This document shows positions 1-64,000 of a stretch of DNA of 64,000 nt, piece by piece. Numbering within the stretch: the first letter of the stretch is position 1; the number at the start of each line of letters is the position of its first letter. The position numbers were made by a program, and so were the translations under genes. The notes beneath the pieces were generated by a model. That model had not been told where the DNA came from. It did no database searches and worked only from the letters and a program-made list of their open reading frames with translations. Origin of the DNA: Solirubrobacterales bacterium (GTDB taxonomy: Bacteria; Actinomycetota; Thermoleophilia; Solirubrobacterales; Solirubrobacteraceae); the NCBI GenBank assembly GCA_019240115.1, contig JAFAYV010000087.1:1-64000 (forward strand). The letters are read 5' to 3'.

Positions 1-86
1 TCCTCAGCGGCGACGGGCGACAGCTTTGTCGCAGGTCAGCCCACGGCGACCAATCCGCGGTGAGTCAGCCCGCCGTCCGCTGAGGA
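1..86. repeat. Inverted repeat, 10-bp perfect arms
   Basis: Bases 1-10 (TCCTCAGCGG) are exactly inverted at 77-86 (CCGCTGAGGA), 66 bp apart. Inside the arms the pairing stops. The pair lies just downstream of an IS110-type transposase remnant. It could be part of a mobile-element end or a chance hairpin, and the window edge prevents seeing the left context. Confidence 0.35.
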
Positions 87-123
87 CCATCCACCACACG
101 CCCGCTCAAACGCAAGCGCCCGG

Positions 124-468
124 TCAGCCTCTCACTGAAATCTGCACAGCGTCCCCGAGTTTTCCCGTTTCGCTGCGCTCAGCGCCCCCGATGCGACATA
201 TCGCTGCGACGGATGTAGGTTTGTCGCACCGGGGGCCTCCTCGCTGACGCCCGGGTGTGGTCGACGAATTGGGATACGCCCGCCCGTGGCGCAAAAGCAT
301 CTTCGAGACGCGGTGGCGAGCGTTCATCAGATCGCTACGGCAGGCGTCGTGCGCGCGGAGCAGCTCCCGCGCGGAGTCCACCGCCGGCCAGGGCACCACC
401 ACCGCCGTCAGCGAGCCGGCCCTCAGAGAGCCAACCAGCGGCTCGGCGTGCTTGCGATCGGTCTTGAC
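124..468 (-). pseudogene. IS110-family transposase remnant
   Basis: Reading the minus strand from 468, the translation carries the IS110 hallmark block KTDRKHAEPLVGSL followed by a Leu/Ala-rich stretch ending in NARHRVSKMLLRHGR. IS110 DEDD transposases have the same order, with a TDRRDA catalytic segment and then the LMRARHRLSKLLLRHG segment. Here the usual second Asp of the TDRxDA block is His. Recognisable similarity ends near 250, after which the frame runs on into unrelated residues to a stop at 124. Both the N-terminal DEDD half and the C-terminal transposase-20 domain are absent, and no start codon precedes the block, so this is a small decayed fragment. The first 650 bp hold no other gene I can support. 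Confidence 0.65.
184..236. repeat. Inverted repeat / hairpin inside IS110 remnant
   Basis: Arms 184-198 (GCCCCCGATGCGACA) and 222-236 (TGTCGCACCGGGGGC) pair at 14 of 15 positions around a 23-nt loop. It lies in the degenerate tail of the transposase remnant, so it may be a subterminal element sequence or an unrelated hairpin. Confidence 0.5.
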
Positions 469-651
469 CCCGCGTGGCGTCTGAGCCAGTCCACCGGCGT
501 CGGGATCCCCCAGACTAGGAGGTCGGGCTCGCCATAGAACGCGGCATCAAACGAGTTACCTCCAGTGAGGAGCGCCACCAGCGCGGTGGCTGGTCTGTGC
601 GGATCACCTGCCGTCCGCGCGGTAGCGCTGACGACCGGGAGCGCACGTCGG

Positions 652-1098
652 CTACCGCGCGTCCGGGGCCGTGGCAGGGGCCACCGATGCGTCTTGGTGC
701 GGCATGTCGAAGCGCGCCACCGTGAACGCGATCAGCACCGGCACGTGCACGGCGTAGACGACAAGCGAGAGGGTCAGCACGACCAGCGTCCCGCCCGAGA
801 GGCCGTCGTACAGAAAGGCGTACAGGATCAGGCCGGCGGTGACGGCGTAGGCGAGAACGGCCCAACGGGCGATCTGGAAGAAGCGATTCCAGTTGAAGCC
901 CGCGACGCGGGACAGCGCGAGGAGGTTGCCCGTGAGCAGCGCGGCCGAGAGCGCCAGGAGCACCACCGCGGGCGCGAGCGGGACGTGCTCGGGCAGGTGC
1001 GCGGACAGGTAGATGCCCCCGGCCACGATCAGCGCCAGGGACGCCATTCCGACCTCGGTGACCGGCGGCAGCCGGCGCTCGGTGGACGCCGAGCTCAT
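652..1098 (-). CDS. Small four-helix membrane protein, unknown function
   Basis: This is a 148-residue protein with about four hydrophobic segments, at roughly residues 16-33, 42-62, 78-97 and 103-126. The N-terminus and C-terminus are hydrophilic. I do not recognise the family. The ATG start at 1098 lies inside the first unit of a 23-bp triplicated repeat and overlaps the TGA of an 8-codon mini-ORF (ATGA). No Shine-Dalgarno sequence is visible, so translation probably depends on coupling to the upstream membrane protein gene (1141-1761). The pair, together with the cytochrome c lipoprotein further upstream, runs in one direction and may form a membrane redox group (inference only). Confidence 0.7.
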   Translation of the reverse strand: MSSASTERRLPPVTEVGMASLALIVAGGIYLSAHLPEHVPLAPAVVLLALSAALLTGNLLALSRVAGFNWNRFFQIARWAVLAYAVTAGLILYAFLYDGLSGGTLVVLTLSLVVYAVHVPVLIAFTVARFDMPHQDASVAPATAPDAR

Positions 1099-1157
1099 CC
1101 GGAGGCCAATCCCGAGCTCATCCGGAGGCCAATCCCGAGCTCAACCGGAGGCCAATC
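1089..1157. repeat. Three tandem 23-bp repeats spanning a gene junction
   Basis: Units lie at 1089-1111, 1112-1134 and 1135-1157. Units 1 and 2 are identical; unit 3 differs by one base (CAACC for CATCC). On the minus strand each unit contains a start overlapping a stop (ATGA in units 1 and 2, TTGA in unit 3). Unit 3 supplies the stop of the upstream gene and unit 1 the start of the downstream gene. Between them, two 8-codon frames (1144-1118 from TTG, 1121-1095 from ATG) each encode (M/L)SSGLASG and end in TGA overlapping the next start. Confidence 0.9.
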
Positions 1158-1761
1158 TGGTCATGATGACGAGCGTCGCGATCTGCATCAGGCCGGTGAT
1201 CCCGGCCGAGTAGATGAAGCGCTTCATGAGCCGCTCGATCACCTCGGGTCGCGGATGGGGCTTCTTCAGCTCGATGAGGACGGCGATGTTCGCCGGCTCG
1301 AGCAGCCCCAGCGCGATGATCGCCATGACGCCGACGACCACGTAGCTCGCGACGACCCAACCGTGGTCGGGGCTGGAGGTCAGCACGAAGCCGAGCTTGT
1401 TGCCGAGCTGCCAGCCGGCGGCGAGCGCCACCGTGACCACGGTCGGCATGATCAGCACCATCTTCGGCATCAGCCGTGTGGTCAGCTCGATCCGTGCGGG
1501 GATCGACAGACGGCCGAGGATCGGACCGAGCACCAAGCCCACGAACAGATCGATGATCGTCCATGCGGCCCCGCCGACGACGTGCAGGAACATCAGTGGC
1601 CAGAGCTTGTTGACCGCGATCGCGACGATCAGCGCCACGAAGACGACCGCGACGCCGATCAGTCCCTTGCGAGGGACGACCTCGAACCCGATGCGAGCCG
1701 GCGGCGCGCCCGCCTGCTCCGGCGCTTGCGCGGGTCCGACGGTTATGGACGCCCCGGTCAT
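1141..1761 (-). CDS. Multi-pass membrane protein, DUF2269-like
   Basis: The protein has 206 residues. An Ala/Pro-rich N-terminal tail precedes about five hydrophobic segments (near residues 34-52, 56-80, 98-118, 136-156 and 185-203). The segment LMFLHVVGGAAWT, with a conserved-looking His before a Gly-rich helix, resembles the DUF2269/CopD-like integral membrane family. The resemblance is by eye and not decisive. The ATG at 1761 is the only good start. The C-terminus, RLASG, is encoded by the third unit of a 23-bp repeat, and the downstream four-helix membrane protein follows through two tiny coupled frames. A cytochrome c lipoprotein gene ends 126 bp upstream, in the same orientation. Confidence 0.6.
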   Translation of the reverse strand: MTGASITVGPAQAPEQAGAPPARIGFEVVPRKGLIGVAVVFVALIVAIAVNKLWPLMFLHVVGGAAWTIIDLFVGLVLGPILGRLSIPARIELTTRLMPKMVLIMPTVVTVALAAGWQLGNKLGFVLTSSPDHGWVVASYVVVGVMAIIALGLLEPANIAVLIELKKPHPRPEVIERLMKRFIYSAGITGLMQIATLVIMTRLASG

Positions 1762-1887
1762 CTCCGATCCTCCGCTCTGGGCCCCGACAGAGCTGACCGC
1801 CCGTCCCGACCCCGTGTCGCGACCGGCGCGCCCTTCAGGCCAGCGCGGACCCTACCAGCGTCGAAGGGCGATGTCCATGCGTGTCGG

Positions 1888-2223
1888 CTAGCGCGCGGAT
1901 GAGGCGACGAACCGGGCCACGGCGGCGATCTGTGCCTTGGACAACGACCCCGCGAAGCTGGGCATCGGCCCGCCACCCTGCGTGACCTGGCGAGCGACGG
2001 CAGCGACCGACGGCTTCAGCTCGTCGAGATTCGGACCGATGCTCCCCGTCGCGCCGGCGGCCGCCAACGTATGGCATCGCGAGCATCCGGCGCTCGCAAA
2101 GATCCGCTGGCCCGAGCTCGCCGCCGACCCGCCCGACGCAGCGGAGGACGATCCTCCGCACGCCGACACGGCGAGCCCGGCGACTACGGCGACCACGGCG
2201 ACGGTGGCCCGACGTCGCCTCAT
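1888..2223 (-). CDS. Lipoprotein c-type cytochrome
   Basis: This is a 111-residue mono-haem cytochrome c. Residues 1-21 form an Arg-rich lipoprotein signal peptide ending at Cys22 (VSAC), so the protein should be anchored to the outer face of the membrane. A Ser/Gly-rich linker leads to the haem-attachment motif CSRCH at residues 47-51. Met87 in GGPMPSF is a good candidate sixth ligand. Length and order (CxxCH, GPNLDEL, PMPSF) fit class I cytochromes resembling the cytochrome c domains of oxidases and dehydrogenases. It would carry electrons to or from a membrane oxidoreductase, and the partner is not evident. The downstream membrane proteins at 1141-1761 and 652-1098 may be functionally linked. 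Confidence 0.88.
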   Translation of the reverse strand: MRRRRATVAVVAVVAGLAVSACGGSSSAASGGSAASSGQRIFASAGCSRCHTLAAAGATGSIGPNLDELKPSVAAVARQVTQGGGPMPSFAGSLSKAQIAAVARFVASSAR

Positions 2224-2358
2224 GTCAGGCCCGCGCGCCGCATGCCGGCAGCATGCTATCGGTGCTCGAGGCGACAGACCGCGGGCTCGCCGAATGGATC
2301 ATCAGCTTGCGCACGGGCGGCGCCCGGCCCGTGGTCGGGGACCGCATCCCGCCTCTTC

Positions 2359-3648
2359 TCAGACGGTCTGCAGGCCCTCGGACCGGCGAGCGTGGACGTC
2401 GGCGGCGCCGGTCTCCTCGAGCTCGCGCCCACGGGTGCTCGGCGCGAACGCGATCCCGATCAGTCCCGAGACGAACAGCAGTGCGGCGAGCACGAAGGCG
2501 AGCGTGCTGAAGCCGGCCTTCTCGACGGTCGGCAACAGCAGGATCCAGCCGCCGAGACCCACGCGCACGACGCCGAACATGAAGCCCTGCGCGGTGGAGC
2601 GCAGCAGGGTGGGAAACAGCTCCCCGCTCCACAGCTGGAACAGCGACTGCTGGCCGATGCCGGCGCCGACGCCGAAGAGCAGCACGTTGAACAGCGCGAC
2701 CACGAACGTCACGTGCAGGAAGATGAACGGGATGAAGGCGAGGATCTGCAGACCGCTGGCCCAGGTCAGCAGCTTGCGGCGGCTGACGGAATCGACCAGT
2801 GGCATGTAGAGGGCACCGACGGAGACGGCGGTGGAGGCAAACCAGATCGCCTGCAGCGCGTAGGTAGCTCGCGGCGTCGTGGACCCCACGGCATCGAGGA
2901 TCGATGGGAAGAAGAATCCATACGTGCCGGCCACGAGGTTCCACACCCCGTACATGAGGATCAGAAACGTAAGCGCTCGCACATGCCGACGCGTGAACAG
3001 CTCGCGGAAGGCGCTGGCCGCGCCGGCGGCCTGCTCCTGCGCACGCGTCCACAGCGCCGACTCCACCATCCGCTGGCGCAGCGCCCAGGTCAGCAACGCG
3101 ACGACGAACAGCTGCGCGAAGAGGATCCGCGGCATCGTGTGGCCGAGCCCCAGGAGCGCGATGCCCAGGATGAGCGGCACGAGCGTGCCGACGTACCAGA
3201 GCACCTGGGCCAGGCCGGCCACGCGACCGCGCGACTCGGTGGGCGCGGTCTCCGTGATGAGCGTCCAGGAGGCGGGAACGTCGGCTCCCACGGTGAGCCC
3301 GACCACGAAGTAGCCGAAGATCAGCATCCACGAGGCCTGCGCAAAGATGATCCACAGCACGCCGAAGGCGTAGAGCAGCAGGTCCCACTGGTAGATCCTC
3401 TTGCGACCGAGCACGTCGCAGATCCGCCCGCCGACGAGCGCGCCGAGGCCGGCCGAGATCGCGTTGGAGCTGAACGCGCCGAGCAGCGAGACGAAGCTCG
3501 ACCCGAAGCCGAACTGCTTGGTCCAGATCGGCAGCGACACCGCGCCGGCGACGATTGAGCCCGAGTCGATGTAGTTCGCCATCGCGGCCAACAGCGTCCT
3601 GCGCCATTGCGCTGCACCGACGGCTTGCCTCTCAACTCTCACGTACAT
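2359..3648 (-). CDS. MFS sugar transporter, candidate L-rhamnose carrier
   Basis: This 429-residue protein has about twelve hydrophobic segments. The MFS signature is present in the loop after helix 2 (GGRICDVLGRKRIY, near residues 72-85) and an analogous SRRK loop occurs in the second half. The family is the metabolite:H+ symporter/sugar porter group. It is transcribed away from the DeoR regulator and rhamnose enzymes. Its upstream region (3649-3707) contains a 16-bp motif that reappears before rhamnulokinase, so it is probably co-regulated with the catabolic genes. L-rhamnose as substrate is an inference from this context; another rhamnoside or lactaldehyde-type product cannot be excluded. 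A separate ABC importer lies downstream, so the locus has two uptake candidates. Confidence 0.8.
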   Translation of the reverse strand: MYVRVERQAVGAAQWRRTLLAAMANYIDSGSIVAGAVSLPIWTKQFGFGSSFVSLLGAFSSNAISAGLGALVGGRICDVLGRKRIYQWDLLLYAFGVLWIIFAQASWMLIFGYFVVGLTVGADVPASWTLITETAPTESRGRVAGLAQVLWYVGTLVPLILGIALLGLGHTMPRILFAQLFVVALLTWALRQRMVESALWTRAQEQAAGAASAFRELFTRRHVRALTFLILMYGVWNLVAGTYGFFFPSILDAVGSTTPRATYALQAIWFASTAVSVGALYMPLVDSVSRRKLLTWASGLQILAFIPFIFLHVTFVVALFNVLLFGVGAGIGQQSLFQLWSGELFPTLLRSTAQGFMFGVVRVGLGGWILLLPTVEKAGFSTLAFVLAALLFVSGLIGIAFAPSTRGRELEETGAADVHARRSEGLQTV

Positions 3649-3662
3649 GTCCTACCCGGTCT

Positions 3663-3688
3663 GATGATCGTTTATGCGCGAATCTGAT
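3663..3688. promoter_or_regulatory. Putative DeoR operator, MFS side
   Basis: The 16-mer CGTTTATGCGCGAATC (3669-3684) matches CGTTTGTGCACGATTC (4597-4612) at 13 of 16 positions, and both occur next to GATGATCG. One copy lies upstream of the MFS gene and one upstream of rhaB/deoR, as expected for a shared operator. The surrounding sequence is unusually AT-rich for this window. Confidence 0.5.
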
Positions 3689-3707
3689 CTATATTCCCCC
3701 GAACCGA

Positions 3708-4529
3708 TCAGTCAAGGCTGACGTCGGTACGTCGCCGGTTCTGCACTCGAGCGCCCAACGTGCGCAGCCGGCGCAGCTCGCCATCGGTGAGGTCGACGGT
3801 CTCGACGCGGGTCACGGACTGCACCGGGGCAATCGCCACCAAGCCGCGCGCCGTGAGCTTGGATCGGTCGACCAGCAGGATGGTTTCCCCCGCCTGCGCC
3901 ATCATCGCCTGCTTGACCTCGGCTTCGAGAGGGTCAGCTTCGGTGAGCGTTCCGTCGGCGGTCAAGGCCTTGACGCTGAAGAACAGGTGGTCGGGGAAGT
4001 GCTCGCGGACCGACTGCACGGCCAGGGGTCCCACGAAGGAGCGATTGACGCGGCGCAGGGTGCCGCCGACCATCACCACACCGATCGAGGGCGGCGACCG
4101 TTCGAACAGCAGATTCGCGATCGGCAGGCTGTTGGTCAGCACGGTGGCGGCGAGTCCCCGCTCGGCCAGGCATCGCGCGACGAAATAGCTGGTCGTGGAG
4201 GAGTCCAGGAAGATCGTCGGATTTGGCGCCAGCGCCGTGACCGCCGCCACCGCGAGGCATCGCTTCTCCGGCACGTGGGCTGACAGCCGGCGGGCGAACG
4301 CGTCCTCGTGCGCGTGGGCCCCGGGCCGGATGGCGCCGCCGTGGGTGCGGCGAGCTTCGCCACGCTCGGCCAGCTGCGAGAGATCGCGTCGCGCGGTGAT
4401 CGGCGAGACCCCGAAGCGAGCCTGCACCTCGGCGACGGTGATCGAGCCTCGCTCGCCGAGCTGCTCGAGGATCGCTTGACGACGGGTCTCGGCGAGCGGG
4501 TTCCCGCCTTCATCTTGCTTGCGCGGCAT
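3708..4529 (-). CDS. DeoR/GlpR-family transcriptional regulator of rhamnose genes
   Basis: The protein has 273 residues. Residues about 18-65 form the DeoR winged helix-turn-helix (RRQAILEQL ... VAEVQARFGVSPITARRDL ... THGGAI). This is followed by the DeoRC sensor domain with FLDSSTTSYFVARCL, the sugar-phosphate-binding fold typical of the family. I chose the ATG at 4529 because the HTH then begins about 17 residues in, as in relatives. An upstream ATG at 4607 would add 26 residues that overlap the promoter. It is divergent from rhaB, so it probably represses or senses through a rhamnose-pathway phosphosugar such as rhamnulose-1-phosphate (inference). Likely targets are rhaB-rhaI-rhaD and the MFS gene, via the shared motif. 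Confidence 0.88.
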   Translation of the reverse strand: MPRKQDEGGNPLAETRRQAILEQLGERGSITVAEVQARFGVSPITARRDLSQLAERGEARRTHGGAIRPGAHAHEDAFARRLSAHVPEKRCLAVAAVTALAPNPTIFLDSSTTSYFVARCLAERGLAATVLTNSLPIANLLFERSPPSIGVVMVGGTLRRVNRSFVGPLAVQSVREHFPDHLFFSVKALTADGTLTEADPLEAEVKQAMMAQAGETILLVDRSKLTARGLVAIAPVQSVTRVETVDLTDGELRRLRTLGARVQNRRRTDVSLD

Positions 4530-4580
4530 CTGTCCGAGCCTCGGAGGATCGTGAGGTGCGGGGTCATGATACGGACGGCC

Positions 4581-4613
4581 GATGATCGCTTGTGGTCGTT
4601 TGTGCACGATTCG
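4581..4613. promoter_or_regulatory. Putative DeoR operator between deoR-type gene and rhaB
   Basis: GATGATCG at 4581 is followed by CGTTTGTGCACGATTC at 4597-4612, matching the motif upstream of the MFS transporter (13/16). It lies in the 104-bp divergent gap between the regulator start (4529) and rhaB start (4634). Confidence 0.5.
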
Positions 4614-4633
4614 CTTCGGGAAGCCTGACTCCG

Positions 4634-6034
4634 ATGGAGTTCGCGGCCATCGACCTTGGCGCCTCCAGCGGTCGGGTCCATCTCGGCCGGCTCGCGGATG
4701 GCGTGCTGACGCTCGAGGAGGCTCATCGCTTTCCCAATCGTCCGGTGCGTCTGCCCGACGGCCTGCATTGGGATCTCCTGCACCTGTACCGCGAGGCGGT
4801 CGAGGCGCTGCGCGGGCGCACGCTGGCCGGCGTCGGCGTCGACTCCTGGGCGGTCGACTACGCGCTGCTCGACGAGCAGGGACGGCTGCTCGGACTGCCG
4901 TTTCACTACCGCGACGACCGCACGCGGGACATGATGGCCGGCTTTCCGCGCGAGGAGGCCTACGCGGTCACCGCGATCCAGACGATGCCGATCAACACCG
5001 TCTTCCAGTTGCTTGCCGAGCGGGATTCGCCCGCGCTGCGCTCCGCCGATCGCATCGCGCTGATCCCGGACCTGATCGCTCACTGGCTGAGCGGCGAACT
5101 GGTCAACGAGCGAACCAACGCCTCGACGACCGGTCTGCTCGACGCCCGCACCGGCGAATGGTCGCAGGAGCTGATCGCGCGCCTCGGATTGCCGGCCCGC
5201 CCCTTCGGAGCGCTGGTCGACCCCGGGACCGCGCTCGGAACCGTCAGGGACCATCACGGGATCGACGCAGCGGTCTTCGCGGTGGCGTCACACGACACCG
5301 CGTCGGCGTTCGTGGGCACCCCGCTGACCGATCGACGCTCGGCGATCCTCTCTTCCGGCACCTGGTCGCTGCTCGGCCTCGAGCTCACGGGGCCCGTGTT
5401 CTCAGATGCGGAACTGTCCAACGAGCGGGGGGTGGATGGAACCATCCGGCTGCTCAAGAACGTGATGGGGCTCTGGCTCGAGCAGGAGTGCGCCCGTGCC
5501 TGGGGCGCGTCCGCCGAGGATCTGCAGGCGGAGGCCGCGACGGCCCGCGCCGACGTGCCGCTGTTCGATCCCGATCGCAAGGAGCTCCTCGCGCCGGGTG
5601 ACATGCCGGCCCGCGTCGCCGCGGCCTGCGGGGAGCGCAACCTCGGTCACGGCGAGATGATCCGCTCGATCTATCTGTCGTTGGCCTGCCGATACCGCAC
5701 GGTGCTCGAGCGCTTGGAGCGCGCCGCAGGCCGAGACGTGCGCGCCATCCACGTGATCGGCGGCGGGGCTCGCAACGCGTTGCTCTGCCAGCTCACCGCC
5801 GATCTGTGCGAGCGCGAAGTGCGCGCGGGCCCCACCGAGGCCGCAGCCGTGGGCAACCTGCTCGTCCAGGCTCGCGCCGCCGGAGAGCTCGCTTCGCTGG
5901 ACGATATGCGTGCGGTGAGCGCGGCCTCGGTCCGGCCTTCGGTCCACGAGCCCTCGTGGGCCGCCGAGCAGGTGCAGGAGGCGCTGGGCCGCTTTGCCAC
6001 GGCGCAGGCGACACCCCTCGGCGCCCATGCCTGA
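4634..6034 (+). CDS. rhaB: Rhamnulokinase
   Basis: Phosphorylates L-rhamnulose to L-rhamnulose-1-phosphate with ATP in the cytoplasm, the second step of L-rhamnose catabolism. It has 466 residues and the FGGY kinase architecture. The N-terminal phosphate-binding motif is DLGASSGR (7-14), followed by the rhamnulokinase-type HWDLLHLYREAVEAL. The catalytic Asp is in ASHDTASAF (Asp221), then SSGTWSLLG, and the C-terminal adenosine motif is GGGARNALLCQLTADL. The ATG at 4634 is chosen over one at 4592 because the family begins directly at the FAAIDLG strand. It opens a three-gene operon; its TGA overlaps the isomerase start by 8 bases. Expression probably depends on the DeoR operator at 4597-4612. 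Confidence 0.95.
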   Translation: MEFAAIDLGASSGRVHLGRLADGVLTLEEAHRFPNRPVRLPDGLHWDLLHLYREAVEALRGRTLAGVGVDSWAVDYALLDEQGRLLGLPFHYRDDRTRDMMAGFPREEAYAVTAIQTMPINTVFQLLAERDSPALRSADRIALIPDLIAHWLSGELVNERTNASTTGLLDARTGEWSQELIARLGLPARPFGALVDPGTALGTVRDHHGIDAAVFAVASHDTASAFVGTPLTDRRSAILSSGTWSLLGLELTGPVFSDAELSNERGVDGTIRLLKNVMGLWLEQECARAWGASAEDLQAEAATARADVPLFDPDRKELLAPGDMPARVAAACGERNLGHGEMIRSIYLSLACRYRTVLERLERAAGRDVRAIHVIGGGARNALLCQLTADLCEREVRAGPTEAAAVGNLLVQARAAGELASLDDMRAVSAASVRPSVHEPSWAAEQVQEALGRFATAQATPLGAHA

Positions 6035-7160
6035 CCTCACCGTCGCTTTCCGCGAGCTGGTGATCGAGACTCCGTCCTGGGGTTATGGCGATTCGGGGAC
6101 CCGGTTCGGGGTGTTCCCGCAGCCGGGGCGACCCCGCGACCTCGGCGACAAGCTCGACGATGCCGCCGAGGTGCATCGTCTGACCGGCACGGCGGGGGCG
6201 GTCGCCTTGCACTTCCCTTGGGACGCCGTCGATGACTACGGCGCGCTGGGCGCCGAGATCGCGTCACGGGGCCTGCGCGCGGGCGCGGTCAACCCCAACC
6301 TGTTCGAGGACCCCGAGTACAAGCTGGGTTCGGTCGCCCACCCCAACGCCCGCGTCCGCGAGAGAGCCATCGCCCATCTGCGGCAGTGCGTGCGGATCGC
6401 CGAGCAGATCGGCAGCGACGCGCTCTCGCTGTGGCTGGCCGACGGAACCAACTACCCCGGGCAGGACGATCTCCGCGAGCGCCGTCGGCGGCTCCTCGAT
6501 GCCCTGAGCCGCGTCTACGCCGAGCTGCCGCTCGACCACGAGCTCCTGATCGAATACAAGTTCTTCGAGCCCGCGTTCTATGCCACCGACCTCGCCGATT
6601 GGGGCAGCGCGCTGCTCGCCTGCGTGCGCCTCGGGGAGCGGGCGAGGGTGCTCGTCGATCTCGGCCACCACGCGCAGGGGGCCAACATCGAGCAGATCGT
6701 CGCCCTCCTCAGCGACGAGGGCCGGTTGGGCGGCTTTCATTTCAACAACCGCAAGTACGCCGACGACGATCTCATCGTCGGCTCGGTCAACCCGTTCGAG
6801 CTCTTCCTCATCTTCGTGGAGCTCGTCGCGGCCGACCGGCTGCCACGGCTGACGATCGACCAGAGCCACAACGTCGAGCCCAAGGTCGAGGCGATGGTGC
6901 TGAGCGTCGTCAACATCCAGGAGGCCTACGCCAAGGCGCTGCGCGTTGATCGGAAGGCGCTCGTGGCGGCGCAGCGAAGCGGCGATGTCCTCGGCGGCCA
7001 CGAGGCGCTGCTCGAGGCGTTCAACGCCGACGTCCGCGGCGACTGCGCGGCGGCGCGCGCCGCTCTCGGCGCCGCGCCGGACCCCATCGAGGCGCTGCGG
7101 GCCTCCGGCTATGCCGCCCGGGCTGCCGTGCAACGCGCGAAGCCCAAGCCAAGGAGCTGA
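6027..7160 (+). CDS. rhaI: L-rhamnose isomerase, RhaI (TIM-barrel) type
   Basis: Interconverts L-rhamnose and L-rhamnulose, the first catabolic step. The 377-residue sugar isomerase belongs to the xylose-isomerase-like TIM-barrel group (Pseudomonas stutzeri-type L-rhamnose isomerase), not the E. coli RhaA family. Metal- and substrate-binding segments include LLIEYKFFEPAFYATD, LVDLGHHAQGANIEQIV and GGFHFNNRKYADDDL, the usual Glu/Asp/His ligands of the family. The start ATG at 6027 lies within the end of rhaB, giving an 8-bp overlap and translational coupling. The closest alternative would be a related ketose/aldose isomerase, but the kinase and aldolase neighbours make rhamnose the clear choice. 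Confidence 0.92.
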   Translation: MPDLTVAFRELVIETPSWGYGDSGTRFGVFPQPGRPRDLGDKLDDAAEVHRLTGTAGAVALHFPWDAVDDYGALGAEIASRGLRAGAVNPNLFEDPEYKLGSVAHPNARVRERAIAHLRQCVRIAEQIGSDALSLWLADGTNYPGQDDLRERRRRLLDALSRVYAELPLDHELLIEYKFFEPAFYATDLADWGSALLACVRLGERARVLVDLGHHAQGANIEQIVALLSDEGRLGGFHFNNRKYADDDLIVGSVNPFELFLIFVELVAADRLPRLTIDQSHNVEPKVEAMVLSVVNIQEAYAKALRVDRKALVAAQRSGDVLGGHEALLEAFNADVRGDCAAARAALGAAPDPIEALRASGYAARAAVQRAKPKPRS

Positions 7161-7167
7161 ACCGCTG

Positions 7168-9234
7168 ATGACGATCCAGACCCCCATCGTCGACCCCGTG
7201 GAGGATCTCTGGCCGGCGCGCGACGCGCCCGGCGAGCTGCTCGAGGAGCTCACGCTGGCCTCGCACCTGCTCGCAGCCAACCGTGCGATCGCCAACTTCG
7301 GCGGCGGCAATACCTCGGCCAAGGGGAGCACCACCGATCACGTCGCGCGTGAGGTCCACACCATGTGGGTCAAGGGCTCGGGCTCGGATCTGGCCACGAT
7401 CGAATCCGATCAGTTCACCGCGCTCAGGCTCGAGGAGATCCTGCCGCTGATGGACCGCCAAACGCTGAGCGACGAGGACATGGTCGCCCATCTGGCGCGC
7501 TGCCAGCTCGACCCCACGATGCCACGCGCGTCGATCGAGACGCTGCTCCACGCCTTCATCGCCGCTCCGCACGTGCATCACACGCATCCCGACGCGATCA
7601 ACGTGCTCGCCGGGAGCGTGCACGGAGAGCAGCTGCTGCGCGAGTGCTTCGGCGCGAGCGCCGCTTGGGTGCCGTATCTTCGACCGGGCTTCACCCTGTC
7701 CAAGCAGGTCGCCGACGCCGTCCGGACGGACCCACGGCTGGAGCTGATCGTGCTCGCCAAGCACGGGCTGATCGTGTGGGGCGAGAGCGCCGAGGAGTGC
7801 TACCGACGGACCGTCGAGGCGATCAACCGTGCGGCGGACTTCGTCAACGAGCGTACCGCCGGCCAGTCACGATTCGGAGGCGGCGAGCAGGCCGCGGAGA
7901 ATCGAGCGCTGTTGTCCGAGCTGCTGCCGGCGATCCGCGGGGCGCTGTCCTCGGAGCGCCCCAAGGTCCTGACCGTCGACACGTCGCCCCGCGCGCTCGA
8001 GTTCGTCTCGTCGGCCGCGGCGCCGCAGCTGGTCACCGTCGGGGCGCCCTGCCCTGACCATCTCGTGCACACCAAGCGTCTGCCGCTGTGGGTCCCGTAC
8101 GACCCCGACCTCGACGACGTCCGCACTCTGCGCGAGCGGATCGCAGAGCGCGCCGAGCGCTACCGGTCGGACTACCGCGCCTACTTCGAACAGCATGCCG
8201 CCGCGGAGCAGACGCCCGCCGACCCCGACGCTCGCATCGTGCTGGTCCAAGGACTCGGTCTGGTGGCCGCCGGCACCAGCACGAAGGCGGCTATCACGTC
8301 CCGCGATCTCTACCACCGTGCCATCGAGGTCATGGCCGGAGCCCAGGCGCTCGACGAGTTCGTCTCGCTGGACGCCGCCGAGAGCTTCGCGATCGAGTAC
8401 TGGCCGCTGGAGCTCTACAAGCTGGCGCAGGCGCCGCCGGCCGGAGAGTTCCAGGGCAAGGTGGCGTTGGTGACCGGAGGCGGTGGCGGCATCGGGCGAG
8501 CGATCATCGACGAGCTGGCTGGCGCCGACGCATGCGTCGTGGCTCTCGACCTCGACGAGGAGAGTGCCCGGGAGGCGGTCGAGAAGTACGGGGATCGCGG
8601 GCTGGCCGTGGGCGCCGACGTCACCTCTGAGGCGGCGATCGCCGACGCGTTCGGCGCGACCGTGCGGTGTTTCGGCGGTGTCGACATCGTGGTCGCCAAT
8701 GCCGGTATCGCCTCGTCGGCGGCGATCGAGGACACGACGCTCGACGAGTGGAACCGGAACTTCTCCATCCTGGGGACCGGCTGTTTCCTCGCCGCGCGAG
8801 AGGCGTTTCGCCTGCTCAAGGAGCAGGGTCGCGGCGGCGCGGTGATCGTCGTGGCGTCCAAGAACGCCCTCGCGGCGGGCAAGAATGCCGCCGCCTACAG
8901 CGCCGCCAAGGCCGCCGAGCTGCATCTGGCACGCTGCCTGGCCGAGGAGGGCGGCGCCGACGGCATCCGCGTGAACACGGTCAACCCGGATGCCGTCCTG
9001 CAGGGCTCCAAGATCTGGGATTCATCGTGGCGTCGCCAGCGCGCCGCCGCCTACGACGTCTCACCGGATGACCTCGACGAGCTCTACCGTCAACGCAACG
9101 CGCTGAAGGTCAGCATCTATCCGAGCGACATCGCCCAAGCGGTGATCCACTTCGCCTCCGAGCGCCGCTCGGGCAAGAGCACCGGCAACCTGCTCAACGT
9201 CGATGGAGGAGTCGCCGCGGCGTATGCTCGCTGA
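7168..9234 (+). CDS. rhaD: Bifunctional rhamnulose-1-phosphate aldolase / lactaldehyde dehydrogenase
   Basis: This is a 688-residue fusion. Residues about 15-410 form a class II aldolase domain that should cleave rhamnulose-1-phosphate to DHAP and L-lactaldehyde. It shows NFGGGNTSAKG, MWVKGSGSDL, the zinc-ligand region HVHHTHPDA and LAKHGLIVWGES. From about residue 429 an SDR domain follows, with the Rossmann motif TGGGGGIGRA, NAG (VVANAGIA) and the YSAAK active site (AYSAAKAAE). It presumably oxidises L-lactaldehyde to lactate with NAD. The same fusion is known in Bacillus and actinobacterial rhamnose operons (RhaEW/YuxG type). AAGGAG at 7151-7156 supports the ATG at 7168. It ends 11 bp before the convergent ABC importer genes. 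Confidence 0.94.
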   Translation: MTIQTPIVDPVEDLWPARDAPGELLEELTLASHLLAANRAIANFGGGNTSAKGSTTDHVAREVHTMWVKGSGSDLATIESDQFTALRLEEILPLMDRQTLSDEDMVAHLARCQLDPTMPRASIETLLHAFIAAPHVHHTHPDAINVLAGSVHGEQLLRECFGASAAWVPYLRPGFTLSKQVADAVRTDPRLELIVLAKHGLIVWGESAEECYRRTVEAINRAADFVNERTAGQSRFGGGEQAAENRALLSELLPAIRGALSSERPKVLTVDTSPRALEFVSSAAAPQLVTVGAPCPDHLVHTKRLPLWVPYDPDLDDVRTLRERIAERAERYRSDYRAYFEQHAAAEQTPADPDARIVLVQGLGLVAAGTSTKAAITSRDLYHRAIEVMAGAQALDEFVSLDAAESFAIEYWPLELYKLAQAPPAGEFQGKVALVTGGGGGIGRAIIDELAGADACVVALDLDEESAREAVEKYGDRGLAVGADVTSEAAIADAFGATVRCFGGVDIVVANAGIASSAAIEDTTLDEWNRNFSILGTGCFLAAREAFRLLKEQGRGGAVIVVASKNALAAGKNAAAYSAAKAAELHLARCLAEEGGADGIRVNTVNPDAVLQGSKIWDSSWRRQRAAAYDVSPDDLDELYRQRNALKVSIYPSDIAQAVIHFASERRSGKSTGNLLNVDGGVAAAYAR

Positions 9235-9245
9235 GGCCAACCGCC

Positions 9246-10202
9246 TCAGATCGTCTCCAGCCAGAAGCGGCGTCGAAGGCCTTCGACCCCGAGCGCGCTG
9301 ACGAGCACCAGGCCGGTGACGACGTACTGCCAATAGGAGCCCACGCCGTAGAGATTGAGCGCATTGCTGACGAGGGTGAAGAACAGCGCCCCGGCGAACG
9401 AGCCGGCCAGCGTCCCGCGACCTCCGTTGAGGCTCGTACCGCCGACGACGACGGCGGCGATGACGTTGAGCTCGTAGCCGGTGGCCACCGTCCCGTCGGC
9501 GGAGGACACCAGCCCCGTCAGCAGGACGCCGGCCAGCGCGGTGCAGACGCCCACGAGAGCGAAGGTGGCCACCCGGACGCGCTCGAGCGGGACGCCGGCG
9601 ATCAGGCTGGCCTGCTCATTGCTGCCCATGGCGCGCACATGACGGCCATACCGGGTGCGCCAGAACAGGTACCAGCACACCAGGTAGGTCCCGATCATGA
9701 ACAGAAACGGCGTGGGAATGCCGGCGATCGACCCCGCCCCGAGCGCTAGGAAGGTGGTGTTGGAGACGACCACCACCTGGTTGTTGGTCCAGATGTAGGC
9801 GATGGCCAGGTACACGTACTGGGTGCCCAGCGTCGCGACGAAGGCCGGCACGCGCAGCCGGGAGACGATCAGCCCGTTGACCGAGCCCAGCCCTGCCCCG
9901 AGCAGCAGCGCGGCCACGACCGCGATCACCACGCCGACGTCGCCGACCAGCTTGCCCGCGGCGATCCCGCACACCGCCAGCAGCGAGGCGACCGAGAGGT
10001 CGAAGGCGCCGCTGACGATCAGCAGCGTCATCCCAGCGGCGCCGATGCCGACGAAGGCCGACTGGCGCAGCACCCCGTTGAGGTTGTCCGAGGTGCCGAA
10101 GCTCGAGCTGGTGAGCAGGAGGACGATGACCAGGACGACGAGCACGACCTCGATCGTGTACCGCGCGGCGATGGTGGCCAGGCCGCTGCGAACGCGCTCC
10201 AT
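9246..10202 (-). CDS. Sugar ABC transporter permease (ribose/rhamnose type), second
   Basis: This is a 318-residue inner-membrane permease of the BPD_transp_2 (RbsC/RhaPQ) family, with about nine or ten hydrophobic segments. Family landmarks are GAFDLSVASLLAVCG, NGLIVSRLRVPAFVATLGT and the cytoplasmic coupling region AMGSNEQASLIAGVPLERVR. It ends with NVIAAVVVGGTSLNGGRGTLAGSFAGALFF and a short C-terminal helix. It is the last gene of a four-gene operon and starts 4 bp after the preceding permease gene. Two different permeases plus a double ATPase match the CUT2-class RhaSTPQ rhamnose importer, so the pair probably forms a heterodimeric channel. Confidence 0.93.
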   Translation of the reverse strand: MERVRSGLATIAARYTIEVVLVVLVIVLLLTSSSFGTSDNLNGVLRQSAFVGIGAAGMTLLIVSGAFDLSVASLLAVCGIAAGKLVGDVGVVIAVVAALLLGAGLGSVNGLIVSRLRVPAFVATLGTQYVYLAIAYIWTNNQVVVVSNTTFLALGAGSIAGIPTPFLFMIGTYLVCWYLFWRTRYGRHVRAMGSNEQASLIAGVPLERVRVATFALVGVCTALAGVLLTGLVSSADGTVATGYELNVIAAVVVGGTSLNGGRGTLAGSFAGALFFTLVSNALNLYGVGSYWQYVVTGLVLVSALGVEGLRRRFWLETI

Positions 10203-10206
10203 CGCC

Positions 10207-11217
10207 TCAGACCCCCGGTCGCGCGGAGGGTCGGGACCCCGTCAGCCGGTCGCGGAAGGCCTCGAGCGCCAACGCGAGGATGAGCAGCAGACCGACGGCC
10301 AGATACTGGTAGAAGGTCTGCACCCCGAGGATGTTCAGCGCCGCGTTGATGCTCGCCACCAGGACCGACGCCAGCACCGTTCCCGGGAGATTGCCGCGCC
10401 CCCCGGCCAGGCTGGTCCCGCCCAGGACGACGACCGCGATCACGTTGAGCTCGAAGCCCATGCCCACCGTGGCGTCGACGTCTCCAACCTGAGCGGTCAC
10501 GAGCACGCCGGCCAGCGCGGCGGTGAGGCCGACGATCGCGAACACCGCCACGATCAGGCTCCGGACGCGGATGCCGGACGCGATCGCCGCCTCCTCGTTG
10601 TCGCCGGCGGCGGCGGTGTGGCGGCCGAACCGAGTTTGGTTGAAGAGCACCCAGCCGGCGATCAGCGCCAGCAGGGCGATCACGAAGGGAAGCGGCACTC
10701 CGAGCACCACGTCGCGGCCAATCGCGGTGAACGCGCGGTCGCTGACAAGAAACGAGCCGCCGTTGCTGTAGAGCAGGGCGACGCCCTGCGCGATCGAGAG
10801 CATGCCGAGCGTGGCCACGAAGGCCGGCACGCGCAGCTGGGTGATGATCAGCCCGTTGATCGTGCCCGCCACCAGCCCGGCGAGCAGGGCGATCGCGATG
10901 GCCAGCGCCAGTGGGGTGCCGGTCGAAGACAGCTTGGCCGCGACGACCGCCGCCAGCGCCTCGACCGACCCGACCGAGAGGTCGATGCCGCGCAGCGCGA
11001 TCACCATCGTCATGCCCACGCCGCACACGGCCAGCTGCGAGGAGTTGACGAGGATCGTCTTGAGGCTGGCCCCCGAGATGAAATGCGGCTCGAGCACCGA
11101 AACGACGACGAAGACCACGATCAGCACCGCCAGGAGGCCCGCGCTCTGCAGGACGTCGAGCAGGCGTCGCACGCTCAGGCGGCCGAGGGGCGAGCGCGGG
11201 ACGGTGGTCGTGCTCAT
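10207..11217 (-). CDS. Sugar ABC transporter permease (ribose/rhamnose type), first
   Basis: This 336-residue permease is paralogous to the next gene in the operon and has the same CUT2 landmarks: GIDLSVGSVEALAAV, NGLIITQLRVPAFVATLG, AAGDNEEAAIASGIRVRS and NVIAVVVLGGTSLAGGRGN. The start at 11217 overlaps the stop of the ATPase gene by ATGA. An open frame continues upstream only because it overlaps that gene. The protein should form half of the transmembrane channel for L-rhamnose or a related deoxysugar. Substrate assignment rests on the neighbouring rhamnose enzymes and LacI regulator, not on a sequence signature of the permease. Confidence 0.92.
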   Translation of the reverse strand: MSTTTVPRSPLGRLSVRRLLDVLQSAGLLAVLIVVFVVVSVLEPHFISGASLKTILVNSSQLAVCGVGMTMVIALRGIDLSVGSVEALAAVVAAKLSSTGTPLALAIAIALLAGLVAGTINGLIITQLRVPAFVATLGMLSIAQGVALLYSNGGSFLVSDRAFTAIGRDVVLGVPLPFVIALLALIAGWVLFNQTRFGRHTAAAGDNEEAAIASGIRVRSLIVAVFAIVGLTAALAGVLVTAQVGDVDATVGMGFELNVIAVVVLGGTSLAGGRGNLPGTVLASVLVASINAALNILGVQTFYQYLAVGLLLILALALEAFRDRLTGSRPSARPGV

Positions 11218-12773
11218 GCCGGTTGCTCCTTGTCCACGTCGACGTGCTCGTCCACAGCCTCGTCGTCGTCGCGACCGCGGACGGCGGCGGCCACGATGCT
11301 GTCCTCGTCGAGCTCTGCGGGACCGAGCACGCGCACCGCTCGGCCCTTGCTCATCACCAGGCAGCGGTCGCACACCTGCGAGAGCTCCAGCGCGTCCGAG
11401 GAGCTGACGACCACTGCGGCATCGTCGGCGGCGAGCTTGCGCAGCGCGCGGTAGATGTCGGACTTGGCGCCGACGTCGACCCCTCGCGTGGGCTCTGAGA
11501 GCAGAAGGACGCGAGCGTGGCTGGCCATCGCCCGACCGAGCAGCACCTTCTGTTGGTTGCCGCCGCTCAGCGTCGGGATCGGCTGCTCGGGTGAATCGGC
11601 GCGGATGTCGAGGAAGCTCTTGACCTGCTCGTACTCCTTGGTCTCGGCGCTGCGGCGCAGCAGCCAGGGTGACTCGCCGTCGTCGGGGGCGGCGGTGAGG
11701 AACAGGTTCTCTCGCACCGACAGGTCGGGGATCAGGCCCTCCGCCTTGCGATCCTCGGCCAGGAGGAAGACTCCGGCGGCCAGGGCGTCGCGGGGGTGGG
11801 TCGCGGTCAGCGAGGTTGCGTCGACCTCGGCGGTGCCCGCCGTCGGGTGCAGAAGGCCGAACAGCGCCCGCATCAACTCCGATCGTCCGGACCCCACGAG
11901 CCCGGCGATGCCGAGCACCTCGCCGGCGCGGACCTCGAAGCTGACCTGCGAGAAGTCACCCTCGAGCGACAGCTCGCTGACCCTCAGCAGGGCCTGGCGA
12001 TCCTCGGCGACCTCCTGGGGCTCGTGGTCGACCGCCGTGAGCTCGCGGCCCAGCATCTGGGTGATGAGCTCGTCTTCGTCGATCGCCGCGGCAGCTTGGG
12101 TGGCGACCTGCTCTCCGTCGCGCAGCACCGTGATCCGGTCGGCCAGACGGAACACCTCGCCGAGCCGGTGGGTGACGTAGAGCACGCCCACGCCGCGGTC
12201 GCGGAGCGCGCCGACGACGTCGATCAGGCGGTCGACCTCGGCGGGATTGAGGGCGGCGGTGGGCTCGTCCATGATCAGCACCGACGGTTCCAGCGACAGC
12301 GCCTTGGCGATCTCCACGAGCTGCTGGTCGGCGATCGACAGTGAGCCGGCACGAGCCTGGGGATCGATCTCGAGCCCGAGCTGCTCGAGGAGCTCCGAGG
12401 TGCGCCGGCGCATGACCGGCCAGTCGAGGAGGCGCCAGGGTCGCCGCGGCTCGTGACCGAGCAGGACGTTTTCGGCCACCGACAGCTTGGGCACCAGGGT
12501 GAACTCCTGAGCCACGGTTCCGATCCCGGCCCGTCGTGCCGCCAACGGTCCGCCGAACCGCATGCTGCGGGAGTTCACCTCGAGCGTGCCCTCGTCGGGG
12601 CGGTGCAGGCCGGCGAGGACGCGGATGAGCGTGCTCTTGCCGGCTCCGTTCTCGCCCACCAGGGCGTGCACCTCGCTCGCGTGCAGGTCGAAGTCGACGC
12701 CGCGCAGTGCCTGCACGCCGCCGAAGCGCTTGACGATCCCGTGCGCGGCGAGGATGGGCTGCTGGTCGGGCAT
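11214..12773 (-). CDS. Sugar ABC transporter ATP-binding protein, double NBD
   Basis: This 519-residue CUT2-type ATPase carries two nucleotide-binding domains, as in RbsA/RhaT. The first has Walker A GENGAGKST (40-48), signature LSIADQQLVEIAKAL and Walker B VLIMDEPTAAL. The second has the usual degenerate P-loop GLVGSGRSELMRAL, signature LSGGNQQKVLLGRA and a Walker B variant LLLSEPTRGVDVG, in which Ser replaces the usual Asp. The C-terminus is acidic and rich in Asp/Glu. The ATG at 12773 lies 2 bp after the binding-protein stop. It energises the two permeases encoded downstream. The missing Asp in the second Walker B resembles the asymmetric sites seen in this family. Confidence 0.95.
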   Translation of the reverse strand: MPDQQPILAAHGIVKRFGGVQALRGVDFDLHASEVHALVGENGAGKSTLIRVLAGLHRPDEGTLEVNSRSMRFGGPLAARRAGIGTVAQEFTLVPKLSVAENVLLGHEPRRPWRLLDWPVMRRRTSELLEQLGLEIDPQARAGSLSIADQQLVEIAKALSLEPSVLIMDEPTAALNPAEVDRLIDVVGALRDRGVGVLYVTHRLGEVFRLADRITVLRDGEQVATQAAAAIDEDELITQMLGRELTAVDHEPQEVAEDRQALLRVSELSLEGDFSQVSFEVRAGEVLGIAGLVGSGRSELMRALFGLLHPTAGTAEVDATSLTATHPRDALAAGVFLLAEDRKAEGLIPDLSVRENLFLTAAPDDGESPWLLRRSAETKEYEQVKSFLDIRADSPEQPIPTLSGGNQQKVLLGRAMASHARVLLLSEPTRGVDVGAKSDIYRALRKLAADDAAVVVSSSDALELSQVCDRCLVMSKGRAVRVLGPAELDEDSIVAAAVRGRDDDEAVDEHVDVDKEQPA

Positions 12774-12775
12774 GG

Positions 12776-13768
12776 TCAGCCGCCCTGCGGGGAGCCGCCG
12801 ACATAGAGCCGGACCGGGAAGTCGATCGTGCGACTGGCGGGCTGGGTGAAGGCGACGCGCTGGCCGTGCAACAGCGCGATCGCCGCTCGCACGGCGGTTC
12901 TTCCCTGGCCGATCGGGTTCTGGATCACGGTGGCCGCCATCTGGTGCTGCTGGATCAGCGCGAGCGCGGGAGCATCCCCGTTGAAGCCGACGACGATCGG
13001 GTTCCGAGCGCCGTTGCGTCCCTGCTGCGCGAGCGCCTGCACCGCGCCCTCGGCCTCGGAGTCGTTGGCGGCGAAGATCCCCGCCAGGTCCGGATGCGAG
13101 ATCAGCATGTCCTGGGCGACCGTGAAACCCCCCTCGACCTCGTCGTTTCCGCTCAGCGTGCTGACGATCCGGAAGTCGTGATGCTCGGCCAGCTCGCCGC
13201 GGAAGCCGTTGACGCGCAGGACACCGGAGACGTTGCCGGGCGATAGCGAGATCACGCCGATCTGCTTGGTCCCCGGCCGGTTCTCGAGCCGTCCGATGAG
13301 GTAGCGAGCGGCGAGCGCGCCGCCGCCGGTATTGGCCGACTGCACGAACGCGTCGTACTTGCCGACGGCGCCGACGTCGCCGATGATGACCGGAATCTTG
13401 CGCGCGTGCGCGTCGTCCTCGATCGCGGTCAGGGCAGCGGGCTCGACGGGGGACACGATCAGCGCGCTGATGCCCTGGTTGATGAGATCCTGGCTGGTGG
13501 TCACCTCGGCGAGCTCGCTGCTCTGCTGGTCGGCCTGGACGACCCCGATGCCGAGCTTGGCCGCCTCGGCGTGGATGCCATTGGCGTAGCTCTGCCAGTA
13601 GGGGTCCTTGAGGTCGTAGACCGAGTAGCCGATCTTCAACGGCTTGCGGGCCTGGAAATGCGTCGGGCGCTGAGATCCCGCCTGCCCGCAGCCGGTCGCC
13701 AGCCCGGCAACGGCGACCCACAGCGAGAGCCCGGCGACCGTGCGCATGATCGCGCGCCTGGAGCGCAT
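12776..13768 (-). CDS. Sugar ABC transporter substrate-binding lipoprotein
   Basis: This 330-residue periplasmic-binding-protein-like lipoprotein has an Arg-rich signal peptide and lipobox Cys27 (LATGC). The mature part is a Peripla_BP_4 fold, with KIGYSVYDLKDPYWQSYANGI at the start of lobe 1, QDLINQGISALIVSPVE, FAANDSEAEGAVQAL and VIQNPIGQGRTAVRAA. These are typical of RbsB/RhaS-like proteins binding pentoses and deoxyhexoses. The ATG at 13768 is preceded by a strong purine-rich site (GGGAGGAA, about 13781-13788); an ATG at 13825 would lie upstream of it and across the LacI operator. First gene of the importer operon, probably repressed by the divergent LacI protein through 13793-13806. Confidence 0.92.
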   Translation of the reverse strand: MRSRRAIMRTVAGLSLWVAVAGLATGCGQAGSQRPTHFQARKPLKIGYSVYDLKDPYWQSYANGIHAEAAKLGIGVVQADQQSSELAEVTTSQDLINQGISALIVSPVEPAALTAIEDDAHARKIPVIIGDVGAVGKYDAFVQSANTGGGALAARYLIGRLENRPGTKQIGVISLSPGNVSGVLRVNGFRGELAEHHDFRIVSTLSGNDEVEGGFTVAQDMLISHPDLAGIFAANDSEAEGAVQALAQQGRNGARNPIVVGFNGDAPALALIQQHQMAATVIQNPIGQGRTAVRAAIALLHGQRVAFTQPASRTIDFPVRLYVGGSPQGG

Positions 13769-13792
13769 CCTCGTTTCTCTTCCTCCCGAAAG

Positions 13793-13806
13793 TTGAAACG
13801 TCTCAA
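13793..13806. promoter_or_regulatory. LacI-type operator
   Basis: TTGAAACGTCTCAA is a nearly perfect 14-bp palindrome (one mismatched pair) with the CG centre typical of LacI-family operators. It lies in the 73-bp divergent gap between the importer operon (start 13768) and the lacI-type gene (start 13842), 25 bp upstream of the former. It is thus placed to control both promoters. Confidence 0.75.
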
Positions 13807-13841
13807 TAGACTCTATAGCCACCACCTGGGAGCGTCAAGAG

Positions 13842-14888
13842 ATGGCCTCGGATCCCAAATCAGCACGCGGCGGCCGGGCGCGCTCGCGTCGCGAGCCGGG
13901 CATCAGCGACGTCGCGGCCGCCGCCGGGGTTTCGGTGGGCACCGTGTCGCACGTGCTCAACCGTCCCGAGGTGGTCGCGCTGCGGACCCGTGAACGCATC
14001 GAGCGGGTCATGCTCGAGCTGGGCTTCGTGCCCGACCTCAGCGCCCGTCGCCTGCGTCTGGGCATGGGGCGGGTCATCGGTGTCCAGGTGCTCGACATCG
14101 CCAACCCGTTCTGGGGCGAGGTGGTCCGCGGCGTGGAGGAGTCGGCGCGCGCGGCCGGCTACGTGATCATGGTCTTCAGCTCGAGCGAGTCGGCCGAGAT
14201 CGAGGCGCGCAATCTCGATCTCCTGCGCCTGCACCGCGTCGACGGACTCCTGATCGCGCCCGTGGCCACCGACGAGCGTCGCCTGCGAGAGATCGATGCC
14301 CGGGGCACCCCGGTCGTCCTGCTCGATCACCGCAGCGAGCGCGGGCGGCTGCCGGCCGTGACCGTCGACGACGTGCTCGGCGGAGTCATGGCCGCCGAGT
14401 ACCTGCGCGGGCGCGGGCATGAGCGGATCGCCTTCGTCACCGGACCGCTGGACATCGCGGCGTACCGTGACCGGCGTGCGGGCGTGCGCTCGGTGCTCCG
14501 CCGCCGACAGCGCCAGTGTGAGGAGGTCGTCGAGGTGCGGGTGGCGGGTCTGAACGCCCGCGAGGGCGCGGCGGCGGTGCAGCGCCTGCTCAGCCGCGAT
14601 CCGCGGCCCACCGCGGTGCTGTGCGCCAACGACCTGCTGGCGCTGGGCGTCCTGCGCGGGCTGACCGAGCGCGGAGTTCGCGTCCCCGAGGACGTCTCGC
14701 TGATCGGCTATGACGACCTTGACTTCTCGGCGATGCTCTCCCCGGCGCTGACCACGATCCGCCAGCATCCGTTTCGGATCGGACAGAGCGCCGGCGAGCT
14801 GCTGATTGCACGCCTGACCGACCCGGACCTCAGCGCGCCGCGCCAGCTCCTGTTCGAGCCCGAGCTCGTCGTGCGGGCCTCGGCGTGA
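13842..14888 (+). CDS. LacI-family transcriptional regulator of the sugar importer
   Basis: The protein has 348 residues. The LacI HTH is at about residues 20-70 (GISDVAAAAGVSVGTVSHVLNRPEVV, with hinge FVPDLSARRLRLG). A Peripla_BP_3-type effector domain follows, with IGVQVLDIANPFWGEVVRGVEE, VDGLLIAPV, VDDVLGGVMAAEYL, CANDLLALGVLRGL and IGYDDLDFSAMLSPALTTIRQ. It is divergent from the ABC importer, with an obvious LacI palindrome between them, so repression of the importer relieved by rhamnose or a pathway intermediate is likely. The DeoR protein at 3708-4529 may cover the enzyme genes, dividing control between transport and catabolism (inference). Confidence 0.93.
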   Translation: MASDPKSARGGRARSRREPGISDVAAAAGVSVGTVSHVLNRPEVVALRTRERIERVMLELGFVPDLSARRLRLGMGRVIGVQVLDIANPFWGEVVRGVEESARAAGYVIMVFSSSESAEIEARNLDLLRLHRVDGLLIAPVATDERRLREIDARGTPVVLLDHRSERGRLPAVTVDDVLGGVMAAEYLRGRGHERIAFVTGPLDIAAYRDRRAGVRSVLRRRQRQCEEVVEVRVAGLNAREGAAAVQRLLSRDPRPTAVLCANDLLALGVLRGLTERGVRVPEDVSLIGYDDLDFSAMLSPALTTIRQHPFRIGQSAGELLIARLTDPDLSAPRQLLFEPELVVRASA

Positions 14889-14928
14889 CCGGCGCCGCCC
14901 GGCCGGCGGTGCTCACCGCGGGCGCCGG
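14889..14928. terminator. Inverted repeat between convergent genes
   Basis: CCGGCGCC (14889-14896) and GGCGCCGG (14921-14928) are perfect inverted 8-mers around a 24-nt loop that is itself GC-rich and partly self-complementary. It lies directly after the LacI stop and before the convergent HAAS protein gene. A bidirectional terminator is plausible, but no T-tract follows. Confidence 0.4.
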
Positions 14929-14963
14929 GACTTCCTCGGCGGGCGCCGCCGGTTGCCCCTCGG

Positions 14964-15638
14964 TCACGTCGACAGCTGCCCGTAGCCGCCGAGCCCCGGG
15001 CCGATGAAGCCCGACCGGTCGCGGGCTCGGCGGGCCAGATAAACAGCCGAGACGAGTGGGCCGAGGACGAAGAACAGGAGGAGAGCGATCTGCAACGCGG
15101 TCGACGCTGCGCTCGGCCCGGCACTGGGGGTGCAGTGCATGGCGGCATGTCCGACCGGGGCTCCGGTCGACGGATCGACCGCCGCGAACCCAACGCAGCG
15201 CCGCTTGGTACCTGTCAGCACGACGACGAGCAGCGCGGTGGCGATCCCGCCGGGGACGATCAGCGTCCCGATCACCTTGTCGCGCGTCGTCCACAGCCGC
15301 GAGCGCCACAGCAGGACGAGCCCGACCAGCCATCCCACGCCGGCGGCAAAGCCGCCGAGCACGAGCAGGATCACCGCGGCCCGCTCACGCCAGCGGCGTC
15401 GGTCCGCCGATCCGCCGACGGCAGACCGCTCGGCCTCGATGACGTCGCCGGGCGGCCCCAGGCGCTCGAGCACCTCGAGCGCCTCGTCGTCGCCGGCGCC
15501 GGGTGGGATGGCGGCGGCCAGGTGTCCCTCGATCTCCGCCGACAGCTCGCCCAGACGCTCCGGGGGCAGCCGACGGCAGACTCGCCGCAACCGTCGCAGA
15601 TAGTCCTCGGCGAGCGGATGCAGGTGGTCGGGGGTCAT
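14964..15638 (-). CDS. HAAS/DUF1700-like membrane protein, PadR partner
   Basis: The protein has 224 residues. Residues about 5-75 are an alpha-helical signalling domain of the DUF1700/HAAS type (DYLRRLRRVCRRLPPERLGELSAEIEGHL ... ALEVLERLGPPGDVIEAE), followed by three or four hydrophobic segments. The ATG at 15638 overlaps the stop of the PadR regulator gene as ATGA. PadR-HAAS pairs are a common arrangement in which the PadR protein controls its membrane partner and often a transporter or stress response. The exact function is not known. A DHA2 exporter gene lies immediately upstream in the same orientation. Confidence 0.75.
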   Translation of the reverse strand: MTPDHLHPLAEDYLRRLRRVCRRLPPERLGELSAEIEGHLAAAIPPGAGDDEALEVLERLGPPGDVIEAERSAVGGSADRRRWRERAAVILLVLGGFAAGVGWLVGLVLLWRSRLWTTRDKVIGTLIVPGGIATALLVVVLTGTKRRCVGFAAVDPSTGAPVGHAAMHCTPSAGPSAASTALQIALLLFFVLGPLVSAVYLARRARDRSGFIGPGLGGYGQLST

Positions 15639-15982
15639 GCCGTCGCTCCCACCTCGATGAGCGTGTCCACGGAGTCGCGAAACCGCGCCCACTGGCTCGC
15701 GAACGCCCGCAGCGCCGCGTCTCCATCCTGCGTGATGCGGTAATAGCGGCGGGGCGGTCCAGTCGCGGACTCGCGCCACGTGCTCTGCACCATCCCCTCG
15801 CGGCGCAGGCGTCCGAGCAGCGGGTACAGCGTGCCCTCGCTGGTGACCAGGCCCTCCGCCTCGCCGAGCGCCCGGACCAGGTCGAAGCTATAGCGCTCGC
15901 CATCGCGCAACAGCGCGAGCACGCAGAACTCCAGCACGCCCCGGCGCAGCTGGGTGATCGACGTCTCACCGTCCGGTACCAT
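15635..15982 (-). CDS. PadR-family transcriptional regulator
   Basis: The 115-residue protein matches the short PadR family. Winged-helix residues are VLEFCVLALLRDGERYSFDLVRALGE, then TSEGTLYPLLGRLRREGMVQSTW and PPRRYYRITQDGDAALRAF. The start ATG at 15982 is chosen because an upstream continuation overlaps the DHA2 gene. It lies 65 bp downstream of the DHA2 exporter and overlaps the HAAS protein gene by four bases, so all three may be co-transcribed. PadR proteins often repress drug exporters, which fits the exporter next door (inference). Confidence 0.9.
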   Translation of the reverse strand: MVPDGETSITQLRRGVLEFCVLALLRDGERYSFDLVRALGEAEGLVTSEGTLYPLLGRLRREGMVQSTWRESATGPPRRYYRITQDGDAALRAFASQWARFRDSVDTLIEVGATA

Positions 15983-16047
15983 GCGAAACAAGGTAGCTGG
16001 CGAAGCCGATCTCGTCAAGCCGGCACGTCCCCGTCCGAGACAGGCGG

Positions 16048-17565
16048 CTACTCGAGCGCGAGCGGCGGCTCGGCCCCGGCGGGGGCTGCGGCCCGGCCAC
16101 GCTGCCGCAGCGCCATCGCCAACGCCGGCAGGAACGCGACGGCGAGCATGACGAGCGCCCACACGAAGGAGTGGGCAAACGCGCTGGCCAGAGGTCCCCG
16201 GACGTGCGCCTGCTGGCTGGGCGACAGCCGCTGCACGGCCCCGAAGCCGCCGCGACCGCCGTGCAGGCCGAGACGATGGTTGATCTCGCTGGACAGGATC
16301 ACGGTGAGGATGGCGGTGCCGATCGATGCTCCACCCTGGCGGATGATGTTCATCGCCGTCGAGGTCCGGGCGATCGCGGAGCGGGGGACCGCCTGCATCG
16401 CGGCGGTCATCGTCGGCATCATCGACAGGCCCATGCCGAGGCCGAGCACGAAGTTCAGGCCGCACAGCAGCACGTAGGAGGTGTGGGCGCCGACGAAGGC
16501 GAACGGGAGCATCCCGATCACGAGCAGGGGGAGGCCCACGGCCGGCAGCCACCAGGGGCCATGGCGGTCGGTGATCCGGCCGCCGATCGGCATCGTGATC
16601 ATCGCTCCCAGTCCCTGCGGGACGAGCAGCAGCCCCGCGTCCAGCGCGGACGCGCCGCGGACGGACTGGTAGTAGAGCGGGATCAGCAGCAGCGCGCCGA
16701 AGAACGCGATCGCGAACAGCAGGAATATGCCGGCGGCCGCGCCCGCGCGCGTTTGCACGAACGTGCGAATGTCGATGAGCGGCTCGCTGGAGCGCCAGCT
16801 GTGCGCGAAGAACGAGGCGATGAGCCCCGCGCCGCCGACGATCGGCGCCCAGGAACGCGTCGCGGCGAAGCCGTAGCTGGAGGACTCGGCCAGCCCGAAG
16901 ATGAGCAGCGCCAGGCCCGGGGACAGCAGCACCATCCCCAGCCAGTCCAGGCGATGCGCCGGCTGTGACTCGTCGGGGTCGAGCACCATCTGCCCGAGCA
17001 CGAAGGCGAGAACCCCGATCGGCAGGTTGATGAAGAAGATCCACCGCCACGAGACGTCGTCGACGAGCCAGCCACCGAGGATCGGACCGATGATCGGCGC
17101 GATCAGCATCGGCACGCCCAGCACGCCCATGATCCGGCCCATCCGGTGGGGGCCGGCCTTCTTGGTCACGATCGTCATGACCGCCGGCATGATCATCCCG
17201 CCGCCGAAGCCCTGCAGCACGCGGAACACGATCAGCGACTCGGCGCTCCACGCGAGTCCGGAGAGCGCCGACCCCAGGGTGAACAGGACGAGCGAGCCGA
17301 GGTACAGGCGCTTGGTGCCGAACCGGTCGGCCGCCCAGCCGCTGGCCGGAATGACGGCCGCCAGCGCGAGCGTGTAGCCGGTTACGACCCACTGGATCGT
17401 CGTCAGCGACGACTTGAAGGCGAGCGCCAGGTGATCGATGGCCACGTTGACCACCGTCGTATCGAGGATCGACATGATGGCCCCGAGCATCACCACGCCC
17501 GCGACCACGAGCGTCTCGCGATCGAGCGCGTCCGTCGGCGCCGGGATGGGAGTGGCTTCGGCCAT
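16048..17565 (-). CDS. DHA2-family MFS multidrug exporter (EmrB/QacA type)
   Basis: The protein has 505 residues and about fourteen hydrophobic segments, typical of drug:H+ antiporter family 2. Motifs are the helix-1 signature LDTTVVNVAIDHLA, motif A GWAADRFGTKRLY, motif B/C region RVLQGFGGGMIMPAVM and GPILGGWLVDDVSWRWIFFINLPIG, all standard for EmrB/QacA-like exporters. It should export hydrophobic or cationic compounds at the cytoplasmic membrane. It is followed by a PadR regulator gene that probably controls it. Substrate cannot be predicted. Confidence 0.93.
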   Translation of the reverse strand: MAEATPIPAPTDALDRETLVVAGVVMLGAIMSILDTTVVNVAIDHLALAFKSSLTTIQWVVTGYTLALAAVIPASGWAADRFGTKRLYLGSLVLFTLGSALSGLAWSAESLIVFRVLQGFGGGMIMPAVMTIVTKKAGPHRMGRIMGVLGVPMLIAPIIGPILGGWLVDDVSWRWIFFINLPIGVLAFVLGQMVLDPDESQPAHRLDWLGMVLLSPGLALLIFGLAESSSYGFAATRSWAPIVGGAGLIASFFAHSWRSSEPLIDIRTFVQTRAGAAAGIFLLFAIAFFGALLLIPLYYQSVRGASALDAGLLLVPQGLGAMITMPIGGRITDRHGPWWLPAVGLPLLVIGMLPFAFVGAHTSYVLLCGLNFVLGLGMGLSMMPTMTAAMQAVPRSAIARTSTAMNIIRQGGASIGTAILTVILSSEINHRLGLHGGRGGFGAVQRLSPSQQAHVRGPLASAFAHSFVWALVMLAVAFLPALAMALRQRGRAAAPAGAEPPLALE

Positions 17566-17675
17566 CGGGCGAGATCTTACCGGACTGGCTGGTCCGGATC
17601 GTCGCCGGACCTGTGGCGACGGCGAGCATCGAGATCTGCGCCGACCGGAGAGAGGTTATCGCCCCGCCGCGACGA

Positions 17676-18392
17676 TCACGCCACGTCGCTCAGCCGTGTC
17701 TCGTCCGCCGGCGCAAGGCCGTCGTGGCGGGCCACGGCACCGGCGATGCCCTGCAGGGCGGCGAACATGATCAGTCCCAGGCCGGCGCCGGTGGCGATGT
17801 ACAGCGGCCAGGGCCCCATCGCGTCGAGCAGCGAGTGGTGGATCGGCTTGCTGCGCAGGTACATGTAGTTGCCGCCGGTGATCACGTCGCCGAGGCCGGC
17901 GAGGACGGCCCAGGCGGCCGTCAGCGAGTAGACGCGCCAGATCGCGCCCGCGCGGGGGTACAGCCGGCAGCCGAAGACGAGCAGGCAGGCGCCGACGATC
18001 GCGCCCACGTGATACAGGAAGTAGGTGAAGTAGAAGACGCTCGGGAACGTCCCGGCGAGGTCAGGGGTCAACACGGCCTGCAGCGACGCCGTCAGCGACC
18101 AGAAGTACAGTGGCTCGACCAGCCGGAGGCGGCGTGTCAGCAGCGCGATGATCGCGGTCAGCGAGACGGCGTCGGTCAGCTGCAGCGGGAGGCCGGAGCG
18201 GACCGTCCACGTGCCGGTCACGAGGTCGGCGACGTACTCGCCGATCCAGCCCGCGAAGATTCCCGCGGCGAGGGCCCGGCAGACCCAGGTGATCCACGGC
18301 CCCGGTCGACGGCGGGGGGTGAGGATCGCCAGACCGCCCGCGACGATCAGCGTCGCGAGCGCTGCGAGGTGGGCAATCGAGAACTGTCGCAT
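17676..18392 (-). CDS. YwaF-like integral membrane protein (TIGR02206 type)
   Basis: The 238-residue protein has about six hydrophobic segments. The pattern SGLPLQLTDAVSLTAIIALLTRR, LYFWSLTASLQAVLTPDL, FYFTYFLYHVGAIVGACLLV and NYMYLRSKPIHHSLLDAMGPWPLYI is characteristic of the YwaF/TIGR02206 family, related to eukaryotic TMEM164. The His residue in the YHVG helix and the NYMYLR loop are typical. The function of bacterial members is not established. It stands alone, downstream of the DHA2 gene start but in the same orientation. Confidence 0.85.
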   Translation of the reverse strand: MRQFSIAHLAALATLIVAGGLAILTPRRRPGPWITWVCRALAAGIFAGWIGEYVADLVTGTWTVRSGLPLQLTDAVSLTAIIALLTRRLRLVEPLYFWSLTASLQAVLTPDLAGTFPSVFYFTYFLYHVGAIVGACLLVFGCRLYPRAGAIWRVYSLTAAWAVLAGLGDVITGGNYMYLRSKPIHHSLLDAMGPWPLYIATGAGLGLIMFAALQGIAGAVARHDGLAPADETRLSDVA

Positions 18393-18787
18393 CGCGATCG
18401 CGCGCGGGGACTCCAGCCGGTGCCCGCGGGCGGCCAGGCCACCGCACGTAGCGATGATCCCTCATGCGCGAGGGTGGCCGCGAGGGTCGAACCGGCCCGA
18501 TGGCCACGTTCCGAGACGCCAGGCGCGTCGAATCGACCGAACCTCGACGGATCCCGGCGGGCTCGGTCGAAAGGATCTCCGTGACCGACGACAAGGCGCC
18601 AAGGCTCGTCGCGGTGATGGGGGGTTCGGTGACAAACGTCCGGGGTCGCCATGTGCGGTCGTGTCGTCCGGGCGGGCTGTGGCACTACGGGCACCGTAGG
18701 CTCGACGGCGACACGCTCGCCTCCCGGCTGACGCGACGGCGACCCGCTCGCCTCCCGGCTCACGCGACGGCGACGCTCGCCTCCGGC
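18393..18787. other. Non-coding stretch with no supported gene
   Basis: About 395 bp separate the YwaF-like gene start from the end of the aldo/keto reductase remnant. Open frames here have no recognisable protein features. The right end carries the three-copy 31-bp repeat listed separately. Part of the left end should contain the promoter of the YwaF-like gene; I see no clear promoter elements. Confidence 0.5.
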
Positions 18788-18792
18788 TCACC
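18703..18792. repeat. Three tandem ~31-bp repeats at gene end
   Basis: Units at 18703-18733, 18734-18764 and a shorter copy at 18765-18792 share CGACGGCGAC, GCTCGCCTCC and CGGCT. The last copy reaches the stop codon of the aldo/keto reductase remnant. Confidence 0.85.
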
Positions 18793-19355
18793 TCCGCGCG
18801 TGCTCCGCCGCGATCCCGTCGAGGGCGGCGATCGTCTCCGGCGGCAGCGCGACCTCGCCCGCCGCGAGGTTGGCGATCGGGTGGTCGGGGCTCGTCGTGC
18901 CCGGGATGAGCAGGGTCCCGGGATCGTGGGCGAGCATCCAGGCGAGGCCGACCTGGGCCGCGGTGACCCCGAGCGCGGTCGCGGCGTCGATCACCTCGGG
19001 CTGGTCGGTCACCTTCGGGACGCCGGGGAACGCGCCGCCGAGTGGGAAGAACGGCACCCAGGCGATGCCGTGCTCGCGACAGATCCGCAGCAGCTCCTCG
19101 TCGGCGCGGTCGACGAGGTCGACGAGCTGATCGCTCTCGCGACGATCCCGGGCCGCGGTCGAGCCGGCGGAGGTTGACGACGTCGACGCGCTCGACCCCG
19201 AGCGCGCGCCGGTCGGCCTCGACGCCGGCGCGCCGCTCCTCGGGCCGCTGGGCCGCGACGATGGCGGGCCGGCGCTCGGGGGCGTGCGCGGCTCCCGCCT
19301 TGCTGACGATCGTCAGGTTCTCGGGCCAGCGCGTCGCGAATGAGCACGTCGACGA
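18788..19355 (-). pseudogene. Aldo/keto reductase, internally deleted and frameshifted
   Basis: Two separate frames together read as one aldo/keto reductase with its middle missing. The upstream frame (about 19355-19180) gives WPENLTIVSKAG and ADRRALGVERVDVVNLRRLD, the strand/helix before the catalytic barrel centre. It is then joined, in another frame, to DLVDRADEELLRICREHG, FFPLGGAFPG and the cofactor-binding C-terminus LIPGTTSPDHPIANLAAGEV, stop at 18788. About 50 codons that normally lie between these blocks are absent, and the N-terminal barrel strands with the catalytic Asp/Tyr are also missing. No functional enzyme can be made. Confidence 0.8.
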
Positions 19356-19358
19356 GGG

Positions 19359-19766
19359 CTAGTAGCGGCGTCCCGCCGGACGCGGACGGCCCCGACCGCG
19401 TCGCCGTGACTCGCGCCAGGAGCCGATCGCGGCGTCGAGCACGAGGTTGACCAGCCAGACGATGATGGTCGCCGCCACAAGCGTCCAGAACCCGTGGATC
19501 GCGAACCCGGACACGATCGCCTGGGTCAGATAGAGCATCAGCATCGAGACGAAGAACCAGGCGATTCCGAGCGTGACGATCGCCAGCGGCAGGGTGACGA
19601 GCCTGGCGAACGGCTTGAGCACCGTGTTGAGGATCCCGAACAGCGCGGCCGCGAGGATGAGATCGCCCGCGGAGGCGATCGTGACCCGGTGCAGCGCCGC
19701 GGCGACGACGGCGAGGACGATCGCGTTGGCGAACCAGGATGTCAGCAGGCGCCGGGGTTGGGTCAT
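19359..19766 (-). CDS. Holin-like membrane protein (phage holin family 4, YvlD type)
   Basis: This is a 135-residue protein with four hydrophobic segments and the YvlD/PF04020 pattern ILAAALFGILNTVLKPFARLVTLPLAIVTLGIAWFFVSMLMLYLTQAI. It has a short Arg-rich tail. ATG at 19766 (MTQPRRLLTSWFANA) gives a standard N-terminus; an ATG at 19811 would add an atypical leader. Despite the family name, these proteins are chromosomally encoded membrane proteins, often linked to envelope stress, and no phage genes are nearby. The remnant aldo/keto reductase begins immediately downstream. Confidence 0.82.
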   Translation of the reverse strand: MTQPRRLLTSWFANAIVLAVVAAALHRVTIASAGDLILAAALFGILNTVLKPFARLVTLPLAIVTLGIAWFFVSMLMLYLTQAIVSGFAIHGFWTLVAATIIVWLVNLVLDAAIGSWRESRRRGRGRPRPAGRRY

Positions 19767-19889
19767 GGGGGCCTCAGCGCGGACGTAAGCACAGTCACGC
19801 CGCAGATGCACGCGGGCGCGACGCGTCCCACGGCGACGGCGCGACCGACGGCGACGGCGACGGCGCGATCGTCCGGCGACGCGCGATCG

Positions 19890-21916
19890 TCAGGGGGCGG
19901 CGCGCCCGCGCTCGCGGGCGACGAGCGCGGAGACGACGTCGGGGTCGAACTGGGTGCCGGCGTGGCGCTCGAGCTCGGCGAGCGCCTCCTCGCGCGGGAG
20001 CGCGCGCCGATAGGGGCGGTCGTTGGTCATCGCCATGTAGGCGTCGGCCACGTGGATGATCCGGGCCTCGATCTGGATCTCCTCGCCGGTCAGGCCGCCG
20101 GGGTAGCCGTGACCATCGACGCGCTCGTGATGCTGGCGCACGATCGTCGCCGCTTCGTGCAGGCCCCAGCTGCAGAGCAGCTCGCTGCCGACGAGGGGAT
20201 GGGTCCTGACGATCCGGAACTCCTCCTCGTCGAGCCGGCCGGGCTTGCTGAGGATCGCGTCGGGCACCGCGATCTTGCCGATGTCGTGCAGCCGCGCCGC
20301 GGTCCGCAGCCGCTCGAGCTGCTCGGGGGCGAGCGAGAGCACGTCGCCGAGCTCGACGCTGAGGATCGCCGCATGGACGCTGTGGCTGGCGGTGTCGGGA
20401 TCCTTGCCGTGCAGCAGGACGAGCCCCGCGTCGCGTTGGCGGGCCCGAGCGTCCTGCCCGCCCGCGCCGCCGGCGATGCTGGTGCGGTTCTTGCCGCCCC
20501 GCTTGGCCGAGTACATCGCTCCGTCGGCGGCGGCGACGAGCGCGCCGCGCTGAGCGCCGTGCGTCGGGAAGCTCGCCGCCCCGACGCTCACGGTGATCGG
20601 CACCGGCAGCTCGGAGATCATGTCGGCGACGCGACGGCGCAGCTTCTCGGCGACGCCGAGCGCGTCGCCGGCCTGCAGGCCGGGAAGCAACGCGCAGAAC
20701 TCCTCGCCGCCGATCCGGAACACCGTGTCGCCGCCGCGGGTCCCGCCGCGCAGCGCCTCGGAGACGAGCTGGAGGGCGCGGTCGCCCATCTCGTGGCCGT
20801 GGAGGTCGTTGATCTGCTTGAAGTCGTCGATGTCGAAGAGCAGGATGCTGAACGGCCGCACGCCGACGATCTCGGCCTCGAGCGCCTCGTGGAAGACGCG
20901 ATGCCCGAGCAGACCGGTCAGCGAGTCGTGGCGCGCCTGGCGCTGACTCTCGGCGTACAGCAAGGCCGAGCGACAGCCCGCCGAGGCTGACGAGATGCAG
21001 CAGCACCTCGTGCTGGGCCGAGCCGATCGGCGGCGGATCGATGACGGCGACCTGTCCCACGTGCGTGCCCGCGACCTCGAGCGCGAACCGCCGCCAGGGC
21101 TCGTCGGGCTCGGCCGCGTTGCCGTCGTCGTCGGGGGCCGGCGCGTCGGCCGCCTCTCCGGCGGCCGCCAGCAGGACGTCCCGGTCTCCCTGACGGACGC
21201 GCACGGCGCTTGCCGACACCCCCGCCTCGGTCACGAGCATCTCGGCGATCTGCCGGGCGACCTCCTGGATATCGATCGCGCCCGCGAGCACGGTGCTCAG
21301 CTGCTGGAGGCGGTGCAGCAGCGCGAGCTGGTCGCGCATCTGCTGCTGCAGCACGCCGTTCTCGATGGCCAGCGCGATCCGATAGGCGACGGCGCGCAGC
21401 TCGGTCGCGTCGGAGGCCTCGAACGGCTCGGCTCCCCGGCGCCCGAGGACCATGAGCCCGACCGGCTTGGTGCCGACCATGAGGCGGACCCACGCGATGT
21501 GGCGAGGCCGATAGCGCGCCAGCCACGGGGGGAGCGGCCCGCAGCCGGCCGAGTCGGTGCGCACCGTCTCCGTCCCGATGAAGCGCTCGACCGCGGGCAG
21601 GGTGAACGGTCCGGGGGGGCGTGTCGCACTCGGCGATGCCCCAGCGCCCGGCGATCGTCAGACCGGCGTCGGACTCGAGCATGAGCACCGCCATGTCGGC
21701 GACGAACAGCTCGCTGACGCGGGCGCACGCCTGCACGACGGTCGAGGCGAGATCGGTCTGGCTGCCGAGCACCGAGATCACCTGCGCCAGGCGCGTGGCC
21801 CGCATCATCGTCTGGGCCATGTGCGCCTCGGAGCGCTCGACGCGCTCACGCAGGGCCGCGAGCTTGTAATCGGGCGTGATCGTCGCCAGCGCCGGAATGC
21901 TCGACGCGACGCTCAT
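19890..21916 (-). pseudogene. GAF-GGDEF-HD-GYP c-di-GMP protein split by two frameshifts
   Basis: Three overlapping frames form one continuous protein of about 670 residues. From ATG 21916 the first frame encodes a coiled start and GAF domain (QVISVLGSQTDLASTVV...WGIAECDT). At a run of seven C on the coding strand (about 21617-21623) it must shift to read FTLPAVERFIGTETVRTDS and a second GAF domain. Near 20960-20970 (one extra base in CTCGGCCTT) it must shift again to enter LLYAESQRQARHDSLTGLLG, GGDEF (GGEEF site) and HD-GYP (HDIGKIAVPD, HHERVDGHGYPGG). Diguanylate cyclase and phosphodiesterase active sites are intact. It may be a recent pseudogene or two assembly errors. It starts 1 bp after the FIST gene. 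Confidence 0.85.
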
Positions 21917-21917
21917 C

Positions 21918-23114
21918 TCACATGGCCAGCACGGCCACGCTCGAGTTGTGCACGCCGCCGGAGCCGGTCACCCGGGCGAACTCACCGTAGGTGTAGAAGC
22001 CGCACACCGGGGCGCCGTGCAGCTCGGCGGAGATCGCCTCGGCCTCCGCGGCGGCGCGATCGCCCAGGAGCGGGACGCGCGAGCCGCACGAGAAGACGAG
22101 CACCGTCCGCGCGGGTTCCCGGAGCTGGGCCACCGCTTGGCGCGCCGCTCGACGGGCGCCCTCGAGCAGCGTCGTCGCGTCGGCCGACATCAGCTGCAGG
22201 ATGCTCTGCTCGGACACCCCGGCGTTGAAGTTGATGCCGCCGCCTCCGGGCAGGAAGGCGTGCAGCTGGCGCACGTCGTAGCGGCCGTGCGCGTTGGGCG
22301 AGCCGACCGGCCCGTCGATCAGCTTGAGGAAGAGCTCGGGGTCGTCGGGATCCAGGCCGCCGCCGCGTTCGGCCGCGTAGGCGGCGAAGGCGGGCATGCC
22401 GTCGAGCTCGTGGACGATCGTCCCCTGGGCGCGCGTGACGAGCATCGGCCGACCCACCGGGCTCCAGCCGTGATCGACGCTGACGCCGATCGGCCGCGCG
22501 GAGTTGATCCACACCGCGGCGATGCCGTTGCGCAGCACCCGCCCATCCCCGAAGGTGTGGGTCTCACTCCAGGTCAGATCGTCGGCGGCGGCCCCGCCGA
22601 CGAAGGGGATGAGTGCGGTCGTGACCTCGTAGGCGCCGTGGGCGACCTCGCGCTGGTCGGGGGTCAGCCCGTCGGTGAGCAGCAGCAGCGCGGCATGGGC
22701 GAGGGGGGCACCCGCGCGCTCCCGGGCGGTCTCCGCGGCCCGGCGCGCGGTGCCCGCGATGTCGGCGTCATCCCGCTCGAGGTGGCAGATGCCGAACGCG
22801 CAGTCCTCGGCCGTTAGCAGCGCCGCGAGGCAGCCGCTGGGCACCTGCTCGGTGTCGGTGAAGCTGCGCATGCTCGTGCAACCGACGACTCGCGCCGGCG
22901 CGGCCTCGTCGCCGGCCGCGGCCAACAACTCCTCGACGTCGTAGCCGGCGGCGCAGAAGACGATGACGACGTCCTGCGCACGCGGGGCTCGCTCGCTCAG
23001 CGCCGCGCGCACCGCATCGCGACCACCTCGCGCGCGGGCGCGGCGTGGCTGCACCCGACGCCGGGCGGCCGACGTCGGCGAGCGTCTGGATCCCCATGTC
23101 TGCGTGATCGGCAT
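21918..23114 (-). CDS. FIST-domain sensory protein
   Basis: About 398 residues with FIST N and FIST C domains. Landmarks are VVIVFCAAGYDVEELLAAAG, RVVGCTSMRSFTD, LLLLTDGLTPDQREVAHG, FVGGAAADDLTWSETHTFGDG, the FIST_C segment RYDVRQLHAFLPGGGGINFNAGV and the C-terminal GFYTYGEFARVTGSGGVHNSSVAVLAM. FIST proteins are thought to sense small ligands, perhaps amino acids, and couple to c-di-GMP or kinase outputs. Here the gene directly precedes a GGDEF/HD-GYP protein, which fits. The first about 35 residues are poorly conserved. A different frame just upstream (VGCSHAAPARE) looks like the usual FIST start, so an N-terminal frameshift near 23035 is possible. Confidence 0.82.
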   Translation of the reverse strand: MPITQTWGSRRSPTSAARRRVQPRRARARGGRDAVRAALSERAPRAQDVVIVFCAAGYDVEELLAAAGDEAAPARVVGCTSMRSFTDTEQVPSGCLAALLTAEDCAFGICHLERDDADIAGTARRAAETARERAGAPLAHAALLLLTDGLTPDQREVAHGAYEVTTALIPFVGGAAADDLTWSETHTFGDGRVLRNGIAAVWINSARPIGVSVDHGWSPVGRPMLVTRAQGTIVHELDGMPAFAAYAAERGGGLDPDDPELFLKLIDGPVGSPNAHGRYDVRQLHAFLPGGGGINFNAGVSEQSILQLMSADATTLLEGARRAARQAVAQLREPARTVLVFSCGSRVPLLGDRAAAEAEAISAELHGAPVCGFYTYGEFARVTGSGGVHNSSVAVLAM

Positions 23115-23189
23115 CGCCACGGCAAAGCTTGAGGGCCGGCAAGGGGCCGGCCGTCGGCGGAGCGGCGAGCGCTGGGATACTCGCCCACG

Positions 23190-24338
23190 ATGGACGCGCT
23201 CGCCGCCTACGACGAGGTCACCGACGGCCTGCGGCGTCCGGTGCGCGTCGCCGAGCTCGTCTACGCCGCCGCCGAGCGATCCGGGGGCGAGCTGCCCACC
23301 CGAGCCGAGATCAACGCCGAGCGCGAGCGGCTGCAGAAGGACAAGCTCGGGCTCGAGATCGCGCAGGGCGAATTCGTCGCCCGCGTCCTCGCCGACGAAC
23401 GGCGCGGGACTCACCTGCTGCGTTCGATGGCCGAGCCGACCGCGGCGGCGCTCGCCGCCCTCCCCGAGTTCCGGCGGACCGGGGGCGCGGACCTCGGTCC
23501 GATGCGCGTCGACCGCGACGGCCCCGTGGGGACGGTGACGATCCAGAACCACGCCTATCTGAACTCCGAGGACGACGTCTCGACCGCGGCGATGGAGGTC
23601 GCGATCGACCTCGTGCTGCTCGACGACGCGATCGAGATCGGCGTCCTGCGCGGCGCCCCGGCGGTCCATGCCAAGTACGTCGGCCGGCGCATCTTCGGGG
23701 CCGGCATCAACCTCACCCACCTCTACCACGGCCGGATCGCGCTCGTCGAGTTCATGATCGAGCGCGAGCTCGGCGGGGTGCACAAGCTGTACCGCGGCCA
23801 CCCGCTCGGGGCGATCGCCGACGGCGATCTGGAGGAGCGCCGCGAGAAGCCCTGGATCGCCGCGGTGGAGAGCTTTGCCATCGGCGGCGCCTGCCAGTGG
23901 TTGCTCGTCATGGACCGCGTCGTCTCCGAGCGCGCCGCCTACTTCAACCTGCCCGCCCGCAAGGAGGGGATCGTGCCCGGCGCTGCCAACCTGCGCCTGC
24001 CGCGCTTCGTCGGCAATCGCCCGACGCGCCGCGCGATCTTCTTCAACCACGCGTTCGCCGCCGACAGCCCCGAGGGGCGCCAGCTCGCCGACGAGCTCGT
24101 CGACGACGACGCCGAGATGAGCGAGGCGATCGCCCGGGCCGCGGCCGAGCTGACGAGCGCCGGGACGATCAGCCTCGTCGCCAACCGGCGCCTGCTGCGC
24201 GCCGGCCAGGAGCCGCTGGCGGCGTTTCGCACCTACATGGCCGGATACGCGCGCGAGCAGGCGCGCTGCCTGTACTCGCCGGCGCTGATCGACAACCTCG
24301 AGCGCAACTGGGACGCGCGCAACCGCCGCACCGCCTGA
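23190..24338 (+). CDS. DpgC-like cofactor-independent dioxygenase (enoyl-CoA hydratase fold)
   Basis: This 382-residue crotonase-fold protein is closely similar to DpgC, the (3,5-dihydroxyphenyl)acetyl-CoA 1,2-dioxygenase. DpgC oxidises the aryl-acetyl-CoA with O2 and no metal or flavin, releasing the glyoxylate used for dihydroxyphenylglycine in vancomycin-type antibiotics. Diagnostic segments are HAYLNSEDDVSTAAMEVAID (Glu127), GRRIFGAGINL (Ile173), RELGGVHKLYRGHPLG (Arg192), ESFAIGGACQW (Gly233, Gln236) and LPARKEGIVPGAANLRLPR. As I recall the DpgC numbering, these align with Glu189, Ile235, Arg254, Gly296 and Gln299. The protein is a little shorter than antibiotic-cluster DpgC. No DpgA/B/D or peptide synthetase genes are nearby. 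An acyl-CoA ligase gene is convergent 18 bp away. Confidence 0.85.
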   Translation: MDALAAYDEVTDGLRRPVRVAELVYAAAERSGGELPTRAEINAERERLQKDKLGLEIAQGEFVARVLADERRGTHLLRSMAEPTAAALAALPEFRRTGGADLGPMRVDRDGPVGTVTIQNHAYLNSEDDVSTAAMEVAIDLVLLDDAIEIGVLRGAPAVHAKYVGRRIFGAGINLTHLYHGRIALVEFMIERELGGVHKLYRGHPLGAIADGDLEERREKPWIAAVESFAIGGACQWLLVMDRVVSERAAYFNLPARKEGIVPGAANLRLPRFVGNRPTRRAIFFNHAFAADSPEGRQLADELVDDDAEMSEAIARAAAELTSAGTISLVANRRLLRAGQEPLAAFRTYMAGYAREQARCLYSPALIDNLERNWDARNRRTA

Positions 24339-24356
24339 TCGCACGGCGCCGTCGGA

Positions 24357-25859
24357 TCAACCGGCGTAGGTCTCGCGCAGCTCGCGCTTGAGAACCTTGC
24401 CGGCGGCCGACTTGGGCAGCGGCTCGGCGCGCAGGTGGATCGCCTTGGGCACCTTGTAGCCGGCGACGAGGGTGCGGCAGTGCGCGATGAGCTCGTCCTC
24501 GCCGACCTCGAGGGCGGGAACGACGACGGCGTGCACCGCTTCGCCCCAGCGGACGTCGGGGAGCCCGAACACCGCCGCCTCGCCGACCGCCGGGTGGCGG
24601 TGCAGAGCGTCCTCGACCTCGGTGCTGTACACATTCTCGCCGCCGGTGATGATCATGTCCTTGGCGCGGTCCACGAGGAACAGGTGCCCCGCCTCGTCGA
24701 GGTAGCCGAGGTCGCCGGTCAGATACCACCCGTCGCTGAGCGCCTCCCGCGTCTGCTCGGGCTTGCGCCAGTAGCCGCCGGTGACGTTGGCGCCGCGGAC
24801 GCGGACCTCGCCGACCTCGCCCGCCACGAGGGGCCGGCGCGCGAGGTCGACGACCTGCAGCTGCACCCCGATCGCGGGTTGGCCGCAGGAGCGTGCCCGC
24901 GGGGTCTCGAGCAGCTCCTGCTCCTCGGGGAGCAGCGTGATGATCGGCGAGGTCTCCGTCGTGCCGTAGATGTGGAGCATCGAGACGCCCGGAAACGCCT
25001 TGCGGGTTCGGTGCAGCACCTCGTCGGCGATCGGCGAGGCGCCGTGGCTGAGGTGGGTCACCGAGCTGATGTCCCGCGGGCGGCGCAGCTGCTCGGCGAC
25101 GAGCGCGTCGAGCATCGTCGGCACGGCGAAGATCGTCGTCACCGCCTCGCGGGCGACGGCGTCGAGCGCCGCCGACGCGTCGAAGCCCGGCAGGATGACG
25201 TGCTGGCCACCCGCCCACACGATCGCCAGGACGCCGATCGTCCCGCCGGCGTGGAACATCGGCGCCACCACGAGCCAGCGGGTCGCCGGGGTAAACGGCC
25301 AGCAGGTCATGAACGCGAGCGCGTTGGCGACGAGGTTGCCGTGGGTCAGCATGACGCCCTTGGCCGCGCCGGTCGTCCCGCCCGTGTAGAAGAGGCCGGC
25401 GAGGTCATCCTCGGCGGCCGGATGCCAGGGCTCCGGGGCGGCGTCGGCGAGCAGCGCGTCGGACTCCGCGCCGAGGGCGACGAACCGCTCGACGCACGCG
25501 GCGAGCGCGGCGTGCTCGGGGTCGCCGAACAGCACCCGGGTGCCGGAGTCCGCAAGCGCGTACCGCAGCTCGGGCTCGGCGTGCCGGGCGTTCAGCGGGA
25601 CGAGCACGAAGCCGCCGGCGGGCACCGCGAGGTAGAGCTCGAGATAGCGATGGCAATTGCGCCCGATGACCCCCACGCGATCGCCGCGAGAGAGCCCCAT
25701 CGCCCGCAGCGCGCCGATCAGGCGTCGCACCCGCTCGTCGAGCTCGGCGTAGGTGAGGCGGACCTCGCCACACGCCACCGCGGTCCGGCCGGCGGCGACG
25801 CTGACGCTGCGCTCCAGCGGGCCGAGAAACGTCCGGGTGACGCCGGCGGCGGTGGCCAT
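24357..25859 (-). CDS. Acyl-CoA ligase (ANL superfamily)
   Basis: Activates a carboxylic acid to its CoA thioester with ATP. The 500-residue protein shows the ANL adenylation motif LFYTGGTTGAAKGVMLTHGN, then IYGTTETSP, YLTGDLGYLDEAGHLFLVDRAKDMIITGGENVYS and the C-terminal lysine motif LPKSAAGKVLKREL. Length and order match medium/long-chain or aryl acyl-CoA ligases. Substrate cannot be read from the sequence. The convergent DpgC-like gene makes an aryl-acetic acid an interesting possibility. Its upstream region is occupied by a six-copy 18-bp repeat array (25977-26088). Confidence 0.92.
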   Translation of the reverse strand: MATAAGVTRTFLGPLERSVSVAAGRTAVACGEVRLTYAELDERVRRLIGALRAMGLSRGDRVGVIGRNCHRYLELYLAVPAGGFVLVPLNARHAEPELRYALADSGTRVLFGDPEHAALAACVERFVALGAESDALLADAAPEPWHPAAEDDLAGLFYTGGTTGAAKGVMLTHGNLVANALAFMTCWPFTPATRWLVVAPMFHAGGTIGVLAIVWAGGQHVILPGFDASAALDAVAREAVTTIFAVPTMLDALVAEQLRRPRDISSVTHLSHGASPIADEVLHRTRKAFPGVSMLHIYGTTETSPIITLLPEEQELLETPRARSCGQPAIGVQLQVVDLARRPLVAGEVGEVRVRGANVTGGYWRKPEQTREALSDGWYLTGDLGYLDEAGHLFLVDRAKDMIITGGENVYSTEVEDALHRHPAVGEAAVFGLPDVRWGEAVHAVVVPALEVGEDELIAHCRTLVAGYKVPKAIHLRAEPLPKSAAGKVLKRELRETYAG

Positions 25860-25976
25860 GGCGCCGATGTTAAGGGTCCACGACTGGTCCGCGGCTGCAC
25901 TTCCAGGGCGACCGCTACCGGCTCTGCCTGAGGGTCTGAGCTGTTCGACGCGGGAGCGCTCGCCGCCGAGGCGAGT

Positions 25977-26088
25977 CCGGGTCGGGTTGCGGGTCCCGCG
26001 TCGGGTTGCGGGTCCCGCGTCGGTTGCGGGTCCGCGCCGGGTTGCGGGTCCGGGTCGGGTTGCGGGTCCGGGTCGGGTTGCGGGTCCG
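25977..26088. repeat. Six-copy 17-19-bp tandem repeat
   Basis: Six successive units share the core GGTTGCGGGTCC, with spacer variants GGGTCG, CGCGTCG and GCGCCG. The array fills the gap between the stop of the LLM oxidoreductase gene (26090) and the upstream region of the acyl-CoA ligase gene. No coding role is apparent, and it does not resemble a CRISPR because there are no unique spacers. Confidence 0.9.
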
Positions 26089-26089
26089 G

Positions 26090-27058
26090 CTACGCCGGCT
26101 GGCCCGCGAACACCGGGCCGATCGCCTGGCCGGCGAGCTGCACCGCCTCGAGGTCGTCGACGTCGGGCAACGAGATCGTCATCCCCTCGATGCCGACGTC
26201 GGCCATCGCCTGTGCCCGCTCGGCGATCGTGCCGGGGTCGCCGACGATCGAGGCGTCGAGGCGGCTCTGGGGCACCCCCCGGTCGCGCAGCATCGCCGCC
26301 TTGTCCTGGGCCGCCTCGTGGGTGGAGCCGATCACGACCGAGCCCATGCCGGTCTTCGTGATCTCGGCGGGATCGCGGCCGACGGCCTCGCAGTGGCCCT
26401 CGAGCACGCCGATGAGGTGCTTGGCCCGCTCGGGATCACCGAACAGGTTGCAGCCGTCGGCGTACTGGGCGACGAGCCGCAGCGTCTTGCGCTCGCCGCT
26501 GCCGCCGACGAGGATCGGGATGTCGCCGCGGATCGGCTTGGGGTGGTTGAACGCGCCCTCCGCGCGGAAGTGCGTGCCGGCGACGGTCGTCGCCGCTTCG
26601 GTGAACATCGAGCGGCTGATCCGCAGCGCCTCCTCAAGGCGCTCGAAGCGCTCGCGCAACGGCGGGAAGTCGAAGCCATAGGCGACGTGCTCCTCCTCAA
26701 ACCAGCCGGCGCCGAGCCCGTGCCACGCGCGGCCGCCCGAGATGATGTCGATCGTGGTGGTGGTCTTGGCGGCGATCGCCGGGTTGCGATAGGTGACGCT
26801 GCCGACGAGCAGGCCGAGCGTGACCGACGAGGTCCGGGCGGCGAGACCGGCGAGGATCGTCGAGCCGTCGAGCATGTCGTTCTCGGGCGGCCCGACGGGT
26901 GGGATCTGGTGGAGGTGGTCCATGGCCGAGATCGAGCTGAAGCCCGACCGCTCGGCGGTCGTCGCGATTTCGACGAGCTTGTCGAACAGCGCGTCGGGCT
27001 CGACGCCCGGATAGGTGAAGTTGGGCAGGTGGAGATCAAGTGTGATGGGGAGGCGCAT
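26090..27058 (-). CDS. LLM-class F420-dependent oxidoreductase
   Basis: This 322-residue luciferase-like TIM-barrel protein starts MRLPITLDLHLPNFTYPGVEPDALFDKLVEIA. Family motifs are the DHL segment (ISAMDHLHQIPP), LLVGSVTYRNPAIAAKTTTTIDIISGGRAWHGLGAGWFEEEHVAYG and IPILVGGSGERKTLRLVAQYADGCNLFG. Actinobacterial members of this type use coenzyme F420 in place of FMN. ATG at 27058 is chosen by family N-terminus. It is divergent from the VOC protein gene, with a 102-bp gap, and its stop codon lies at the edge of the six-copy repeat. A second LLM enzyme is at 36057-36836. Confidence 0.9.
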   Translation of the reverse strand: MRLPITLDLHLPNFTYPGVEPDALFDKLVEIATTAERSGFSSISAMDHLHQIPPVGPPENDMLDGSTILAGLAARTSSVTLGLLVGSVTYRNPAIAAKTTTTIDIISGGRAWHGLGAGWFEEEHVAYGFDFPPLRERFERLEEALRISRSMFTEAATTVAGTHFRAEGAFNHPKPIRGDIPILVGGSGERKTLRLVAQYADGCNLFGDPERAKHLIGVLEGHCEAVGRDPAEITKTGMGSVVIGSTHEAAQDKAAMLRDRGVPQSRLDASIVGDPGTIAERAQAMADVGIEGMTISLPDVDDLEAVQLAGQAIGPVFAGQPA

Positions 27059-27160
27059 GCGATCCAGGCTAGTGCTTGGCCGCGTACTGACGGGGACCGA
27101 CCACTGGAGTCGCTCACCGGAGCGGCCACCGGTGGTCGCCGGCGCGCCAGAATGCGTCCG

Positions 27161-27502
27161 ATGGCGATCTCGGGCGTCGTGATCCGCAGACGGGTGGACG
27201 ATCTCGACTCCGCCGTCGCGTTCTACGAGCGCCTGTGCGGCCGTGCCGCGCGGCGGTTCGGCCTGCGTGGCGCCGAGCTGGCGACGGTCGGGCCGTTCCT
27301 GCTCTTCAGCGCGCCCGAGCACGTCGGCGACCGGCTCGAGAACGTCGCCGCGACCCTGACCGTCGACGACCTCGTCGCCCACGAGGCACTGCTGCGCAGC
27401 CTCGGAGCGCAGATCATCGCGCCGATCGCCGAGACCCCGAACGGCCGCCGGCTCGTCGCGCGCCATCCCGACGGAGCGGTGTTCGAGTACGTCGGCCGCT
27501 AG
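27161..27502 (+). CDS. VOC (glyoxalase/bleomycin-resistance) family protein
   Basis: The 113-residue protein forms a single vicinal-oxygen-chelate domain: VVIRRRVDDLDSAVAFYERLCG, then FLLFSAPEHVGDRLENVAATLTVDDL, and the C-terminal FEYVGR bearing a metal-ligand-like Glu. Such proteins are metalloenzymes or drug-binding proteins, and the substrate is unknown. ATG at 27161 is preferred; an in-frame ATG at 27152 would add three residues. Neither has a clear ribosome-binding site. Confidence 0.8.
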   Translation: MAISGVVIRRRVDDLDSAVAFYERLCGRAARRFGLRGAELATVGPFLLFSAPEHVGDRLENVAATLTVDDLVAHEALLRSLGAQIIAPIAETPNGRRLVARHPDGAVFEYVGR

Positions 27503-27566
27503 TGGTTGGCCCCGTGAGTACGGTCGCACCGAGAGCGCTCACCAGTGGATGCCTGGCGAGGACGCA

Positions 27567-27600
27567 GAAGTCGACGTGTAGCAGCGCTACACGAGACTTC
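27567..27600. repeat. Strong hairpin in intergenic region
   Basis: GAAGTC (27567-27572) pairs with GACTTC (27595-27600), and GTGTAGC (27576-27582) with GCTACAC (27586-27592) around a 3-nt AGC loop, with a small asymmetric internal bulge. It lies in the 220-bp gap after the VOC gene and before the convergent peroxiredoxin gene. No T-run follows, so it looks more like a repetitive palindromic element or RNA structure than an intrinsic terminator. Confidence 0.55.
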
Positions 27601-27722
27601 GAGGACAGCCGGACGACGCGAGCGCGGCCCCGTGAGGCGAGGCTGGATGCCGAGCGGGCCGCAGGCTCGCGCAGGCGCCGCTGGGGAGTGCTCGAATGCG
27701 AGCGTACTTGCGGGGGCGGCCA

Positions 27723-28304
27723 CTAACTCGAGGCCGCGTGGGCGCGCAGCCAGGCGAGCACCTCGCCGGCGTGCCGATCGGGCGGGAACACGGGGTAGAA
27801 GACGTGCTCGATCCCGCCGTCGGCGATGACGAGCGTCAGGCGCCGCAGCAGGACGTTCCCGTCGGCCTCGAACGTCGGCAGGCGCAGCGCCTCGGTCAAC
27901 CGGCCCGCGAGGTCAGACAGCATCGGGTACGGCAGCCCGAGCCGGTCGACGGTCTCGCGCTGGTAGTCGGTCGACTGCGTCGACACCCCGGCGACGTCGG
28001 CGCCGGCCTGCGCCAGCTCCGCGTGCAGGTCGCGGAAGCCGCAGGACTCCGGGGTGCAGCCCCGCGCGCCGGGGATCTCGTCCCAGTCGGGAACCAGCGG
28101 ATCGGAGCCCGGCACGCTCATGCGCGGATAGGCGAAGACGATGGCGCGTGCGCGCGAGCCGAGCTCGTCGAGCCGGAGGTTGCCGCCGCCGCTCGACGGC
28201 AGGCTGACGTCCGGGATCGGCATCCCGACGAGGTGATCGGCCGCCCCGTCGTCCTCGGGGACCGGGAGGTCGGCGGGCAGCTCGTAGGGATCGTGCGTGG
28301 TCAT
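27723..28304 (-). CDS. Peroxiredoxin (AhpC/TSA, PrxQ-like)
   Basis: Thiol peroxidase of 193 residues. The thioredoxin-fold redoxin domain begins at HLVGMPIPDVSLPSS. The sequence IPGARGCTPESCGFRD carries the two cysteines in a CTPESC motif, the peroxidatic/resolving arrangement of PrxQ/BCP-like enzymes. DVAGVSTQSTDYQRETVDRLGLPYPMLSD is also typical. The start at 28304 (MTTHDPYELPADLP) gives the usual short N-terminal arm; an ATG at 28313 is three codons upstream. It is convergent with the VOC gene and divergent from the carboxylase operon. Likely cytoplasmic peroxide detoxification. Confidence 0.88.
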   Translation of the reverse strand: MTTHDPYELPADLPVPEDDGAADHLVGMPIPDVSLPSSGGGNLRLDELGSRARAIVFAYPRMSVPGSDPLVPDWDEIPGARGCTPESCGFRDLHAELAQAGADVAGVSTQSTDYQRETVDRLGLPYPMLSDLAGRLTEALRLPTFEADGNVLLRRLTLVIADGGIEHVFYPVFPPDRHAGEVLAWLRAHAASS

Positions 28305-28551
28305 CACGGTCATGATGACAGCCGTGCCGCCGCCTCGGGTCGTCGCGGTGGCGCCCCGCGCGACGCCTCGACGGCGCCTTCTGCGCGTCGTCGTCGACGC
28401 GGTGCGGGTCGGCGAGCGCGGCGCGGTGGCTCGGGTTCGTGTTCGCATCGACCGCATGCGCCGGCGGCCGGGTCCACGCTGGCGTCCATCCCGTGATGAG
28501 CGGTGCGCCATCATGTCCGCCCGTGCCATCGGCCCACGGTTCCCGCCCCTG

Positions 28552-30516
28552 ATGTTCGGCACGGTGCTCGTCGCCAACCGCGGCGAGATCGCGGTTCGGG
28601 TGATCCGGACGTTGCGCGCGCTCGGCATCCGCGCGGTGGCCGTGTACTCCGACGCCGACGCCGCCGCTCCCCACGTCGACCTCGCCGACGAGGCGATCCG
28701 CCTCGGCCCGGCGGCTCCGTCCGAGTCCTATCTGGCGGTCGATCGCGTGCTCCGGGCGGCGCGGCGCAGCGGCGCCGATGCGATCCATCCCGGCTACGGC
28801 TTCCTGTCGGAGAATCCGGGCTTCGCGCGCGCGTGTGAGGAGCACGGGATCGTGTTCGTCGGGCCGCCGCCGTCGGCGATGGAGCTGCTCGGCGACAAGG
28901 TGGCGGCCAAGCTCGCCGCCGAGGCGGTCGGCGTCCCGCTGCTGCCCGGCCTGCAGCGCCCCGGCTTGAGCGACGACGAGATCCTCGAGTGGGCGCGTGA
29001 CGGCGAGGATCGCTTCCCCCTGATGGTCAAGGCCGCGGCGGGGGGCGGCGGGCGCGGAATGCGGATCGTGCGCGCCGACCGCGACCTGCCCGACGCACTG
29101 GCGGCGGCGCGCCGCGAAGCCAAGGCCGGGTTCGGCGACGACGGGCTGCTCGTCGAGCGCTACGTCGAGCGCGCGCGTCACGTCGAGGTGCAGCTGATCG
29201 CGGATCGGCACGGGACCGTCCTGCATCTCGGCGAGCGCGAGTGCAGCCTGCAGCGCCGCCATCAGAAGGTGCTCGAGGAGAGCCCCTCGCCGGTCATCTC
29301 GCCCGTCGTCCGCGCTCGCCTCGGGGAAGCTGCGGTGGCGCTCGCGCGCCACGCCGGCTACGTCGGCGCCGGCACCGCCGAGTTCCTCGTGCCCGCCGAC
29401 GATCCGGCGGCGTTCGCGTTCCTCGAGGTCAACGCCCGGCTTCAGGTCGAGCATCCGGTCACCGAGTTCGTCACCGGGCTCGACCTCGTCGAATGCCAGC
29501 TGCGAATCGCCGCCGACGAGCGGCTGCCGATGACCCAGGACGACGTCGAGCTCCGCGGTCACGCGGTCGAGGTCCGGGTCTGCGCCGAGGACCCGATGGC
29601 GCGCTTCCTCCCGACGATCGGCCGCCTGACGACCTATCGCGAGCCAACCGGGCCGGGGATTCGCGTCGATAGCGGCGTCGCGCTCGGATCCCGCGTCGGC
29701 CCCGACTACGACTCGCTGCTGCTCAAGCTGATCGCCACCGGCGCCGATCGCCATGAGGCGCTCGAGCGCCTGTGGCGGGCGCTCGGGGATCTGCGGCTGC
29801 TCGGGCTGACGACGAACGCCGGGTATCTCGCGCGGCTCGTGGCCAGCTCCGAGGTCAGCGCCGGGGAGATGGACACCGGGCTGCTCGAGCGAGGTGTCGT
29901 CGCCGCCGCGCCCGACGCGGCGCAGGCTCGGGAGGCGGCAATCGCCACCGCCGCAACGCGGAGCTTGACCCTCGGTGGCCCCGACCCCTGGGAGGGGCTG
30001 CCGGGATGGCGAGTGACCGGCGACGTGCCGGTCACCTACGAGCTGGCGCCGGTCGGTGACGGAGATACGGTCGTCGTCGAGATCGCCGGCGATCGGGTCC
30101 GCGTCGGCGAGCACGAGGCGTCGCTGCAGGTGGACACGATTGATCCCGGCCGGGTCCGCATCGCCCTCGATGGGCGCGCGCGCGTGTGGGACCACGCGTC
30201 GGTCGACGGGGAGCTGTGGGTGTCGGCGGGCTCCGACGCGTTCGCCCACCGCGTGGTCGAGCCGGTCGTCCAGGACGCGGCAGCGGTCGCCGGCGGCGAG
30301 ATCGACGCGCCGATGCCGGGCTCGGTGCTGTCGATCAACGTCGCCGCCGGCGACCGGGTGGCCGAGGGCGATCTCCTGCTCGTCGTCGAGTCGATGAAGA
30401 TGGAGCTGGCCCTCACCGCCCCCGCCGACGCCGAGGTGACCGCGGTCATCGTCTCGGTCGGGGATCACGTGACCCGCGGACAGGCGCTCGTCGAGCTCGA
30501 TGTGGCCGAGTCATGA
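28552..30516 (+). CDS. Acyl-CoA carboxylase alpha subunit (biotin carboxylase + BCCP)
   Basis: This 654-residue protein carboxylates its own biotin with ATP and bicarbonate. The biotin carboxylase domain begins [21 protein letters not shown], includes [10 protein letters not shown], the ATP-grasp loop [14 protein letters not shown] and [25 protein letters not shown]. The C-terminal biotinyl domain carries ESMKME with biotinyl Lys616. It is coupled by ATGA to the carboxyltransferase gene. Size and partner match 3-methylcrotonyl- or related acyl-CoA carboxylases (leucine/isoprenoid catabolism). Propionyl/acetyl specificity is less likely given the beta subunit. The frame stays open 85 codons upstream of 28552, but only the chosen start matches the family N-terminus. 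Confidence 0.92.
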
Positions 30517-32099
30517 GCGTCATCCTGCGCTCGAGCGCCGACCCGAACAGTGAGGGGTTCGCCGCCAACCAGGCCGCGCACACCGAGCTCGGCGCCGATC
30601 TGGACCGTCAGTTCGCGCGCGTGCTCGCCGGCGGTGGCGAGCGCGCCGCCGAGCGGCACCTCTCGCGGGGCAAGCTGCTGCCCCGCGACCGCGTCGACCG
30701 CCTGCTCGATCGCGGCTCGCCGTTCCTCGAGCTCTCCACGCTCGCCGCCCACGGCATGTATGACGACGAGGCGCCGGGCGCCGGGATCATCACCGGGATC
30801 GGGCGGATCGCCGGGCGCGAAGTGATGATCGTCTGCAACGACGCCACGGTGAAGGGCGGCTCGTACTTCCCGATGACCGCCCGCAAGCACACGCGGGCGC
30901 AGGAGATCGCCCGCCAGAACCGCCTGCCGTGCGTCTACCTCGTCGACTCCGGCGGCGCCTTCCTCCCGCTCCAGGACGAGCTGTTCCCCGACGTGCGCGG
31001 CTTCGGCCAGGTGTTCTACAACCAGGCGAACATGTCGGCGGAGGGCATCGCGCAGATCGCGGCGGTACTCGGCTCCTGCACCGCCGGCGGCGCCTACGTC
31101 CCGGCGATGTCCGACGAGGTCGTGATCGTCCGTGAGCAGGGGACGATCTTCCTCGGCGGCCCGCCGCTGGTGCAGGCGGCGACCGGCGAGACCGTTACCG
31201 CCGAGGAGCTCGGCGGCGGCGATCTGCACGCCCGGCGCTCGGGGGTGGCCGACCATCTCGCCGTCGACGACGCCGACGCCCTGGCGATCGTGCGCTCGAT
31301 CGTGGCCACGCTCCCGCCCAAGCCGCCGGTGCCGTGGGAGACAAGGACGCCGGAGCCGCCGGCAGTCGACGTCGCTTCGCTGACCGGCGCGGTGCCCGCC
31401 GACCTGCGCACGCCCTACGACCCGCGGGAGATCATCGCCCGGCTCGTCGACGGCTCTCGCTTTCACGAGTTCAAGGCCAACTACGGGACGACGCTCGTCT
31501 GCGGCTTCGCGCATCTGCACGGGCACGCGGTGGGGATCCTCGGCAACGAGGGGGTGCTGTTCTCCGACAGCGCGCTGAAGGGCGCGCACTTCGTCGAGCT
31601 CTGCGACCAGCGCGGGATCCCGCTCATCTTCCTGCAGAACATCACCGGCTTCATGGTCGGCACCGACGCCGAGGCGGGCGGGATCGCCAAGGATGGGGCC
31701 AAGATGGTTGCCGCCGTGTCGGTCACCCGCGTCCCCCGCCTGACCGTCATCGTCGGCGGATCCTTCGGCGCCGGCAACTACGGGATGAGCGGGCGGCCGT
31801 ACTTCCCGCGCTTCCTCTGGATGTGGCCGAACGCGCGGATCTCGGTGATGGGCGGAGACCAGGCGGCCAACGTCCTGACGGCCGTCGGGCGCGAGCGCGA
31901 CCCCGAGGCGATCGAGGCCCGCAAGCGCGAGATCCGTGCGCAGTACGAAACCCAGGGCCATCCCTATTACGCCTCGGCGCGGCTGTGGGACGACGGGGTC
32001 ATCCACCCGCGCGACACGCGCGACGTCCTCGGCCTGGCGTTGGGAGCGTGCGCCAACGCTCCCCTCGGCGAGCGGCGCAAGCCCGTGTTTCGTATGTGA
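30513..32099 (+). CDS. Acyl-CoA carboxylase beta subunit, methylcrotonyl-CoA type
   Basis: Carboxyltransferase of 528 residues that moves CO2 from biotin on the alpha subunit to an acyl-CoA. Segments typical of MccB are [106 protein letters not shown] and [14 protein letters not shown]. These match methylcrotonyl-CoA carboxylase more than propionyl-CoA carboxylase. The start overlaps the alpha-subunit stop (ATGA), ensuring stoichiometric synthesis. No hydratase, isovaleryl-CoA dehydrogenase or HMG-CoA lyase is in the window, so the leucine-pathway role is by family only. Confidence 0.92.
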
Positions 32100-32121
32100 C
32101 GCGCGCGGCCGGTGCGCTCGG

Positions 32122-32333
32122 TCAGTGGCGGTCGAGCACGGGCGGTGGGGGCGGGCGGTGGGGGCGGGCGACGTGGCCGTTCCGGCGGGCGCAGATCTCC
32201 ACGACGTGGTCGGACACCAGGAGATCTTCGAGCGCGTCGGCGTCCCCTCCCGGCGCGCGGACGAGCTCATCGAGCGCGTTGCCGACGGCGACGCCGAGCG
32301 GGTTGTCCATGTCGGTGATGAGCGGCGACGGCG
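32122..32333 (-). pseudogene. Possible pyrimidine-nucleoside phosphorylase remnant
   Basis: On the minus strand, LITDMDNPLGVAVGNALDEL (start near 32325) closely resembles the ALITDMDxPLGxAVGNALEV segment of thymidine/pyrimidine-nucleoside phosphorylase. Nothing before or after it fits that enzyme, and the fragment ends in unrelated Pro-rich residues at a stop at 32122. A 62-residue frame starting ATG at 32310 could also be a real small protein, but the motif favours a decayed fragment. The surrounding 32100-32497 contains no other gene I can support; a 13-bp GGGCGGTGGGGGC unit is duplicated near 32140-32166. Confidence 0.35.
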
Positions 32334-32497
32334 AGGCTGACGGAGGTCCTCCCAGGCTCGTCCATCTTCAGGCCGCGCGCCGTACGATCCGCCGCCCCGG
32401 TGCCCGGCGGCGTCCACCGCCGCGCCTGGCCGTATCCTTGCGAAAGGCGGCATCCCCGCCACTGGCGCGCGATCGCGGCGTGGGCGACGATACGGGC

Positions 32498-33097
32498 GTG
32501 CGGATCGAGATCCCCCTCTTCGCGGGCTTCGACGAGGTCGACGCAATCGCGCCCTTCGAGGTCCTGGCCAACGCGGCGCGCGCGGTCGACGAGTTGAACG
32601 TCGAGCTCGTCGGCGCGGACGGACCCGGGGAGATCGTGGCCTCGCATGGCGCTCGGCTGCAGTGCGAGCGCGGTCTCGGCGACGCCCCCGACCTCGTGCT
32701 CGTGCCCGGCGGCGGCTGGATGCGCGGCGGCGGAGCGCGCGACGCCTACGCGGCCGGCCGGCTCCCGGGGCGCTTGCGCGAGCTGGCGGCCGGCGGGACG
32801 ATCATGGCCTCGGTCTGCACTGGAGCGATGCTACTCGCCGCGGCCGGGGTGACCGATCGCCGCCCGGCGACGACGCACCGGGCGGCGCTCGACGATCTGG
32901 CGCGCCACGGCGCGCTCGTCGATCGCGAGGCCCGGGTCGTCGACGACGGCGACCTCGTGACCTGCGGCGGGATCACCTCAGGCCTCGATCTCGCGCTTCA
33001 CGTCGTCGCGCGCGAGTGGGGGCCGGAGCTCGCCGCGGACATCGCGCGGCTGATGGAGCACGAGGTCGTTGGCCCGATCCGCGTCAGCGCGAGCTGA
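32498..33097 (+). CDS. DJ-1/PfpI-family protein
   Basis: The 199-residue protein begins VRIEIPLFAGFDEVDAIAPFEVL with a GTG start. The DJ-1/PfpI fold shows DLVLVPGGGWM and the nucleophile elbow ASVCTGAMLLAAAG (Cys107), followed by RRPATTHRAALDDL and TCGGITSGLDLALHVV. This pattern is closest to isonitrile hydratase/GATase1-like and AraC-N-terminal-type domains. Catalytic Cys and the following His are present, so it could be enzymatically active. The substrate is unknown. It lies downstream of the carboxylase operon, in the same orientation, but about 400 bp away. Confidence 0.85.
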   Translation: MRIEIPLFAGFDEVDAIAPFEVLANAARAVDELNVELVGADGPGEIVASHGARLQCERGLGDAPDLVLVPGGGWMRGGGARDAYAAGRLPGRLRELAAGGTIMASVCTGAMLLAAAGVTDRRPATTHRAALDDLARHGALVDREARVVDDGDLVTCGGITSGLDLALHVVAREWGPELAADIARLMEHEVVGPIRVSAS

Positions 33098-33164
33098 CCG
33101 CGCGGTCCGGGCGAGCCGCGACGCTCGCGGCCGCGAAACTCGATCTCAGCACGCCGGGGCTCGC

Positions 33165-33815
33165 TCAGCGCGCGAGCAGGTCGGCGGGAGTATCGACGAT
33201 CGCGTCGGCATCGGCGAGCTGGACGTCGGGGTGCGTCGTGCGCACGGCGACCACGGGGCTGCCGGCCGCGCGAGCGGCGGCGACGCCCGCCGGCGAGTCC
33301 TCGATCACGAGACAGCGCTTCGGGGCGAGCCGCAGCGCCGCGGCGCCCCGGAGGAAGCACTCGGGGTCAGGCTTGCCGTGGACGACGTCGTCGGCGGTGA
33401 CCGCGAGCTTGGGGATCGGCAGGCCGGCGGCGCCCAGGCGCACGCGCATCAGTGCGCGCGAGCACGACGTGACCACGACGAGCGGGGAGCCGCTGGCCAG
33501 CAGCTCGGCGGCGCCGGGCAGCGCCCGGATGCCCGCGGGATCGTCGAGCTCGCCCCGCTCGAGCAGCTCGGCCTCCCGGGCGTGCTCGGCCGGCGGTGCG
33601 AAGCGCCGGACCGTCTCGCGCGACGGGCGGCCGGAGGCGGCCCGCAGGACCGCCTCGGGATCGGCGCCGTGACGATCGGCGAACGCCGTCCACACGCGGC
33701 GCACCGGCGCCGAGGAGTCGACCAGCGTGCCGTCGACGTCGATCAGCAGTCCGTCGGCGGCGGCGAGCAGCCGGCCGACGACGCCGTCTGTCCGGGTCCG
33801 CGACACGACCGGCAT
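33165..33815 (-). CDS. HAD-superfamily hydrolase, sugar-phosphatase-like
   Basis: This 216-residue HAD phosphatase has motif I DVDGTLVDS (Asp26 nucleophile, Asp28), motif II VVVTSCSR, motif III Lys in HGKPDPECF and motif IV IEDSPAGVAAARAAG. It resembles beta-phosphoglucomutase/sugar-phosphatase subfamily members with a helical cap (residues about 36-90). The substrate is probably a small phosphorylated metabolite. It is convergent with the DJ-1 gene and separate from other operons. Confidence 0.9.
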   Translation of the reverse strand: MPVVSRTRTDGVVGRLLAAADGLLIDVDGTLVDSSAPVRRVWTAFADRHGADPEAVLRAASGRPSRETVRRFAPPAEHAREAELLERGELDDPAGIRALPGAAELLASGSPLVVVTSCSRALMRVRLGAAGLPIPKLAVTADDVVHGKPDPECFLRGAAALRLAPKRCLVIEDSPAGVAAARAAGSPVVAVRTTHPDVQLADADAIVDTPADLLAR

Positions 33816-33862
33816 TGTCGCGCGCCGCCGCGGGGCTGACCGAAATGGAGATCGCGCTGCGA

Positions 33863-34603
33863 TCAGTGCGGGTACATCCCGCCGTCGACCGAGATCACCT
33901 GGCTGGTGATGTAGCCGTTGCGCAGCACGGCGAGCGCGAGGTCGGCGACCTCCCCCGGGCGCCCGAGGCGGCCGACCGGGATCCGCCGCGCGAGCTCGCC
34001 GGGGTCACCGGGCAGCATGCCGGTGTCCTTGACCAGCGCCGGGGCGAGCGCGTTGACCGTCACCCCGGCGCCGGCGAGGCGGCCGGCGAGGAAATGCGTG
34101 AGCCCGTGAAGGGCCGACTTGGCCGCGGCGTAGTGCGGCCCGACGATGCCGCCGGTCAGGCCGGCGACCGAGGACATCATCAGCACCCGCCCGAAGCCCC
34201 GGTCGCGCATCCCGGGCAGCGTCAGCTGGGCGAGCGCGAACGCGGCGCGGACGTTGACCGCGTAGGCCTCGTCGAACTCGTCGAGGGTCGTCTCCTCCCA
34301 GGTGCGCCGGGAGCCGAGCCCGGCGTTATTGACGAGCACGTCGATCTCGCCGAGCTCGGACCGGGTCCGTGCCACGAGCGCCTCGCCGGCCGCGGCGTCG
34401 CGCAGATCGGCTCCGAGCGCAACGGCGCGACCGCCGCCGTCCACGATCTCGGCGGCGAGGCGCTGCGCCGGCTCCCCGTTGGCCCCGTAGCCGCACGCCA
34501 CCGCGGCGCCCTCGGCGGCGAGGCCGCGGGCGATGGCGCGGCCGATGCCGCCGCTCGCGCCGGTGACGAGCGCGACGCGGTCGTTTAAGGCGGGATCGAG
34601 CAT
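33863..34603 (-). CDS. SDR-family oxidoreductase (3-oxoacyl-ACP reductase-like)
   Basis: NAD(P)-dependent short-chain dehydrogenase of 246 residues. The cofactor motif TGASGGIGRAIARG is at about residues 14-27, followed by VLVNNAGLGS, the Ser of MMSSVAG, and the catalytic YxxxK in HYAAAKSALHG. The C-terminal motif is SQVISVDGGMYPH. It is closest to FabG-like or acetoacetyl-CoA reductase enzymes. ATG at 34603 (MLDPALNDR) is preferred to one at 34612. It is divergent from the XRE-cupin regulator, and a double TTCACT..AGTGA operator lies between, so it is probably the regulated target. Confidence 0.9.
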   Translation of the reverse strand: MLDPALNDRVALVTGASGGIGRAIARGLAAEGAAVACGYGANGEPAQRLAAEIVDGGGRAVALGADLRDAAAGEALVARTRSELGEIDVLVNNAGLGSRRTWEETTLDEFDEAYAVNVRAAFALAQLTLPGMRDRGFGRVLMMSSVAGLTGGIVGPHYAAAKSALHGLTHFLAGRLAGAGVTVNALAPALVKDTGMLPGDPGELARRIPVGRLGRPGEVADLALAVLRNGYITSQVISVDGGMYPH

Positions 34604-34624
34604 CGCGGGCAAGGCTACCTGCTG

Positions 34625-34658
34625 TTCACTGAAGTGACCGCCAGATTCACTATAGTGA
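34625..34658. promoter_or_regulatory. Twin operators TTCACT-N-AGTGA for XRE-cupin regulator
   Basis: Two palindromes, TTCACTGAAGTGA (34625-34637) and TTCACTATAGTGA (34646-34658), are centred 21 bp apart, two helical turns on the same DNA face. They fill the 62-bp gap between divergent SDR and XRE genes. Each pairs TCACT with AGTGA around a 2-bp centre. The arrangement strongly suggests cooperative binding by the adjacent regulator. Confidence 0.75.
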
Positions 34659-34665
34659 TCAGCAG

Positions 34666-35226
34666 GTGGAGTTCGACTCGCTCACCGCGCGGATCTCGCG
34701 CGTCGTCCGGGAGCGCCGCCGGCAGACCGGGGACACCCTCAGCCAGGTGGCGGCGCGCGCGGGCCTGTCCAAGACGATCCTCAGCCGGATCGAGAACGGC
34801 CACGGCAATCCGTCGATCGACACCCTGTTCCGGCTCGCGCGGGCGCTCGAGCTGCCGCTGTCGGCGCTGCTCGTCGAGGACGAGCCGCCGCGCGCGCGAC
34901 GGATCCCGGCACGCTCGGGGTCCGAGCTGCACGCGGACTCGGGGATGACGGCCTGGCTCGTCCACGCCCGCGGCCGCGGCGCCGACGCCGAGGTCTACGA
35001 GCTGTCACTGGCCGCGGGCATCGAGCAGCGCACCCCGGGTCACCTGCCCGGCACCGAGGAGCTCGTGTTCTGCCTCCGCGGCCGGCTCCGGGTGGGCCCG
35101 GTGGGCGAGGAGGTCGAGCTCGCCGGCGGCGATGCGGCCTGGTTTGCGGCCGACGGCGAGCATCGCTACCTCGCCCTGCGGGCCGCCCGCGCGCTCAACT
35201 GGATCCTCAGCCCCGCCCGCGCATGA
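34666..35226 (+). CDS. XRE-family regulator with C-terminal cupin domain
   Basis: The protein has 186 residues and a GTG start. Residues about 8-66 form the HTH_3 domain (QTGDTLSQVAARAGLSKTILSRIENGHGNPSIDTLFRLARALELPL), followed by a cupin_2 domain (PGTEELVFCLRGRLRVGPVGEEVELAGGDAAWFAADGEHRYLAL). Such XRE-cupin proteins (SutR/PuuR-like) sense small ligands and often adjoin transporters. Here its stop overlaps the start of a BenE-like transporter gene (ATGA). Two palindromes lie just upstream. It probably autoregulates and controls the divergent SDR gene. Its transporter partner is now inactive. Confidence 0.92.
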   Translation: MEFDSLTARISRVVRERRRQTGDTLSQVAARAGLSKTILSRIENGHGNPSIDTLFRLARALELPLSALLVEDEPPRARRIPARSGSELHADSGMTAWLVHARGRGADAEVYELSLAAGIEQRTPGHLPGTEELVFCLRGRLRVGPVGEEVELAGGDAAWFAADGEHRYLALRAARALNWILSPARA

Positions 35227-35985
35227 CGCGGTCCGACGCCCAGCCGGTGATCGCCGGCGTGGTCGCGTCGGTCGTCGGCTTCGCCGGCTCGTTCACCGTC
35301 GTGCTCGCCGGCCTGCGGGCGGCCGGCGCCGACCGCGTCCAGGCTTCGTCGGGGCTGCTCATCCTTAGCGTCGCCATGGGGCTGACCGGCATCGCGTCGT
35401 GCTGGCGCAGCCGGATCCCGCTCGCCATCGCGTGGTCGACGCCCCGCCGACGAGGATCAGCGTCGGGATCCCGCTCTTCCTCGTCACGATGGCCTCGCAG
35501 AACCTCGCGGGGCTGAGCGTGCTCCACCTCCACGGCTATCGGCCTCGCCTGCGCTCCGTGCTGTCCGGCACGGGCGGGATCTCGGCCCTCATCGCCCCGC
35601 TCGGCGGCCTGCCATCAACCTGGCCGCGATCACCGCCGCCATGATGGCCGGGCCCGACGCCGGGGAGCGCCCGGAGCGGCGCTGGCTCGCGGGCGTCGCG
35701 AGCGGCGTCAGCTACCTCGTCCTGGGACCTGCGGCCGGGCTCGCCACCGCCTGCATCGCGACCTCGCCGCCGCTGCTGATCGACGCCGTCGCGGGCGTCG
35801 CCCTGCTGGGCGCGTTGACGAGCGCGCTCGCCGCCGCGACCGCGGATCCCGATCGCCGGGACGCCGCCCTGGGGACCTTCGTCGTCACCGCGTCACAGGT
35901 CACGGCCCTGGGGATCAGCTCGCCGTTCTGGGGTCTCGTCGCCCGGCTCGCATTCCTCGGGGTGCAGCGGGCGCGCACGAGCTGA
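35223..35985 (+). pseudogene. benE: BenE-type benzoate/H+ symporter, internally deleted
   Basis: Three frames carry BenE sequence. The first, from ATG 35223, runs to RSRIPLAIAWSTP. About 150-200 residues that normally follow are missing, and a second frame resumes at RISVGIPLFLVTMASQNLAGLSVL through GTGGISALIAPLGGLP. There one missing base (near 35610, before ATCAACCTGGCC) forces a third frame with AAITAAMMAGPDAGERPERRWLAGV ending SPFWGLVARLAFLGVQRARTS. Intact family members have about 390 residues. The order and excellent conservation of the remaining parts suggest a recent decay. It is translationally coupled to the XRE-cupin gene, the usual partner of such transporters. Confidence 0.85.
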
Positions 35986-36056
35986 CGCCGGGTCAGACCG
36001 CGCGCGACGGACGGCGCGGCCGGGTCTCGAGACGTTGCGACGGCGCGGCGGTCGGG

Positions 36057-36836
36057 TCACGCGGCGTTGCGACGGTCGCGCCACTGCAGCAGCTCGCGCA
36101 GCGGGCCGAGGTCGTAGCCGCTGCCGTTGCCGGAGATCCCGATCTGGATCTCCTGCACCCCGGCGTCGGCGAGCCCGTCGGCGGCCTCGAGCGTGCGCGG
36201 GCCGGCGCCGAACACCCGCTCGATCTCGCCGGGATCGCGCCCCGCCGCCGCGCAGTGCTCGGCCAGGATCGCCGCCTTCTCCTCGTAGCGATCCCGGTCC
36301 CCGAAGCTGTGCCACAGCTGGGCGTGCTCGGCCACCAGCCGCAGCGTGACCTTCTCGCCGGCGCCGCCGATGAGCAGCGGCATCGGGCCCGCCGGCGGCG
36401 GCTGCAGCCTGTCCAGGCGTCGGCGGATGAGCGGCAGGTCGCGCCGCAGCGCGCGCAGCCGGTCCGGCGCGGTCCCGAACTCGTAGCCGTACTCGTCGTA
36501 GTCGCGCTCGAACCACCCGGCGCCGATGCCGAGGATCACCCGGCCGCCCGAGAGGTGATCGACCGTCGAGTGCACGTTGGCGAGCAGCTGCGGGTTGCGG
36601 TACGAGTTGCAGAACACGAGCGCTCCGATCCGTACGCGCTCGGTGCTCGCCGCCAGCGCCGCCAGCGCGACCGTCCCCTCCCAATGGTTGCCGGCGGGAT
36701 CGCCGTTGAGCGGGAAGAAGTGGTCCCACGTGTAGATCACGTCGACCCCCAGCTCCTCGGCCTCGCGCCAGGCGGCGCGCATCCTGTCGAAGTCCGAGTG
36801 CTGGGGTTGGATCTGGACGCTGACGCGAACGGGCAT
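36057..36836 (-). CDS. LLM-class F420-dependent oxidoreductase, second
   Basis: This 259-residue luciferase-like protein begins MPVRVSVQIQPQHSDFDRMRAAWREAEELGVDVIYTWDHFFPL. It has VRIGALVFCNSYRNPQLLANVHSTVDHLSGGRVILGIGAGWFERDYDEYGYEFG, MPLLIGGAGEKVTLRLVAEHAQLWHSFG and the C-terminal VQEIQIGISG. It is shorter than the enzyme at 26090-27058 and belongs to a different subgroup (TIGR03560-like F420 enzymes). The natural substrate is unknown. No operon partner is apparent. The ATG at 36836 starts at the first beta strand, as in relatives. Confidence 0.9.
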   Translation of the reverse strand: MPVRVSVQIQPQHSDFDRMRAAWREAEELGVDVIYTWDHFFPLNGDPAGNHWEGTVALAALAASTERVRIGALVFCNSYRNPQLLANVHSTVDHLSGGRVILGIGAGWFERDYDEYGYEFGTAPDRLRALRRDLPLIRRRLDRLQPPPAGPMPLLIGGAGEKVTLRLVAEHAQLWHSFGDRDRYEEKAAILAEHCAAAGRDPGEIERVFGAGPRTLEAADGLADAGVQEIQIGISGNGSGYDLGPLRELLQWRDRRNAA

Positions 36837-37026
36837 GGCATCTCCGGGCTCGGTGGGCGGGGATTCGACAGTAGTCGCCGGCGCGCGGGGGTGGCAGCCG
36901 GATCGTCGTGCCGGGGCGGCTTATTGGCGGCCACCCCGCACGGGAGGGGCGCCCGCTGCGGGGCGCGGTTCAGTCGCGGATGGCCGCCGCGGCCGGCGTG
37001 CGCTCAGGTAGGCTGACCGTGGGATC

Positions 37027-37803
37027 ATGCCAGCCGTCGCGATGCACCTGCCGATCGCGTCGTTGCACCCGGATCGGGGAGAGCGCAGCGGCTACCTGCT
37101 GCTGATCGGCCTGCTCGGATCGTTCCTGTTCATCCGGATGAGCACCCGCCTCATCCGCCGCCAGGTGCGCTGGTGGCCGGGCAACATCCAGACCTCGGGC
37201 GGCCTGCATCTGCACCATCTCGTGTTCGGGATCGTGCTGATGATGGTGACCGGGTTCCTCGCCTTCGTGCTGACCCCGGGCAGCCCGCAGACCGAGATCC
37301 TCGCGTGCCTGTTCGGGATCGGGGTGGGGTTGACGCTCGACGAGTTCGCGCTGTGGATCCATCTCCGCGACGTGTACTGGACCGAAGAGGGTCGAGCGTC
37401 GGTTCGCGCGGTCATCGTCGCGGTCGTCATCGGCGGGCTGCTCATCCTGACCATCACCAGCGACACCGCTCTCGGTCAGACCCTGGCGGTCACCTCGCTG
37501 ACGACGGCGGTGGCGATCGCGCTCATCTTCTCCGGGGCCGCGATCCTGAAGGGCAAGCCGATGCTCGCGCTGATCGGCGTCGTGTTCGCCCCGGTCGCCC
37601 TCGTCGCCTGCCTGCGTCTCGCCTCGCCGCGTTCACTGTGGGCGCGCCGGTTCTACGCCCCCGACGGCCTCAAGATGGCGCGGGCGGTGCGTCGCTGGGA
37701 GCGCATCGACGCCCGGCGCCTGCGCCTCTCGGATCTCATCGCCGGCGCGCCGTCGCTGCCGGACCCCGGCCCCGCCGACCCCGGCGCCGACGAACGGCCG
37801 TGA
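37027..37803 (+). CDS. Actinobacterial integral membrane protein, unknown function
   Basis: The 258-residue protein has about six hydrophobic segments. Notable parts are GNIQTSGGLHLHHLVFGIVLMMVTGF (a His-rich helix start), CLFGIGVGLTLDEFALWIHLRDVYWTEEGR with charged residues inside the membrane, and a cytoplasmic Arg-rich C-terminus (AVRRWERIDARRLRLSDL). The pattern is recurrent in Actinobacteria, but I know of no assigned function. An alternative ATG is at 37042. Its last 68 bases overlap, tail to tail, the coding region of the membrane protein on the other strand (37736-38710). Confidence 0.75.
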   Translation: MPAVAMHLPIASLHPDRGERSGYLLLIGLLGSFLFIRMSTRLIRRQVRWWPGNIQTSGGLHLHHLVFGIVLMMVTGFLAFVLTPGSPQTEILACLFGIGVGLTLDEFALWIHLRDVYWTEEGRASVRAVIVAVVIGGLLILTITSDTALGQTLAVTSLTTAVAIALIFSGAAILKGKPMLALIGVVFAPVALVACLRLASPRSLWARRFYAPDGLKMARAVRRWERIDARRLRLSDLIAGAPSLPDPGPADPGADERP

Positions 37804-38710
37804 GCCGTCGCCCCAGCCCGGCCAGCCACGCCACCGCGCCGGTGACCGCGCCGGCCGCGCCGATGGCGATCGCCAGCGTCCGCAGCTCGTCGGTGGCGAT
37901 CGACCACGCCGCCTCGCCGGCCGGGCGAAAGGCGCGATCGCTCACGAGCTGATCGACGATCGGCTCGCGCAGCAGCCACCGGCCGAGCAGGAGGATGACG
38001 CCGGCGGCCAGCGCGCACCAGCCGATGCGCACGATGACGCTGCGCCGCCACCCGGGCGCGATGGCCAGCGCCAGGAGAGCGAGCGCAAGCGCAAGCGCCG
38101 GGAGCGCGATCGCCAGGCCGCGAATCGCGCGGGCCGCGTGCTGGATACGCGGCAGTTGATCGGAGCGCAGGATCACGAAGCGGCCGGCGTCCTGCGAGGC
38201 CGCGTCGACCAGCCGCTGGCGCTCGGCGGAGGGGAGCAGCGCGCCGGCGAGCTGCCCCACGAGCGTCCGGTCCAGGTCGGAGACGACGGGGCCGAGATCG
38301 AGCGTCACCTCGCCGTTGCGCGCGCGCAGGACCGTGCCCCCGCCGTCGAGCAGGGCGACGAGCTGGCTCGCCGCCGCGCGATTGGCTTCGCGCCATGCGT
38401 TGCGCACCGGACCCGTGCGCAGCTGCTCGGTGACGAGCCGGATCGCCGCGTGGCGCAGCTGCGCCGTGACCTGCCCGTCGCCGACCAGCGGCGTGACGTC
38501 GGCGGCGCGGAACAGTTCGTCCGCGGCGAAGGTCCCGAGCGCGCGACTGATCGTCGGGTCGGCGAGCAGCCGTGAGCTCGTGCCCGCCCAGCGGTCGGGG
38601 TCGAGCACCTGCCGGCGGGCCCAGACCGCGCAGGTCCCCGTGATGAGTGCCACCGTGGCCAGCGCGAGCATCAGCCAGGCGGCGAGGCGCCGCGCCGGGG
38701 CGGGCGTCAT
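37736..38710 (-). CDS. Membrane protein with N- and C-terminal helices, unknown function
   Basis: The 324-residue protein starts MTPAPARRLAAWLMLALATVALITGTCAVWARRQVLDPDRW, a membrane helix followed by an extracytoplasmic domain (residues about 30-180) with WAGTSSRLLADPTISRALGTFAADELFRAADV. Three more hydrophobic segments precede an Arg-rich tail (RRRRGRRGRG). The DPDRWxxTSxxLLxDP segment is recurrent in actinobacterial membrane proteins of unknown function. The start ATG at 38710 precedes a typical signal anchor; one at 38746 adds a leader. It overlaps the convergent gene by 68 bp. Confidence 0.72.
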   Translation of the reverse strand: MTPAPARRLAAWLMLALATVALITGTCAVWARRQVLDPDRWAGTSSRLLADPTISRALGTFAADELFRAADVTPLVGDGQVTAQLRHAAIRLVTEQLRTGPVRNAWREANRAAASQLVALLDGGGTVLRARNGEVTLDLGPVVSDLDRTLVGQLAGALLPSAERQRLVDAASQDAGRFVILRSDQLPRIQHAARAIRGLAIALPALALALALLALAIAPGWRRSVIVRIGWCALAAGVILLLGRWLLREPIVDQLVSDRAFRPAGEAAWSIATDELRTLAIAIGAAGAVTGAVAWLAGLGRRLTAVRRRRGRRGRGPAATARRR

Positions 38711-38941
38711 GACCGCGCGGCCGCCGGCGCGGTGGGCCTGCGCCAAGGATCGCCAACCGTGTCATGTGAGAGTGACATCTGATCACCAACCGTGGAGTGA
38801 CACACAGAGGGATTGTACCGGCGGCCATTCCGGAACTCGGGCGGCGACTTTGACTCGTCTGACGATCTCTGATAAAGAACGCCCGCGGGTCGGCACCGGC
38901 CATTTGATGACACTATTGATACGAGGTAAGAGAAGCAAACA
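38711..38941. promoter_or_regulatory. Lower-GC intergenic region with probable lost-gene promoter
   Basis: This stretch is AT-richer than its surroundings (GATCTCTGATAAAGAAC near 38864, TTTGATGACACTATTGATACGAGG near 38903). It contains GTGAGAGTGACA and GTGGAGTGACA at about 38765 and 38792, a possible imperfect direct repeat. It precedes a small frame at 38942 with a purine-rich leader (GAGGTAAGAGAAGC). It probably held the promoter of the BLUF-like remnant. No complete gene is visible. Confidence 0.35.
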
Positions 38942-39057
38942 ATGTCGGATACTGACACAGATGAGGTCTTCCGGTTGATCTACAGCAGTCACAGCTTGAT
39001 CGGCCCCTCCTGACCTACATGCGCGAGGCGGTCGCCGAGGGCGTCGCGCAGGGCTAG
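38942..39057 (+). pseudogene. Possible BLUF photoreceptor remnant, internally deleted
   Basis: From ATG 38942 the frame reads MSDTDTDEVFRLIYSSHS, then stops after GPS. FRLIYSSHS resembles the N-terminal strand of actinobacterial BLUF-domain proteins (FRLIYRSRS). Shifting frame at the stop gives PLLTYMREAVAEGVAQG and a stop at 39057, similar to the C-terminal helix of such proteins. This suggests a gene with almost everything between its ends deleted. The case rests on short matches only. Confidence 0.3.
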
Positions 39058-39075
39058 GAACCGCAGATCGGGCTG

Positions 39076-39171
39076 GAGTCGCGCTCGGGCGCGCTCCAGC
39101 ATCCGATCGAGCCCGGGCCCGCGGAGTCGAGCTCGGCCGCGCTCCAGCATCCGATCGAGCCCGGGCCCGCG
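39076..39171. repeat. 48-bp tandem duplication
   Basis: 39076-39123 is repeated at 39124-39171 with a few mismatches near the left end; both copies contain GCTCCAGCATCCGATCGAGC and GCCCGGGCCCGCG. The repeat lies between the BLUF-like remnant and the HNH gene end and does not appear to be coding. With 38711-39211 counted together, no intact gene is present for about 500 bp. Confidence 0.9.
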
Positions 39172-39211
39172 GGCACGAGGCCTCGGCCGAGGCGGACGGG
39201 CGTCGGGCACC

Positions 39212-39562
39212 TCAGCGAGGCCCGCCGGACGCCGGCAGGGCCTCGAGCGCAGCCAGCTGGCGACGTCCGTACTCGGCGTGCCGGCGCGACGGCGAGCGGC
39301 TGAGACGCGCCAGCGCCGCCGCGAGCCGATCGACGCCCGGCTCACGCCCTGCGGCGCGCTCGGCGCGCAGGTGGGCGACGACGGGCTGGGAGGCTCGCCG
39401 CCGGTTGCACGAGCGACAGGCGAGGACGAGGTTCTCGCCGAGCCCGCGGCCCCGACGCGAGCGGGGCAGCAGGTGCTCGACCGACAGGTCGCCGGGCCAC
39501 GGGGTGGCGCCGCACCAGACGCACGTCGGGCCGTCGCGGTCGATCAGCGCCGCGACGCGCAT
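39212..39562 (-). CDS. HNH endonuclease
   Basis: This 116-residue protein contains an HNH nuclease domain. The first zinc-knuckle pair is CVWC (residues 14-17), followed by SVEHLLPRSRRGRGLGENLVLACRSCNRRR. The first His of the HNH signature is in VEHLLP, the Asn in GENLVLAC, and the second cysteine pair is CRSC. A helical Arg/Ala-rich C-terminus follows. Stand-alone HNH proteins of this type are common in Actinobacteria and act in DNA repair, restriction or mobile elements; the role here is unknown. It diverges from the truncated DHA2 transporter gene, about 160 bp away. Confidence 0.88.
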   Translation of the reverse strand: MRVAALIDRDGPTCVWCGATPWPGDLSVEHLLPRSRRGRGLGENLVLACRSCNRRRASQPVVAHLRAERAAGREPGVDRLAAALARLSRSPSRRHAEYGRRQLAALEALPASGGPR

Positions 39563-39722
39563 CGCTCGGGTGCGGCGTTCTCGGCCACGTCGCGACTATA
39601 GGCTCCGCCGGGGGGTCGGGCGGCGGCTGCGAGACGATCCGCGGGGCGGCGCGGTCGGCGGCTGCGGGGCGGTCGGCCTATAGTCGCGCACGCAGCCCCA
39701 GATCGATCGGAGGACCGGACCG

Positions 39723-40625
39723 ATGTCTGACGCCACGGCCGCCCCCGCCAGCTCGCAGCCGGCCCCGACGCGGGCCAAGAACGTCGCGCTCATCCTGCTC
39801 GCGATGACGCAGTTCGTCATCGTCATCGACGCCTCGATCGTCAACCTCGCCCTGCCGTCGATCGGGCGGGCGCTTCACTTCTCGCGCGACGACCTGACCT
39901 GGGTGGTCAATGCCTACACGCTGACCGTCGGCGGCTTCCTGCTGCTCGGCGGACGTCTCGCCGACCTGCTCGGCCGCCGGCGGATGTTCATGATCGGACT
40001 CGTCCTGTTCGCGCTCGCCTCGTTCGCCGGGGGCGTCGCGCAGTCCGAGGGCTGGCTGATCGCCGCCCGCGCGATTCAGGGGATGGGCGCGGCGATCGTC
40101 TCCCCGGCGGCGCTGTCGATCATCACCACGACGTTCGCCGAGGGCTCCGAGCGCAACCGTGCGCTCGGGGTGTGGGGCGCGGTCGCCGGCGCCGGCGGAG
40201 CCGCCGGCGTCCTGCTCGGGGGCGTGCTGACCAGCGGCCTGAGCTGGCGCTGGGTGCTGTTCGTCAACGTCCCGATCGCGATCGCGGTCACCGCGCTGAC
40301 CCCGCGCACGCTGCCCGAGAGCCGTCGCGAGGAGGCCGGCGACAGCTTCGACATCCCGGGCGCGGTGTCGGTCACCGCGGGGCTGGCGCTGCTCGTCTAC
40401 GCCGTCGTCGAGGCGGTCAACGTCGGCTGGGGCGCGACCCGGACGATCGTCTGCCTGGTGGTCGCGGCGCTCCTGCTGATCGGCTTCATCCTGATCGAGA
40501 TGCGCGAGCGCGACCCGCTGATGCCGTTCACGATCTTCCGCCTGCGCACGCTGCGCGGCGCCAACCTCGTCGGCCTGCTGATCGGCATGTCGCTGTTCTC
40601 GATGTTCTTCTTCCTCTCGCTGTAG
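39723..40625 (+). CDS. DHA2-family MFS transporter, C-terminally truncated
   Basis: The 300-residue protein has DHA2 motifs in its first half: IVIDASIVNLALPSIGRAL, GGRLADLLGRRRMFM, ARAIQGMGAAIVSPAAL and LLGGVLTSGLSWRWVLFVNVPI. Family members run to 480-510 residues with fourteen helices. Here the frame ends at FFFLSL-stop, just where LYMQQVLGYS would normally continue, after about nine helices. The sequence changes abruptly at this point to a lower-GC segment with different genes, so the second half was replaced or lost by insertion/deletion. SD-like CGGAGGA precedes the ATG. Function is doubtful. Confidence 0.85.
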   Translation: MSDATAAPASSQPAPTRAKNVALILLAMTQFVIVIDASIVNLALPSIGRALHFSRDDLTWVVNAYTLTVGGFLLLGGRLADLLGRRRMFMIGLVLFALASFAGGVAQSEGWLIAARAIQGMGAAIVSPAALSIITTTFAEGSERNRALGVWGAVAGAGGAAGVLLGGVLTSGLSWRWVLFVNVPIAIAVTALTPRTLPESRREEAGDSFDIPGAVSVTAGLALLVYAVVEAVNVGWGATRTIVCLVVAALLLIGFILIEMRERDPLMPFTIFRLRTLRGANLVGLLIGMSLFSMFFFLSL

Positions 40626-40634
40626 ACCAAAAAC

Positions 40635-40658
40635 AGGCGAGAGCTTCAGAACTCGCCT
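40635..40658. terminator. Hairpin just after truncated transporter
   Basis: AGGCGAG (40635-40641) and CTCGCCT (40652-40658) form a perfect 7-bp stem with a 10-nt loop. It follows the truncated DHA2 stop and an A-rich stretch (CCAAAAACAGG). It could terminate transcription before the lower-GC gene pair, though no T-tract follows. Confidence 0.4.
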
Positions 40659-40710
40659 CCACGGCCGATAACCGGTCAACGGGGCTCGATCAAAGGAGGC
40701 CTCCTTGGAA

Positions 40711-41262
40711 ATGCGAAGCTCTCGTCTTATCTACGCGCTATTGGCAGTCGGGTTGTCCGGTTGCCTCTCAGCAGCTGCCGCCGGCTGCGGGTCGTCAAGC
40801 ACAGCGACATCCCGAGCGACTGCTGCTCATGCGAGCAATACATCGACAACTGCATCAACTGCATCAACTGCGCCGAGCACCTTTACGCGAGCGCAGGCTG
40901 CACTGGCTTATCTTCGGGCTGTCCAGCCTGCCAAGGCCGCGGGCGATGCCTTCGACAACCAGATCAACAACAACACGACCGCCAGCGAAGCGGCTCCGCT
41001 GGCCAAGCCTGTCATCACGGCATTCGGTCAGACCAACATCCATCTGCTCACGGTCGCTCAGCACTATCCGGAAGCTGCGGTCGACATCAAGGCGTTGATC
41101 GACGCAGACTCTGGCGTCATCGCCGATCTCGCAGGTCTGAGTTCTGTGACCCTGCTCGATCAGTCTTCGTGGGTGCAGTCCTTCCTTCAAGACGGTGAGA
41201 AGACCAAGGCGGCGAGCAGCATTGTGCGCTCCGATCTCGGTCTACCGCAGGTGAACTCATGA
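40711..41262 (+). CDS. Small lipoprotein, unknown function
   Basis: The 183-residue protein starts MRSSRLIYALLAVGLSGCLSAAAAGCGSSS, a lipoprotein signal peptide with two candidate lipobox Cys (SGC, AGC). A long Ser/Thr/Ala linker then leads to an alpha-helical region of about 130 residues (TRAQAALAYLRAVQPAKAAGDAFDNQI ... VIADLAGLSSVTLLDQSSWVQSFL). No family is recognised. AAAGGAGG at 40692-40699 is a very strong ribosome-binding site. ATG at 40711 is preferred, though a TTG at 40705 is closer to it. Codon use is clearly less GC-rich than the flanks. Its stop overlaps the next gene's ATG. Confidence 0.78.
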   Translation: MRSSRLIYALLAVGLSGCLSAAAAGCGSSSTATSRATAAHASNTSTTASTASTAPSTFTRAQAALAYLRAVQPAKAAGDAFDNQINNNTTASEAAPLAKPVITAFGQTNIHLLTVAQHYPEAAVDIKALIDADSGVIADLAGLSSVTLLDQSSWVQSFLQDGEKTKAASSIVRSDLGLPQVNS

Positions 41263-41726
41263 CCCGCGATCGTTTCATCGCAGCTGTCCTCGCCGGCCTG
41301 TGCTTCATCGTCTACGCAGGGCGCGCTGAGGGCGCGACGTTGCCCAAGATCCCCACCGGCTTCACGCAGAACAACCAGGGCACGCAGTACAAGCCCTACG
41401 TGATCACCACGACAGGGGATGGCTCCGGCTTCTACGGCGGCAGGACTGACCGCGGAGTCGAGCCAGCTCACGCCAATCCAAATCGACAGCTTGGGCGCCT
41501 GCGGTGGACCTCCTACACGTCATCGAGCGCTCGGGCGACCGGCGTCGAGTGGGTAAAGTTCGGCCCGAACTCTCTGTCGCAGGATCCGTTCCACATCGAC
41601 GGAGCGGTCACATTGACGTTCTCGCGGCCGGTCGACAGGGTTCTGACGAGACTGATCGTCAGCGAGGGAAGCCATTCCTACATGTTCACCGCTCAGGAAG
41701 GCGGTGGCTTCTGGAGCTGGCAGTAG
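41259..41726 (+). CDS. Secreted protein, unknown function
   Basis: The 155-residue protein has an N-terminal signal peptide (MTRDRFIAAVLAGLCFIVYAGRAEGA). The mature part carries FTQNNQGTQYKPYVITTTGDGSGFYGG, then RLRWTSYTSSSARATGVEWVKFGPNS and a beta-rich end (AVTLTFSRPVDRVLTRLIVSEGSHSYMFTAQEGGGFWSW). The pattern is reminiscent of short actinobacterial exported proteins with a GDGSGxxGG turn. I cannot name the family. ATGA overlap with the lipoprotein gene indicates they are made together. Both are in the lower-GC segment that follows the truncated DHA2 gene. Confidence 0.75.
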   Translation: MTRDRFIAAVLAGLCFIVYAGRAEGATLPKIPTGFTQNNQGTQYKPYVITTTGDGSGFYGGRTDRGVEPAHANPNRQLGRLRWTSYTSSSARATGVEWVKFGPNSLSQDPFHIDGAVTLTFSRPVDRVLTRLIVSEGSHSYMFTAQEGGGFWSWQ

Positions 41727-42144
41727 GTAGTAGTAACGACCGGGAACGACGAAAGCCCCTCTTCAAGCGGGGTGATGTAGCCGCTGAAGGTGAAGTCATC
41801 GAACTGCTGGCTGACCCTCTTGGTCGCCGGAACCGTGTCTTCTGGCGCTTAGCGGTCCCCTTACGGCGTTCCGAGTTGCAGCCAAGATGCACGGCCCGCA
41901 GGTTTGAGGGATCAGCGGTCATCCGAGTGAGCTCAGCGCCCGTGTAGAGCGTCTTGAGAACCTGCAAAGGCACTACGTGATCCACCGAGGTCGTCATCGA
42001 GCTTCTCGGCGGCGCATTTGGGTCCAGGCGCCAGGCCGCAGATCGGGCAGACAGTCGCGTTGCGAACCACCTGCGCGCGGGCGCGAGTCCATTCCGTGCC
42101 CGTGCGACCTGGACGCTGAACCCGTGCCTCCTACAGATTGACAC
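41686..42144 (-). pseudogene. HNH endonuclease with frameshift(s)
   Basis: In one frame the minus strand reads WTRARAQVVRNATVCPICG, the first zinc knuckle of an HNH protein. In a second frame it continues RLDPNAPPRSSMTTSVDHVVPLQVLKTLYTGAEL and DPSNLRAVHLGCNSERRKG, the His-Asn-His core. Intact relatives have these in one frame, so a one-base change lies near 42040-42046. The first frame has a TAG close upstream without a start codon, suggesting an additional lesion. The C-terminal 50 residues are Ser/Arg-rich. It lies at the far end of the lower-GC segment and overlaps the secreted protein gene by 41 bp. Probably an inactive nuclease. Confidence 0.72.
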
Positions 42145-42234
42145 GCCCGCGCGGTGACCGCGGGCGAGGTGCAGGTCCCGGCGGCCTGATCCGGACGCCC
42201 GTGGGCCTCCGCAGAACCGAGCCCGCCGGCCGGC

Positions 42235-43212
42235 CTAGCCGCCGGGGAGCGGCGGGGTGAGGTGGTGGGCCTCGCGCAGGTCGAAGCGGATGGGGAGCGC
42301 GCACGCCTGCTCGACGACCGCCTCGACATCGATGATCACGACCCGGTCGACCTTCGGCCGGCGGTGGACCACGGGTCCGTCCCAGAGAACCTCTGCGGTG
42401 CCCGCGAACTGGAGCGTGCGCCCGGTCTCCCAGTCGACGACGAGCATCCCGATCCGCGGGTCGACGGTCAGGTTGCCGAGCGTCTGGAACATGCGGTTGC
42501 CGGTGTAGTCGGGCAGGATGACCCGCCGGCCGTCGGCGCCGACCTCGAGGAACCCGGGCCGGCCGCCGCGGTGGGAGGCGTCGCCGCCGCGCTGCGCGTG
42601 CGCGGAGGCGACGAACGCCGTGTCGGTCGCGCGCACGAAGGCGCGCTGGTCGCCGGTCAGATGGGTCCCGTCGCGGCGCGTCGGATCGGGGTGCCCGTCG
42701 CCGATCACCTGCACCGGCACGCGCTGAGCGATGTACTTGGGGCAGTTGCCGTACACCTCGTCGACCGTGACGAGGATCCCCGCCTGGGTCGGGGTGGCGG
42801 TGCCGTTGAGCCGGACGCGGGAGCGGGTCAGGGCATCGAGCGCGAGGAGCCCGAGCGGCACGGGCCCGGCGGCGAGGCCGGCGGCGAGCGGATCGCCGGG
42901 CGGCGGCTTGGCCACGAGGTGCAGGTGCTTGGAGTCCAGCGCCCGCGCGAACCCCGGCGGCCCCGCCAGCAGCGAGGCCCAGACGCGCCGGTCGGGCGCC
43001 GGCGCCCCCGCCACGAGGAACATCCGCTGCGCCAGGAAAGCCGAGAACTCGGGGTCGATCGCCGTCTGCAGGGCGCCGCGGCCGACCCGGAGCGCGACGT
43101 CGGCGACCCCCGCGCGTCGCTGGACCTCGCGCTCGCCCTCGTGGAACAGCTCCTCGGCGCGGGCCTGGGTCGGATCCGCGGGCAGCGCCGCGTCGGGTGC
43201 GCGCTCGGTCAT
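42235..43212 (-). CDS. Pyridoxamine 5'-phosphate oxidase-family flavin-binding protein
   Basis: The 325-residue protein has a PPOX/flavin-reductase-like split-barrel domain in its C-terminal half: FVASAHAQRGGDASHRGGRPGFLEVGADGRRVILPDYTGNRMFQTLGNLTVDPRIGMLVVDWETGRTLQFAG. The N-terminal 130 residues form a preceding second barrel-like region (VWASLLAGPPGFARAL). FMN or F420 is the likely cofactor. The NCPKYIxxR segment before the barrel occurs in the family related to PPOX proteins fused to ferredoxin reductases, although no reductase domain is present. ATG at 43212 overlaps the upstream small membrane protein stop (ATGA). Confidence 0.82.
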   Translation of the reverse strand: MTERAPDAALPADPTQARAEELFHEGEREVQRRAGVADVALRVGRGALQTAIDPEFSAFLAQRMFLVAGAPAPDRRVWASLLAGPPGFARALDSKHLHLVAKPPPGDPLAAGLAAGPVPLGLLALDALTRSRVRLNGTATPTQAGILVTVDEVYGNCPKYIAQRVPVQVIGDGHPDPTRRDGTHLTGDQRAFVRATDTAFVASAHAQRGGDASHRGGRPGFLEVGADGRRVILPDYTGNRMFQTLGNLTVDPRIGMLVVDWETGRTLQFAGTAEVLWDGPVVHRRPKVDRVVIIDVEAVVEQACALPIRFDLREAHHLTPPLPGG

Positions 43213-43550
43213 CGTCCGGCGCGGATCCTCGGCGATCGACGGGCGGGCTCGGATCGTCGGGCGCGATGGGCGCGCCGACCCGCGCACGCGTCGGGACGCC
43301 GTGGCGGACGCGCCTCGTCCGGCTCGCCGCCGTCCGGTCCGGAGCCGGGCCCGCCGGGCTCGTCCGGCGGCTCGGGGTCCGGCGCGAACAGCAGCCCCGC
43401 GGCGAGCATCACGGCCGGCATCGCCACGAGCGGCAGCAGCCGCGCGTCGATCACCAGCGCGGCGGCCGGGAGCAGCGCGGTGCTCAGCAGCGCGACGACG
43501 CGCGGGGCCGCCCGGTGATCGCTCTCGGAGATGGTCTGAGCGTAAACCAC
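43209..43550 (-). CDS. Small membrane protein, unknown function
   Basis: The predicted protein has 113 residues from GTG 43550 (VVYAQTISESDHRAAPRVV). Two adjacent hydrophobic segments follow (VVALLSTALLPAAALVI and LLPLVAMPAVMLAAGLLF), then a Pro/Gly/Arg-rich cytoplasmic tail. The frame is open further upstream, but the earlier part looks non-coding. The ATGA coupling to the PPOX gene supports its being real. No family is recognised. Confidence 0.5.
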   Translation of the reverse strand: MVYAQTISESDHRAAPRVVALLSTALLPAAALVIDARLLPLVAMPAVMLAAGLLFAPDPEPPDEPGGPGSGPDGGEPDEARPPRRPDACAGRRAHRARRSEPARRSPRIRAGR

Positions 43551-43612
43551 CGCCGCGGCGGCCGCGCGCCGTCCCTGGGTCCTCGGGCACGGCGACCGTC
43601 GATGGCGATCGA

Positions 43613-43948
43613 TCACCCCTTGGGAGGCAACGAGCGCACGTAGCTCACGCCTCGCGACACCCAGCGTGACAACTGGCGCCGGTCGCGCACGCCCTCGGGC
43701 GTGACGCGCAGCCACCCCCGCATCGGGCGTCCGCGCATGACGAACGTCTCGGCATGGGGCTTGGCCACGAGCGCATCGGTCTCATCGGGGTCGACGCGGA
43801 GCAGCAGCCCGCCCTCGCGGCTCGCCGCGACCGTCATGTGCCCGTGCAGCAGGAACGCGAGGCCGCCGAACATCCGCTGCTCGGTGACGCCCGCCTCGTC
43901 GGCGATGAGCTCGCGGATGCGATGGGCGAGGTCCTCGTCGAAGGCCAC
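43613..43948 (-). CDS. TfoX/Sxy N-terminal domain protein
   Basis: The 111-residue protein consists of a TfoX N-terminal domain: VAFDEDLAHRIRELIADEAGVTEQRMFGGLAFLLHGHMTVAASREGGLLLRVD, followed by FVMRGRPMRGWLRV. The RMFGGLAFLLxGHM motif is characteristic. GTG at 43948 is chosen because it begins the domain. Despite the name, actinobacterial stand-alone members are not established competence regulators. It is probably monocistronic. Confidence 0.85.
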   Translation of the reverse strand: MAFDEDLAHRIRELIADEAGVTEQRMFGGLAFLLHGHMTVAASREGGLLLRVDPDETDALVAKPHAETFVMRGRPMRGWLRVTPEGVRDRRQLSRWVSRGVSYVRSLPPKG

Positions 43949-44070
43949 CGAGGTCAGCCTAACCGAAAGCCGCACGCCGCAAGCGCCCGCCGATCGCTCA
44001 TGTCTGGACGTCCCGCCCGCGCGCAATTTCCGCGGAAACTCCGGCCAACCGACGGTCAGAAATCGGGTCG

Positions 44071-44082
44071 GATCCTATACTT
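44071..44082 (+). promoter_or_regulatory. Possible promoter -10 for gpgS
   Basis: TATACT at 44076-44081 is a good sigma70-like -10 hexamer in the 280-bp gap before gpgS; the -35 region 17 bp upstream (CGGTCA, 44053-44058) is weak. The rest of the gap, 43949-44229, holds no gene that I can support. Confidence 0.3.
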
Positions 44083-44229
44083 GCCCGCACTGCCGCCGCG
44101 ACCCGGCGCGCATACGTCAGCCGGTAGAGCCAATGGGTGGGGGCATGACAGTCGCGTGGCTCCGGTGCACGATTCGCTGACCGGGGCCGCGCGACTGCCG
44201 CCGACGGGCCGGGGTGCGACGATCTGCGG

Positions 44230-45225
44230 GTGGCGACCGTCCGGACCCTGGCACACGCGCGCGCACCGCAGCGGCGCGCCATCGACGCGGGCGTCGCGGA
44301 CTGGTATGCCCGGCGTCGCTACCGGGCCGGACAGTTCGACCTCGACCGGCTGCGCGCCGCCAAGGCCGGAATCGGGGTCACGGTCATCATCCCCACCAAG
44401 GATTGCGGCGCCACCATCGCCGAGGTCATCGGGCGCACCGTCGCGCCGCTCGCCGACCGCGGCCTCGTCGACGCGCTCGTCGTCGTCGACGCCGCCTCGG
44501 AAGACGGCACCGCCGAGCGGGCGGCCGCCGCCGGCGCCCGGGCGCTGCAGCAGGACGAGCTGTGTCCCGAGCTCGGGCCCGCCGCGGGCAAGGGAGACGC
44601 GATGTGGCGCGCGCTGCAGGTGACCGGGGGCGAGGTCGTCTGCTTCCTCGACGGCGACACGATCGACCCGCGCCCCGAGCATCTCCAGGGGTTGCTCGGA
44701 CCGCTGCTGACCGACGACTGGCTACACCTGGTCAAGGGGGCGTTCGAGCGTCCGATGGACACCGGCCGGGTGACGCTGCCGCACGAGGGCGGACGCGTGA
44801 CCGAGCTGATGGCCCGCCCCCTGCTCAACTACCATGTGCCCGCACTCGCGGGCTTCGCGCAGCCGCTGGCGGGCGAGTTCTCGGCGCGGCGCGAGCTGCT
44901 CGAGGAGATAGCGTTTCCCGTCGGCTACGGGGTCGAGATCGCGGTGCTGATCGAGGCCTACCGTCGGCGGGGGCTCGACGCGCTCGCCGAATGCCATCTC
45001 GGGACCCGCCAGAACCGCCACCAGCCGCTCCGGGCGCTCGGCGAGATGGCCTACGCCGTCCTCGCCGCGGTGCAGGTGCGGCTGTCCGGTGTGCAGCCGC
45101 ACGCCGACGCGATCGGACGCTACGTCCGCCCGTGGGAGGACGCCGCGATCGCGACCGTCGCGGTCGGCGAGCGGCCTCCGATCGGGGCTGGCCGCGCCGA
45201 CGCCGCGCCCGCCGAGGCCGTCTGA
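44230..45225 (+). CDS. gpgS: Glucosyl-3-phosphoglycerate synthase
   Basis: Transfers glucose from a nucleotide sugar to 3-phosphoglycerate, the first step of glucosylglycerate and methylglucose lipopolysaccharide synthesis. The 331-residue GT81/GT-A protein has VTVIIPTKDCGATIAEVI, VVVDAASEDGTAERAA, GPAAGKGDAMWRALQ, the metal-binding site FLDGDTIDP, and VKGAFERP, LAGEFSARRELLEEIAFPVGYGVEIAVLIEAY. GTG at 44230 begins the N-terminal helix (MATVRTLAHARAP). Its final codons and stop lie in the first unit of a 34-bp triplicate. The partner phosphatase GpgP is not present. Confidence 0.94.
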   Translation: MATVRTLAHARAPQRRAIDAGVADWYARRRYRAGQFDLDRLRAAKAGIGVTVIIPTKDCGATIAEVIGRTVAPLADRGLVDALVVVDAASEDGTAERAAAAGARALQQDELCPELGPAAGKGDAMWRALQVTGGEVVCFLDGDTIDPRPEHLQGLLGPLLTDDWLHLVKGAFERPMDTGRVTLPHEGGRVTELMARPLLNYHVPALAGFAQPLAGEFSARRELLEEIAFPVGYGVEIAVLIEAYRRRGLDALAECHLGTRQNRHQPLRALGEMAYAVLAAVQVRLSGVQPHADAIGRYVRPWEDAAIATVAVGERPPIGAGRADAAPAEAV

Positions 45226-45312
45226 GAGCGTCGCAGCCATCCCCGCCGAAGTCGCCTGAGAGCGTCGCAGCCATCCCCGCCGAAGCCGTCTGAGAGCGTC
45301 GCAGCCATCCCC
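45211..45312. repeat. Three tandem 34-bp repeats duplicating the gpgS stop
   Basis: Units 45211-45244, 45245-45278 and 45279-45312 each read GCCGARGYCGYCTGAGAGCG then TCGCAGCCATCCCC. Each carries a copy of the gpgS terminus with its TGA. The 34-bp period puts the copies in different frames relative to the following lipoprotein gene. Confidence 0.92.
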
Positions 45313-45363
45313 CGGCGCCACCGACATGTCCTGAGCCTTGCCGCCGCGCTGACGGCGCTCGGC

Positions 45364-45930
45364 GTGGCCGCTTGCGGCGGGTCGGGCGGCGGCGGGACCG
45401 GCGGCTCGGGCGGCGGCGGGTCCGGCGGCTCGCGCACCGCGCACTCGTCGACCGCCTCGTCGTCGACCTCGACGTCGCCTCGGCGCGCGCGTCGACCCGC
45501 GGCGCCCCGCCCTCGCGGGCCCCGAGCCGTCCCGATCGGTCGCGGCCAGCGCGTCGCAGCCGGCGACGCGACGCTGACGGTCACCGTCACGCGGGTGTAC
45601 GACCCGCTGCGCCACGCCGGCGCCGCGACGCTGCCCGGCACCCACGCCGCCGCCGTCGCCCTGACCATCCACGTCGACCGGGGGGCGACCTACGACAGCA
45701 CCGCCTCGGGCGACGTGTCGCTGCTCACCTCGCGCGCCGCGGCCGCGCCGCTGCTCATCCGCCGCGGCGTCTGCCGCACGCCGCTGACCGACTTCGAGAG
45801 CCTGATCGGGGTCGGCGAGACACGGTCGGGCTGCGTCGGCTTCAGCGTCCCCGACGGAGCCCGGATCGTCGCCGTGCGCTTCTCGCCGCGCTCGCGAGCC
45901 CCCGGAACCGTCGCGTGGCGCGTCGGCTAG
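45364..45930 (+). CDS. Lipoprotein, unknown function; true start unclear
   Basis: From GTG 45364 the product has 188 residues, MAACGGSGGG, with Cys4 and a long Gly/Ser/Arg-rich linker leading to a beta-rich domain (DATLTVTVTRVYDPLRHAG, AVALTIHVDRGATYDS, PLTDFESLIGVGETRSGCVGFSVPDGARIVAVRFSP), similar to DUF4352-type telokin-like domains. In the same frame immediately upstream, VLSLAAALTALGVAACGG forms a perfect lipoprotein signal peptide, but no ATG, GTG or TTG precedes it before a stop in the 34-bp repeat (45289). Either the repeat displaced the start or a non-canonical start is used. The extracytoplasmic role is unknown. Confidence 0.65.
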   Translation: MAACGGSGGGGTGGSGGGGSGGSRTAHSSTASSSTSTSPRRARRPAAPRPRGPRAVPIGRGQRVAAGDATLTVTVTRVYDPLRHAGAATLPGTHAAAVALTIHVDRGATYDSTASGDVSLLTSRAAAAPLLIRRGVCRTPLTDFESLIGVGETRSGCVGFSVPDGARIVAVRFSPRSRAPGTVAWRVG

Positions 45931-45937
45931 CCGCGCG

Positions 45938-46438
45938 TCAGGCGACGCAGCGACGGCTGACCGGGATGTTCTGCGAGGCGACCGGCGGGGCGTCGTGCTT
46001 GCAGTAGGTGATCCGGTGATCGCGCACGTCGAGCACCGCCTGATACGGGTAGTTGACCCCGGCCGACACGGCGGTGCAGCGCAGGCCGAGCCGCGGTCCC
46101 TGAGTCGCGACCTGGCGACAGCTGACGCGCTGCAGCGGCTCGCCGGCGTCGCCGTCGGCGATTCGGCGGTTCATGTCGGCCCGGATCGCGCGCACCGCCG
46201 CGACGCGCGGCACCTCGCCGGCGGCCGTGCGGGCCGTCCGCGGGGCCTGGTCCTGGGCGACCACGATCTCCGCTTCGCGGTTGGCCCGCGCGGCGCCCCG
46301 GGGGCTCTCGCCGACGGGGCCGTCGGTGTTGTGGTGGTCGACGTAGACGATGAGCGCGCCGAGCAGGATCGCGCCGACGGCGAGCGACACGACCCAGCGG
46401 AGCCACATCGGCGGGCGGCGCGGCGAGGTCGCGGACAC
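45938..46438 (-). CDS. Membrane-anchored exported protein, unknown function
   Basis: The protein has 166 residues from GTG 46438, or 156 from ATG 46408. A single N-terminal helix (WVVSLAVGAILLGALIVYV, following an Arg-rich start) anchors an extracytoplasmic domain. That domain has four Cys (SCRQV, LRCTA, TYCKHD, SRRCVA) that could form two disulfides, and a beta-rich end (NYPYQAVLDVRDHRITYCKHDAPP). No family is recognised. Its start is within 5 bp of the upstream glycosyltransferase stop, so the two are likely an operon. The segment WxxRCxA/SxGVNYPYxA is reminiscent of DUF4333-like exported domains. Confidence 0.68.
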   Translation of the reverse strand: MSATSPRRPPMWLRWVVSLAVGAILLGALIVYVDHHNTDGPVGESPRGAARANREAEIVVAQDQAPRTARTAAGEVPRVAAVRAIRADMNRRIADGDAGEPLQRVSCRQVATQGPRLGLRCTAVSAGVNYPYQAVLDVRDHRITYCKHDAPPVASQNIPVSRRCVA

Positions 46439-46440
46439 GG

Positions 46441-48036
46441 CTAGACGCGGCGCGCCTGCGGTCGCCGGCGGGCGGTCGACGGCGGCTGGACGATCAGCTC
46501 GTCGTGGCGCAGGGTGGTGGTGCGCAACGCCGCGGCCACCTCGGCCTCGGTGACGACGGTCGGCGAGCGCGCGGCCAGCGCCAGGACGGTGAACTGGTGC
46601 GATTGCCGCCGCCAGGCGGGGCGGAAGCCCCGCAGGCGATAGGTGCGCTGCATCGCCGACGGGATCAGGTTGCAGGCGGCCCCCCACCAGCACAGCGGCT
46701 GTTGCGGCGAGCGCATCGAGATGACATCGAACGCGCTGACGCGGGCTCCGGCCGTCCGCAACCTGCGCAGGTCGTGGAGATACAGGGAGAGGGGGAGCAG
46801 GTCCGCGTAGTGCTGGACGAGGATCAGGCGATCGCCGCGCGCGGGGGCGGGCCCCAGGAGTCGGGCCACCGGACGCCAGTCGGGGCGCTGGAGCGCCCGG
46901 TTGGCGGCGATGCCGATGGTCGCGACGAGGCCGATCGCGCACAGCACGGCGGCGGCCGCCACACCGACGCGACGGGCCGCTGGAGCAGCGAGTCCGGCGG
47001 ACACGACGATGGCGGCGGGCAGCCAGAGCGCGATGATGTTCCGGGTGATCAGGTCGTCGAAGCCGGCGACGATGAGCACCAGGGTGAACGCGAAGCCGCC
47101 GAGCGCCAGCGCGCCCGCCGGCAGCGCCCGCTCGCGCAGGGTGCGGCCCGCGCGGGCGGCGAGCAGCCCGAGCGCAACGAGGGCGGCCGCAAACGCCGCG
47201 TACTTCATCGCGACCCGAGCGGGCGAGTCGGTGCCGATCAACAACTGGGGGATGATCTGCCGCAGCCGCGGCCCCAGGGGCGCGGTGGCGATCCAGCCGT
47301 CGTGCCCGGTGCCGTTCTGGGAGATGGCCAGCGGCAACAGCGCCGCGCCGCAGACCCCTACGACCGCGACCGCGATGCGGACCGTCAGCCGGGCGCGATG
47401 GTCGACCAGCAGCCAGGCCGCCTCGGGGAGGACGAGCACCAGCGCGTAATAGTGGGTGGCCAGCGCCAGCACGGAGAAGATCGCCCACAGCGCCACCGGC
47501 CGCGGGGACGGCGCGGCCCGGGCGCGCGACCAGGCGAGCAGCGAGAGGCCGCTGAGGAGCACGAGCAGCTCGTAGGAGCGGGCCTCCTGCGAGTACCAGA
47601 TCAGGAACGGGTTGCAGGCGGCCAGCGCCGCGCAGATGATCCCGGCCCGTCGGTTGATCAGCGTCGTCGCGGTGGCGTAGGCGACCGGCACGACGAGCAC
47701 CCCGGCCAGGACCGAGAGCGAGCGCAGGCCGGCTTCGCCGTCCCCGAACACGCGCGCCCACACCCACGCCACGCAGTAGTACAGCGGCGGGGTGGACTCG
47801 CTCTGCCCGATCAGGCCGAGCATCTTCCCGGGCGTGAACCGCACCAGCTGCGCCGTGTTGGCCTCGTCGTACCAGAACCCCTGGTGTCCGAGGCCGTAGC
47901 CCCGCAGCACCGCGCTCAGCACGATGAGGCCGGCCAGGCCCAGGGCCGCGGGGCTCACCGGATGGCGCGCCAACCGGGCGCGCAGGGCCGCGGGCCAGGA
48001 CGACGGCCGAGCCGAGGCTGCCGAGCTGACGCTCAC
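46441..48036 (-). CDS. GT39/ArnT-like membrane glycosyltransferase
   Basis: The 531-residue protein has about ten to twelve hydrophobic segments. The first periplasmic loop has GFWYDEANTAQLVRF, the acidic DE motif of polyisoprenyl-phosphate-dependent GT-C glycosyltransferases (PMT_2 family). It continues STPPLYYCVAWVWARVFGDGEAGLRSLSV and CNPFLIWYSQEARSYELLVLLSGLS, all typical. It would transfer a sugar from a lipid carrier to an extracytoplasmic acceptor such as a protein or cell wall polymer. The acceptor is unknown. The C-terminal soluble domain contains RLILVQHYADLLPLSLYL. Confidence 0.85.
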   Translation of the reverse strand: MSVSSAASARPSSWPAALRARLARHPVSPAALGLAGLIVLSAVLRGYGLGHQGFWYDEANTAQLVRFTPGKMLGLIGQSESTPPLYYCVAWVWARVFGDGEAGLRSLSVLAGVLVVPVAYATATTLINRRAGIICAALAACNPFLIWYSQEARSYELLVLLSGLSLLAWSRARAAPSPRPVALWAIFSVLALATHYYALVLVLPEAAWLLVDHRARLTVRIAVAVVGVCGAALLPLAISQNGTGHDGWIATAPLGPRLRQIIPQLLIGTDSPARVAMKYAAFAAALVALGLLAARAGRTLRERALPAGALALGGFAFTLVLIVAGFDDLITRNIIALWLPAAIVVSAGLAAPAARRVGVAAAAVLCAIGLVATIGIAANRALQRPDWRPVARLLGPAPARGDRLILVQHYADLLPLSLYLHDLRRLRTAGARVSAFDVISMRSPQQPLCWWGAACNLIPSAMQRTYRLRGFRPAWRRQSHQFTVLALAARSPTVVTEAEVAAALRTTTLRHDELIVQPPSTARRRPQARRV

Positions 48037-48064
48037 GCCGAGATTGTGCCCGGCGGGCGGGTCA

Positions 48065-49705
<1,641 letters not shown>

Positions 49706-49760
49706 GTTCGGCCTCCGGGCGCGGGGGATCGGACTCGACCCTGCAGAGGCTACGCGGCGC

Positions 49761-50063
49761 TCAGCGGACCCGATCGTCGTCGGGACGCAGCGCGTCGGTG
49801 AACCGGCGCGGGACCGCGGCGTCGGGGCCACGTTCCCACAGCGTGATGACGATGAGCTCGTCGTCGCGCCGGCGGCACACGTAGACGACGTTTCGGCGCT
49901 CGAGGTCGGAGACGAGCAGCTCGCCGGCGGCGGCGCCCGCCTCCGTCGCGCCGGCGGCGCACGCTCGCGCGACCCGGGTGGCGATCTCGGTCCTCGGCTC
50001 AAGCGTGCCGCGCACGCGCTGGCGAAAGCGCTCGACGGCGTGGTCGGTGACGGCGATCAGCAC
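49761..50063 (-). CDS. Small conserved protein, DUF4258-like
   Basis: The 100-residue protein starts with GTG and reads [49 protein letters not shown]. The opening (S/T)DHAxxRFxxR followed by a beta hairpin resembles DUF4258/toxin-like (RelE-fold) proteins, but no antitoxin gene adjoins. It is cytoplasmic and basic/acidic mixed. A three-copy 18-bp repeat begins within a few bases of its start codon. Confidence 0.6.
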
Positions 50064-50064
50064 C

Positions 50065-50118
50065 GCGGACCCGGCCGACGCCGCGGACCCGGCCGACGCT
50101 GCGGACCCGGCCGACGCG
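50065..50118. repeat. Three tandem 18-bp repeats
   Basis: Units GCGGACCCGGCCGACGCN at 50065-50082, 50083-50100 and 50101-50118 differ at one or two positions. They sit between the start of the small DUF4258-like gene and the stop of the DUF1707 gene, where its leader should lie. Confidence 0.9.
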
Positions 50119-50127
50119 GCCGCGCGC

Positions 50128-50727
50128 TCAACCGCCGCCGAGCAGTCGCTGGATTGCGCTGCGCCGCGGCGGACGGCTGCGGACGTGGAGCGTGCCGAAC
50201 GGTCCCCGCAGCCGGATACGGACGAGCGGTGCGTCCGCCGTCGGCGGAGCCGCGGGCGCCTCGATCTTCTGACTGGCGAACGGCCCGCCGCCCTCGACGC
50301 TGACCCGCACCCCCTCGGGGATGATGAGCGTCACCGTGCCGGCGAAGTTGTACACGTCGAGGTCCACCTCGCGGCCGGGCAGCCGCGCCTGGCTGAGGTC
50401 GAGGTCGATCGTCCCGCAGATGCTGCGATACGCGGCCCGGGACTGGAGCTCCCACGGCCCGGTGCGCACGAGGTGTGAGCACAGCGCCGTGTACCGGCTC
50501 GCCGGCGCGGCCACCTCGGCGCCCGCCGAGCGGTCCGCGGGCAGATCGACGTGCAGCGCGGCGAGCTCGTGGTCGGTCCGCGCCTGCTGGGCTGACTCGA
50601 CCCGCTCGGAGAACTCCTCGAGCGTCAGCCGGCCCTCGACGACCGCGCCCTGGAGGCGCTCGATCGCACGCTCGCGCTCGGCGTCGGAGGCGAGGATCGC
50701 CGGCGGCTGAGGCTCGGCGTCGGTCAC
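50128..50727 (-). CDS. DUF1707 protein with LiaF-like C-terminal domain
   Basis: This 199-residue protein has an N-terminal DUF1707 domain (LASDAERERAIERLQGAVVEGRLTLEEFSERVESAQQARTDHELAAL). The C-terminal beta-helix-like region (SICGTIDLDLSQARLPGREVDLDVYNFAGTVTLIIPEGVRVSVEGGG) resembles the LiaF/DUF2154 cell-wall stress response domain. No membrane segment is seen, unlike many homologues, so it may be cytoplasmic or peripheral. It has a GTG start overlapping the upstream polymerase stop (GTGA). Link to envelope stress is inferred by domain only. Confidence 0.85.
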   Translation of the reverse strand: MTDAEPQPPAILASDAERERAIERLQGAVVEGRLTLEEFSERVESAQQARTDHELAALHVDLPADRSAGAEVAAPASRYTALCSHLVRTGPWELQSRAAYRSICGTIDLDLSQARLPGREVDLDVYNFAGTVTLIIPEGVRVSVEGGGPFASQKIEAPAAPPTADAPLVRIRLRGPFGTLHVRSRPPRRSAIQRLLGGG

Positions 50728-51623
50728 CGGGCCACCCTATCGATCGCCGGCAGGCCGCGGGCCCGGCGCGCCATGCCCTGCCAGGCGTCGCCCTGGGCCT
50801 CGAGCCGGTCGGCGGCGTCGGCGATCGTGAAGCGGTCCGGGCGCAGGCCGTCGTCGCAGAGCTCGTCCCACTCGATCGGCATCGCCACCGGCGCGCCGCG
50901 GCGCGGACGGACCCCGTAGGGCGCGACCGCGTGCTGGGCGTAGTTGATCCGGTTGACGTCGAGGTAGATGCGCCGGCCGCGCTCGTCGCGATGCCACTCG
51001 AGCGTCAGGTGGTCGGGGTCGGCGGCGACCATCGCCTCGGCGAGCGCCCGGGCGAAACGGTGGACGTCGCCGAATCCCGGCCCGCGGCGCACCGGGCAGA
51101 CGACGTGGACGCCGCGCGAGCCGGTGACCATCGCGAACGTCGCCAGGCCGGCGTCGCGCAGTCGCGCCCCGGCGTCGCGCGCCGCCGCGCGCACCTCGGC
51201 GAAGCCGACCCCGTCCGCGGGATCGAAGTCGACGATCAGCCGGTCGGGGGCGCGCGGGCGGTCGGCGCGCGACAGCCACACGTGGGGGGTGACGACGTTC
51301 TGACCGGCGAGGTAGACGAGCGTCGCGGCGTCGCGCGCCAGCACCTGGGTCAGGGTTCCGCCGCGCTTGGGCACGGTCGCCGTCGTGATCCAGTCCGGGA
51401 AGTAACGCGGGACCGACTTCAGGAAGAAGCCCTTCTCGTCGATGCCCGCGGGGAACGCCTGCAGCGCCAGCGGGCGGTCGCGCACGTGCGGGAGCATCGC
51501 CGAGGCGACGCGCTCGTAGTGGCGCGCGAGCTGGCGCTTGGTGATCGTCGGCCGGGCGAACAGCGCCTTATCGGGATGGCTGATCGGGACCCGGCGCCGT
51601 CCGACGGTCAGCGTCTCGGTCAT
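50724..51623 (-). CDS. LigD-type DNA polymerase/primase domain protein
   Basis: This 299-residue archaeo-eukaryotic primase-fold protein corresponds to the LigD polymerase domain used in non-homologous end joining. It starts VGRRRVPISHPDKALFARPTITKRQLARHYERVASAMLPH. It has catalytic LIVDFDP (metal-binding Asp pair), GSRGVHVVCPVRRG and YLDVNRINYAQHAVAPYGVRPRRGAPVAMPIEWDEL. Its start overlaps the ligase gene stop (ATGA). In Actinobacteria the LigD activities are often on separate genes, as here. It would fill gaps and add bases at broken ends with the ligase and Ku; Ku is not in the window. Confidence 0.92.
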   Translation of the reverse strand: MTETLTVGRRRVPISHPDKALFARPTITKRQLARHYERVASAMLPHVRDRPLALQAFPAGIDEKGFFLKSVPRYFPDWITTATVPKRGGTLTQVLARDAATLVYLAGQNVVTPHVWLSRADRPRAPDRLIVDFDPADGVGFAEVRAAARDAGARLRDAGLATFAMVTGSRGVHVVCPVRRGPGFGDVHRFARALAEAMVAADPDHLTLEWHRDERGRRIYLDVNRINYAQHAVAPYGVRPRRGAPVAMPIEWDELCDDGLRPDRFTIADAADRLEAQGDAWQGMARRARGLPAIDRVAR

Positions 51624-52618
51624 CGCTCGCGGACCACCTCGCGCGCCGCCTTGTCCTCGCGCAGGCCGAGGAAGCGCGGGTGACGCAGGCGCCCGGCGTT
51701 CGTCCACTCGGTGAAGGCCACCTCGGCGACGAGCGTCGGAGTCACCCAGGTGACGCCCGTCTCGCGGATCCGATCGCCAAACGGCGAGCCGTCGCGGCGC
51801 AGCGGCGACAGCCGGCGGCGCAGGTCGGCGAGCGTCTCGTGGGTGAAGCCGGTGCCGACCTTGCCGGCGTAGCGCAGCCGGCCGTCGCCGTCGTGATAGC
51901 CCAGCAGGAGCGCGCCGAGGTCGGAGCGGCTGCCCCGGGGGGCGGTGTAGCCGCCGATGACGAGCTCCTGGCCGGCCTCGCACTTGAACTTGAGCCAGTC
52001 GCGCGAGCGCGTGTCGCGGTAGGGGCTGTCGGCCCGCTTGGCGATCACGCCCTCCCATCCCTGGCGGCAGGCGTGCTCGAACAGCGCCTGTCCGTCGCGG
52101 TTGCGGTGCGTGGCGAAGCGCAGCGGCCCGCCGAACTGCAGCGCGTCGCGCAGCAGGCGCTTGCGGGCGCGGAGGGCCAGGGCCCGCACGTCGTCGCCGT
52201 CGAGCCACAGGATGTCGAACACGTAGTAGTAGACGCGCGTCGGATGGCGACCGCGCTGGGCCAGGCGCGCGAAGCTCGTGCGCCCCCCATCGAAGGCGAC
52301 GAGCTCGCCGTCGACGGCGAACCGGTGCCCGGACTGCGCGCGCAGCGCGTCGCGGATCTCGGGATAGCGCCCGGTGAGGTCGAGGTCGTTGCGCGAGAGC
52401 ATCCGCAGGTCCCCGTCGCCGTCGCCGCCGTCGTCGTCGCGGATCGCCAGGCAGCGGATACCGTCGAGCTTGCGCTCGTAGATCCAGCCCGGGTCGCTGA
52501 ACGTCTCGCGGCAGAGCACCGCCTTCATCAGGTGGGCGTGGTCGGGCGCGGGGGCCACGACGAGTCCTTCGCGCTCGTCGGTTGGGACGTCTGGCGGTTC
52601 GGCTCCGGGCTCGGTCAT
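51620..52618 (-). CDS. ATP-dependent DNA ligase, LigD/LigC-type
   Basis: Seals DNA breaks using ATP. The 332-residue ligase has the adenylation motif ERKLDGIRCLAI (Lys49 nucleophile, KLDG), HRFAVDGELVAFDG, YYYVFDILWLDG, EGVIAKRADSPY and SRDWLKFKCEAGQELVIGG. The OB-fold C-terminus holds LRYAGKVGTGFTHETL and VAFTEWTNAGRLRHPRFLGLR. Its start is ATG at 52618. The gene pairs with the polymerase domain gene by ATGA. Domains for the phosphoesterase activity of full LigD are absent. Confidence 0.93.
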   Translation of the reverse strand: MTEPGAEPPDVPTDEREGLVVAPAPDHAHLMKAVLCRETFSDPGWIYERKLDGIRCLAIRDDDGGDGDGDLRMLSRNDLDLTGRYPEIRDALRAQSGHRFAVDGELVAFDGGRTSFARLAQRGRHPTRVYYYVFDILWLDGDDVRALALRARKRLLRDALQFGGPLRFATHRNRDGQALFEHACRQGWEGVIAKRADSPYRDTRSRDWLKFKCEAGQELVIGGYTAPRGSRSDLGALLLGYHDGDGRLRYAGKVGTGFTHETLADLRRRLSPLRRDGSPFGDRIRETGVTWVTPTLVAEVAFTEWTNAGRLRHPRFLGLREDKAAREVVRER

Positions 52619-52749
52619 CGGCGCAGCGTAACCCCCGGCGCGAAACCCGTAGTAACTACGGATTCAGGTCGACCGCCCAGCTGCCGAAGGAGCACATAGC
52701 GGCCTGCGTTGTCGCTCTCGTTTTCAACCCTCGAGCCGGGAGGAGTGTC

Positions 52750-53424
52750 GTGTCAGCACTCAGAGAGGTCTCGCCGCTCCCGCCCGACACCGGTGCGGCG
52801 CAGCGAATCAAGGTCCTGATCGCCGACGACCACCCGCTGATCATCGCCGGTCTGCGCCGCACGATCGACGGCGTCGAGGACATGGAGGTGGTCGGCGAGG
52901 CGCGCACCAGCACCGAGCTCGTGCAGCTCATCGAGCGCCGCGCGCCCGATGTCGTGCTCATGGACCTCAACATGCCGGGCGCCCCCGGAGTGGAGGCGAT
53001 CGAGGGCATTCGCGAGCAGTGGCCGGACATCAAGATGGTGGTTCTTTCTGCCTGCGACGATCGTCGCACGATCGATGCCACGCTCCTGGCGGGGGCCAGC
53101 GCCTACGTGCTCAAGAGCGCCCACACCGTGGACATCGCCTCGGTCATCCGTCAGGCCTCCAGCGGCGCCGTGTTCCACGCGCCCGCGGGCGTGCCTGCGG
53201 CGCAGGACAGTTCACCCTCTGCCGCCTCCTCGCCCGGTCTGACCGAGCGCGAGCGCGCCATCCTGACCGCCGTCGCATCGGGAATGACCACCGCTGCGAT
53301 CAGTCAGGACCTGTGGATCTCCGAGCACACGATCAAGTTCCACCTGACCAACATCTATCGCAAGCTCGGCGTGGCCAACCGCGCCGGTGCGGTGCGCTAC
53401 GCGCTGGAGCACGGGATCGCCTGA
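52750..53424 (+). CDS. NarL/FixJ-family response regulator
   Basis: The 224-residue protein begins with GTG after GGAGGAG. The receiver domain (residues about 20-135) has IADDHPL acidic pair, phospho-acceptor Asp72 in DVVLMDLNMPG and the lysine in YVLKSA. The LuxR-type HTH (residues about 160-222) has LTERERAILTAVASGMTTAAISQDLWISEHTIKFHLTNIYRKLGVANRAGAVRYAL. It is convergent with a histidine kinase of the NarX/DegS type, so they likely make a two-component system despite opposite orientation. Possible targets are the Tad pilus genes that follow (inference). Confidence 0.93.
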   Translation: MSALREVSPLPPDTGAAQRIKVLIADDHPLIIAGLRRTIDGVEDMEVVGEARTSTELVQLIERRAPDVVLMDLNMPGAPGVEAIEGIREQWPDIKMVVLSACDDRRTIDATLLAGASAYVLKSAHTVDIASVIRQASSGAVFHAPAGVPAAQDSSPSAASSPGLTERERAILTAVASGMTTAAISQDLWISEHTIKFHLTNIYRKLGVANRAGAVRYALEHGIA

Positions 53425-53441
53425 GCGTCCCCCAGCGCCCC

Positions 53442-54809
53442 TCACGCCTGCCACGGCGGGAGCTTGGCCGAGATCACGGTCGGACCACCGGGTCGTGAAT
53501 CGATTCTCGTGCTACCGCCGAGCATCCGCACGCGCTCGTGCATGCCCACGAGGCCGAGCCGACCGGCTCGCGCCGAGCGCACGAGCGTCGGCTGCGGCTC
53601 GAAGCCGCGGCCGTCGTCGGTGATCTCGACCGACGCTCCGTCGACGCCGGCCGCGATGGCGATCGTCACGTTGCGGGCATCGGCGTGCTCGCGGATGTTG
53701 GCCAGAGCTTCGCGAATCAGCGATAGCAGGGCGATCTGCTGCGAGTCGGTCATGCCATCGGTGGAGCCGCGCAGCTCGACACGTGGCGCCACGCCCGTGC
53801 GTTGCGCAAACGCGTCGGTGAGCTCACGCAGCGGCTCGGCGATGGACCCGGAGCTCAGGAACGGCGACTCCACCGACGTGACCAGTCGACGCAGATCGCC
53901 ATCGAGCGCCACCATCTGCGCTTCCAGATCGTCCAAGCGGCCGAGCGCCCGGCCCTGGTCGGGATTGCCGGCGATCATCGGGCGCAGCTGGTCGCGAAAC
54001 AGGCGAAGGTCCTGGGCCAGCAGGTGAATGTCCTGCTGAGGCCCATCGTGCAAGTCGAAGCGCAGCCGGTGCAAGCGGCGCTCCACGGAGCTGATCAGGG
54101 GCCCCGTGACCGATGCTTCGGTCACCGGCGCCTGGCGTTCCAGTAGTGCCGACAGAATCGGGGCTGCTCCGGCGAGCAGGGGGGCGAGCAGCGTGTTCGA
54201 GGTCTCGTGGCCGAGGCCGATGAGGGCCACCGGACGCGCGCCCAGCGGCTCGAGCCGCAGCGCAGCCATCGAGCCGGACCCCGCTGCGGATCCGCCTCCC
54301 GCCAGCAGACGCTGCGCCACCGTGCGAGCCGGTGTGCTGGGTCCGCCCGCAGTCGCGACCAGCTGCGGCGTGTCGCTCTCTTCGGGGGGGATCCGCCACA
54401 GCGACACGCTCCGCCCTCCTGCGAAGACGAGCGCGAGCGATAGGGCGACCTCGATCCCGACCTCGGTCGACAGCTCGAGCAGGTGTCCGGTGCGCAGGAC
54501 CTCCCGTCCGAGCGCCACCCGAGGCAAGCGCAGCTCGCTCTCCAGCCGGCCGATCAGGCGCTCGGTCCGGTCGCGGCGGGCGGCGACGTCGACCGCCACC
54601 GAGGCCAGAAGCTCGGCGGTGAACGCGAGGGCGACCAGGCCGAGCGGCCGCTCAGCAGCACCGTACAGGGCATACAGGGACCGGGCGGCTTCGGCGGCCG
54701 TCGAGCGCACGTCCGCGGAGACGCCAGCGCCGAGGCCCGCGGCGTCGACCAGGGCTCCGGCGTGGGTCAGGGCGCCATCGAGCGTGCGAAGCTCAGGGGC
54801 GGTTGGCAC
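53442..54809 (-). CDS. Cytoplasmic GAF-like histidine kinase, HisKA_3 type
   Basis: About 455 residues from GTG 54809. An Ala-rich N-terminal region of about 100 residues is followed by a GAF-like domain (LGREVLRTGHLLELSTEVGIEVALSLALVF). The HisKA_3 dimerisation/phosphoacceptor helix RLRFDLHDGPQQDIHLLAQDL carries His254. The HATPase domain has LSLIREALANIREHADARNVTI and DDGRGFEP, and ends LGLVGMHERVRMLGG. No membrane helix is clear, so it is probably cytoplasmic. An in-frame ATG at 54914 lies in sequence overlapping the next gene. It pairs with the convergent NarL-type regulator. Confidence 0.88.
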   Translation of the reverse strand: MPTAPELRTLDGALTHAGALVDAAGLGAGVSADVRSTAAEAARSLYALYGAAERPLGLVALAFTAELLASVAVDVAARRDRTERLIGRLESELRLPRVALGREVLRTGHLLELSTEVGIEVALSLALVFAGGRSVSLWRIPPEESDTPQLVATAGGPSTPARTVAQRLLAGGGSAAGSGSMAALRLEPLGARPVALIGLGHETSNTLLAPLLAGAAPILSALLERQAPVTEASVTGPLISSVERRLHRLRFDLHDGPQQDIHLLAQDLRLFRDQLRPMIAGNPDQGRALGRLDDLEAQMVALDGDLRRLVTSVESPFLSSGSIAEPLRELTDAFAQRTGVAPRVELRGSTDGMTDSQQIALLSLIREALANIREHADARNVTIAIAAGVDGASVEITDDGRGFEPQPTLVRSARAGRLGLVGMHERVRMLGGSTRIDSRPGGPTVISAKLPPWQA

Positions 54810-54873
54810 ATGCGCATTGTGGCCGAGGTGCGGGCCGACGTGCGCGGCTCGCGGCTGACGCCGCCGGAGGCGG

Positions 54874-55452
54874 CTAACGGGCTGCCGGCACGCGGCGCGG
54901 CTGGCCGGCGGCACGATCCACCGCGGCCATGAGGCTCGTGAACGAGCCCCACTTGGCGATGACGGGCAGCGCGCTCAGGCCCTCCGCGGCGTCGTCGCTC
55001 ACGGCGACGATGCCCACGGCGGGGTGCCGCGCCCGCAGGCGCGCCACCTCCCGCGCGGCGAGGCTGAGCGATGCGCTGGCGTCGATCACGACGACGTCGA
55101 CCTCCCCGGCGGCCGACTCGTCGACGCGGATTCCGGCGCGCGAGACGCTCACCGCGTGTCCCCGCTGAGACAGCAGGGCCGAGGCGAGGGCGCGAAATCG
55201 ACGGTCGGAGGCGATCAGCAGCACGCGCGCCGGGCCCGGGCTCATCCCGTCAGGGTTCGCGGCCTCGCGCTCGCCGCACGGGTGGGCGGGCAGCAGTGCA
55301 GACGTCTCGGGGAGCGTCGGGCGCGGACTGCCCACCCTGCTCTCGGACGCCGGCGCTGGTCTGCCCACGGGCGCGTCTCCATCGGCGGTGGCGAGGATGC
55401 TCAAGCGGCGACGGAGCCGGACCCGCAGCGAAGCCGACGCCATGTCTCTCAT
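54874..55452 (-). CDS. Orphan receiver-like protein
   Basis: The 192-residue protein has a basic N-terminal segment (MASASLRVRLRRRLSIL), a Pro/Ala linker and a receiver-like domain from about residue 75: ARVLLIASDRRFRALASALLSQRGHAVSV, VDVVVIDASASLSLAAREVARLRARHPAVGIVAVSDDA. The acidic pocket is reduced (SD for the usual DD), but the Asp of VVVIDASAS occupies the phospho-acceptor site. It lacks an output domain, like the pseudoreceiver domains of TadZ/CpaE-like proteins. It is divergent from the flp pilin gene, suggesting a role in pilus control or localisation (inference). ATG at 55452 or 55443. Confidence 0.6.
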   Translation of the reverse strand: MRDMASASLRVRLRRRLSILATADGDAPVGRPAPASESRVGSPRPTLPETSALLPAHPCGEREAANPDGMSPGPARVLLIASDRRFRALASALLSQRGHAVSVSRAGIRVDESAAGEVDVVVIDASASLSLAAREVARLRARHPAVGIVAVSDDAAEGLSALPVIAKWGSFTSLMAAVDRAAGQPRRVPAAR

Positions 55453-55726
55453 GCGGGTTATGTCGCCGTACGGCGTTTCTGAGCCGATCCCACCAAGGTA
55501 TAGGTCGCACTGCGCGTTCTTCTCGACCGGTCGCCGGCTGGCCAAAGGTCTAGGGGCGACTAGCCGTTTTTCCGTCTACAGGGAGGCGCTCGGCGTTCCG
55601 ATGCTGCTGGCATGGCGGGCAAGGATCCCAACAGCACCGACTGCAAGTCACTCCGGGCGGCCGTCGCTCGCCAGCTATCTGCAACCCGGTCATCCGGAAC
55701 GACAAAACGAGAGGAGGTGAACAGTC
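55453..55726. promoter_or_regulatory. Leader/promoter region of the Tad pilus genes
   Basis: This 274-bp divergent region separates the receiver-like gene and the flp pilin gene. It contains AT-rich stretches (AAGGTATAGGTCG near 55496; AGCCGTTTTTCCGTCTAC near 55562). A strong ribosome-binding site GAGGAGGTG at about 55709-55717 lies before the TTG start at 55727. I could not assign a riboswitch: motifs of GEMM c-di-GMP sensors are only partly suggested. Confidence 0.4.
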
Positions 55727-55909
55727 TTGTTTAACAGCCTCTACTACGTGGTCGGCATGATGCTGGCCCGGATGCGCCGCGAGGAGGGCCAGACGATGGC
55801 CGAATACGGCATCCTGCTGGGCGTCATCGCGCTTGTCGTGGTGGTGGTCGCCGTGACCCTCGGTGGCAGCATCTCGAGCCTCTTCAGCAACACCAGCGGA
55901 CACCTCTAG
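55727..55909 (+). CDS. flp: Flp-family type IVb pilin
   Basis: Major pilin subunit of a Tad pilus: 60 residues. A 21-residue leader ends in EEG, cleaved before QTMAEYGILLGVIALVVVVVAVTLGGSI. Glu at mature position 5 and Tyr at 6 are the hallmark of Flp pilins, and the hydrophobic helix follows. Initiation is at TTG 55727, the first codon in frame after a strong SD; no ATG/GTG exists in frame. A GC-rich hairpin follows (55930-55976), which may allow high pilin expression relative to downstream genes. The prepilin peptidase is not in the window. Confidence 0.92.
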   Translation: MFNSLYYVVGMMLARMRREEGQTMAEYGILLGVIALVVVVVAVTLGGSISSLFSNTSGHL

Positions 55910-55929
55910 ACGATCGGACCCTCCGGACG

Positions 55930-55976
55930 AGCGCCCGCCCACGGTGACCGCATGCAGCGGCCCCCGGGCGGGCGCT
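55930..55976 (+). terminator. GC-rich hairpin after pilin gene
   Basis: AGCGCCCGCCC (55930-55940) and GGGCGGGCGCT (55966-55976) form a perfect 11-bp stem with a 25-nt loop, 20 bp after the flp stop. There is no T-tract, but its position suggests partial termination or mRNA 3' protection. The remainder of 55910-56296 shows no gene with support. Confidence 0.65.
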
Positions 55977-56296
55977 TCACTTCGTGCGACTGACCCGCAG
56001 GACCCCCGTCGCCGAGACCGGATATGAGGTTCGCACCTCTTCAACGACGCCGCGCACCTCGTCAGCGACGCCGGCGCCCACCTGTGACCCACGACGAGGC
56101 GGGCCAACGCCCGCCCAGGCTTCGTGCCGACGGGCCGGACGTGCCTTCGCGCTGCAAGCCGCGATCCGAGGCACAGTCCCGGGGCGACTTCACCTAGACC
56201 TTCGGGCAGGGCCAACTAGAGCTTTTCTCGGTGCGCGGGCACCGAGGGTGGATCGATACGAGGTAGCAGGATCCCCGACGCACAGCGCCCCGGAAC

Positions 56297-56839
56297 ATGC
56301 GGACATGCAAGCCACGACACATCTTCGTCTTCGACCGCTCGCGACTGCGCGAGGAGCGCGGCCAGGCCTTGGTCGAGTTCGCGGTCGTCCTGCCGGTGCT
56401 GGTGATCATCATCCTCGGCATCCTCTACCTGGGGCGGTACGAGGACTACTCCAACCAGATGACCCAGCTGGCCGAGCAGGGTGCTCGCTACGCCGCGGTC
56501 GACCAGTACCCATCGACGTCGACGAATCTGCAGGCCTGGATCGAGTCGGCCGCGCAGGGGGAACTGAACGCAAACTCCGGGAGCAAAGATGTCAGCGCAT
56601 TACAGGCGTACGTCTACTGCGTGCCGAGTGCATCTCAATGTCAGCAGGCCAGTCAGGTGCGCGTCTGCCTGGTCTCGACCATGCAGCTGTGGTTCCTGAG
56701 CATCGGCAGGATGACGGTGACAACGCCGGCCACCATGCGCGTCGAAGCCACCCAGCAGACGTCGCCATCCGGCGGCACCGGATGGTCCACCACCAACAAC
56801 TCGAACAGCACCGTCCCGTCCAGCTGCCCGACGACCTGA
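56297..56839 (+). CDS. tadE: TadE-like pseudopilin
   Basis: The 180-residue protein has an Arg-rich leader (residues about 1-22) and the TadE pseudopilin start GQALVEFAVVLPVLVIIILGILYLG, with Glu at position +5 after the predicted G/Q cleavage. The extracytoplasmic part is beta-rich and includes AEQGARYAAVDQYPS, two cysteines (VYCVPSASQC, VRVCL) and a Ser/Thr/Gly-rich tail. TadE-like minor pilins are needed for assembly of Flp pili. It is preceded by 387 bp of non-coding DNA with the hairpin, then by the flp gene; the next gene follows 17 bp later. Confidence 0.88.
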   Translation: MRTCKPRHIFVFDRSRLREERGQALVEFAVVLPVLVIIILGILYLGRYEDYSNQMTQLAEQGARYAAVDQYPSTSTNLQAWIESAAQGELNANSGSKDVSALQAYVYCVPSASQCQQASQVRVCLVSTMQLWFLSIGRMTVTTPATMRVEATQQTSPSGGTGWSTTNNSNSTVPSSCPTT

Positions 56840-56855
56840 TTGGAGGCGACCTGTC

Positions 56856-57566
56856 ATGAAGCTTTTCGAGAACGGACTGACGGCGCCCAGCCTGGGCGGC
56901 CTGCTGACCACCCGCCGGGGCTCGGCGATCCTCGCCGTGCTCTGCGCGGTCTGCGCCGGCGGCATCCTGCTGTTCGCGATGAGCCGGTACCGGGCCAGCG
57001 TGCAGCAGCCGACGCCCCAGGCCACCGTCCTCGTCGCGATGCGCGAGATACCCAAGGGAACCCCTGGCAACCGCATCGCCCAGCTGAACCTCTACCGGTC
57101 GACGCCCGTCGTCGCGGCCCAGCTGTCGGCGGGGGCGATCAGCGACGCCGGTCAGCTCGCGGGCGCCACCGCCTCGACGAACATCGTGCCCGGGCAGCAG
57201 CTGACATCGGCCGACTTCTCGGCGCAGAGTGGGGTCGACACGACCCTCGCTCCCGATCAGCGCGCCGTCGAGGTGACGATCAGCGAGTCCCCGGGAGCCA
57301 CCGATGTCACCGAGGCCGGGGACCACGTCGACATCTATCGAGCCGCCGGCAGCGGGAACGCGAGGTCCGGACAAGCGCCGATCGCCACGGACGTGAAGGT
57401 CATCAAGCCGGCGAGCCCGACGCCGGTCAGAGTCGGCAACCGCGTCGTGACCGGGAGCTCGATGGTGCTGGCGCTCGGCACCGGTCAGGTGGGCCCGGTG
57501 ATCGAGAACGCGAACGGGCTCTACCTCGCCCTGCGCCCATCCGAGACCGACCCTGCGACCGGCTGA
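56856..57566 (+). CDS. cpaB: CpaB/RcpC-like pilus assembly protein (SAF domain)
   Basis: The 236-residue protein has a membrane helix at about residues 24-43 (SAILAVLCAVCAGGILLFAM). An SAF domain follows (TVLVAMREIPKGTPGNRIAQLNLYRSTPVVAAQLSAGAI ... GQQLTSADFS). The C-terminal domain of CpaB (VEVTISESPGATDVTEAGDHVDIYRA) follows. CpaB proteins occupy the envelope channel region of Tad systems. Length is shorter than in Gram-negatives, typical for Actinobacteria, which lack the secretin. ATG at 56856 is supported by GGAGG about 10 bases upstream. Confidence 0.88.
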   Translation: MKLFENGLTAPSLGGLLTTRRGSAILAVLCAVCAGGILLFAMSRYRASVQQPTPQATVLVAMREIPKGTPGNRIAQLNLYRSTPVVAAQLSAGAISDAGQLAGATASTNIVPGQQLTSADFSAQSGVDTTLAPDQRAVEVTISESPGATDVTEAGDHVDIYRAAGSGNARSGQAPIATDVKVIKPASPTPVRVGNRVVTGSSMVLALGTGQVGPVIENANGLYLALRPSETDPATG

Positions 57567-57611
57567 GCCGGGCCGCCGACCCATCCCCGACCCAGGAACT
57601 GGAACGACATT

Positions 57612-58880
57612 ATGAGCTCGCAAGTCAGTGTGCTGATTGCCGTCGACCACGAGGTCGATCGCGGACTGATCGAGACGCTCGTCGCCCGCGGCCCCAACCT
57701 CGCCGTGCTCGACTATCTCGAGCTCGACGGACCGGCGTCGAGCGGGATGGGCAATGGCGACGCGATGATCATCGCCGTCGCCGACTACACCGGGAACGCC
57801 CGCGAGTTCGTGGGCAAGGCGCATCGTCAGCACCCGCAGCGGCCGATCGTGCTGCTGTGTCCCTCGGGCACGAGCGGCCCGGTGGGCGATGTGTTCGCCA
57901 GCGGGATCGATGACATCGTGTCGCTGCCCACGTCGCCCGACGCAGCCACCGACGACGAAGTCTCGCGCGAGCTCGCCTTCACGGTCGAGAAGGCGATCAT
58001 CCGCAAGCGGGGCACGAGCACCACGGTCGCGGGAGATCACACGCGCAACGTCATCTGCGTGCTGGGGCTGAAGGGCGGAAGCGGCAAGACCCTGACCTCG
58101 GTCAACCTGGGCGTGGCTCTGGCGCAGGCCGGTCACAGCGTCGCCGTGATGGACCTCGATCTCCAGTTCGGGGACCTCGCGCTGGCGATGGGCGTCCCCC
58201 CGATGCGCACGATCTACGACCTGGTGCGCGCCGGCGGTTCGTTGGATGCCGAGAAGCTCAACGACTTCCTCATGATTCATGAGTCGGGAGCGCGAGCGCT
58301 CGTGGCCCCGGTCCGCCCCGACCAGGCGGCGATGATCACGGTCCCGTTCCTGCAGGACGTCCAGCGATTGCTGGGCGAGATGTTCGAGTTCGTCGTCCTC
58401 GATACGCCTCCGAGCTTCGGTCCCGAGGTGATCAACGCCGTCGACTCCTCGGATCACGTGCTGGTGGTGGCGATGCGCGACACGCTCTCGCTGAAGAACA
58501 CCAAGCTCGGGCTCGAGACCCTGGAGCGGATGGACTACGACCGCAGCCGCGTCAAGGTGCTCTTCAATCGCGCGAACACGAATGTCGGCATCGACCGCGA
58601 GGACGTCCTGGCGATCCTCGGCCGCGACGTCGACATCCTCGTGCCGAGTCATCGCGACATCGCGCGTTCGGTCAACCAGGGCGAGCCGATCGTCGGGCAG
58701 GGACAGACCGAGGCCGCCCGCGCGTTTCGCGAGCTCGCCCAGCTGTACGTCGCCACGGCGCGCCCCGAGGGTGAGGCGCACGACGCTCAGGTGGTCGACA
58801 TCGCCGCTCAGCGCCTGCCACTGGTGGAGGAGCCGGCACCGGCGCGGCAGTCGATCTTCCGGCGCCGGAGGAGTGCCTGA
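57612..58880 (+). CDS. tadZ: TadZ/CpaE-like ATPase
   Basis: The 422-residue protein has an N-terminal receiver-like domain (residues 1-120: VSVLIAVDHEVDRGLIETLVARGPNLAVLDY) and a MinD/ParA ATPase domain. The deviant Walker A is KGGSGKTLTSVNLGVALAQ (Lys154 start), Walker B-like VAVMDLDLQFGDLALAMG, and FVVLDTPPSFGPEVINAVDSSDHV. TadZ positions the secretion apparatus at the cell pole or membrane. The end overlaps tadA by one base (TGATG). Typical Tad gene order cpaB-tadZ-tadA is kept. Confidence 0.92.
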   Translation: MSSQVSVLIAVDHEVDRGLIETLVARGPNLAVLDYLELDGPASSGMGNGDAMIIAVADYTGNAREFVGKAHRQHPQRPIVLLCPSGTSGPVGDVFASGIDDIVSLPTSPDAATDDEVSRELAFTVEKAIIRKRGTSTTVAGDHTRNVICVLGLKGGSGKTLTSVNLGVALAQAGHSVAVMDLDLQFGDLALAMGVPPMRTIYDLVRAGGSLDAEKLNDFLMIHESGARALVAPVRPDQAAMITVPFLQDVQRLLGEMFEFVVLDTPPSFGPEVINAVDSSDHVLVVAMRDTLSLKNTKLGLETLERMDYDRSRVKVLFNRANTNVGIDREDVLAILGRDVDILVPSHRDIARSVNQGEPIVGQGQTEAARAFRELAQLYVATARPEGEAHDAQVVDIAAQRLPLVEEPAPARQSIFRRRRSA

Positions 58881-60232
58881 TGCAGCTCCACGAGCGCCTT
58901 TCCAACGGGCACGGCACCGAGACGCCGGAGCGGTTCGCGATCCCCTTCTCGGAGATGAAGACGCGGGTCCACCTCGCGCTGATCGAGGATCTGGGCCGCC
59001 AGCTGTTCAACACCAGTCTCGATTCCGCGACGCTGCGCGCGCGCGTTCAGGACGAGCTGCGCGAGCGCCTCTCGCGCGAACCGGGCCTCTCGCGCGAAGA
59101 TCGCGAGCAGATCGCGGTCGAGCTGACGGCCGACATCGTGGGGCACGGTCCGCTCGAGCGGCTGCTCGAGGACGACACGGTCACGGAGATCATGGTCAAC
59201 GGTCCGTACGACGTGTGGGTCGAGCGGGCCGGTCGCCTCTCCCGCACGCCGGTGCGGTTCAGCGACGACGGGCATCTTCAGCGGATCATCTCCAAGATGG
59301 TCGCCCAGGTCGGGCGCCGCATCGATGAGGCGTCGCCGATGGTCGACGCGCGCCTGCCCGACGGCAGCCGCATCAACGCCACGATCCCGCCGCTGTCGCT
59401 CACCGGGCCCCTGCTGACGATCCGCAAGTTCGGGCAGCAGCGACTCGACATGGGCGCTCTCATCGCGCTCGGCGCGTTGGAGGCGCGGTCCGCGGAGCTG
59501 CTGCAGCGGTGCGTCGAGGCGCGCTTGAACATCCTGATCGCCGGCGGCACGGGCTCCGGAAAGACCACGATGCTCAACTCGCTGTCGGCGTCGATCCCCG
59601 AAGGCGAGCGGATCGTCACGATCGAGGATGCCGCCGAGCTGTCCCTGAGCCAGCGGCACGTGCTCCGGCTGGAGGCACGGCCGAAGAACATCGAGGGCGA
59701 GGGCGAGATCTCGATCCGCGACCTGGTGCGCAACTCGCTGCGCATGCGCCCGGACCGGATCGTGGTCGGCGAGGTGCGCGGGGCCGAGGCGCTGGACATG
59801 CTCCAGGCCATGAACACCGGCCACGACGGCTCGCTGTCGACGCTGCACGCCAACACGCCGAGGGACGCTCTGGCTCGCCTGGAGACGATGGTGCTGATGA
59901 GCGGGTACGACCTGCCGTTGCGCGCGATCCGCGAGCAGATCGCCTCAGCGATCGACCTCCTGGTCCAGATCGAGCGGATGTCCGACGGCTCCCGTCGGGT
60001 CGTCGCCGTGACCGAGGTGCAGCGCATGGAGGCGGACGTCGTCACGCTGCAGGATCTGTTCACCTTCCATGTCGAGTCCGTCGCGGCCACCAATCACATC
60101 GTCGGCTCGCTGCGCTCGACCGGGCTACGGCCCGGCTTCCTGGACAAGTTCGCGCGTCGCGGCGTGGAGATCCCGGCCGAGCTGAGCGGCCGGCGGAGCG
60201 ATCTCGGTTCCCACGGCGGCGGTCGTGGGTGA
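58880..60232 (+). CDS. tadA: TadA/CpaF secretion ATPase
   Basis: The 450-residue hexameric ATPase of the Tad pilus has N-terminal helices (FAIPFSEMKTRVHLALIEDLGRQLF), then EIMVNGPYDVWVERAGRL. Walker A is AGGTGSGKTTMLNSL (near residue 222), the Asp box EDAAELSL, Walker B region GEVRGAEALDMLQAMNTGHDGSLSTLHAN and the His box. It drives pilin extension from the cytoplasm. Its stop overlaps the GTG of the following fusion gene by 8 bases (GTGGGTGA). Confidence 0.95.
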   Translation: MQLHERLSNGHGTETPERFAIPFSEMKTRVHLALIEDLGRQLFNTSLDSATLRARVQDELRERLSREPGLSREDREQIAVELTADIVGHGPLERLLEDDTVTEIMVNGPYDVWVERAGRLSRTPVRFSDDGHLQRIISKMVAQVGRRIDEASPMVDARLPDGSRINATIPPLSLTGPLLTIRKFGQQRLDMGALIALGALEARSAELLQRCVEARLNILIAGGTGSGKTTMLNSLSASIPEGERIVTIEDAAELSLSQRHVLRLEARPKNIEGEGEISIRDLVRNSLRMRPDRIVVGEVRGAEALDMLQAMNTGHDGSLSTLHANTPRDALARLETMVLMSGYDLPLRAIREQIASAIDLLVQIERMSDGSRRVVAVTEVQRMEADVVTLQDLFTFHVESVAATNHIVGSLRSTGLRPGFLDKFARRGVEIPAELSGRRSDLGSHGGGRG

Positions 60233-62576
60233 GCGAGCCCGGCGGCTCCTGCGCCGCCGGCTGCGCCTGCTGGCGTTCGGCCTGAGCGTCATCGGGGCGG
60301 TGCCCGCCGTGGCGCTCGCCGCCGCACCGGCCGGGTGGCCGGGGGTGCACTCGATCGCGGGTGCCCGGACACGCTCGCCGATGGCATCGCTGAGCGGATG
60401 GCTCAGTCCCACCGTCGCCTTCCCCGAACGCGACCTGGTGCTCCGAACCACCGCTCGCAGGGCCCTGAGCGTGTCTCGTGTGCACATCAGCGAGAACGGC
60501 CAGACGATCCATCCGTCTCGGCTGACGCGCCTGTCAGCACCCGCGCCCGGCGATCTCGGGGTCATGTTCGTCATCCAGCGCAGCGCGAGCATGGGCGGTG
60601 GCGGCCTGGCGGCGGCAGTGTCCGCTGCGCGGGCGATCGGCACGAGCAAGCCCGGAAACGAGCGGTTCGGGGCGATCGCGTTCGCTGCCCGGCCATCGGT
60701 TCTCCTTGGGTTGACCACCGACCGACGCGCGATCGACCGGCGCCTGCGGACGACGCCGGCCGTCGACAGTGCTGCCTGCAATGTCGCAGCGGCGACCCAG
60801 CAGGCGCTCGCCCGCTTGGCGGCGGCGAAGACGCGGCTGGGCGTCGTCGTGGTCATCTCCGACGGCGTCGGCGGCGCCGAGAGGACGTCCGGCCCGACGG
60901 CGGCCACGGTTCGGGCGGCGGCCGCGCGCGCGGACGCCCCCGTGATCACGGTCGGGCTCCGCGACGAGCGGGCAACGACGGCGTCGCTCACCGCCCTGGC
61001 GCATTCGGCTCCGGGAAGTTTCGTCCTGTCGTCGGAGGGACGCCTCTCGTCGACATTGACGTCGACGCTGCGCACCGTCGCCGATCGGCACTACGTGCTC
61101 GGCTATCGCTCGCACGCTCCGGCCGGATCGTCCGTTGCGATCACGGCCGTCGCCTCCGGGCTGTCGGGCCAGCTCAACGCCAGCTACCGAGTCCCCGGGA
61201 TCGCGCCCACCCCCCCCTCCCGGCCGCAGCCCAGCGCAGGCGCGTCGGCACCGACACCGAGCGCGCCGCGGCCCGCCGCGCCGACGTCGGCCCCCGCTTC
61301 GCGATCAGCCACCCCCCCGTCGTCCTCCGGGACGCCACCGCCCTCGACGACGCGGGCGCCCTCACCGCCCTCGACGACGCGGGCGCCCTCACCGGCCTCG
61401 ACGACGCGGTCGCGGTCGCCGCAGGCGAGCTCTCGAGGAATCCCGGGGTCGAAGTCCGGCACGCCTGGGCGGCCGGCGGCGACGTCGGGACCCACCGCAC
61501 CGGTGGGTCCGTCGGCGGCGGGCGGTCGGGACCCGAGCACCGACGCGCCGCATCTCGTAGGAGAGCCGGAGCCCAATTTCGGGAGAGAGCTTCCCCCGTC
61601 CCCGATGCGCACGACGTCCTTCTGGTCGTCGGGGGTCGCCGTCCCGGCGGTGGCGATCGTCTGCGCGCTGCTGGGCGCGCTGGCGCTCTGGTTCGTGCTG
61701 CGGCGGCCACAAGGGGCGACCGTGCGGGCGCGGGTCGGTAACTTCCTGCCGATCGGAGGCGGGAACGACGGGGCGGAAGCGCCGTCGCCGAGCCGGCGCT
61801 CGCGGCTGCTGGGCTCGCTGGAGCGGGGTTCGTGGTGGCCGACGTTCGTGGAGGCCGTCGAGATCTCCCGCAATCCGCGCCCACCGATGTCCCTGGTCAA
61901 GCGCGCGGCTGCCGGTGGAATGGTCGCCGGGCTCCTCCTCGGGCTGATCTCCGGCTCGGTGCTGGCGGCGCTCGCACCGCTCTTGTTGTGGCCGTTCGTG
62001 CTACGGGCGCTCGTGCTGCGCGCCGCCCGCAAGCAGCGAGACCGATTCCGGGACACGCTTCCCGGCTACCTCCAGGACATGGCCAGCGCGATCCGCGTCG
62101 GGCGCAGCTTCGCCGGCGCACTGGCCGCCGTCGCCTCCGACGCCGAGGAGCCGACGCGCTCTGAGCTCGAGCGAGCCGCCACCGACGAGGCCCTCGGCCG
62201 ACCCCTGGAGGAGTCGCTGGAGGCGGTCGGCAGGCGCATGCTCTGCCCCGACATGGACCAGGTCGCTCTGGTGGCCGAGCTGAACCGCCGTTCGGGCTCC
62301 AACGTCGCTGAGGCGCTGGACCGGGTCGCCGACGGTGCGCGCGAGCGAACGGACCTGAGGCGCGAGATGGGGGCCCTGACCGCCCAGGCGAAGATGTCCA
62401 GCTCGGTGCTGACGGCGCTGCCGGTCGTGGTGCTGATGGGCCTCGTTCTCCTCGCCCCGTCCTACGCACACCCACTGCTGCACTCGACGATGGGCTTCGT
62501 CGTGCTGCTTTTCGGCGCCGGCCTGATCGCCAGCGGTTGGAAGGTGATGAAGAAGATCACGAACATCGAGGCGTGA
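60225..62576 (+). CDS. tadB: VWA-TadB fusion: secreted VWA domain joined to T2SSF platform
   Basis: A 783-residue protein unlike plain TadB (about 300). Residues 1-33 are a signal peptide. About 110-300 form a von Willebrand A-like domain (LGVMFVIQRSASMGGG, FGAIAFAARPSVLLGLTTD, VVVVISDGVGG). The first MIDAS motif DxSxS is here QRSAS (Gln118 in place of Asp), though Asp213 of the later ISDG is present. A Pro/Ser/Thr-rich linker follows, about 325-470, with a 9-residue repeat (STTRAPSPx). A membrane helix is near 478-500. From about 560, a type II secretion F domain of TadB (FRDTLPGYLQDMASAIRVGRSFAGALAAV) has its final two helices. It is coupled to tadA. The VWA part should be outside the cell. 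Confidence 0.88.
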   Translation: MGERARRLLRRRLRLLAFGLSVIGAVPAVALAAAPAGWPGVHSIAGARTRSPMASLSGWLSPTVAFPERDLVLRTTARRALSVSRVHISENGQTIHPSRLTRLSAPAPGDLGVMFVIQRSASMGGGGLAAAVSAARAIGTSKPGNERFGAIAFAARPSVLLGLTTDRRAIDRRLRTTPAVDSAACNVAAATQQALARLAAAKTRLGVVVVISDGVGGAERTSGPTAATVRAAAARADAPVITVGLRDERATTASLTALAHSAPGSFVLSSEGRLSSTLTSTLRTVADRHYVLGYRSHAPAGSSVAITAVASGLSGQLNASYRVPGIAPTPPSRPQPSAGASAPTPSAPRPAAPTSAPASRSATPPSSSGTPPPSTTRAPSPPSTTRAPSPASTTRSRSPQASSRGIPGSKSGTPGRPAATSGPTAPVGPSAAGGRDPSTDAPHLVGEPEPNFGRELPPSPMRTTSFWSSGVAVPAVAIVCALLGALALWFVLRRPQGATVRARVGNFLPIGGGNDGAEAPSPSRRSRLLGSLERGSWWPTFVEAVEISRNPRPPMSLVKRAAAGGMVAGLLLGLISGSVLAALAPLLLWPFVLRALVLRAARKQRDRFRDTLPGYLQDMASAIRVGRSFAGALAAVASDAEEPTRSELERAATDEALGRPLEESLEAVGRRMLCPDMDQVALVAELNRRSGSNVAEALDRVADGARERTDLRREMGALTAQAKMSSSVLTALPVVVLMGLVLLAPSYAHPLLHSTMGFVVLLFGAGLIASGWKVMKKITNIEA
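61341..61421. repeat. Three 27-bp coding repeats in the VWA-TadB linker
   Basis: Units 61341-61367, 61368-61394 (identical) and a diverged 61395-61421 encode the linker peptide STTRAPSPP three times. They extend the Pro/Ser/Thr-rich spacer between the VWA domain and the membrane helix, in frame. Confidence 0.88.
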
Positions 62577-62579
62577 GGC

Positions 62580-63506
62580 GTGCTCACCCCGCTCTTTGTC
62601 ATCGGGATCGTGCTCGTCGGCGTCGCCGCTCGGCTCATCGGCCGGGCGGTGCTCGTGCCCCGGCTCGCCCTCAAGGCACATCTGCGGGAGATCGACGAGT
62701 ACGGCTACAAGTCGGCGTTCGAGGATCTCGATCTCTCGCGTCGCGAACGGTGGCGACGCAGCCTTCGCCGCAACGCCGCACGTGCCGGGGAGTTCATGAT
62801 GCGCCGATTCCCGTCGGTGACCGCGCTGTCAGCCGGCGAGCTGAACGCTGCCGGTTACTACGACGTCGAGCCCACCGTGGCGCACGGGTACCGCGTGTTC
62901 GCGACGGTCGGCCTGCCGGCGGTCCTCCTGCTCCTCGCGCTCGTAGGCGGCGGGCTCTCGGTTCTGTCGCTGATGCTGGTGGGCGTCGGGGGGCTCGGGG
63001 GCTGGATGGTGCCGTCGGTCTACGTCCGCAGACGCGGAGCGTCGCGCCTGAGCGAGATCGACCGGCGGCTGCCCGAGCTCATCGACCTCCTGATCGCGAC
63101 CGTGGAGGCGGGCATGGGCTTGGGCGCCGCCATCGACCTCGTGGCGGGTCGCTTCGACGGGCCGCTTGGCGACGAGCTGCGCCTGACCGTTCGCCAGCAG
63201 AGCCTGGGCATGTCGATCCCGACGGCGCTTGGAGAGATGGTCGAGCGCTGCGACACCCCCTCGGTGCGGGCGTTCGCGCGCACCGCGATGCGCGGCGAGT
63301 CGCTCGGCGTCTCGATCGGGCCAGTGCTGCGCGAGCTGTCGGCCGACGAGCGCCGCCGCCACCGCATGGCCGCGCGCACGAAGATGCAGAAGGCGCCGAT
63401 CAAGATGATCTTCCCGCTGATCTTCCTCATCTTCCCGGCGCTGATGATGGTGCTGTTCTATCCCGCGATCTACACGATCACGCACACCGCCCACGGGGTC
63501 TTCTGA
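62580..63506 (+). CDS. tadC: TadC-like pilus platform protein (T2SSF)
   Basis: The 308-residue membrane protein has a GTG start. A hydrophobic N-terminal helix precedes a basic cytoplasmic segment (KAHLREIDEYGYKSAFEDLDLSRRERWRRSLRRN). The T2SSF domain follows with two internal helices near 100-150, LPELIDLLIATVEAGMGLGAAIDLVAGRFDGPLGDELRL and RAFARTAMRGESLGVSIGPVLRELSADERRRHRM, and a C-terminal helix pair (IKMIFPLIFLIFPALMMVLFYPAIYTI). It forms the inner-membrane platform with TadB. Three bases separate its GTG from the tadB stop. It is the last Tad gene in the window. Confidence 0.94.
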   Translation: MLTPLFVIGIVLVGVAARLIGRAVLVPRLALKAHLREIDEYGYKSAFEDLDLSRRERWRRSLRRNAARAGEFMMRRFPSVTALSAGELNAAGYYDVEPTVAHGYRVFATVGLPAVLLLLALVGGGLSVLSLMLVGVGGLGGWMVPSVYVRRRGASRLSEIDRRLPELIDLLIATVEAGMGLGAAIDLVAGRFDGPLGDELRLTVRQQSLGMSIPTALGEMVERCDTPSVRAFARTAMRGESLGVSIGPVLRELSADERRRHRMAARTKMQKAPIKMIFPLIFLIFPALMMVLFYPAIYTITHTAHGVF

Positions 63507-63535
63507 GTGGTAGCCCAAGCCATCTCGGGGGCGCG

Positions 63536-64000
63536 CTAACGCCCGCGCCCGGGCGTGGGGCGGGCGGGCGCGGGCGCCGCGCCGACCTCGTAGACGCTCG
63601 CCTGCGCGGAGGCGAAGCGGAGCCGGTAGCCGCGGCGCGCGAGCTGTTCCTGGCTCGCGCCAGCGCCACCGCCATGCACCACGATGTAGCGCACGTCGAG
63701 GGCGGCGAGCCTGGCGGCGGTGCGCGCGGCGCCCACGTCGGACAGGCGCAGTTTCAGCGCCTCGGTGGGCGATCCCGGCCAGTAGCCCTGGAAGCTCGGA
63801 TGCCCGTCCTGCACGGCGCGCAGTAGCGGCCGGTAGTCGGGATAGACGGCGGGCTGGAGCGGGTAGTCGGCGACGATGCCGCCGGGATGATCCTTCAGCC
63901 AGGTATAGGCCGGCGGCAGAGCCACCGGGACCGCGCGGACCGGCAGTCGAGCCCAGAGGTCGAGCACGAGCACCGTCCCGAGCGCCGCGAACGCCGCGAC
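63536..64000 (-). CDS. C-terminal part of a large membrane protein, partial
   Basis: The frame is open to the window edge and encodes 154 residues of a protein whose N-terminus lies beyond 64000. It starts AAFAALGTVLVLDLWARLP, a last membrane helix, followed by an extracytoplasmic domain: PAYTWLKDHPGGIVADYPLQPAVYPDYRPLL, GYWPGSPTEALKLRLSDVGAARTAARLAALDVRYIVVHGGG. This is like the C-terminal domain of YfhO-like or other GT-C family glycosyltransferases. It is convergent with tadC, with 29 bp between, and ends in a Pro/Arg-rich tail. Confidence 0.72.
   Translation of the reverse strand, partial: VAAFAALGTVLVLDLWARLPVRAVPVALPPAYTWLKDHPGGIVADYPLQPAVYPDYRPLLRAVQDGHPSFQGYWPGSPTEALKLRLSDVGAARTAARLAALDVRYIVVHGGGAGASQEQLARRGYRLRFASAQASVYEVGAAPAPARPTPGRGR

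What the first reader, a model, noticed from the sequence alone, without database searches (positions are those of the whole stretch)
1089..1157. A 23-bp triplication builds a relay of two 8-codon coupled mini-ORFs between two membrane protein genes
The minus-strand gene 1141-1761 stops in unit 3 (TTGA overlap). From that TTG an 8-codon frame (1144-1118) ends in TGA overlapping an ATG. A second identical 8-codon frame (1121-1095) ends in TGA overlapping the ATG of the downstream gene (1098). Each unit thus repeats a four-base start/stop overlap, so ribosomes could pass from gene to gene only by repeated termination-reinitiation. No Shine-Dalgarno site is visible. The copy number would then tune expression of the downstream protein.
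Basis: partly seen in the sequence, partly recalled or inferred. Interest (0 to 1): 0.62.

Follow-up and report, generated by a model that had tools for sequence, protein, structure and literature searches.

The report
Duplicated stop-start overlap: mini-gene relay
Between two neighbouring bacterial genes that normally share a four-letter stop/start overlap, a 23-letter piece has been copied three times, so a ribosome can pass from one gene to the next through two tiny stepping-stone genes; the same arrangement recurs independently between at least ten other gene pairs of this genome, which would let serial re-starting of translation be measured.

Summary
Minus-strand 1157-1089 holds three 23-bp units with one mismatch. 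The upstream gene (206 aa) stops in unit 1, two 8-codon frames follow (1144-1118 and 1121-1095), and the downstream gene starts at its only possible start, ATG 1098. Relatives show the ancestral state: 61 distinct orthologous junctions have no duplication, and 38 keep one 4-nt overlap. So the array is a recent local tandem duplication of a coupled junction.

It is not a one-off. In the 45% of the genome I could read, 12 [AGT]TGA junctions are tandemly duplicated. Ten still carry a complete mini-ORF chain, and 9 of 12 unit lengths are 2 mod 3, against 16 of 51 at other gene ends (p = 0.007). Cases include gatA-gatB and, outside that sample, hypF (8 copies, seven 7-codon mini-ORFs).

Best reading: slippage-type duplication plus retention of lengths that keep proteins and coupling intact. 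Serial termination-reinitiation then carries ribosomes across; this step is inferred. Copy-number tuning is not supported. A simulation shows most random duplications keep a chain anyway. The nearest known case is the mycobacterial MIRU, whose 77- and 53-bp units are also 2 mod 3. It is a new variant of a known kind.

The parts
1141..1761 (-). Upstream gene, 206-aa membrane protein of unknown family (five predicted helices); last codon and TGA lie in unit 1
   Evidence: ORF list, gene caller, orthologs at 60-83% identity in the order, no Pfam or NCBIfam hit, low-to-moderate confidence model
1135..1157 (-). Unit 1: GATTGGCCTCCGGTTGAGCTCGG, TTGA overlap (A-to-T relative to units 2 and 3; synonymous Gly in the upstream gene)
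1112..1134 (-). Unit 2: GATTGGCCTCCGGATGAGCTCGG, ATGA overlap
1089..1111 (-). Unit 3: identical to unit 2; its ATGA holds the start of the downstream gene
1118..1144 (-). Mini-ORF 1, TTG start, 8 codons, TGA overlapping the next ATG
   Evidence: read from sequence; chain computed
1095..1121 (-). Mini-ORF 2, ATG start, 8 codons, TGA overlapping the downstream ATG
   Evidence: read from sequence; chain computed
652..1098 (-). Downstream gene, 148-aa membrane protein of unknown family (four predicted helices); ATG 1098 is the only in-frame start before the preceding stop, and R9-P11-P12 are conserved ahead of the internal Met18
1888..2223 (-). Context: cytochrome c (cbb3-type III-like) gene upstream on the same strand
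   Evidence: Pfam PF13442, PF00034

Best explanation
The array is a recent local tandem duplication (two extra copies) of an ancestral translationally coupled ATGA junction between two membrane-protein genes. The mini-ORFs are a mechanical consequence of a unit length of 2 mod 3: the start in one unit is read to the stop overlapping the start of the next unit, so neither protein changes and every step keeps a 4-nt stop/start overlap. Ribosomes that finish the upstream gene most likely reach the downstream gene by serial termination-reinitiation through the two 8-codon frames, probably less efficiently than across the single ancestral overlap. The event is one of many in this genome, which is unusually rich in short tandem duplications. 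Duplications at coupled junctions that are still there are mostly those that keep both proteins and the coupling. Shown: anatomy, ancestral state, recurrence, period excess. Inferred: that ribosomes use the relay, and that the period excess reflects selection.
For: Anatomy. Ancestral state: 61 distinct orthologous junctions, 38 with one 4-nt overlap, 7 with a 1-nt overlap, 16 other, none with a tandem duplication (examples). Start fixed at ATG 1098. Recurrence: complete relays of period 2 mod 3 between long genes in 1.80 Mb at 10 loci including the finding: inositol monophosphatase/zincin (20 bp), gatA/gatB (23 bp), amidohydrolase-like/cysteine dioxygenase (26 bp), glycosyltransferase-like pair (35 bp), sensor kinase-like/response regulator (38 bp), recC-like/UvrD-type helicase (38 bp), ArsR-like/SRPBCC-like (14 bp), two ATPases (17 bp, four minis), tsaB/rimI-like (17 bp). 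Beyond that sample, a SIS-domain-like gene to hypF with 8 copies of 20 bp and seven 7-codon minis. Orthologous junctions in relatives lack the arrays. Period 2 mod 3 in 9 of 12 duplicated [AGT]TGA junctions against 16 of 51 other duplicated gene ends, Fisher p = 0.007. Wide gaps nearly abolish coupling elsewhere: 38 nt costs 80-100% in E. coli (PMC10666635), so with a 42-nt gap and no SD a relay is the plausible route.
Against: No translation data. A random tandem duplication of a -4 junction keeps a chain in 79% of simulations, so chain-keeping alone is not evidence of selection; 10 of 12 relays against an expected 54% gives only p = 0.04, and 9 of 12 gives p = 0.13. The period test rests on small numbers, a home-made gene caller and 45% of the genome, and was framed after the first examples were seen. 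Five of the 11 relays carry a strong SD in every unit, so there the last start could be reached directly. Across 295 other genomes of the phylum, equal-spaced RTGAGC triples show no excess at period 20 (2 genomes) over period 22 (5 genomes).
Confidence: 0.6

Rival explanations
1. Neutral tandem duplication only: the mini-ORFs are passive by-products, and the downstream gene is started directly at the last ATG by SD-independent or weak-SD initiation, with no ribosome hand-over.
For: Short tandem arrays are abundant in this genome. A chain survives random duplication 79% of the time. Duplication rate at -4 junctions (12/242) resembles that at convergent gene ends (34/546). Some relay loci have a strong SD in each unit.
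Against: Period 2 mod 3 is over-represented only at coupled junctions (9/12 against 16/51). The finding, gatB and hypF have no clear SD at the last start and no alternative start.
Confidence: 0.27
2. Selected tuner: unit number is a heritable rheostat that sets the ratio of the two proteins.
For: Unit number differs among loci (2 to 8). Serial reinitiation would lower output step by step (inference).
Against: No copy-number variation within a species could be examined. No relative carries the array at this junction. No feature marks this gene pair as needing tuning.
Confidence: 0.08
3. Stop-codon readthrough: three units put both genes in one frame with one TGA, so a low level of fused protein is made.
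For: Frame from TGA 1143 to ATG 1098 is open (linker ARDWPPDELGIGLR).
Against: In-frame placement follows arithmetically from any two extra units of length 2 mod 3. It fails for the 2-copy relays (start at +25, +37) and the 8-copy hypF relay (+139), so it cannot explain the class. TGA-G is not a known readthrough context (own knowledge).
Confidence: 0.02
4. Assembly or binning artefact of a metagenome-assembled genome.
For: The contig comes from a fragmented genome (99 contigs), the array lies 1.1 kb from a contig end, and array density is unusually high for the genus.
Against: The array is 69 bp, shorter than a usual read (inference). Units differ by a substitution here and by several elsewhere. 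Independent relays occur in other genomes.
Confidence: 0.03

Closest known systems
Mycobacterial interspersed repetitive units (MIRU), as in senX3-regX3
   Same: Tandem repeats between co-oriented genes, each with an ORF joined to the next by a 4-nt stop/start overlap (review PMC12548453). Units of 77 and 53 bp in senX3-regX3 (PMC4213456), both 2 mod 3 like the 23-bp unit.
   Different: MIRUs are described as mobile and dispersed. This unit occurs at one locus only, is 23 bp, and arose from the junction itself; every relay of this genome has its own sequence.
Translational coupling by termination-reinitiation at ATGA overlaps
   Same: Each step is a 4-nt overlap of the kind shown to couple genes (PMC6728339, PMC10666635). 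Relatives keep the single overlap.
   Different: Here the overlap is repeated, so coupling would need several serial reinitiations over frames of only 8 codons.
Regulatory minigenes and short upstream ORFs within operons, for example the two-codon minigene ahead of txe
   Same: A very short ORF just upstream raises translation of the next gene, and the spacing matters (PMC8708949).
   Different: txe uses a two-codon ORF with its own SD, 15 nt away. Here two near-identical 8-codon ORFs overlap the genes on both sides and have no clear SD.

Membership tests
Translationally coupled -4 (ATGA-type) gene pair | Stop codon of one ORF overlaps the start of the next by 4 nt | tested here: met
   At each of the three steps (TTGA 1144-1141, ATGA 1121-1118, ATGA 1098-1095)
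Translationally coupled -4 (ATGA-type) gene pair | Direct 4-nt overlap between the two genes themselves | tested here: not met
   The gap is now +42 nt; the direct overlap is the state in relatives (38 of 61)
Translationally coupled -4 (ATGA-type) gene pair | Translation of the second gene depends on translation of the first | not testable with these tools
   Needs reporters or ribosome profiling
Translationally coupled -4 (ATGA-type) gene pair | No independent promoter between the genes | tested here: inconclusive
   No sigma-70-like site in 500-2400, but the scan does not cover other promoter types
MIRU | Repeat dispersed at many genomic sites | tested here: not met
   Unit found only at this locus in its own genome and nowhere in 27 genus relatives with up to 3 mismatches
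MIRU | Unit ORF coupled to its neighbours by 4-nt overlaps | tested here: met
   (sequence only)
MIRU | Unit of roughly 50-100 bp related in sequence to mycobacterial MIRU | tested here: not met
   Unit is 23 bp; sequence similarity to MIRU itself was not compared

The most novel reading that the evidence does not exclude
High-GC actinobacteria of this genus contain a recurrent, previously undescribed class of junction: coupled gene pairs whose stop/start overlap has been tandemly multiplied into relays of 1 to 7 mini-ORFs (about 4 to 19 codons). Ribosomes cross by serial termination-reinitiation, and a unit length of 2 mod 3 is kept by selection because it alone leaves both proteins and the coupling intact.
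Probability: 0.4. Interest if true: 0.72.

Novelty: new variant of a known kind. Interest (0 to 1): 0.55.

Why it matters
How far and how often a terminating ribosome can re-start is still debated: scanning against overlap only, 30S against 70S (review PMC12548453). One genome that carries natural relays with 1, 2, 4 and 7 intermediate mini-ORFs, some before genes such as gatB, next to relatives with a single overlap at the same junction, is a ready-made series for measuring loss per step. The 2 mod 3 rule also gives a simple genome-wide prediction, and it would explain why MIRU-like and newly arisen repeats are tolerated between coupled genes.

Tried and rejected
RNA structure across the junction: folding energy is that of shuffles (z = 0.28). 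Internal start at Met18 of the downstream protein (SD -5.4 kcal/mol): rejected because R9, P11 and P12 ahead of it are conserved. Chain-keeping as proof of selection: rejected by simulation. Excess conservation of the 4-nt overlap within arrays: not significant (4/40 against 43/211 variable columns, p = 0.18). Loss of NucS mismatch repair as the cause of the repeat-rich genome: NucS is present. Phylum-wide excess of period 20 over 22: not seen. Function of the two membrane proteins: no Pfam or NCBIfam match, no PDB fold match for the upstream one; the models are weak. Literature searches for tandem copies of stop/start overlaps other than MIRU found none in the library searched.

Full report
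Observation. The minus strand of 1157-1089 reads GATTGGCCTCCGGTTGAGCTCGG followed by two copies of GATTGGCCTCCGGATGAGCTCGG. TRF reports period 23, 3.0 copies, 97% match. The upstream gene (206 aa, 1761-1141) ends with TGA in unit 1. From the overlapping TTG an 8-codon frame runs to a TGA overlapping the ATG of unit 2. From that ATG a second 8-codon frame, identical but for the start codon, runs to a TGA overlapping ATG 1098, the start of the 148-aa downstream gene. All coordinates of the finding are correct. ATG 1098 is the only start codon in its frame back to the preceding stop. The R9/P11/P12 motif ahead of the internal Met18 is conserved in 18 homologs, so this start is very likely the true one. 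There is no clear Shine-Dalgarno site, no sigma-70-like promoter and no unusual RNA folding.

Ancestral state. The pair is conserved in relatives of the order Solirubrobacterales (record names). Among 61 distinct orthologous junctions, 38 have the plain 4-nt overlap, 7 a 1-nt overlap and 16 other spacings; none has a tandem duplication of 12 nt or more (examples). In a near relative (82% identity, L023) the junction reads ...GCGTCCGGATGAGCG. The unit occurs nowhere else in the genome and not in the genus, even with three mismatches. So two extra copies were added locally and recently; only one substitution separates the units.

What follows by arithmetic. Duplicating a piece that contains ATGA by a length of 2 mod 3 makes each start run to the stop that overlaps the next start. 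The mini-ORFs are therefore an automatic product, not an independent oddity.

Recurrence. I fetched 1.80 Mb (45%) of the same genome and called genes with a codon-usage caller: 1661 genes, 230 of 1061 same-strand pairs with a 4-nt overlap. Short tandem arrays are frequent: 604 at TRF score 50 or more, 72 with at least 2.8 copies. The latter density is 4.0 per 100 kb, against 0.25 in 400 kb of another species of the genus (G011) and 0.9 in loci of relatives. Scanning gene ends for a duplicated stop context gave 12 duplicated [AGT]TGA junctions with a close same-strand neighbour. Ten carry a complete mini-ORF chain (nine with period 2 mod 3, one with period 22 where a further ATGA closes the chain), one keeps the coupling by an in-frame extension, and one is broken. 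One further relay (tsaB/rimI-like, 17 bp) was found by the TRF route. The loci include gatA-gatB (23 bp, 8+8 codons), a sensor kinase-like gene with a response regulator, a recC-like gene with a UvrD-type helicase, and others. A pattern search then exposed a stretch not in the sample: a SIS-domain-like gene followed by eight copies of a 20-bp unit, seven 7-codon mini-ORFs, and hypF, whose only start is the last ATG, 136 nt after the upstream stop. At gatB, 25 genus relatives have no repeat and mostly a single 4-nt overlap; the hypF junctions of relatives are likewise often plain overlaps and show no such array. Junctions of eight other relay loci in up to three relatives also lack the array. 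The relays therefore arose independently, many times, in this lineage.

Other species. In 28 genomes of the genus I searched RTGAGC three times with variable gaps and kept equal-spaced, at least 75% identical units: periods 0/1/2 mod 3 numbered 16/4/13. The listing was truncated, and I transcribed only rows that looked repetitive, so this is indicative only; the 0 class includes repeats inside genes. One such array (G001, 35 bp) is a relay between two called genes, and G315 from another family has 4-codon minis (MSPR*) between an isomerase-like gene and a TetR gene. Several other arrays of period 2 mod 3 were not at clear gene junctions. Across 295 other genomes of the phylum such triples are rare, with no excess at period 20 over 22.

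Is there selection? At duplicated [AGT]TGA junctions the period is 2 mod 3 in 9 of 12; at all other duplicated gene ends in 16 of 51 (Fisher p = 0.007). On the other side, simulated random tandem duplications of the 230 -4 junctions keep a coupling chain in 79% of cases (2 mod 3: 98%; 1 mod 3: 58% through two-unit minis; 0 mod 3: 94% as N-terminal extension), so an intact chain is the default. The excess of 2 mod 3 over 0 mod 3 would then reflect avoidance of changes to the downstream protein. Numbers are small, and the test was framed after the first examples. I take it as moderate evidence.

Mechanism. In E. coli, moving the stop 38 nt upstream cuts reinitiation by 80-100% (PMC10666635), and a review places efficient coupling at -4 to +3 nt (PMC12548453). 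With a 42-nt gap and no SD, the two mini-ORFs offer the route by which coupling could persist; each step adds loss. The nearest precedent is the MIRU family, whose ORFs join neighbours by 4-nt overlaps; its senX3-regX3 units of 77 and 53 bp (PMC4213456) obey the same 2 mod 3 rule. Five of the 11 relays have a strong SD in every unit and six, including this one, gatB and hypF, do not. That ribosomes actually use the relay is inference.

Limits. The genome is a fragmented assembly, no translation data exist, and the functions of the two membrane proteins remain unknown. Copy-number tuning is possible but unsupported.

Noticed in passing
whole genome sample, L099-L198 and window: The genome is unusually rich in short tandem arrays (4.0 per 100 kb with at least 2.8 copies, against 0.25 in a genus relative). 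The cause is unknown; NucS is present.
   Followed up: partly
L281 (G000:C51:54262-54407): Eight copies of a 20-bp unit give seven 7-codon mini-ORFs between a SIS-domain-like gene and hypF, with no Shine-Dalgarno site at any start.
   Followed up: partly
L288 (G315): In another actinobacterial family, 11-bp units make 4-codon mini-ORFs (MSPR*, MSPR*, VIPR*) between a sugar-isomerase-like gene and a TetR gene.
   Followed up: partly
L209 and L211 (G009): At the sensor kinase/response regulator junction a relative carries a different, roughly 21-bp repeat that looks in frame with the start of the response regulator, so the same junction varies in another way.
   Followed up: no
window 45208-45312, 25971-26089, 39075-39172, 61336-61413: Other sizeable tandem arrays in the window: 34 bp x3.1 overlapping a gene end, 18 bp x6.6 in a same-strand gap, 48 bp x2 outside called genes, 27 bp x2.9 inside a gene.
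   Followed up: no
window 652-1761: The two membrane proteins form a conserved pair next to a cytochrome c gene and match no Pfam or NCBIfam family.
   Followed up: partly
L020/L022 (G011): In one complete relative the downstream gene of this pair carries an in-frame stop and the upstream match is split in two, so the pair looks decayed there.
   Followed up: no

What the first reader, a model, noticed from the sequence alone, without database searches (positions are those of the whole stretch)
23190..24338. Stand-alone DpgC-like cofactor-free dioxygenase outside a glycopeptide cluster
All active-site features I can align by eye to DpgC (Glu, Ile/Gly oxyanion positions, Arg, Gln) are kept, but no DpgA/B/D or peptide synthetase genes lie nearby. 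An acyl-CoA ligase is convergent 18 bp away. Together they might activate and oxidise an aryl-acetate, a catabolic or novel biosynthetic use of this rare O2 chemistry.
Basis: partly seen in the sequence, partly recalled or inferred. Interest (0 to 1): 0.58.

Follow-up and report, generated by a model that had tools for sequence, protein, structure and literature searches.

The report
Stand-alone DpgC-family aryl-acetyl-CoA dioxygenase
A soil bacterium carries, outside any antibiotic gene cluster, a relative of the cofactor-free oxygen-using enzyme from vancomycin-type antibiotic synthesis, beside a gene that probably makes its CoA substrate; relatives are common in soil bacteria, often beside a phenylacetate-activating gene, so this chemistry is probably also used to break down aromatic acids.

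Summary
Window 23190-24338 (+) encodes a 382-aa DpgC homologue (45% identity by fold match to solved DpgC), with Glu, Ile/Gly oxyanion, Arg and Gln positions kept, and a convergent AMP-forming acyl-CoA ligase 18 bp away. It is not DpgC itself: it scores 363 bits against a curated cut-off of 530, the genome has no detectable type III PKS (DpgA), and it lacks about 60 N-terminal residues. In the tree it sits inside the DpgC superclade, far from enoyl-CoA hydratases, in an 81-row clade (support 100) of mostly stand-alone proteins from many phyla. That clade is not rare: at least 470 loci encode relatives. A phenylacetate-CoA-ligase-like gene lies within 4 kb in 33 of 85 loci, against 1 of 63 in a 5-9 kb control zone. 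The window's own ligase has an orthologue 10 bp upstream of dpgC on the same strand in one relative, and another beside the paa (phenylacetate) operon in Actinomycetospora. A sister group matches the pristinamycin phenylglycine operon (PglA). Best reading: an aryl-acetyl-CoA, most likely phenylacetyl-CoA, 1,2-dioxygenase in a catabolic route to arylglyoxylate. Chemistry and substrate are inferred, not shown.

The parts
23190..24338 (+). DpgC-family (crotonase fold) putative aryl-acetyl-CoA 1,2-dioxygenase, 382 aa
   Evidence: NCBIfam NF042432 E 2.4e-108 below cut-off; PDB DpgC E 2.3e-83; tree; fold search
23568..23570 (+). Codon of E127 (DpgC E189)
   Evidence: alignment numbering; E in 79 of 80 relatives
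23706..23708 (+). Codon of I173 (DpgC I235, oxyanion position; role recalled)
23763..23765 (+). Codon of R192 (DpgC R254; R254K is a solved mutant, 2pg8)
   Evidence: R in 77 of 80 relatives
23886..23897 (+). Codons of G233-A-C-Q236 (DpgC G296 to Q299: oxyanion Gly and conserved Gln)
23955..23960 (+). Codons of A256-R257 (DpgC A319-A320; A319 kept, A320 to R typical of the stand-alone clade)
   Evidence: R in 69 of 74 stand-alone rows, A in 21 of 21 DpgC-type rows
24357..25859 (-). AMP-forming acyl-CoA ligase, 500 aa; likely phenylacetate (aryl-acetate)-CoA ligase of FadD type, not PaaK family
   Evidence: Pfam PF00501 E 9.4e-85; NCBIfam PRK06187 464.6 bits, cut-off 476; orthologue next to dpgC in L038; orthologue next to paaA/C/E/Z in L179

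Best explanation
The gene encodes a cofactor-free, O2-dependent aryl-acetyl-CoA 1,2-dioxygenase of the DpgC/PglA family, used in catabolism rather than antibiotic synthesis. The neighbouring ligase (or another source) makes the thioester from an aryl-acetate, most likely phenylacetate. The crotonase oxyanion hole (backbone of I173 and G233) stabilises the enolate, triplet O2 bound in a hydrophobic pocket (L175, A256, I261, P263, L366) attacks the alpha carbon, and peroxide attack on the thioester releases CoA and the arylglyoxylate. The 2-oxoacid is then drained elsewhere, for example by a ThDP enzyme such as the one on contig C32. Shown: homology, fold, conserved residues, clade, partner-gene linkage. 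Inferred: oxygenase activity, substrate, pathway direction and drain enzyme. The mechanism is that of DpgC, recalled from the literature.
For: Full-length DpgC homology and fold. Catalytic positions kept in 77-80 of 80 relatives: E189 79, R254 77, G296 80, Q299 80, A319 80; I235 is I in 71 and V in 8. Tree apart from ECHs. PaaK-like gene within 4 kb in 33 of 85 loci vs 1 of 63 loci in the 5-9 kb zone, Fisher p 1.5e-8; after thinning to 68 representatives, 28 of 68 vs 1 of 51; paired test 18 vs 1, p 8e-5. PaaK-like genes occur downstream, upstream and divergent, so the pairing does not rest on one inherited arrangement. Window ligase orthologues: L038, co-directional, 10 bp, and the paa operon of Actinomycetospora. 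Other makers of aryl-acetyl-CoA sit beside other family members: type III PKS, PDH E1 alpha/beta in the pglA-like operon, indolepyruvate oxidoreductase in Pseudonocardia, 2 bp from dpgC. ThDP decarboxylase-type or thioesterase genes beside some, matching the published use of VemE after VemC (passage of PMC5132015). The genome has a ThDP enzyme 56% and a cyclase 56% identical to those directly upstream of the dpgC-paaK pair in L037.
Against: No assay. The generic AMP-ligase class is not enriched near these genes (16 of 85 near vs 11 of 63 far), and the window ligase's orthologue is absent from 8 of 12 dpgC genomes, nearest relatives included. 19 of 51 representatives with both flanks have no aryl-acetyl-CoA maker nearby by this measure. 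R257 in place of the DpgC alanine beside the O2-pocket alanine could mean another substrate or reaction. From recall, published work on DpgC found that ring hydroxyls are needed for its oxygenation; phenylacetyl-CoA lacks them. The genome also has PaaA/PaaC-like genes below cut-off, so another phenylacetyl-CoA route may exist. The ThDP enzyme on C32 is not linked to the window gene.
Confidence: 0.6

Rival explanations
1. Same oxygenase chemistry, but the substrate is a substituted aryl-acetyl-CoA (hydroxyphenylacetyl-, aminophenylacetyl- or indole-3-acetyl-CoA) rather than phenylacetyl-CoA.
For: E189 and R254, recalled as contacting a ring hydroxyl in DpgC, are kept; R at position 320 and T at 238 are typical of the clade. 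Contig C32 of the same genome joins a PF04199 cyclase, ThDP enzyme, PaaX-like regulator and a salicylyl-CoA-5-hydroxylase-type gene, and L037 has cyclase and ThDP genes directly upstream of dpgC. Indolepyruvate oxidoreductase is near dpgC in 7 loci.
Against: E189 and R254 are also kept in the pglA-like enzymes, whose substrate is thought to be phenylacetyl-CoA, so they do not point to a hydroxyl. The cyclase next to dpgC was seen in 1 of 85 loci. The ligase links point to phenylacetate.
Confidence: 0.3
2. A crotonase-fold enzyme that kept the DpgC scaffold but has a non-oxygenase reaction (hydrolase, isomerase or hydratase on an acyl-CoA).
For: Crotonase-superfamily reactions are diverse; A320 to R, V425 to L, A298 to C and N396 to R changes; score below the DpgC cut-off.
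Against: O2-pocket positions L237, A319, I324 and P326 and the catalytic E/R/Q are kept; V425 is L also in the pglA-like group; the etamycin-type group in NRPS clusters lies inside the same 18-row clade.
Confidence: 0.12
3. A leftover or newly acquired biosynthetic gene that supplies an arylglyoxylate or arylglycine building block to an unlinked cluster.
For: The same clade contains Streptomyces proteins encoded in NRPS clusters with aminotransferase and ligase genes; the window gene is not in the clade of its genus-mates.
Against: No NRPS, PKS or aminotransferase among the neighbours annotated; no type III PKS in the genome; relatives in many phyla stand outside such clusters.
Confidence: 0.08
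4. Ordinary enoyl-CoA hydratase.
For: Pfam ECH_1 match, E 1.1e-9, and the generic names that public records give ('enoyl-CoA hydratase/isomerase family protein').
Against: The four ECHs fall outside the 96 DpgC-family rows, support 100; DpgC chains match at E 1e-38 vs 3e-12 for the next chain.
Confidence: 0.02

Closest known systems
DpgC, (3,5-dihydroxyphenyl)acetyl-CoA 1,2-dioxygenase (PDB 2np9, 5kag, 4ylh; NCBIfam NF042432)
   Same: Fold, 45% identity, E189/I235/R254/G296/Q299/A319 positions
   Different: Below curated cut-off; no type III PKS linkage; K238 to T, A320 to R, N396 to R, V425 to L; lacks about 60 N-terminal residues
PglA, 'Phg dioxygenase/dehydrogenase' of pristinamycin phenylglycine synthesis; assigned to this family here by operon order only
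   Same: DpgC family, T238, L425, phenylacetyl-CoA as proposed substrate (passages of PMC7089894)
   Different: Sits in an NRPS cluster with PDH E1, thioesterase, MbtH and aminotransferase genes; 46.6-48.1% identity to the window protein
Etamycin-type Streptomyces DpgC-family proteins (L060-L064)
   Same: Same 18-row clade, 51-54% identity
   Different: Next to NRPS, DegT aminotransferase and adenylating ligase genes; G at position 320. That S. griseoviridis makes etamycin is recalled
VemC/VemE (venemycin pathway)
   Same: DpgC homologue followed by a ThDP decarboxylase of the arylglyoxylate (passage of PMC5132015)
   Different: Biosynthetic and DpgA-fed
Anaerobic phenylacetyl-CoA alpha-oxidation to phenylglyoxylate (Thauera/Aromatoleum; recalled)
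   Same: Same overall conversion of the side chain
   Different: That route uses a metal enzyme and no O2; the route proposed here uses O2 and no cofactor

Membership tests
DpgC equivalog (NF042432) | Curated score of 530 bits | tested here: not met
   363.1 bits
DpgC equivalog (NF042432) | Catalytic and oxyanion residues E189, I235, R254, G296, Q299 | tested here: met
   (roles recalled)
DpgC equivalog (NF042432) | Hydrophobic O2 pocket around A319 and V425 | tested here: inconclusive
   A319 kept, V425 is L, neighbour A320 is R
DpgC equivalog (NF042432) | Type III PKS (DpgA) gene next to it | tested here: not met
   0 PF00195 matches in the genome; in 14 genomes taken for comparison, 9 of 9 genes over the cut-off had one within 3 kb, 8 of 9 genes under it had none within 100 kb on the same contig
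DpgC equivalog (NF042432) | N-terminal helical segment (DpgC residues 1 to about 62) | tested here: not met
   ORF begins at about DpgC 63; in-frame stop 60 nt upstream; short forms also in L037, L038, L065, L075
DpgC equivalog (NF042432) | Cofactor- and metal-free dioxygenation of DPA-CoA | not testable with these tools
   needs enzyme assay
DpgC/PglA superclade of the crotonase superfamily | Groups with DpgC to the exclusion of ECHs | tested here: met
   96 rows, support 100 (SH-aLRT, quick search), 4 ECH outgroup
PglA-type phenylacetyl-CoA dioxygenase | Operon with PDH E1, thioesterase and aminotransferase | tested here: not met
   neighbours are FIST and ligase
PaaK phenylacetate-CoA ligase (for the neighbour ligase) | Match to TIGR02155 | tested here: not met
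   not among the 25 best NCBIfam families shown for P0002; best is PRK06187, 464.6 of 476 bits
Ordinary enoyl-CoA hydratase | Phylogenetic placement among ECHs | tested here: not met

The most novel reading that the evidence does not exclude
A widespread, undescribed aerobic alpha-oxidation route for phenylacetate and like acids in soil bacteria: CoA ligase (PaaK- or FadD-type) or indolepyruvate oxidoreductase makes aryl-acetyl-CoA, a DpgC-clade enzyme oxidises it with O2 and no cofactor to arylglyoxylate, and a ThDP decarboxylase or 2-oxoacid oxidoreductase takes it to the aldehyde or aroyl-CoA. It would be an O2-dependent counterpart of the anaerobic phenylglyoxylate route, and an alternative to the PaaABCDE epoxidase.
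Probability: 0.42. Interest if true: 0.75.

Novelty: new variant of a known kind. Interest (0 to 1): 0.55.

Why it matters
Cofactor-free use of O2 is rare and debated chemistry, studied in this family chiefly on one antibiotic enzyme. A large clade of relatives in uncultivated and culturable soil bacteria, tied to aryl-acetate activation, would make it part of ordinary carbon turnover. It would also give many natural variants (A320 to R, K238 to T, V425 to L) for testing how the pocket controls substrate and O2. Databases call these genes enoyl-CoA hydratase/isomerase, so the function would be missed.

Tried and rejected
The LLM flavin-oxidoreductase gene next to the ligase (in 26090-27529, -) looked like a third shared neighbour with L038, but it is only 36% identical and is the third-best own-genome match of the L038 gene, so it was rejected as an orthologue. 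Generic AMP ligases near dpgC are not enriched; only the orthology argument and the PaaK-like class count. An isatin/indole-acetate pathway built on the PF04199 cyclase and ThDP genes was considered (paper listing only): cyclase beside dpgC in 1 of 85 loci, so kept only as a rival. Absence of the phenylacetyl-CoA epoxidase in this genome cannot be claimed: two matches lie below the cut-off.

Errors and drops. First tree held one wrongly extracted outgroup row (ECH_L003, a wrong-strand ORF); it was rebuilt without it, with two other ECHs. Rows dropped before the tree: L042, L046, L058 (near copies or fragment), L160 (copy of L063), L021 (copy of L066). Loci from the genome search keep genome orientation; my extraction took + strand ORFs only, so 18 of 29 Streptomyces loci L127-L155 entered the residue counts, and L016 and L019 did not. 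The 21 rows called DpgA-linked in that script are DpgC of the PDB, L017, L168 and these 18; only part of their genomes were checked for the PKS gene. Three of four rows were translated on the wrong strand and say nothing. The 80 loci are those most like the window, not a random sample.

Full report
What is there. The ORF at 23190-24338 (+) codes for 382 residues. Its best NCBIfam family is DpgC (E 2.4e-108) but at 363 bits, below the 530-bit cut-off. In the PDB the best five sequences are all DpgC (E about 1e-82 to 1e-83), the next an enoyl-CoA hydratase at 1e-12. A model built from 14 aligned family members (pLDDT 80, pTM 0.86) matches DpgC chains first, ranks 1-19, then ordinary crotonases. 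The gene is divergent from a FIST-domain gene (21918 to about 23100, -) and convergent, 18 bp apart, with an AMP-forming ligase. It is therefore monocistronic here, or nearly so.

Active site. With the PDB chain as ruler, E189, I235, R254, G296, Q299, L237, A319, I324 and P326 are all kept (E127, I173, R192, G233, Q236, L175, A256, I261, P263), and V425 is L366. PDB titles mark A319, V425 and R254 as positions tested in mutants; the roles of the others are recalled. Columns that set the stand-alone rows apart from the DpgC-type rows: K238 to T (74 of 74 vs 0 of 21), A320 to R (69 of 74 vs 0 of 21), N396 to R (74 of 74 vs 1 of 21), A298 to C (73 of 74 vs 1 of 21), V425 to L (66 of 74 vs 0 of 21). 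T238 and L425 are shared with the four pglA-like rows, while R320 is not (they have M). The window shares the stretch GACQW with L035, L037, L038 and L039.

How common. In the window's own genus, 8 of 27 other genomes have a match at E <= 1e-30. In a draw of 296 genomes across the phylum only 3 matched at E <= 1e-40, so the spread is patchy.

Tree. With four enoyl-CoA hydratases as outgroup, all 96 family rows are one side of a branch (support 100). An 81-row clade (100) holds the window, the other stand-alone rows and five Streptomyces rows of NRPS clusters, and leaves out all seven rows of the DpgC group and all eight other Streptomyces rows. The window lies in an 18-row clade (99) with Chloroflexota/Actinomycetota/Myxococcota MAGs, Pseudonocardiaceae and the five Streptomyces rows. 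The genus-mates fall in another clade, so the window copy is not their simple orthologue; transfer or differential loss is likely. Support values are SH-aLRT from a quick search.

Neighbours. Clustering neighbour genes over 86 loci showed one dominant partner, a PaaK-like ligase, two of which score 455 and 507 bits against TIGR02155 (cut-off 646). Counted with tblastn it lies within 4 kb in 33 of 85 loci, but at 5-9 kb in only 1 of 63 loci with such flank. Thinned at 85% identity: 28 of 68 vs 1 of 51; paired 18 to 1. It is found downstream, upstream on the same strand, and divergent. AMP ligases in general are not enriched (16 of 85 vs 11 of 63). ThDP enzymes (6 of 85 vs 0 of 63), FlK-type thioesterases (4 of 85 vs 0 of 63) and indolepyruvate oxidoreductases (6 of 85 vs 2 of 63) are minor partners. 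Of 51 representatives with both flanks, 32 have one of the presumed aryl-acetyl-CoA makers close by and 19 do not.

The window's own ligase. In L038 (61% identical dpgC) the ligase gene ends 10 bp before dpgC on the same strand. It is 60% identical to the window ligase, and of 24 AMP-ligase matches in the window genome the window ligase is the best by 640 to 316 bits. Orientation differs, yet the two genes stay together: good evidence of a working pair. In 12 dpgC-bearing genomes, 4 have a ligase match at E <= 1e-100 and only 2 at 60% or more: L038's genome and Actinomycetospora succinea. In the latter no dpgC was found in the 18 kb around it; it lies next to genes for PaaA, PaaC, PaaE and PaaZ, all over their curated cut-offs. 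So this ligase type probably activates phenylacetate. Against this, the closest dpgC relatives (L035, L036) lack it.

Precedents. In Streptomyces xanthii and Streptomyces sp. NBC_01361, DpgC-family genes sit in the order NRPS, DpgC-like, E1 alpha (or ThDP-dependent enzyme), E1 beta, alpha/beta hydrolase, MbtH, aminotransferase. That is the order described for pristinamycin pglA-E with mbtY (passages of PMC7089894), whose pglA is needed for pristinamycin I and is rescued by phenylglycine (passages of PMC10685826). I therefore place PglA in this family by synteny; its own sequence was not compared. The Vem pathway uses a DpgC homologue and then a ThDP decarboxylase (passage of PMC5132015). DpgC also occurs in Xanthomonas biosynthetic loci (passages of PMC3849588). 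In the genomes tested, genes above the DpgC cut-off had a type III PKS within 3 kb in 9 of 9 cases; 8 of 9 below it did not, the exception being a tandem copy beside a true dpgC.

Possible drain. The window genome has on contig C32 a ThDP enzyme (56%) and a PF04199 cyclase (56%) like those directly upstream of dpgC-paaK in L037, with a PaaK-like ligase, a PaaX-like regulator (147 bits, cut-off 265) and a bifunctional salicylyl-CoA 5-hydroxylase/oxidoreductase (1132 bits, cut-off 1078). That this cluster handles the product is a guess.

Literature. Searches of the held open papers listed no paper whose title, abstract start or passages read describe stand-alone DpgC-like enzymes in catabolism; subscription papers are mostly not held, so this is weak evidence of novelty.

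Verdict. It is a member of a large, apparently undescribed clade, not a singular oddity. The chemistry and substrate are inferred by homology and gene linkage and are directly testable.

Noticed in passing
L171 (S. xanthii, NZ_CP061282.1 179330-180742) and L172: Records call the gene 'enoyl-CoA hydratase/isomerase family protein', but operon order equals pristinamycin pglA-E, so PglA is likely a DpgC-family oxygenase; the literature calls it dehydrogenase or dioxygenase.
   Followed up: partly
L156 5893-17289 (own genome, contig C32): Cluster of PaaK-like ligase, PF04199 cyclase, ThDP enzyme, PaaX-like regulator, acyl-CoA dehydrogenase and bifunctional salicylyl-CoA 5-hydroxylase-type gene: a possible aromatic-acid catabolic island.
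   Followed up: partly
L180 6423-15919 (own genome, contig C46): PaaA/PaaC-like oxygenase genes below the curated cut-off with two aldehyde dehydrogenase-like and two enoyl-CoA hydratase-like ORFs: a divergent Paa-like operon.
   Followed up: partly
L163 9439-12882: Two DpgC-family genes in tandem, one DpgC-like beside a type III PKS and one pglA-like beside PDH-type genes.
   Followed up: no
L045 6196-11134, also L043, L046, L056: Fused indolepyruvate ferredoxin oxidoreductase gene ends 1-2 bp (L045) before the dpgC-like gene: a likely coupled pair.
   Followed up: partly
window 23172-23190: A GATACT hexamer stands close before the ATG with no clear Shine-Dalgarno; the mRNA may be leaderless.
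   Followed up: no
window 17676-18392 (-): TMEM164-family membrane protein (PF14808, E 2e-37), in a family named after a eukaryotic protein.
   Followed up: no
window 28297-32099 (+): Biotin carboxylase/BCCP fusion followed by a carboxyltransferase gene: an acyl-CoA carboxylase pair.
   Followed up: no
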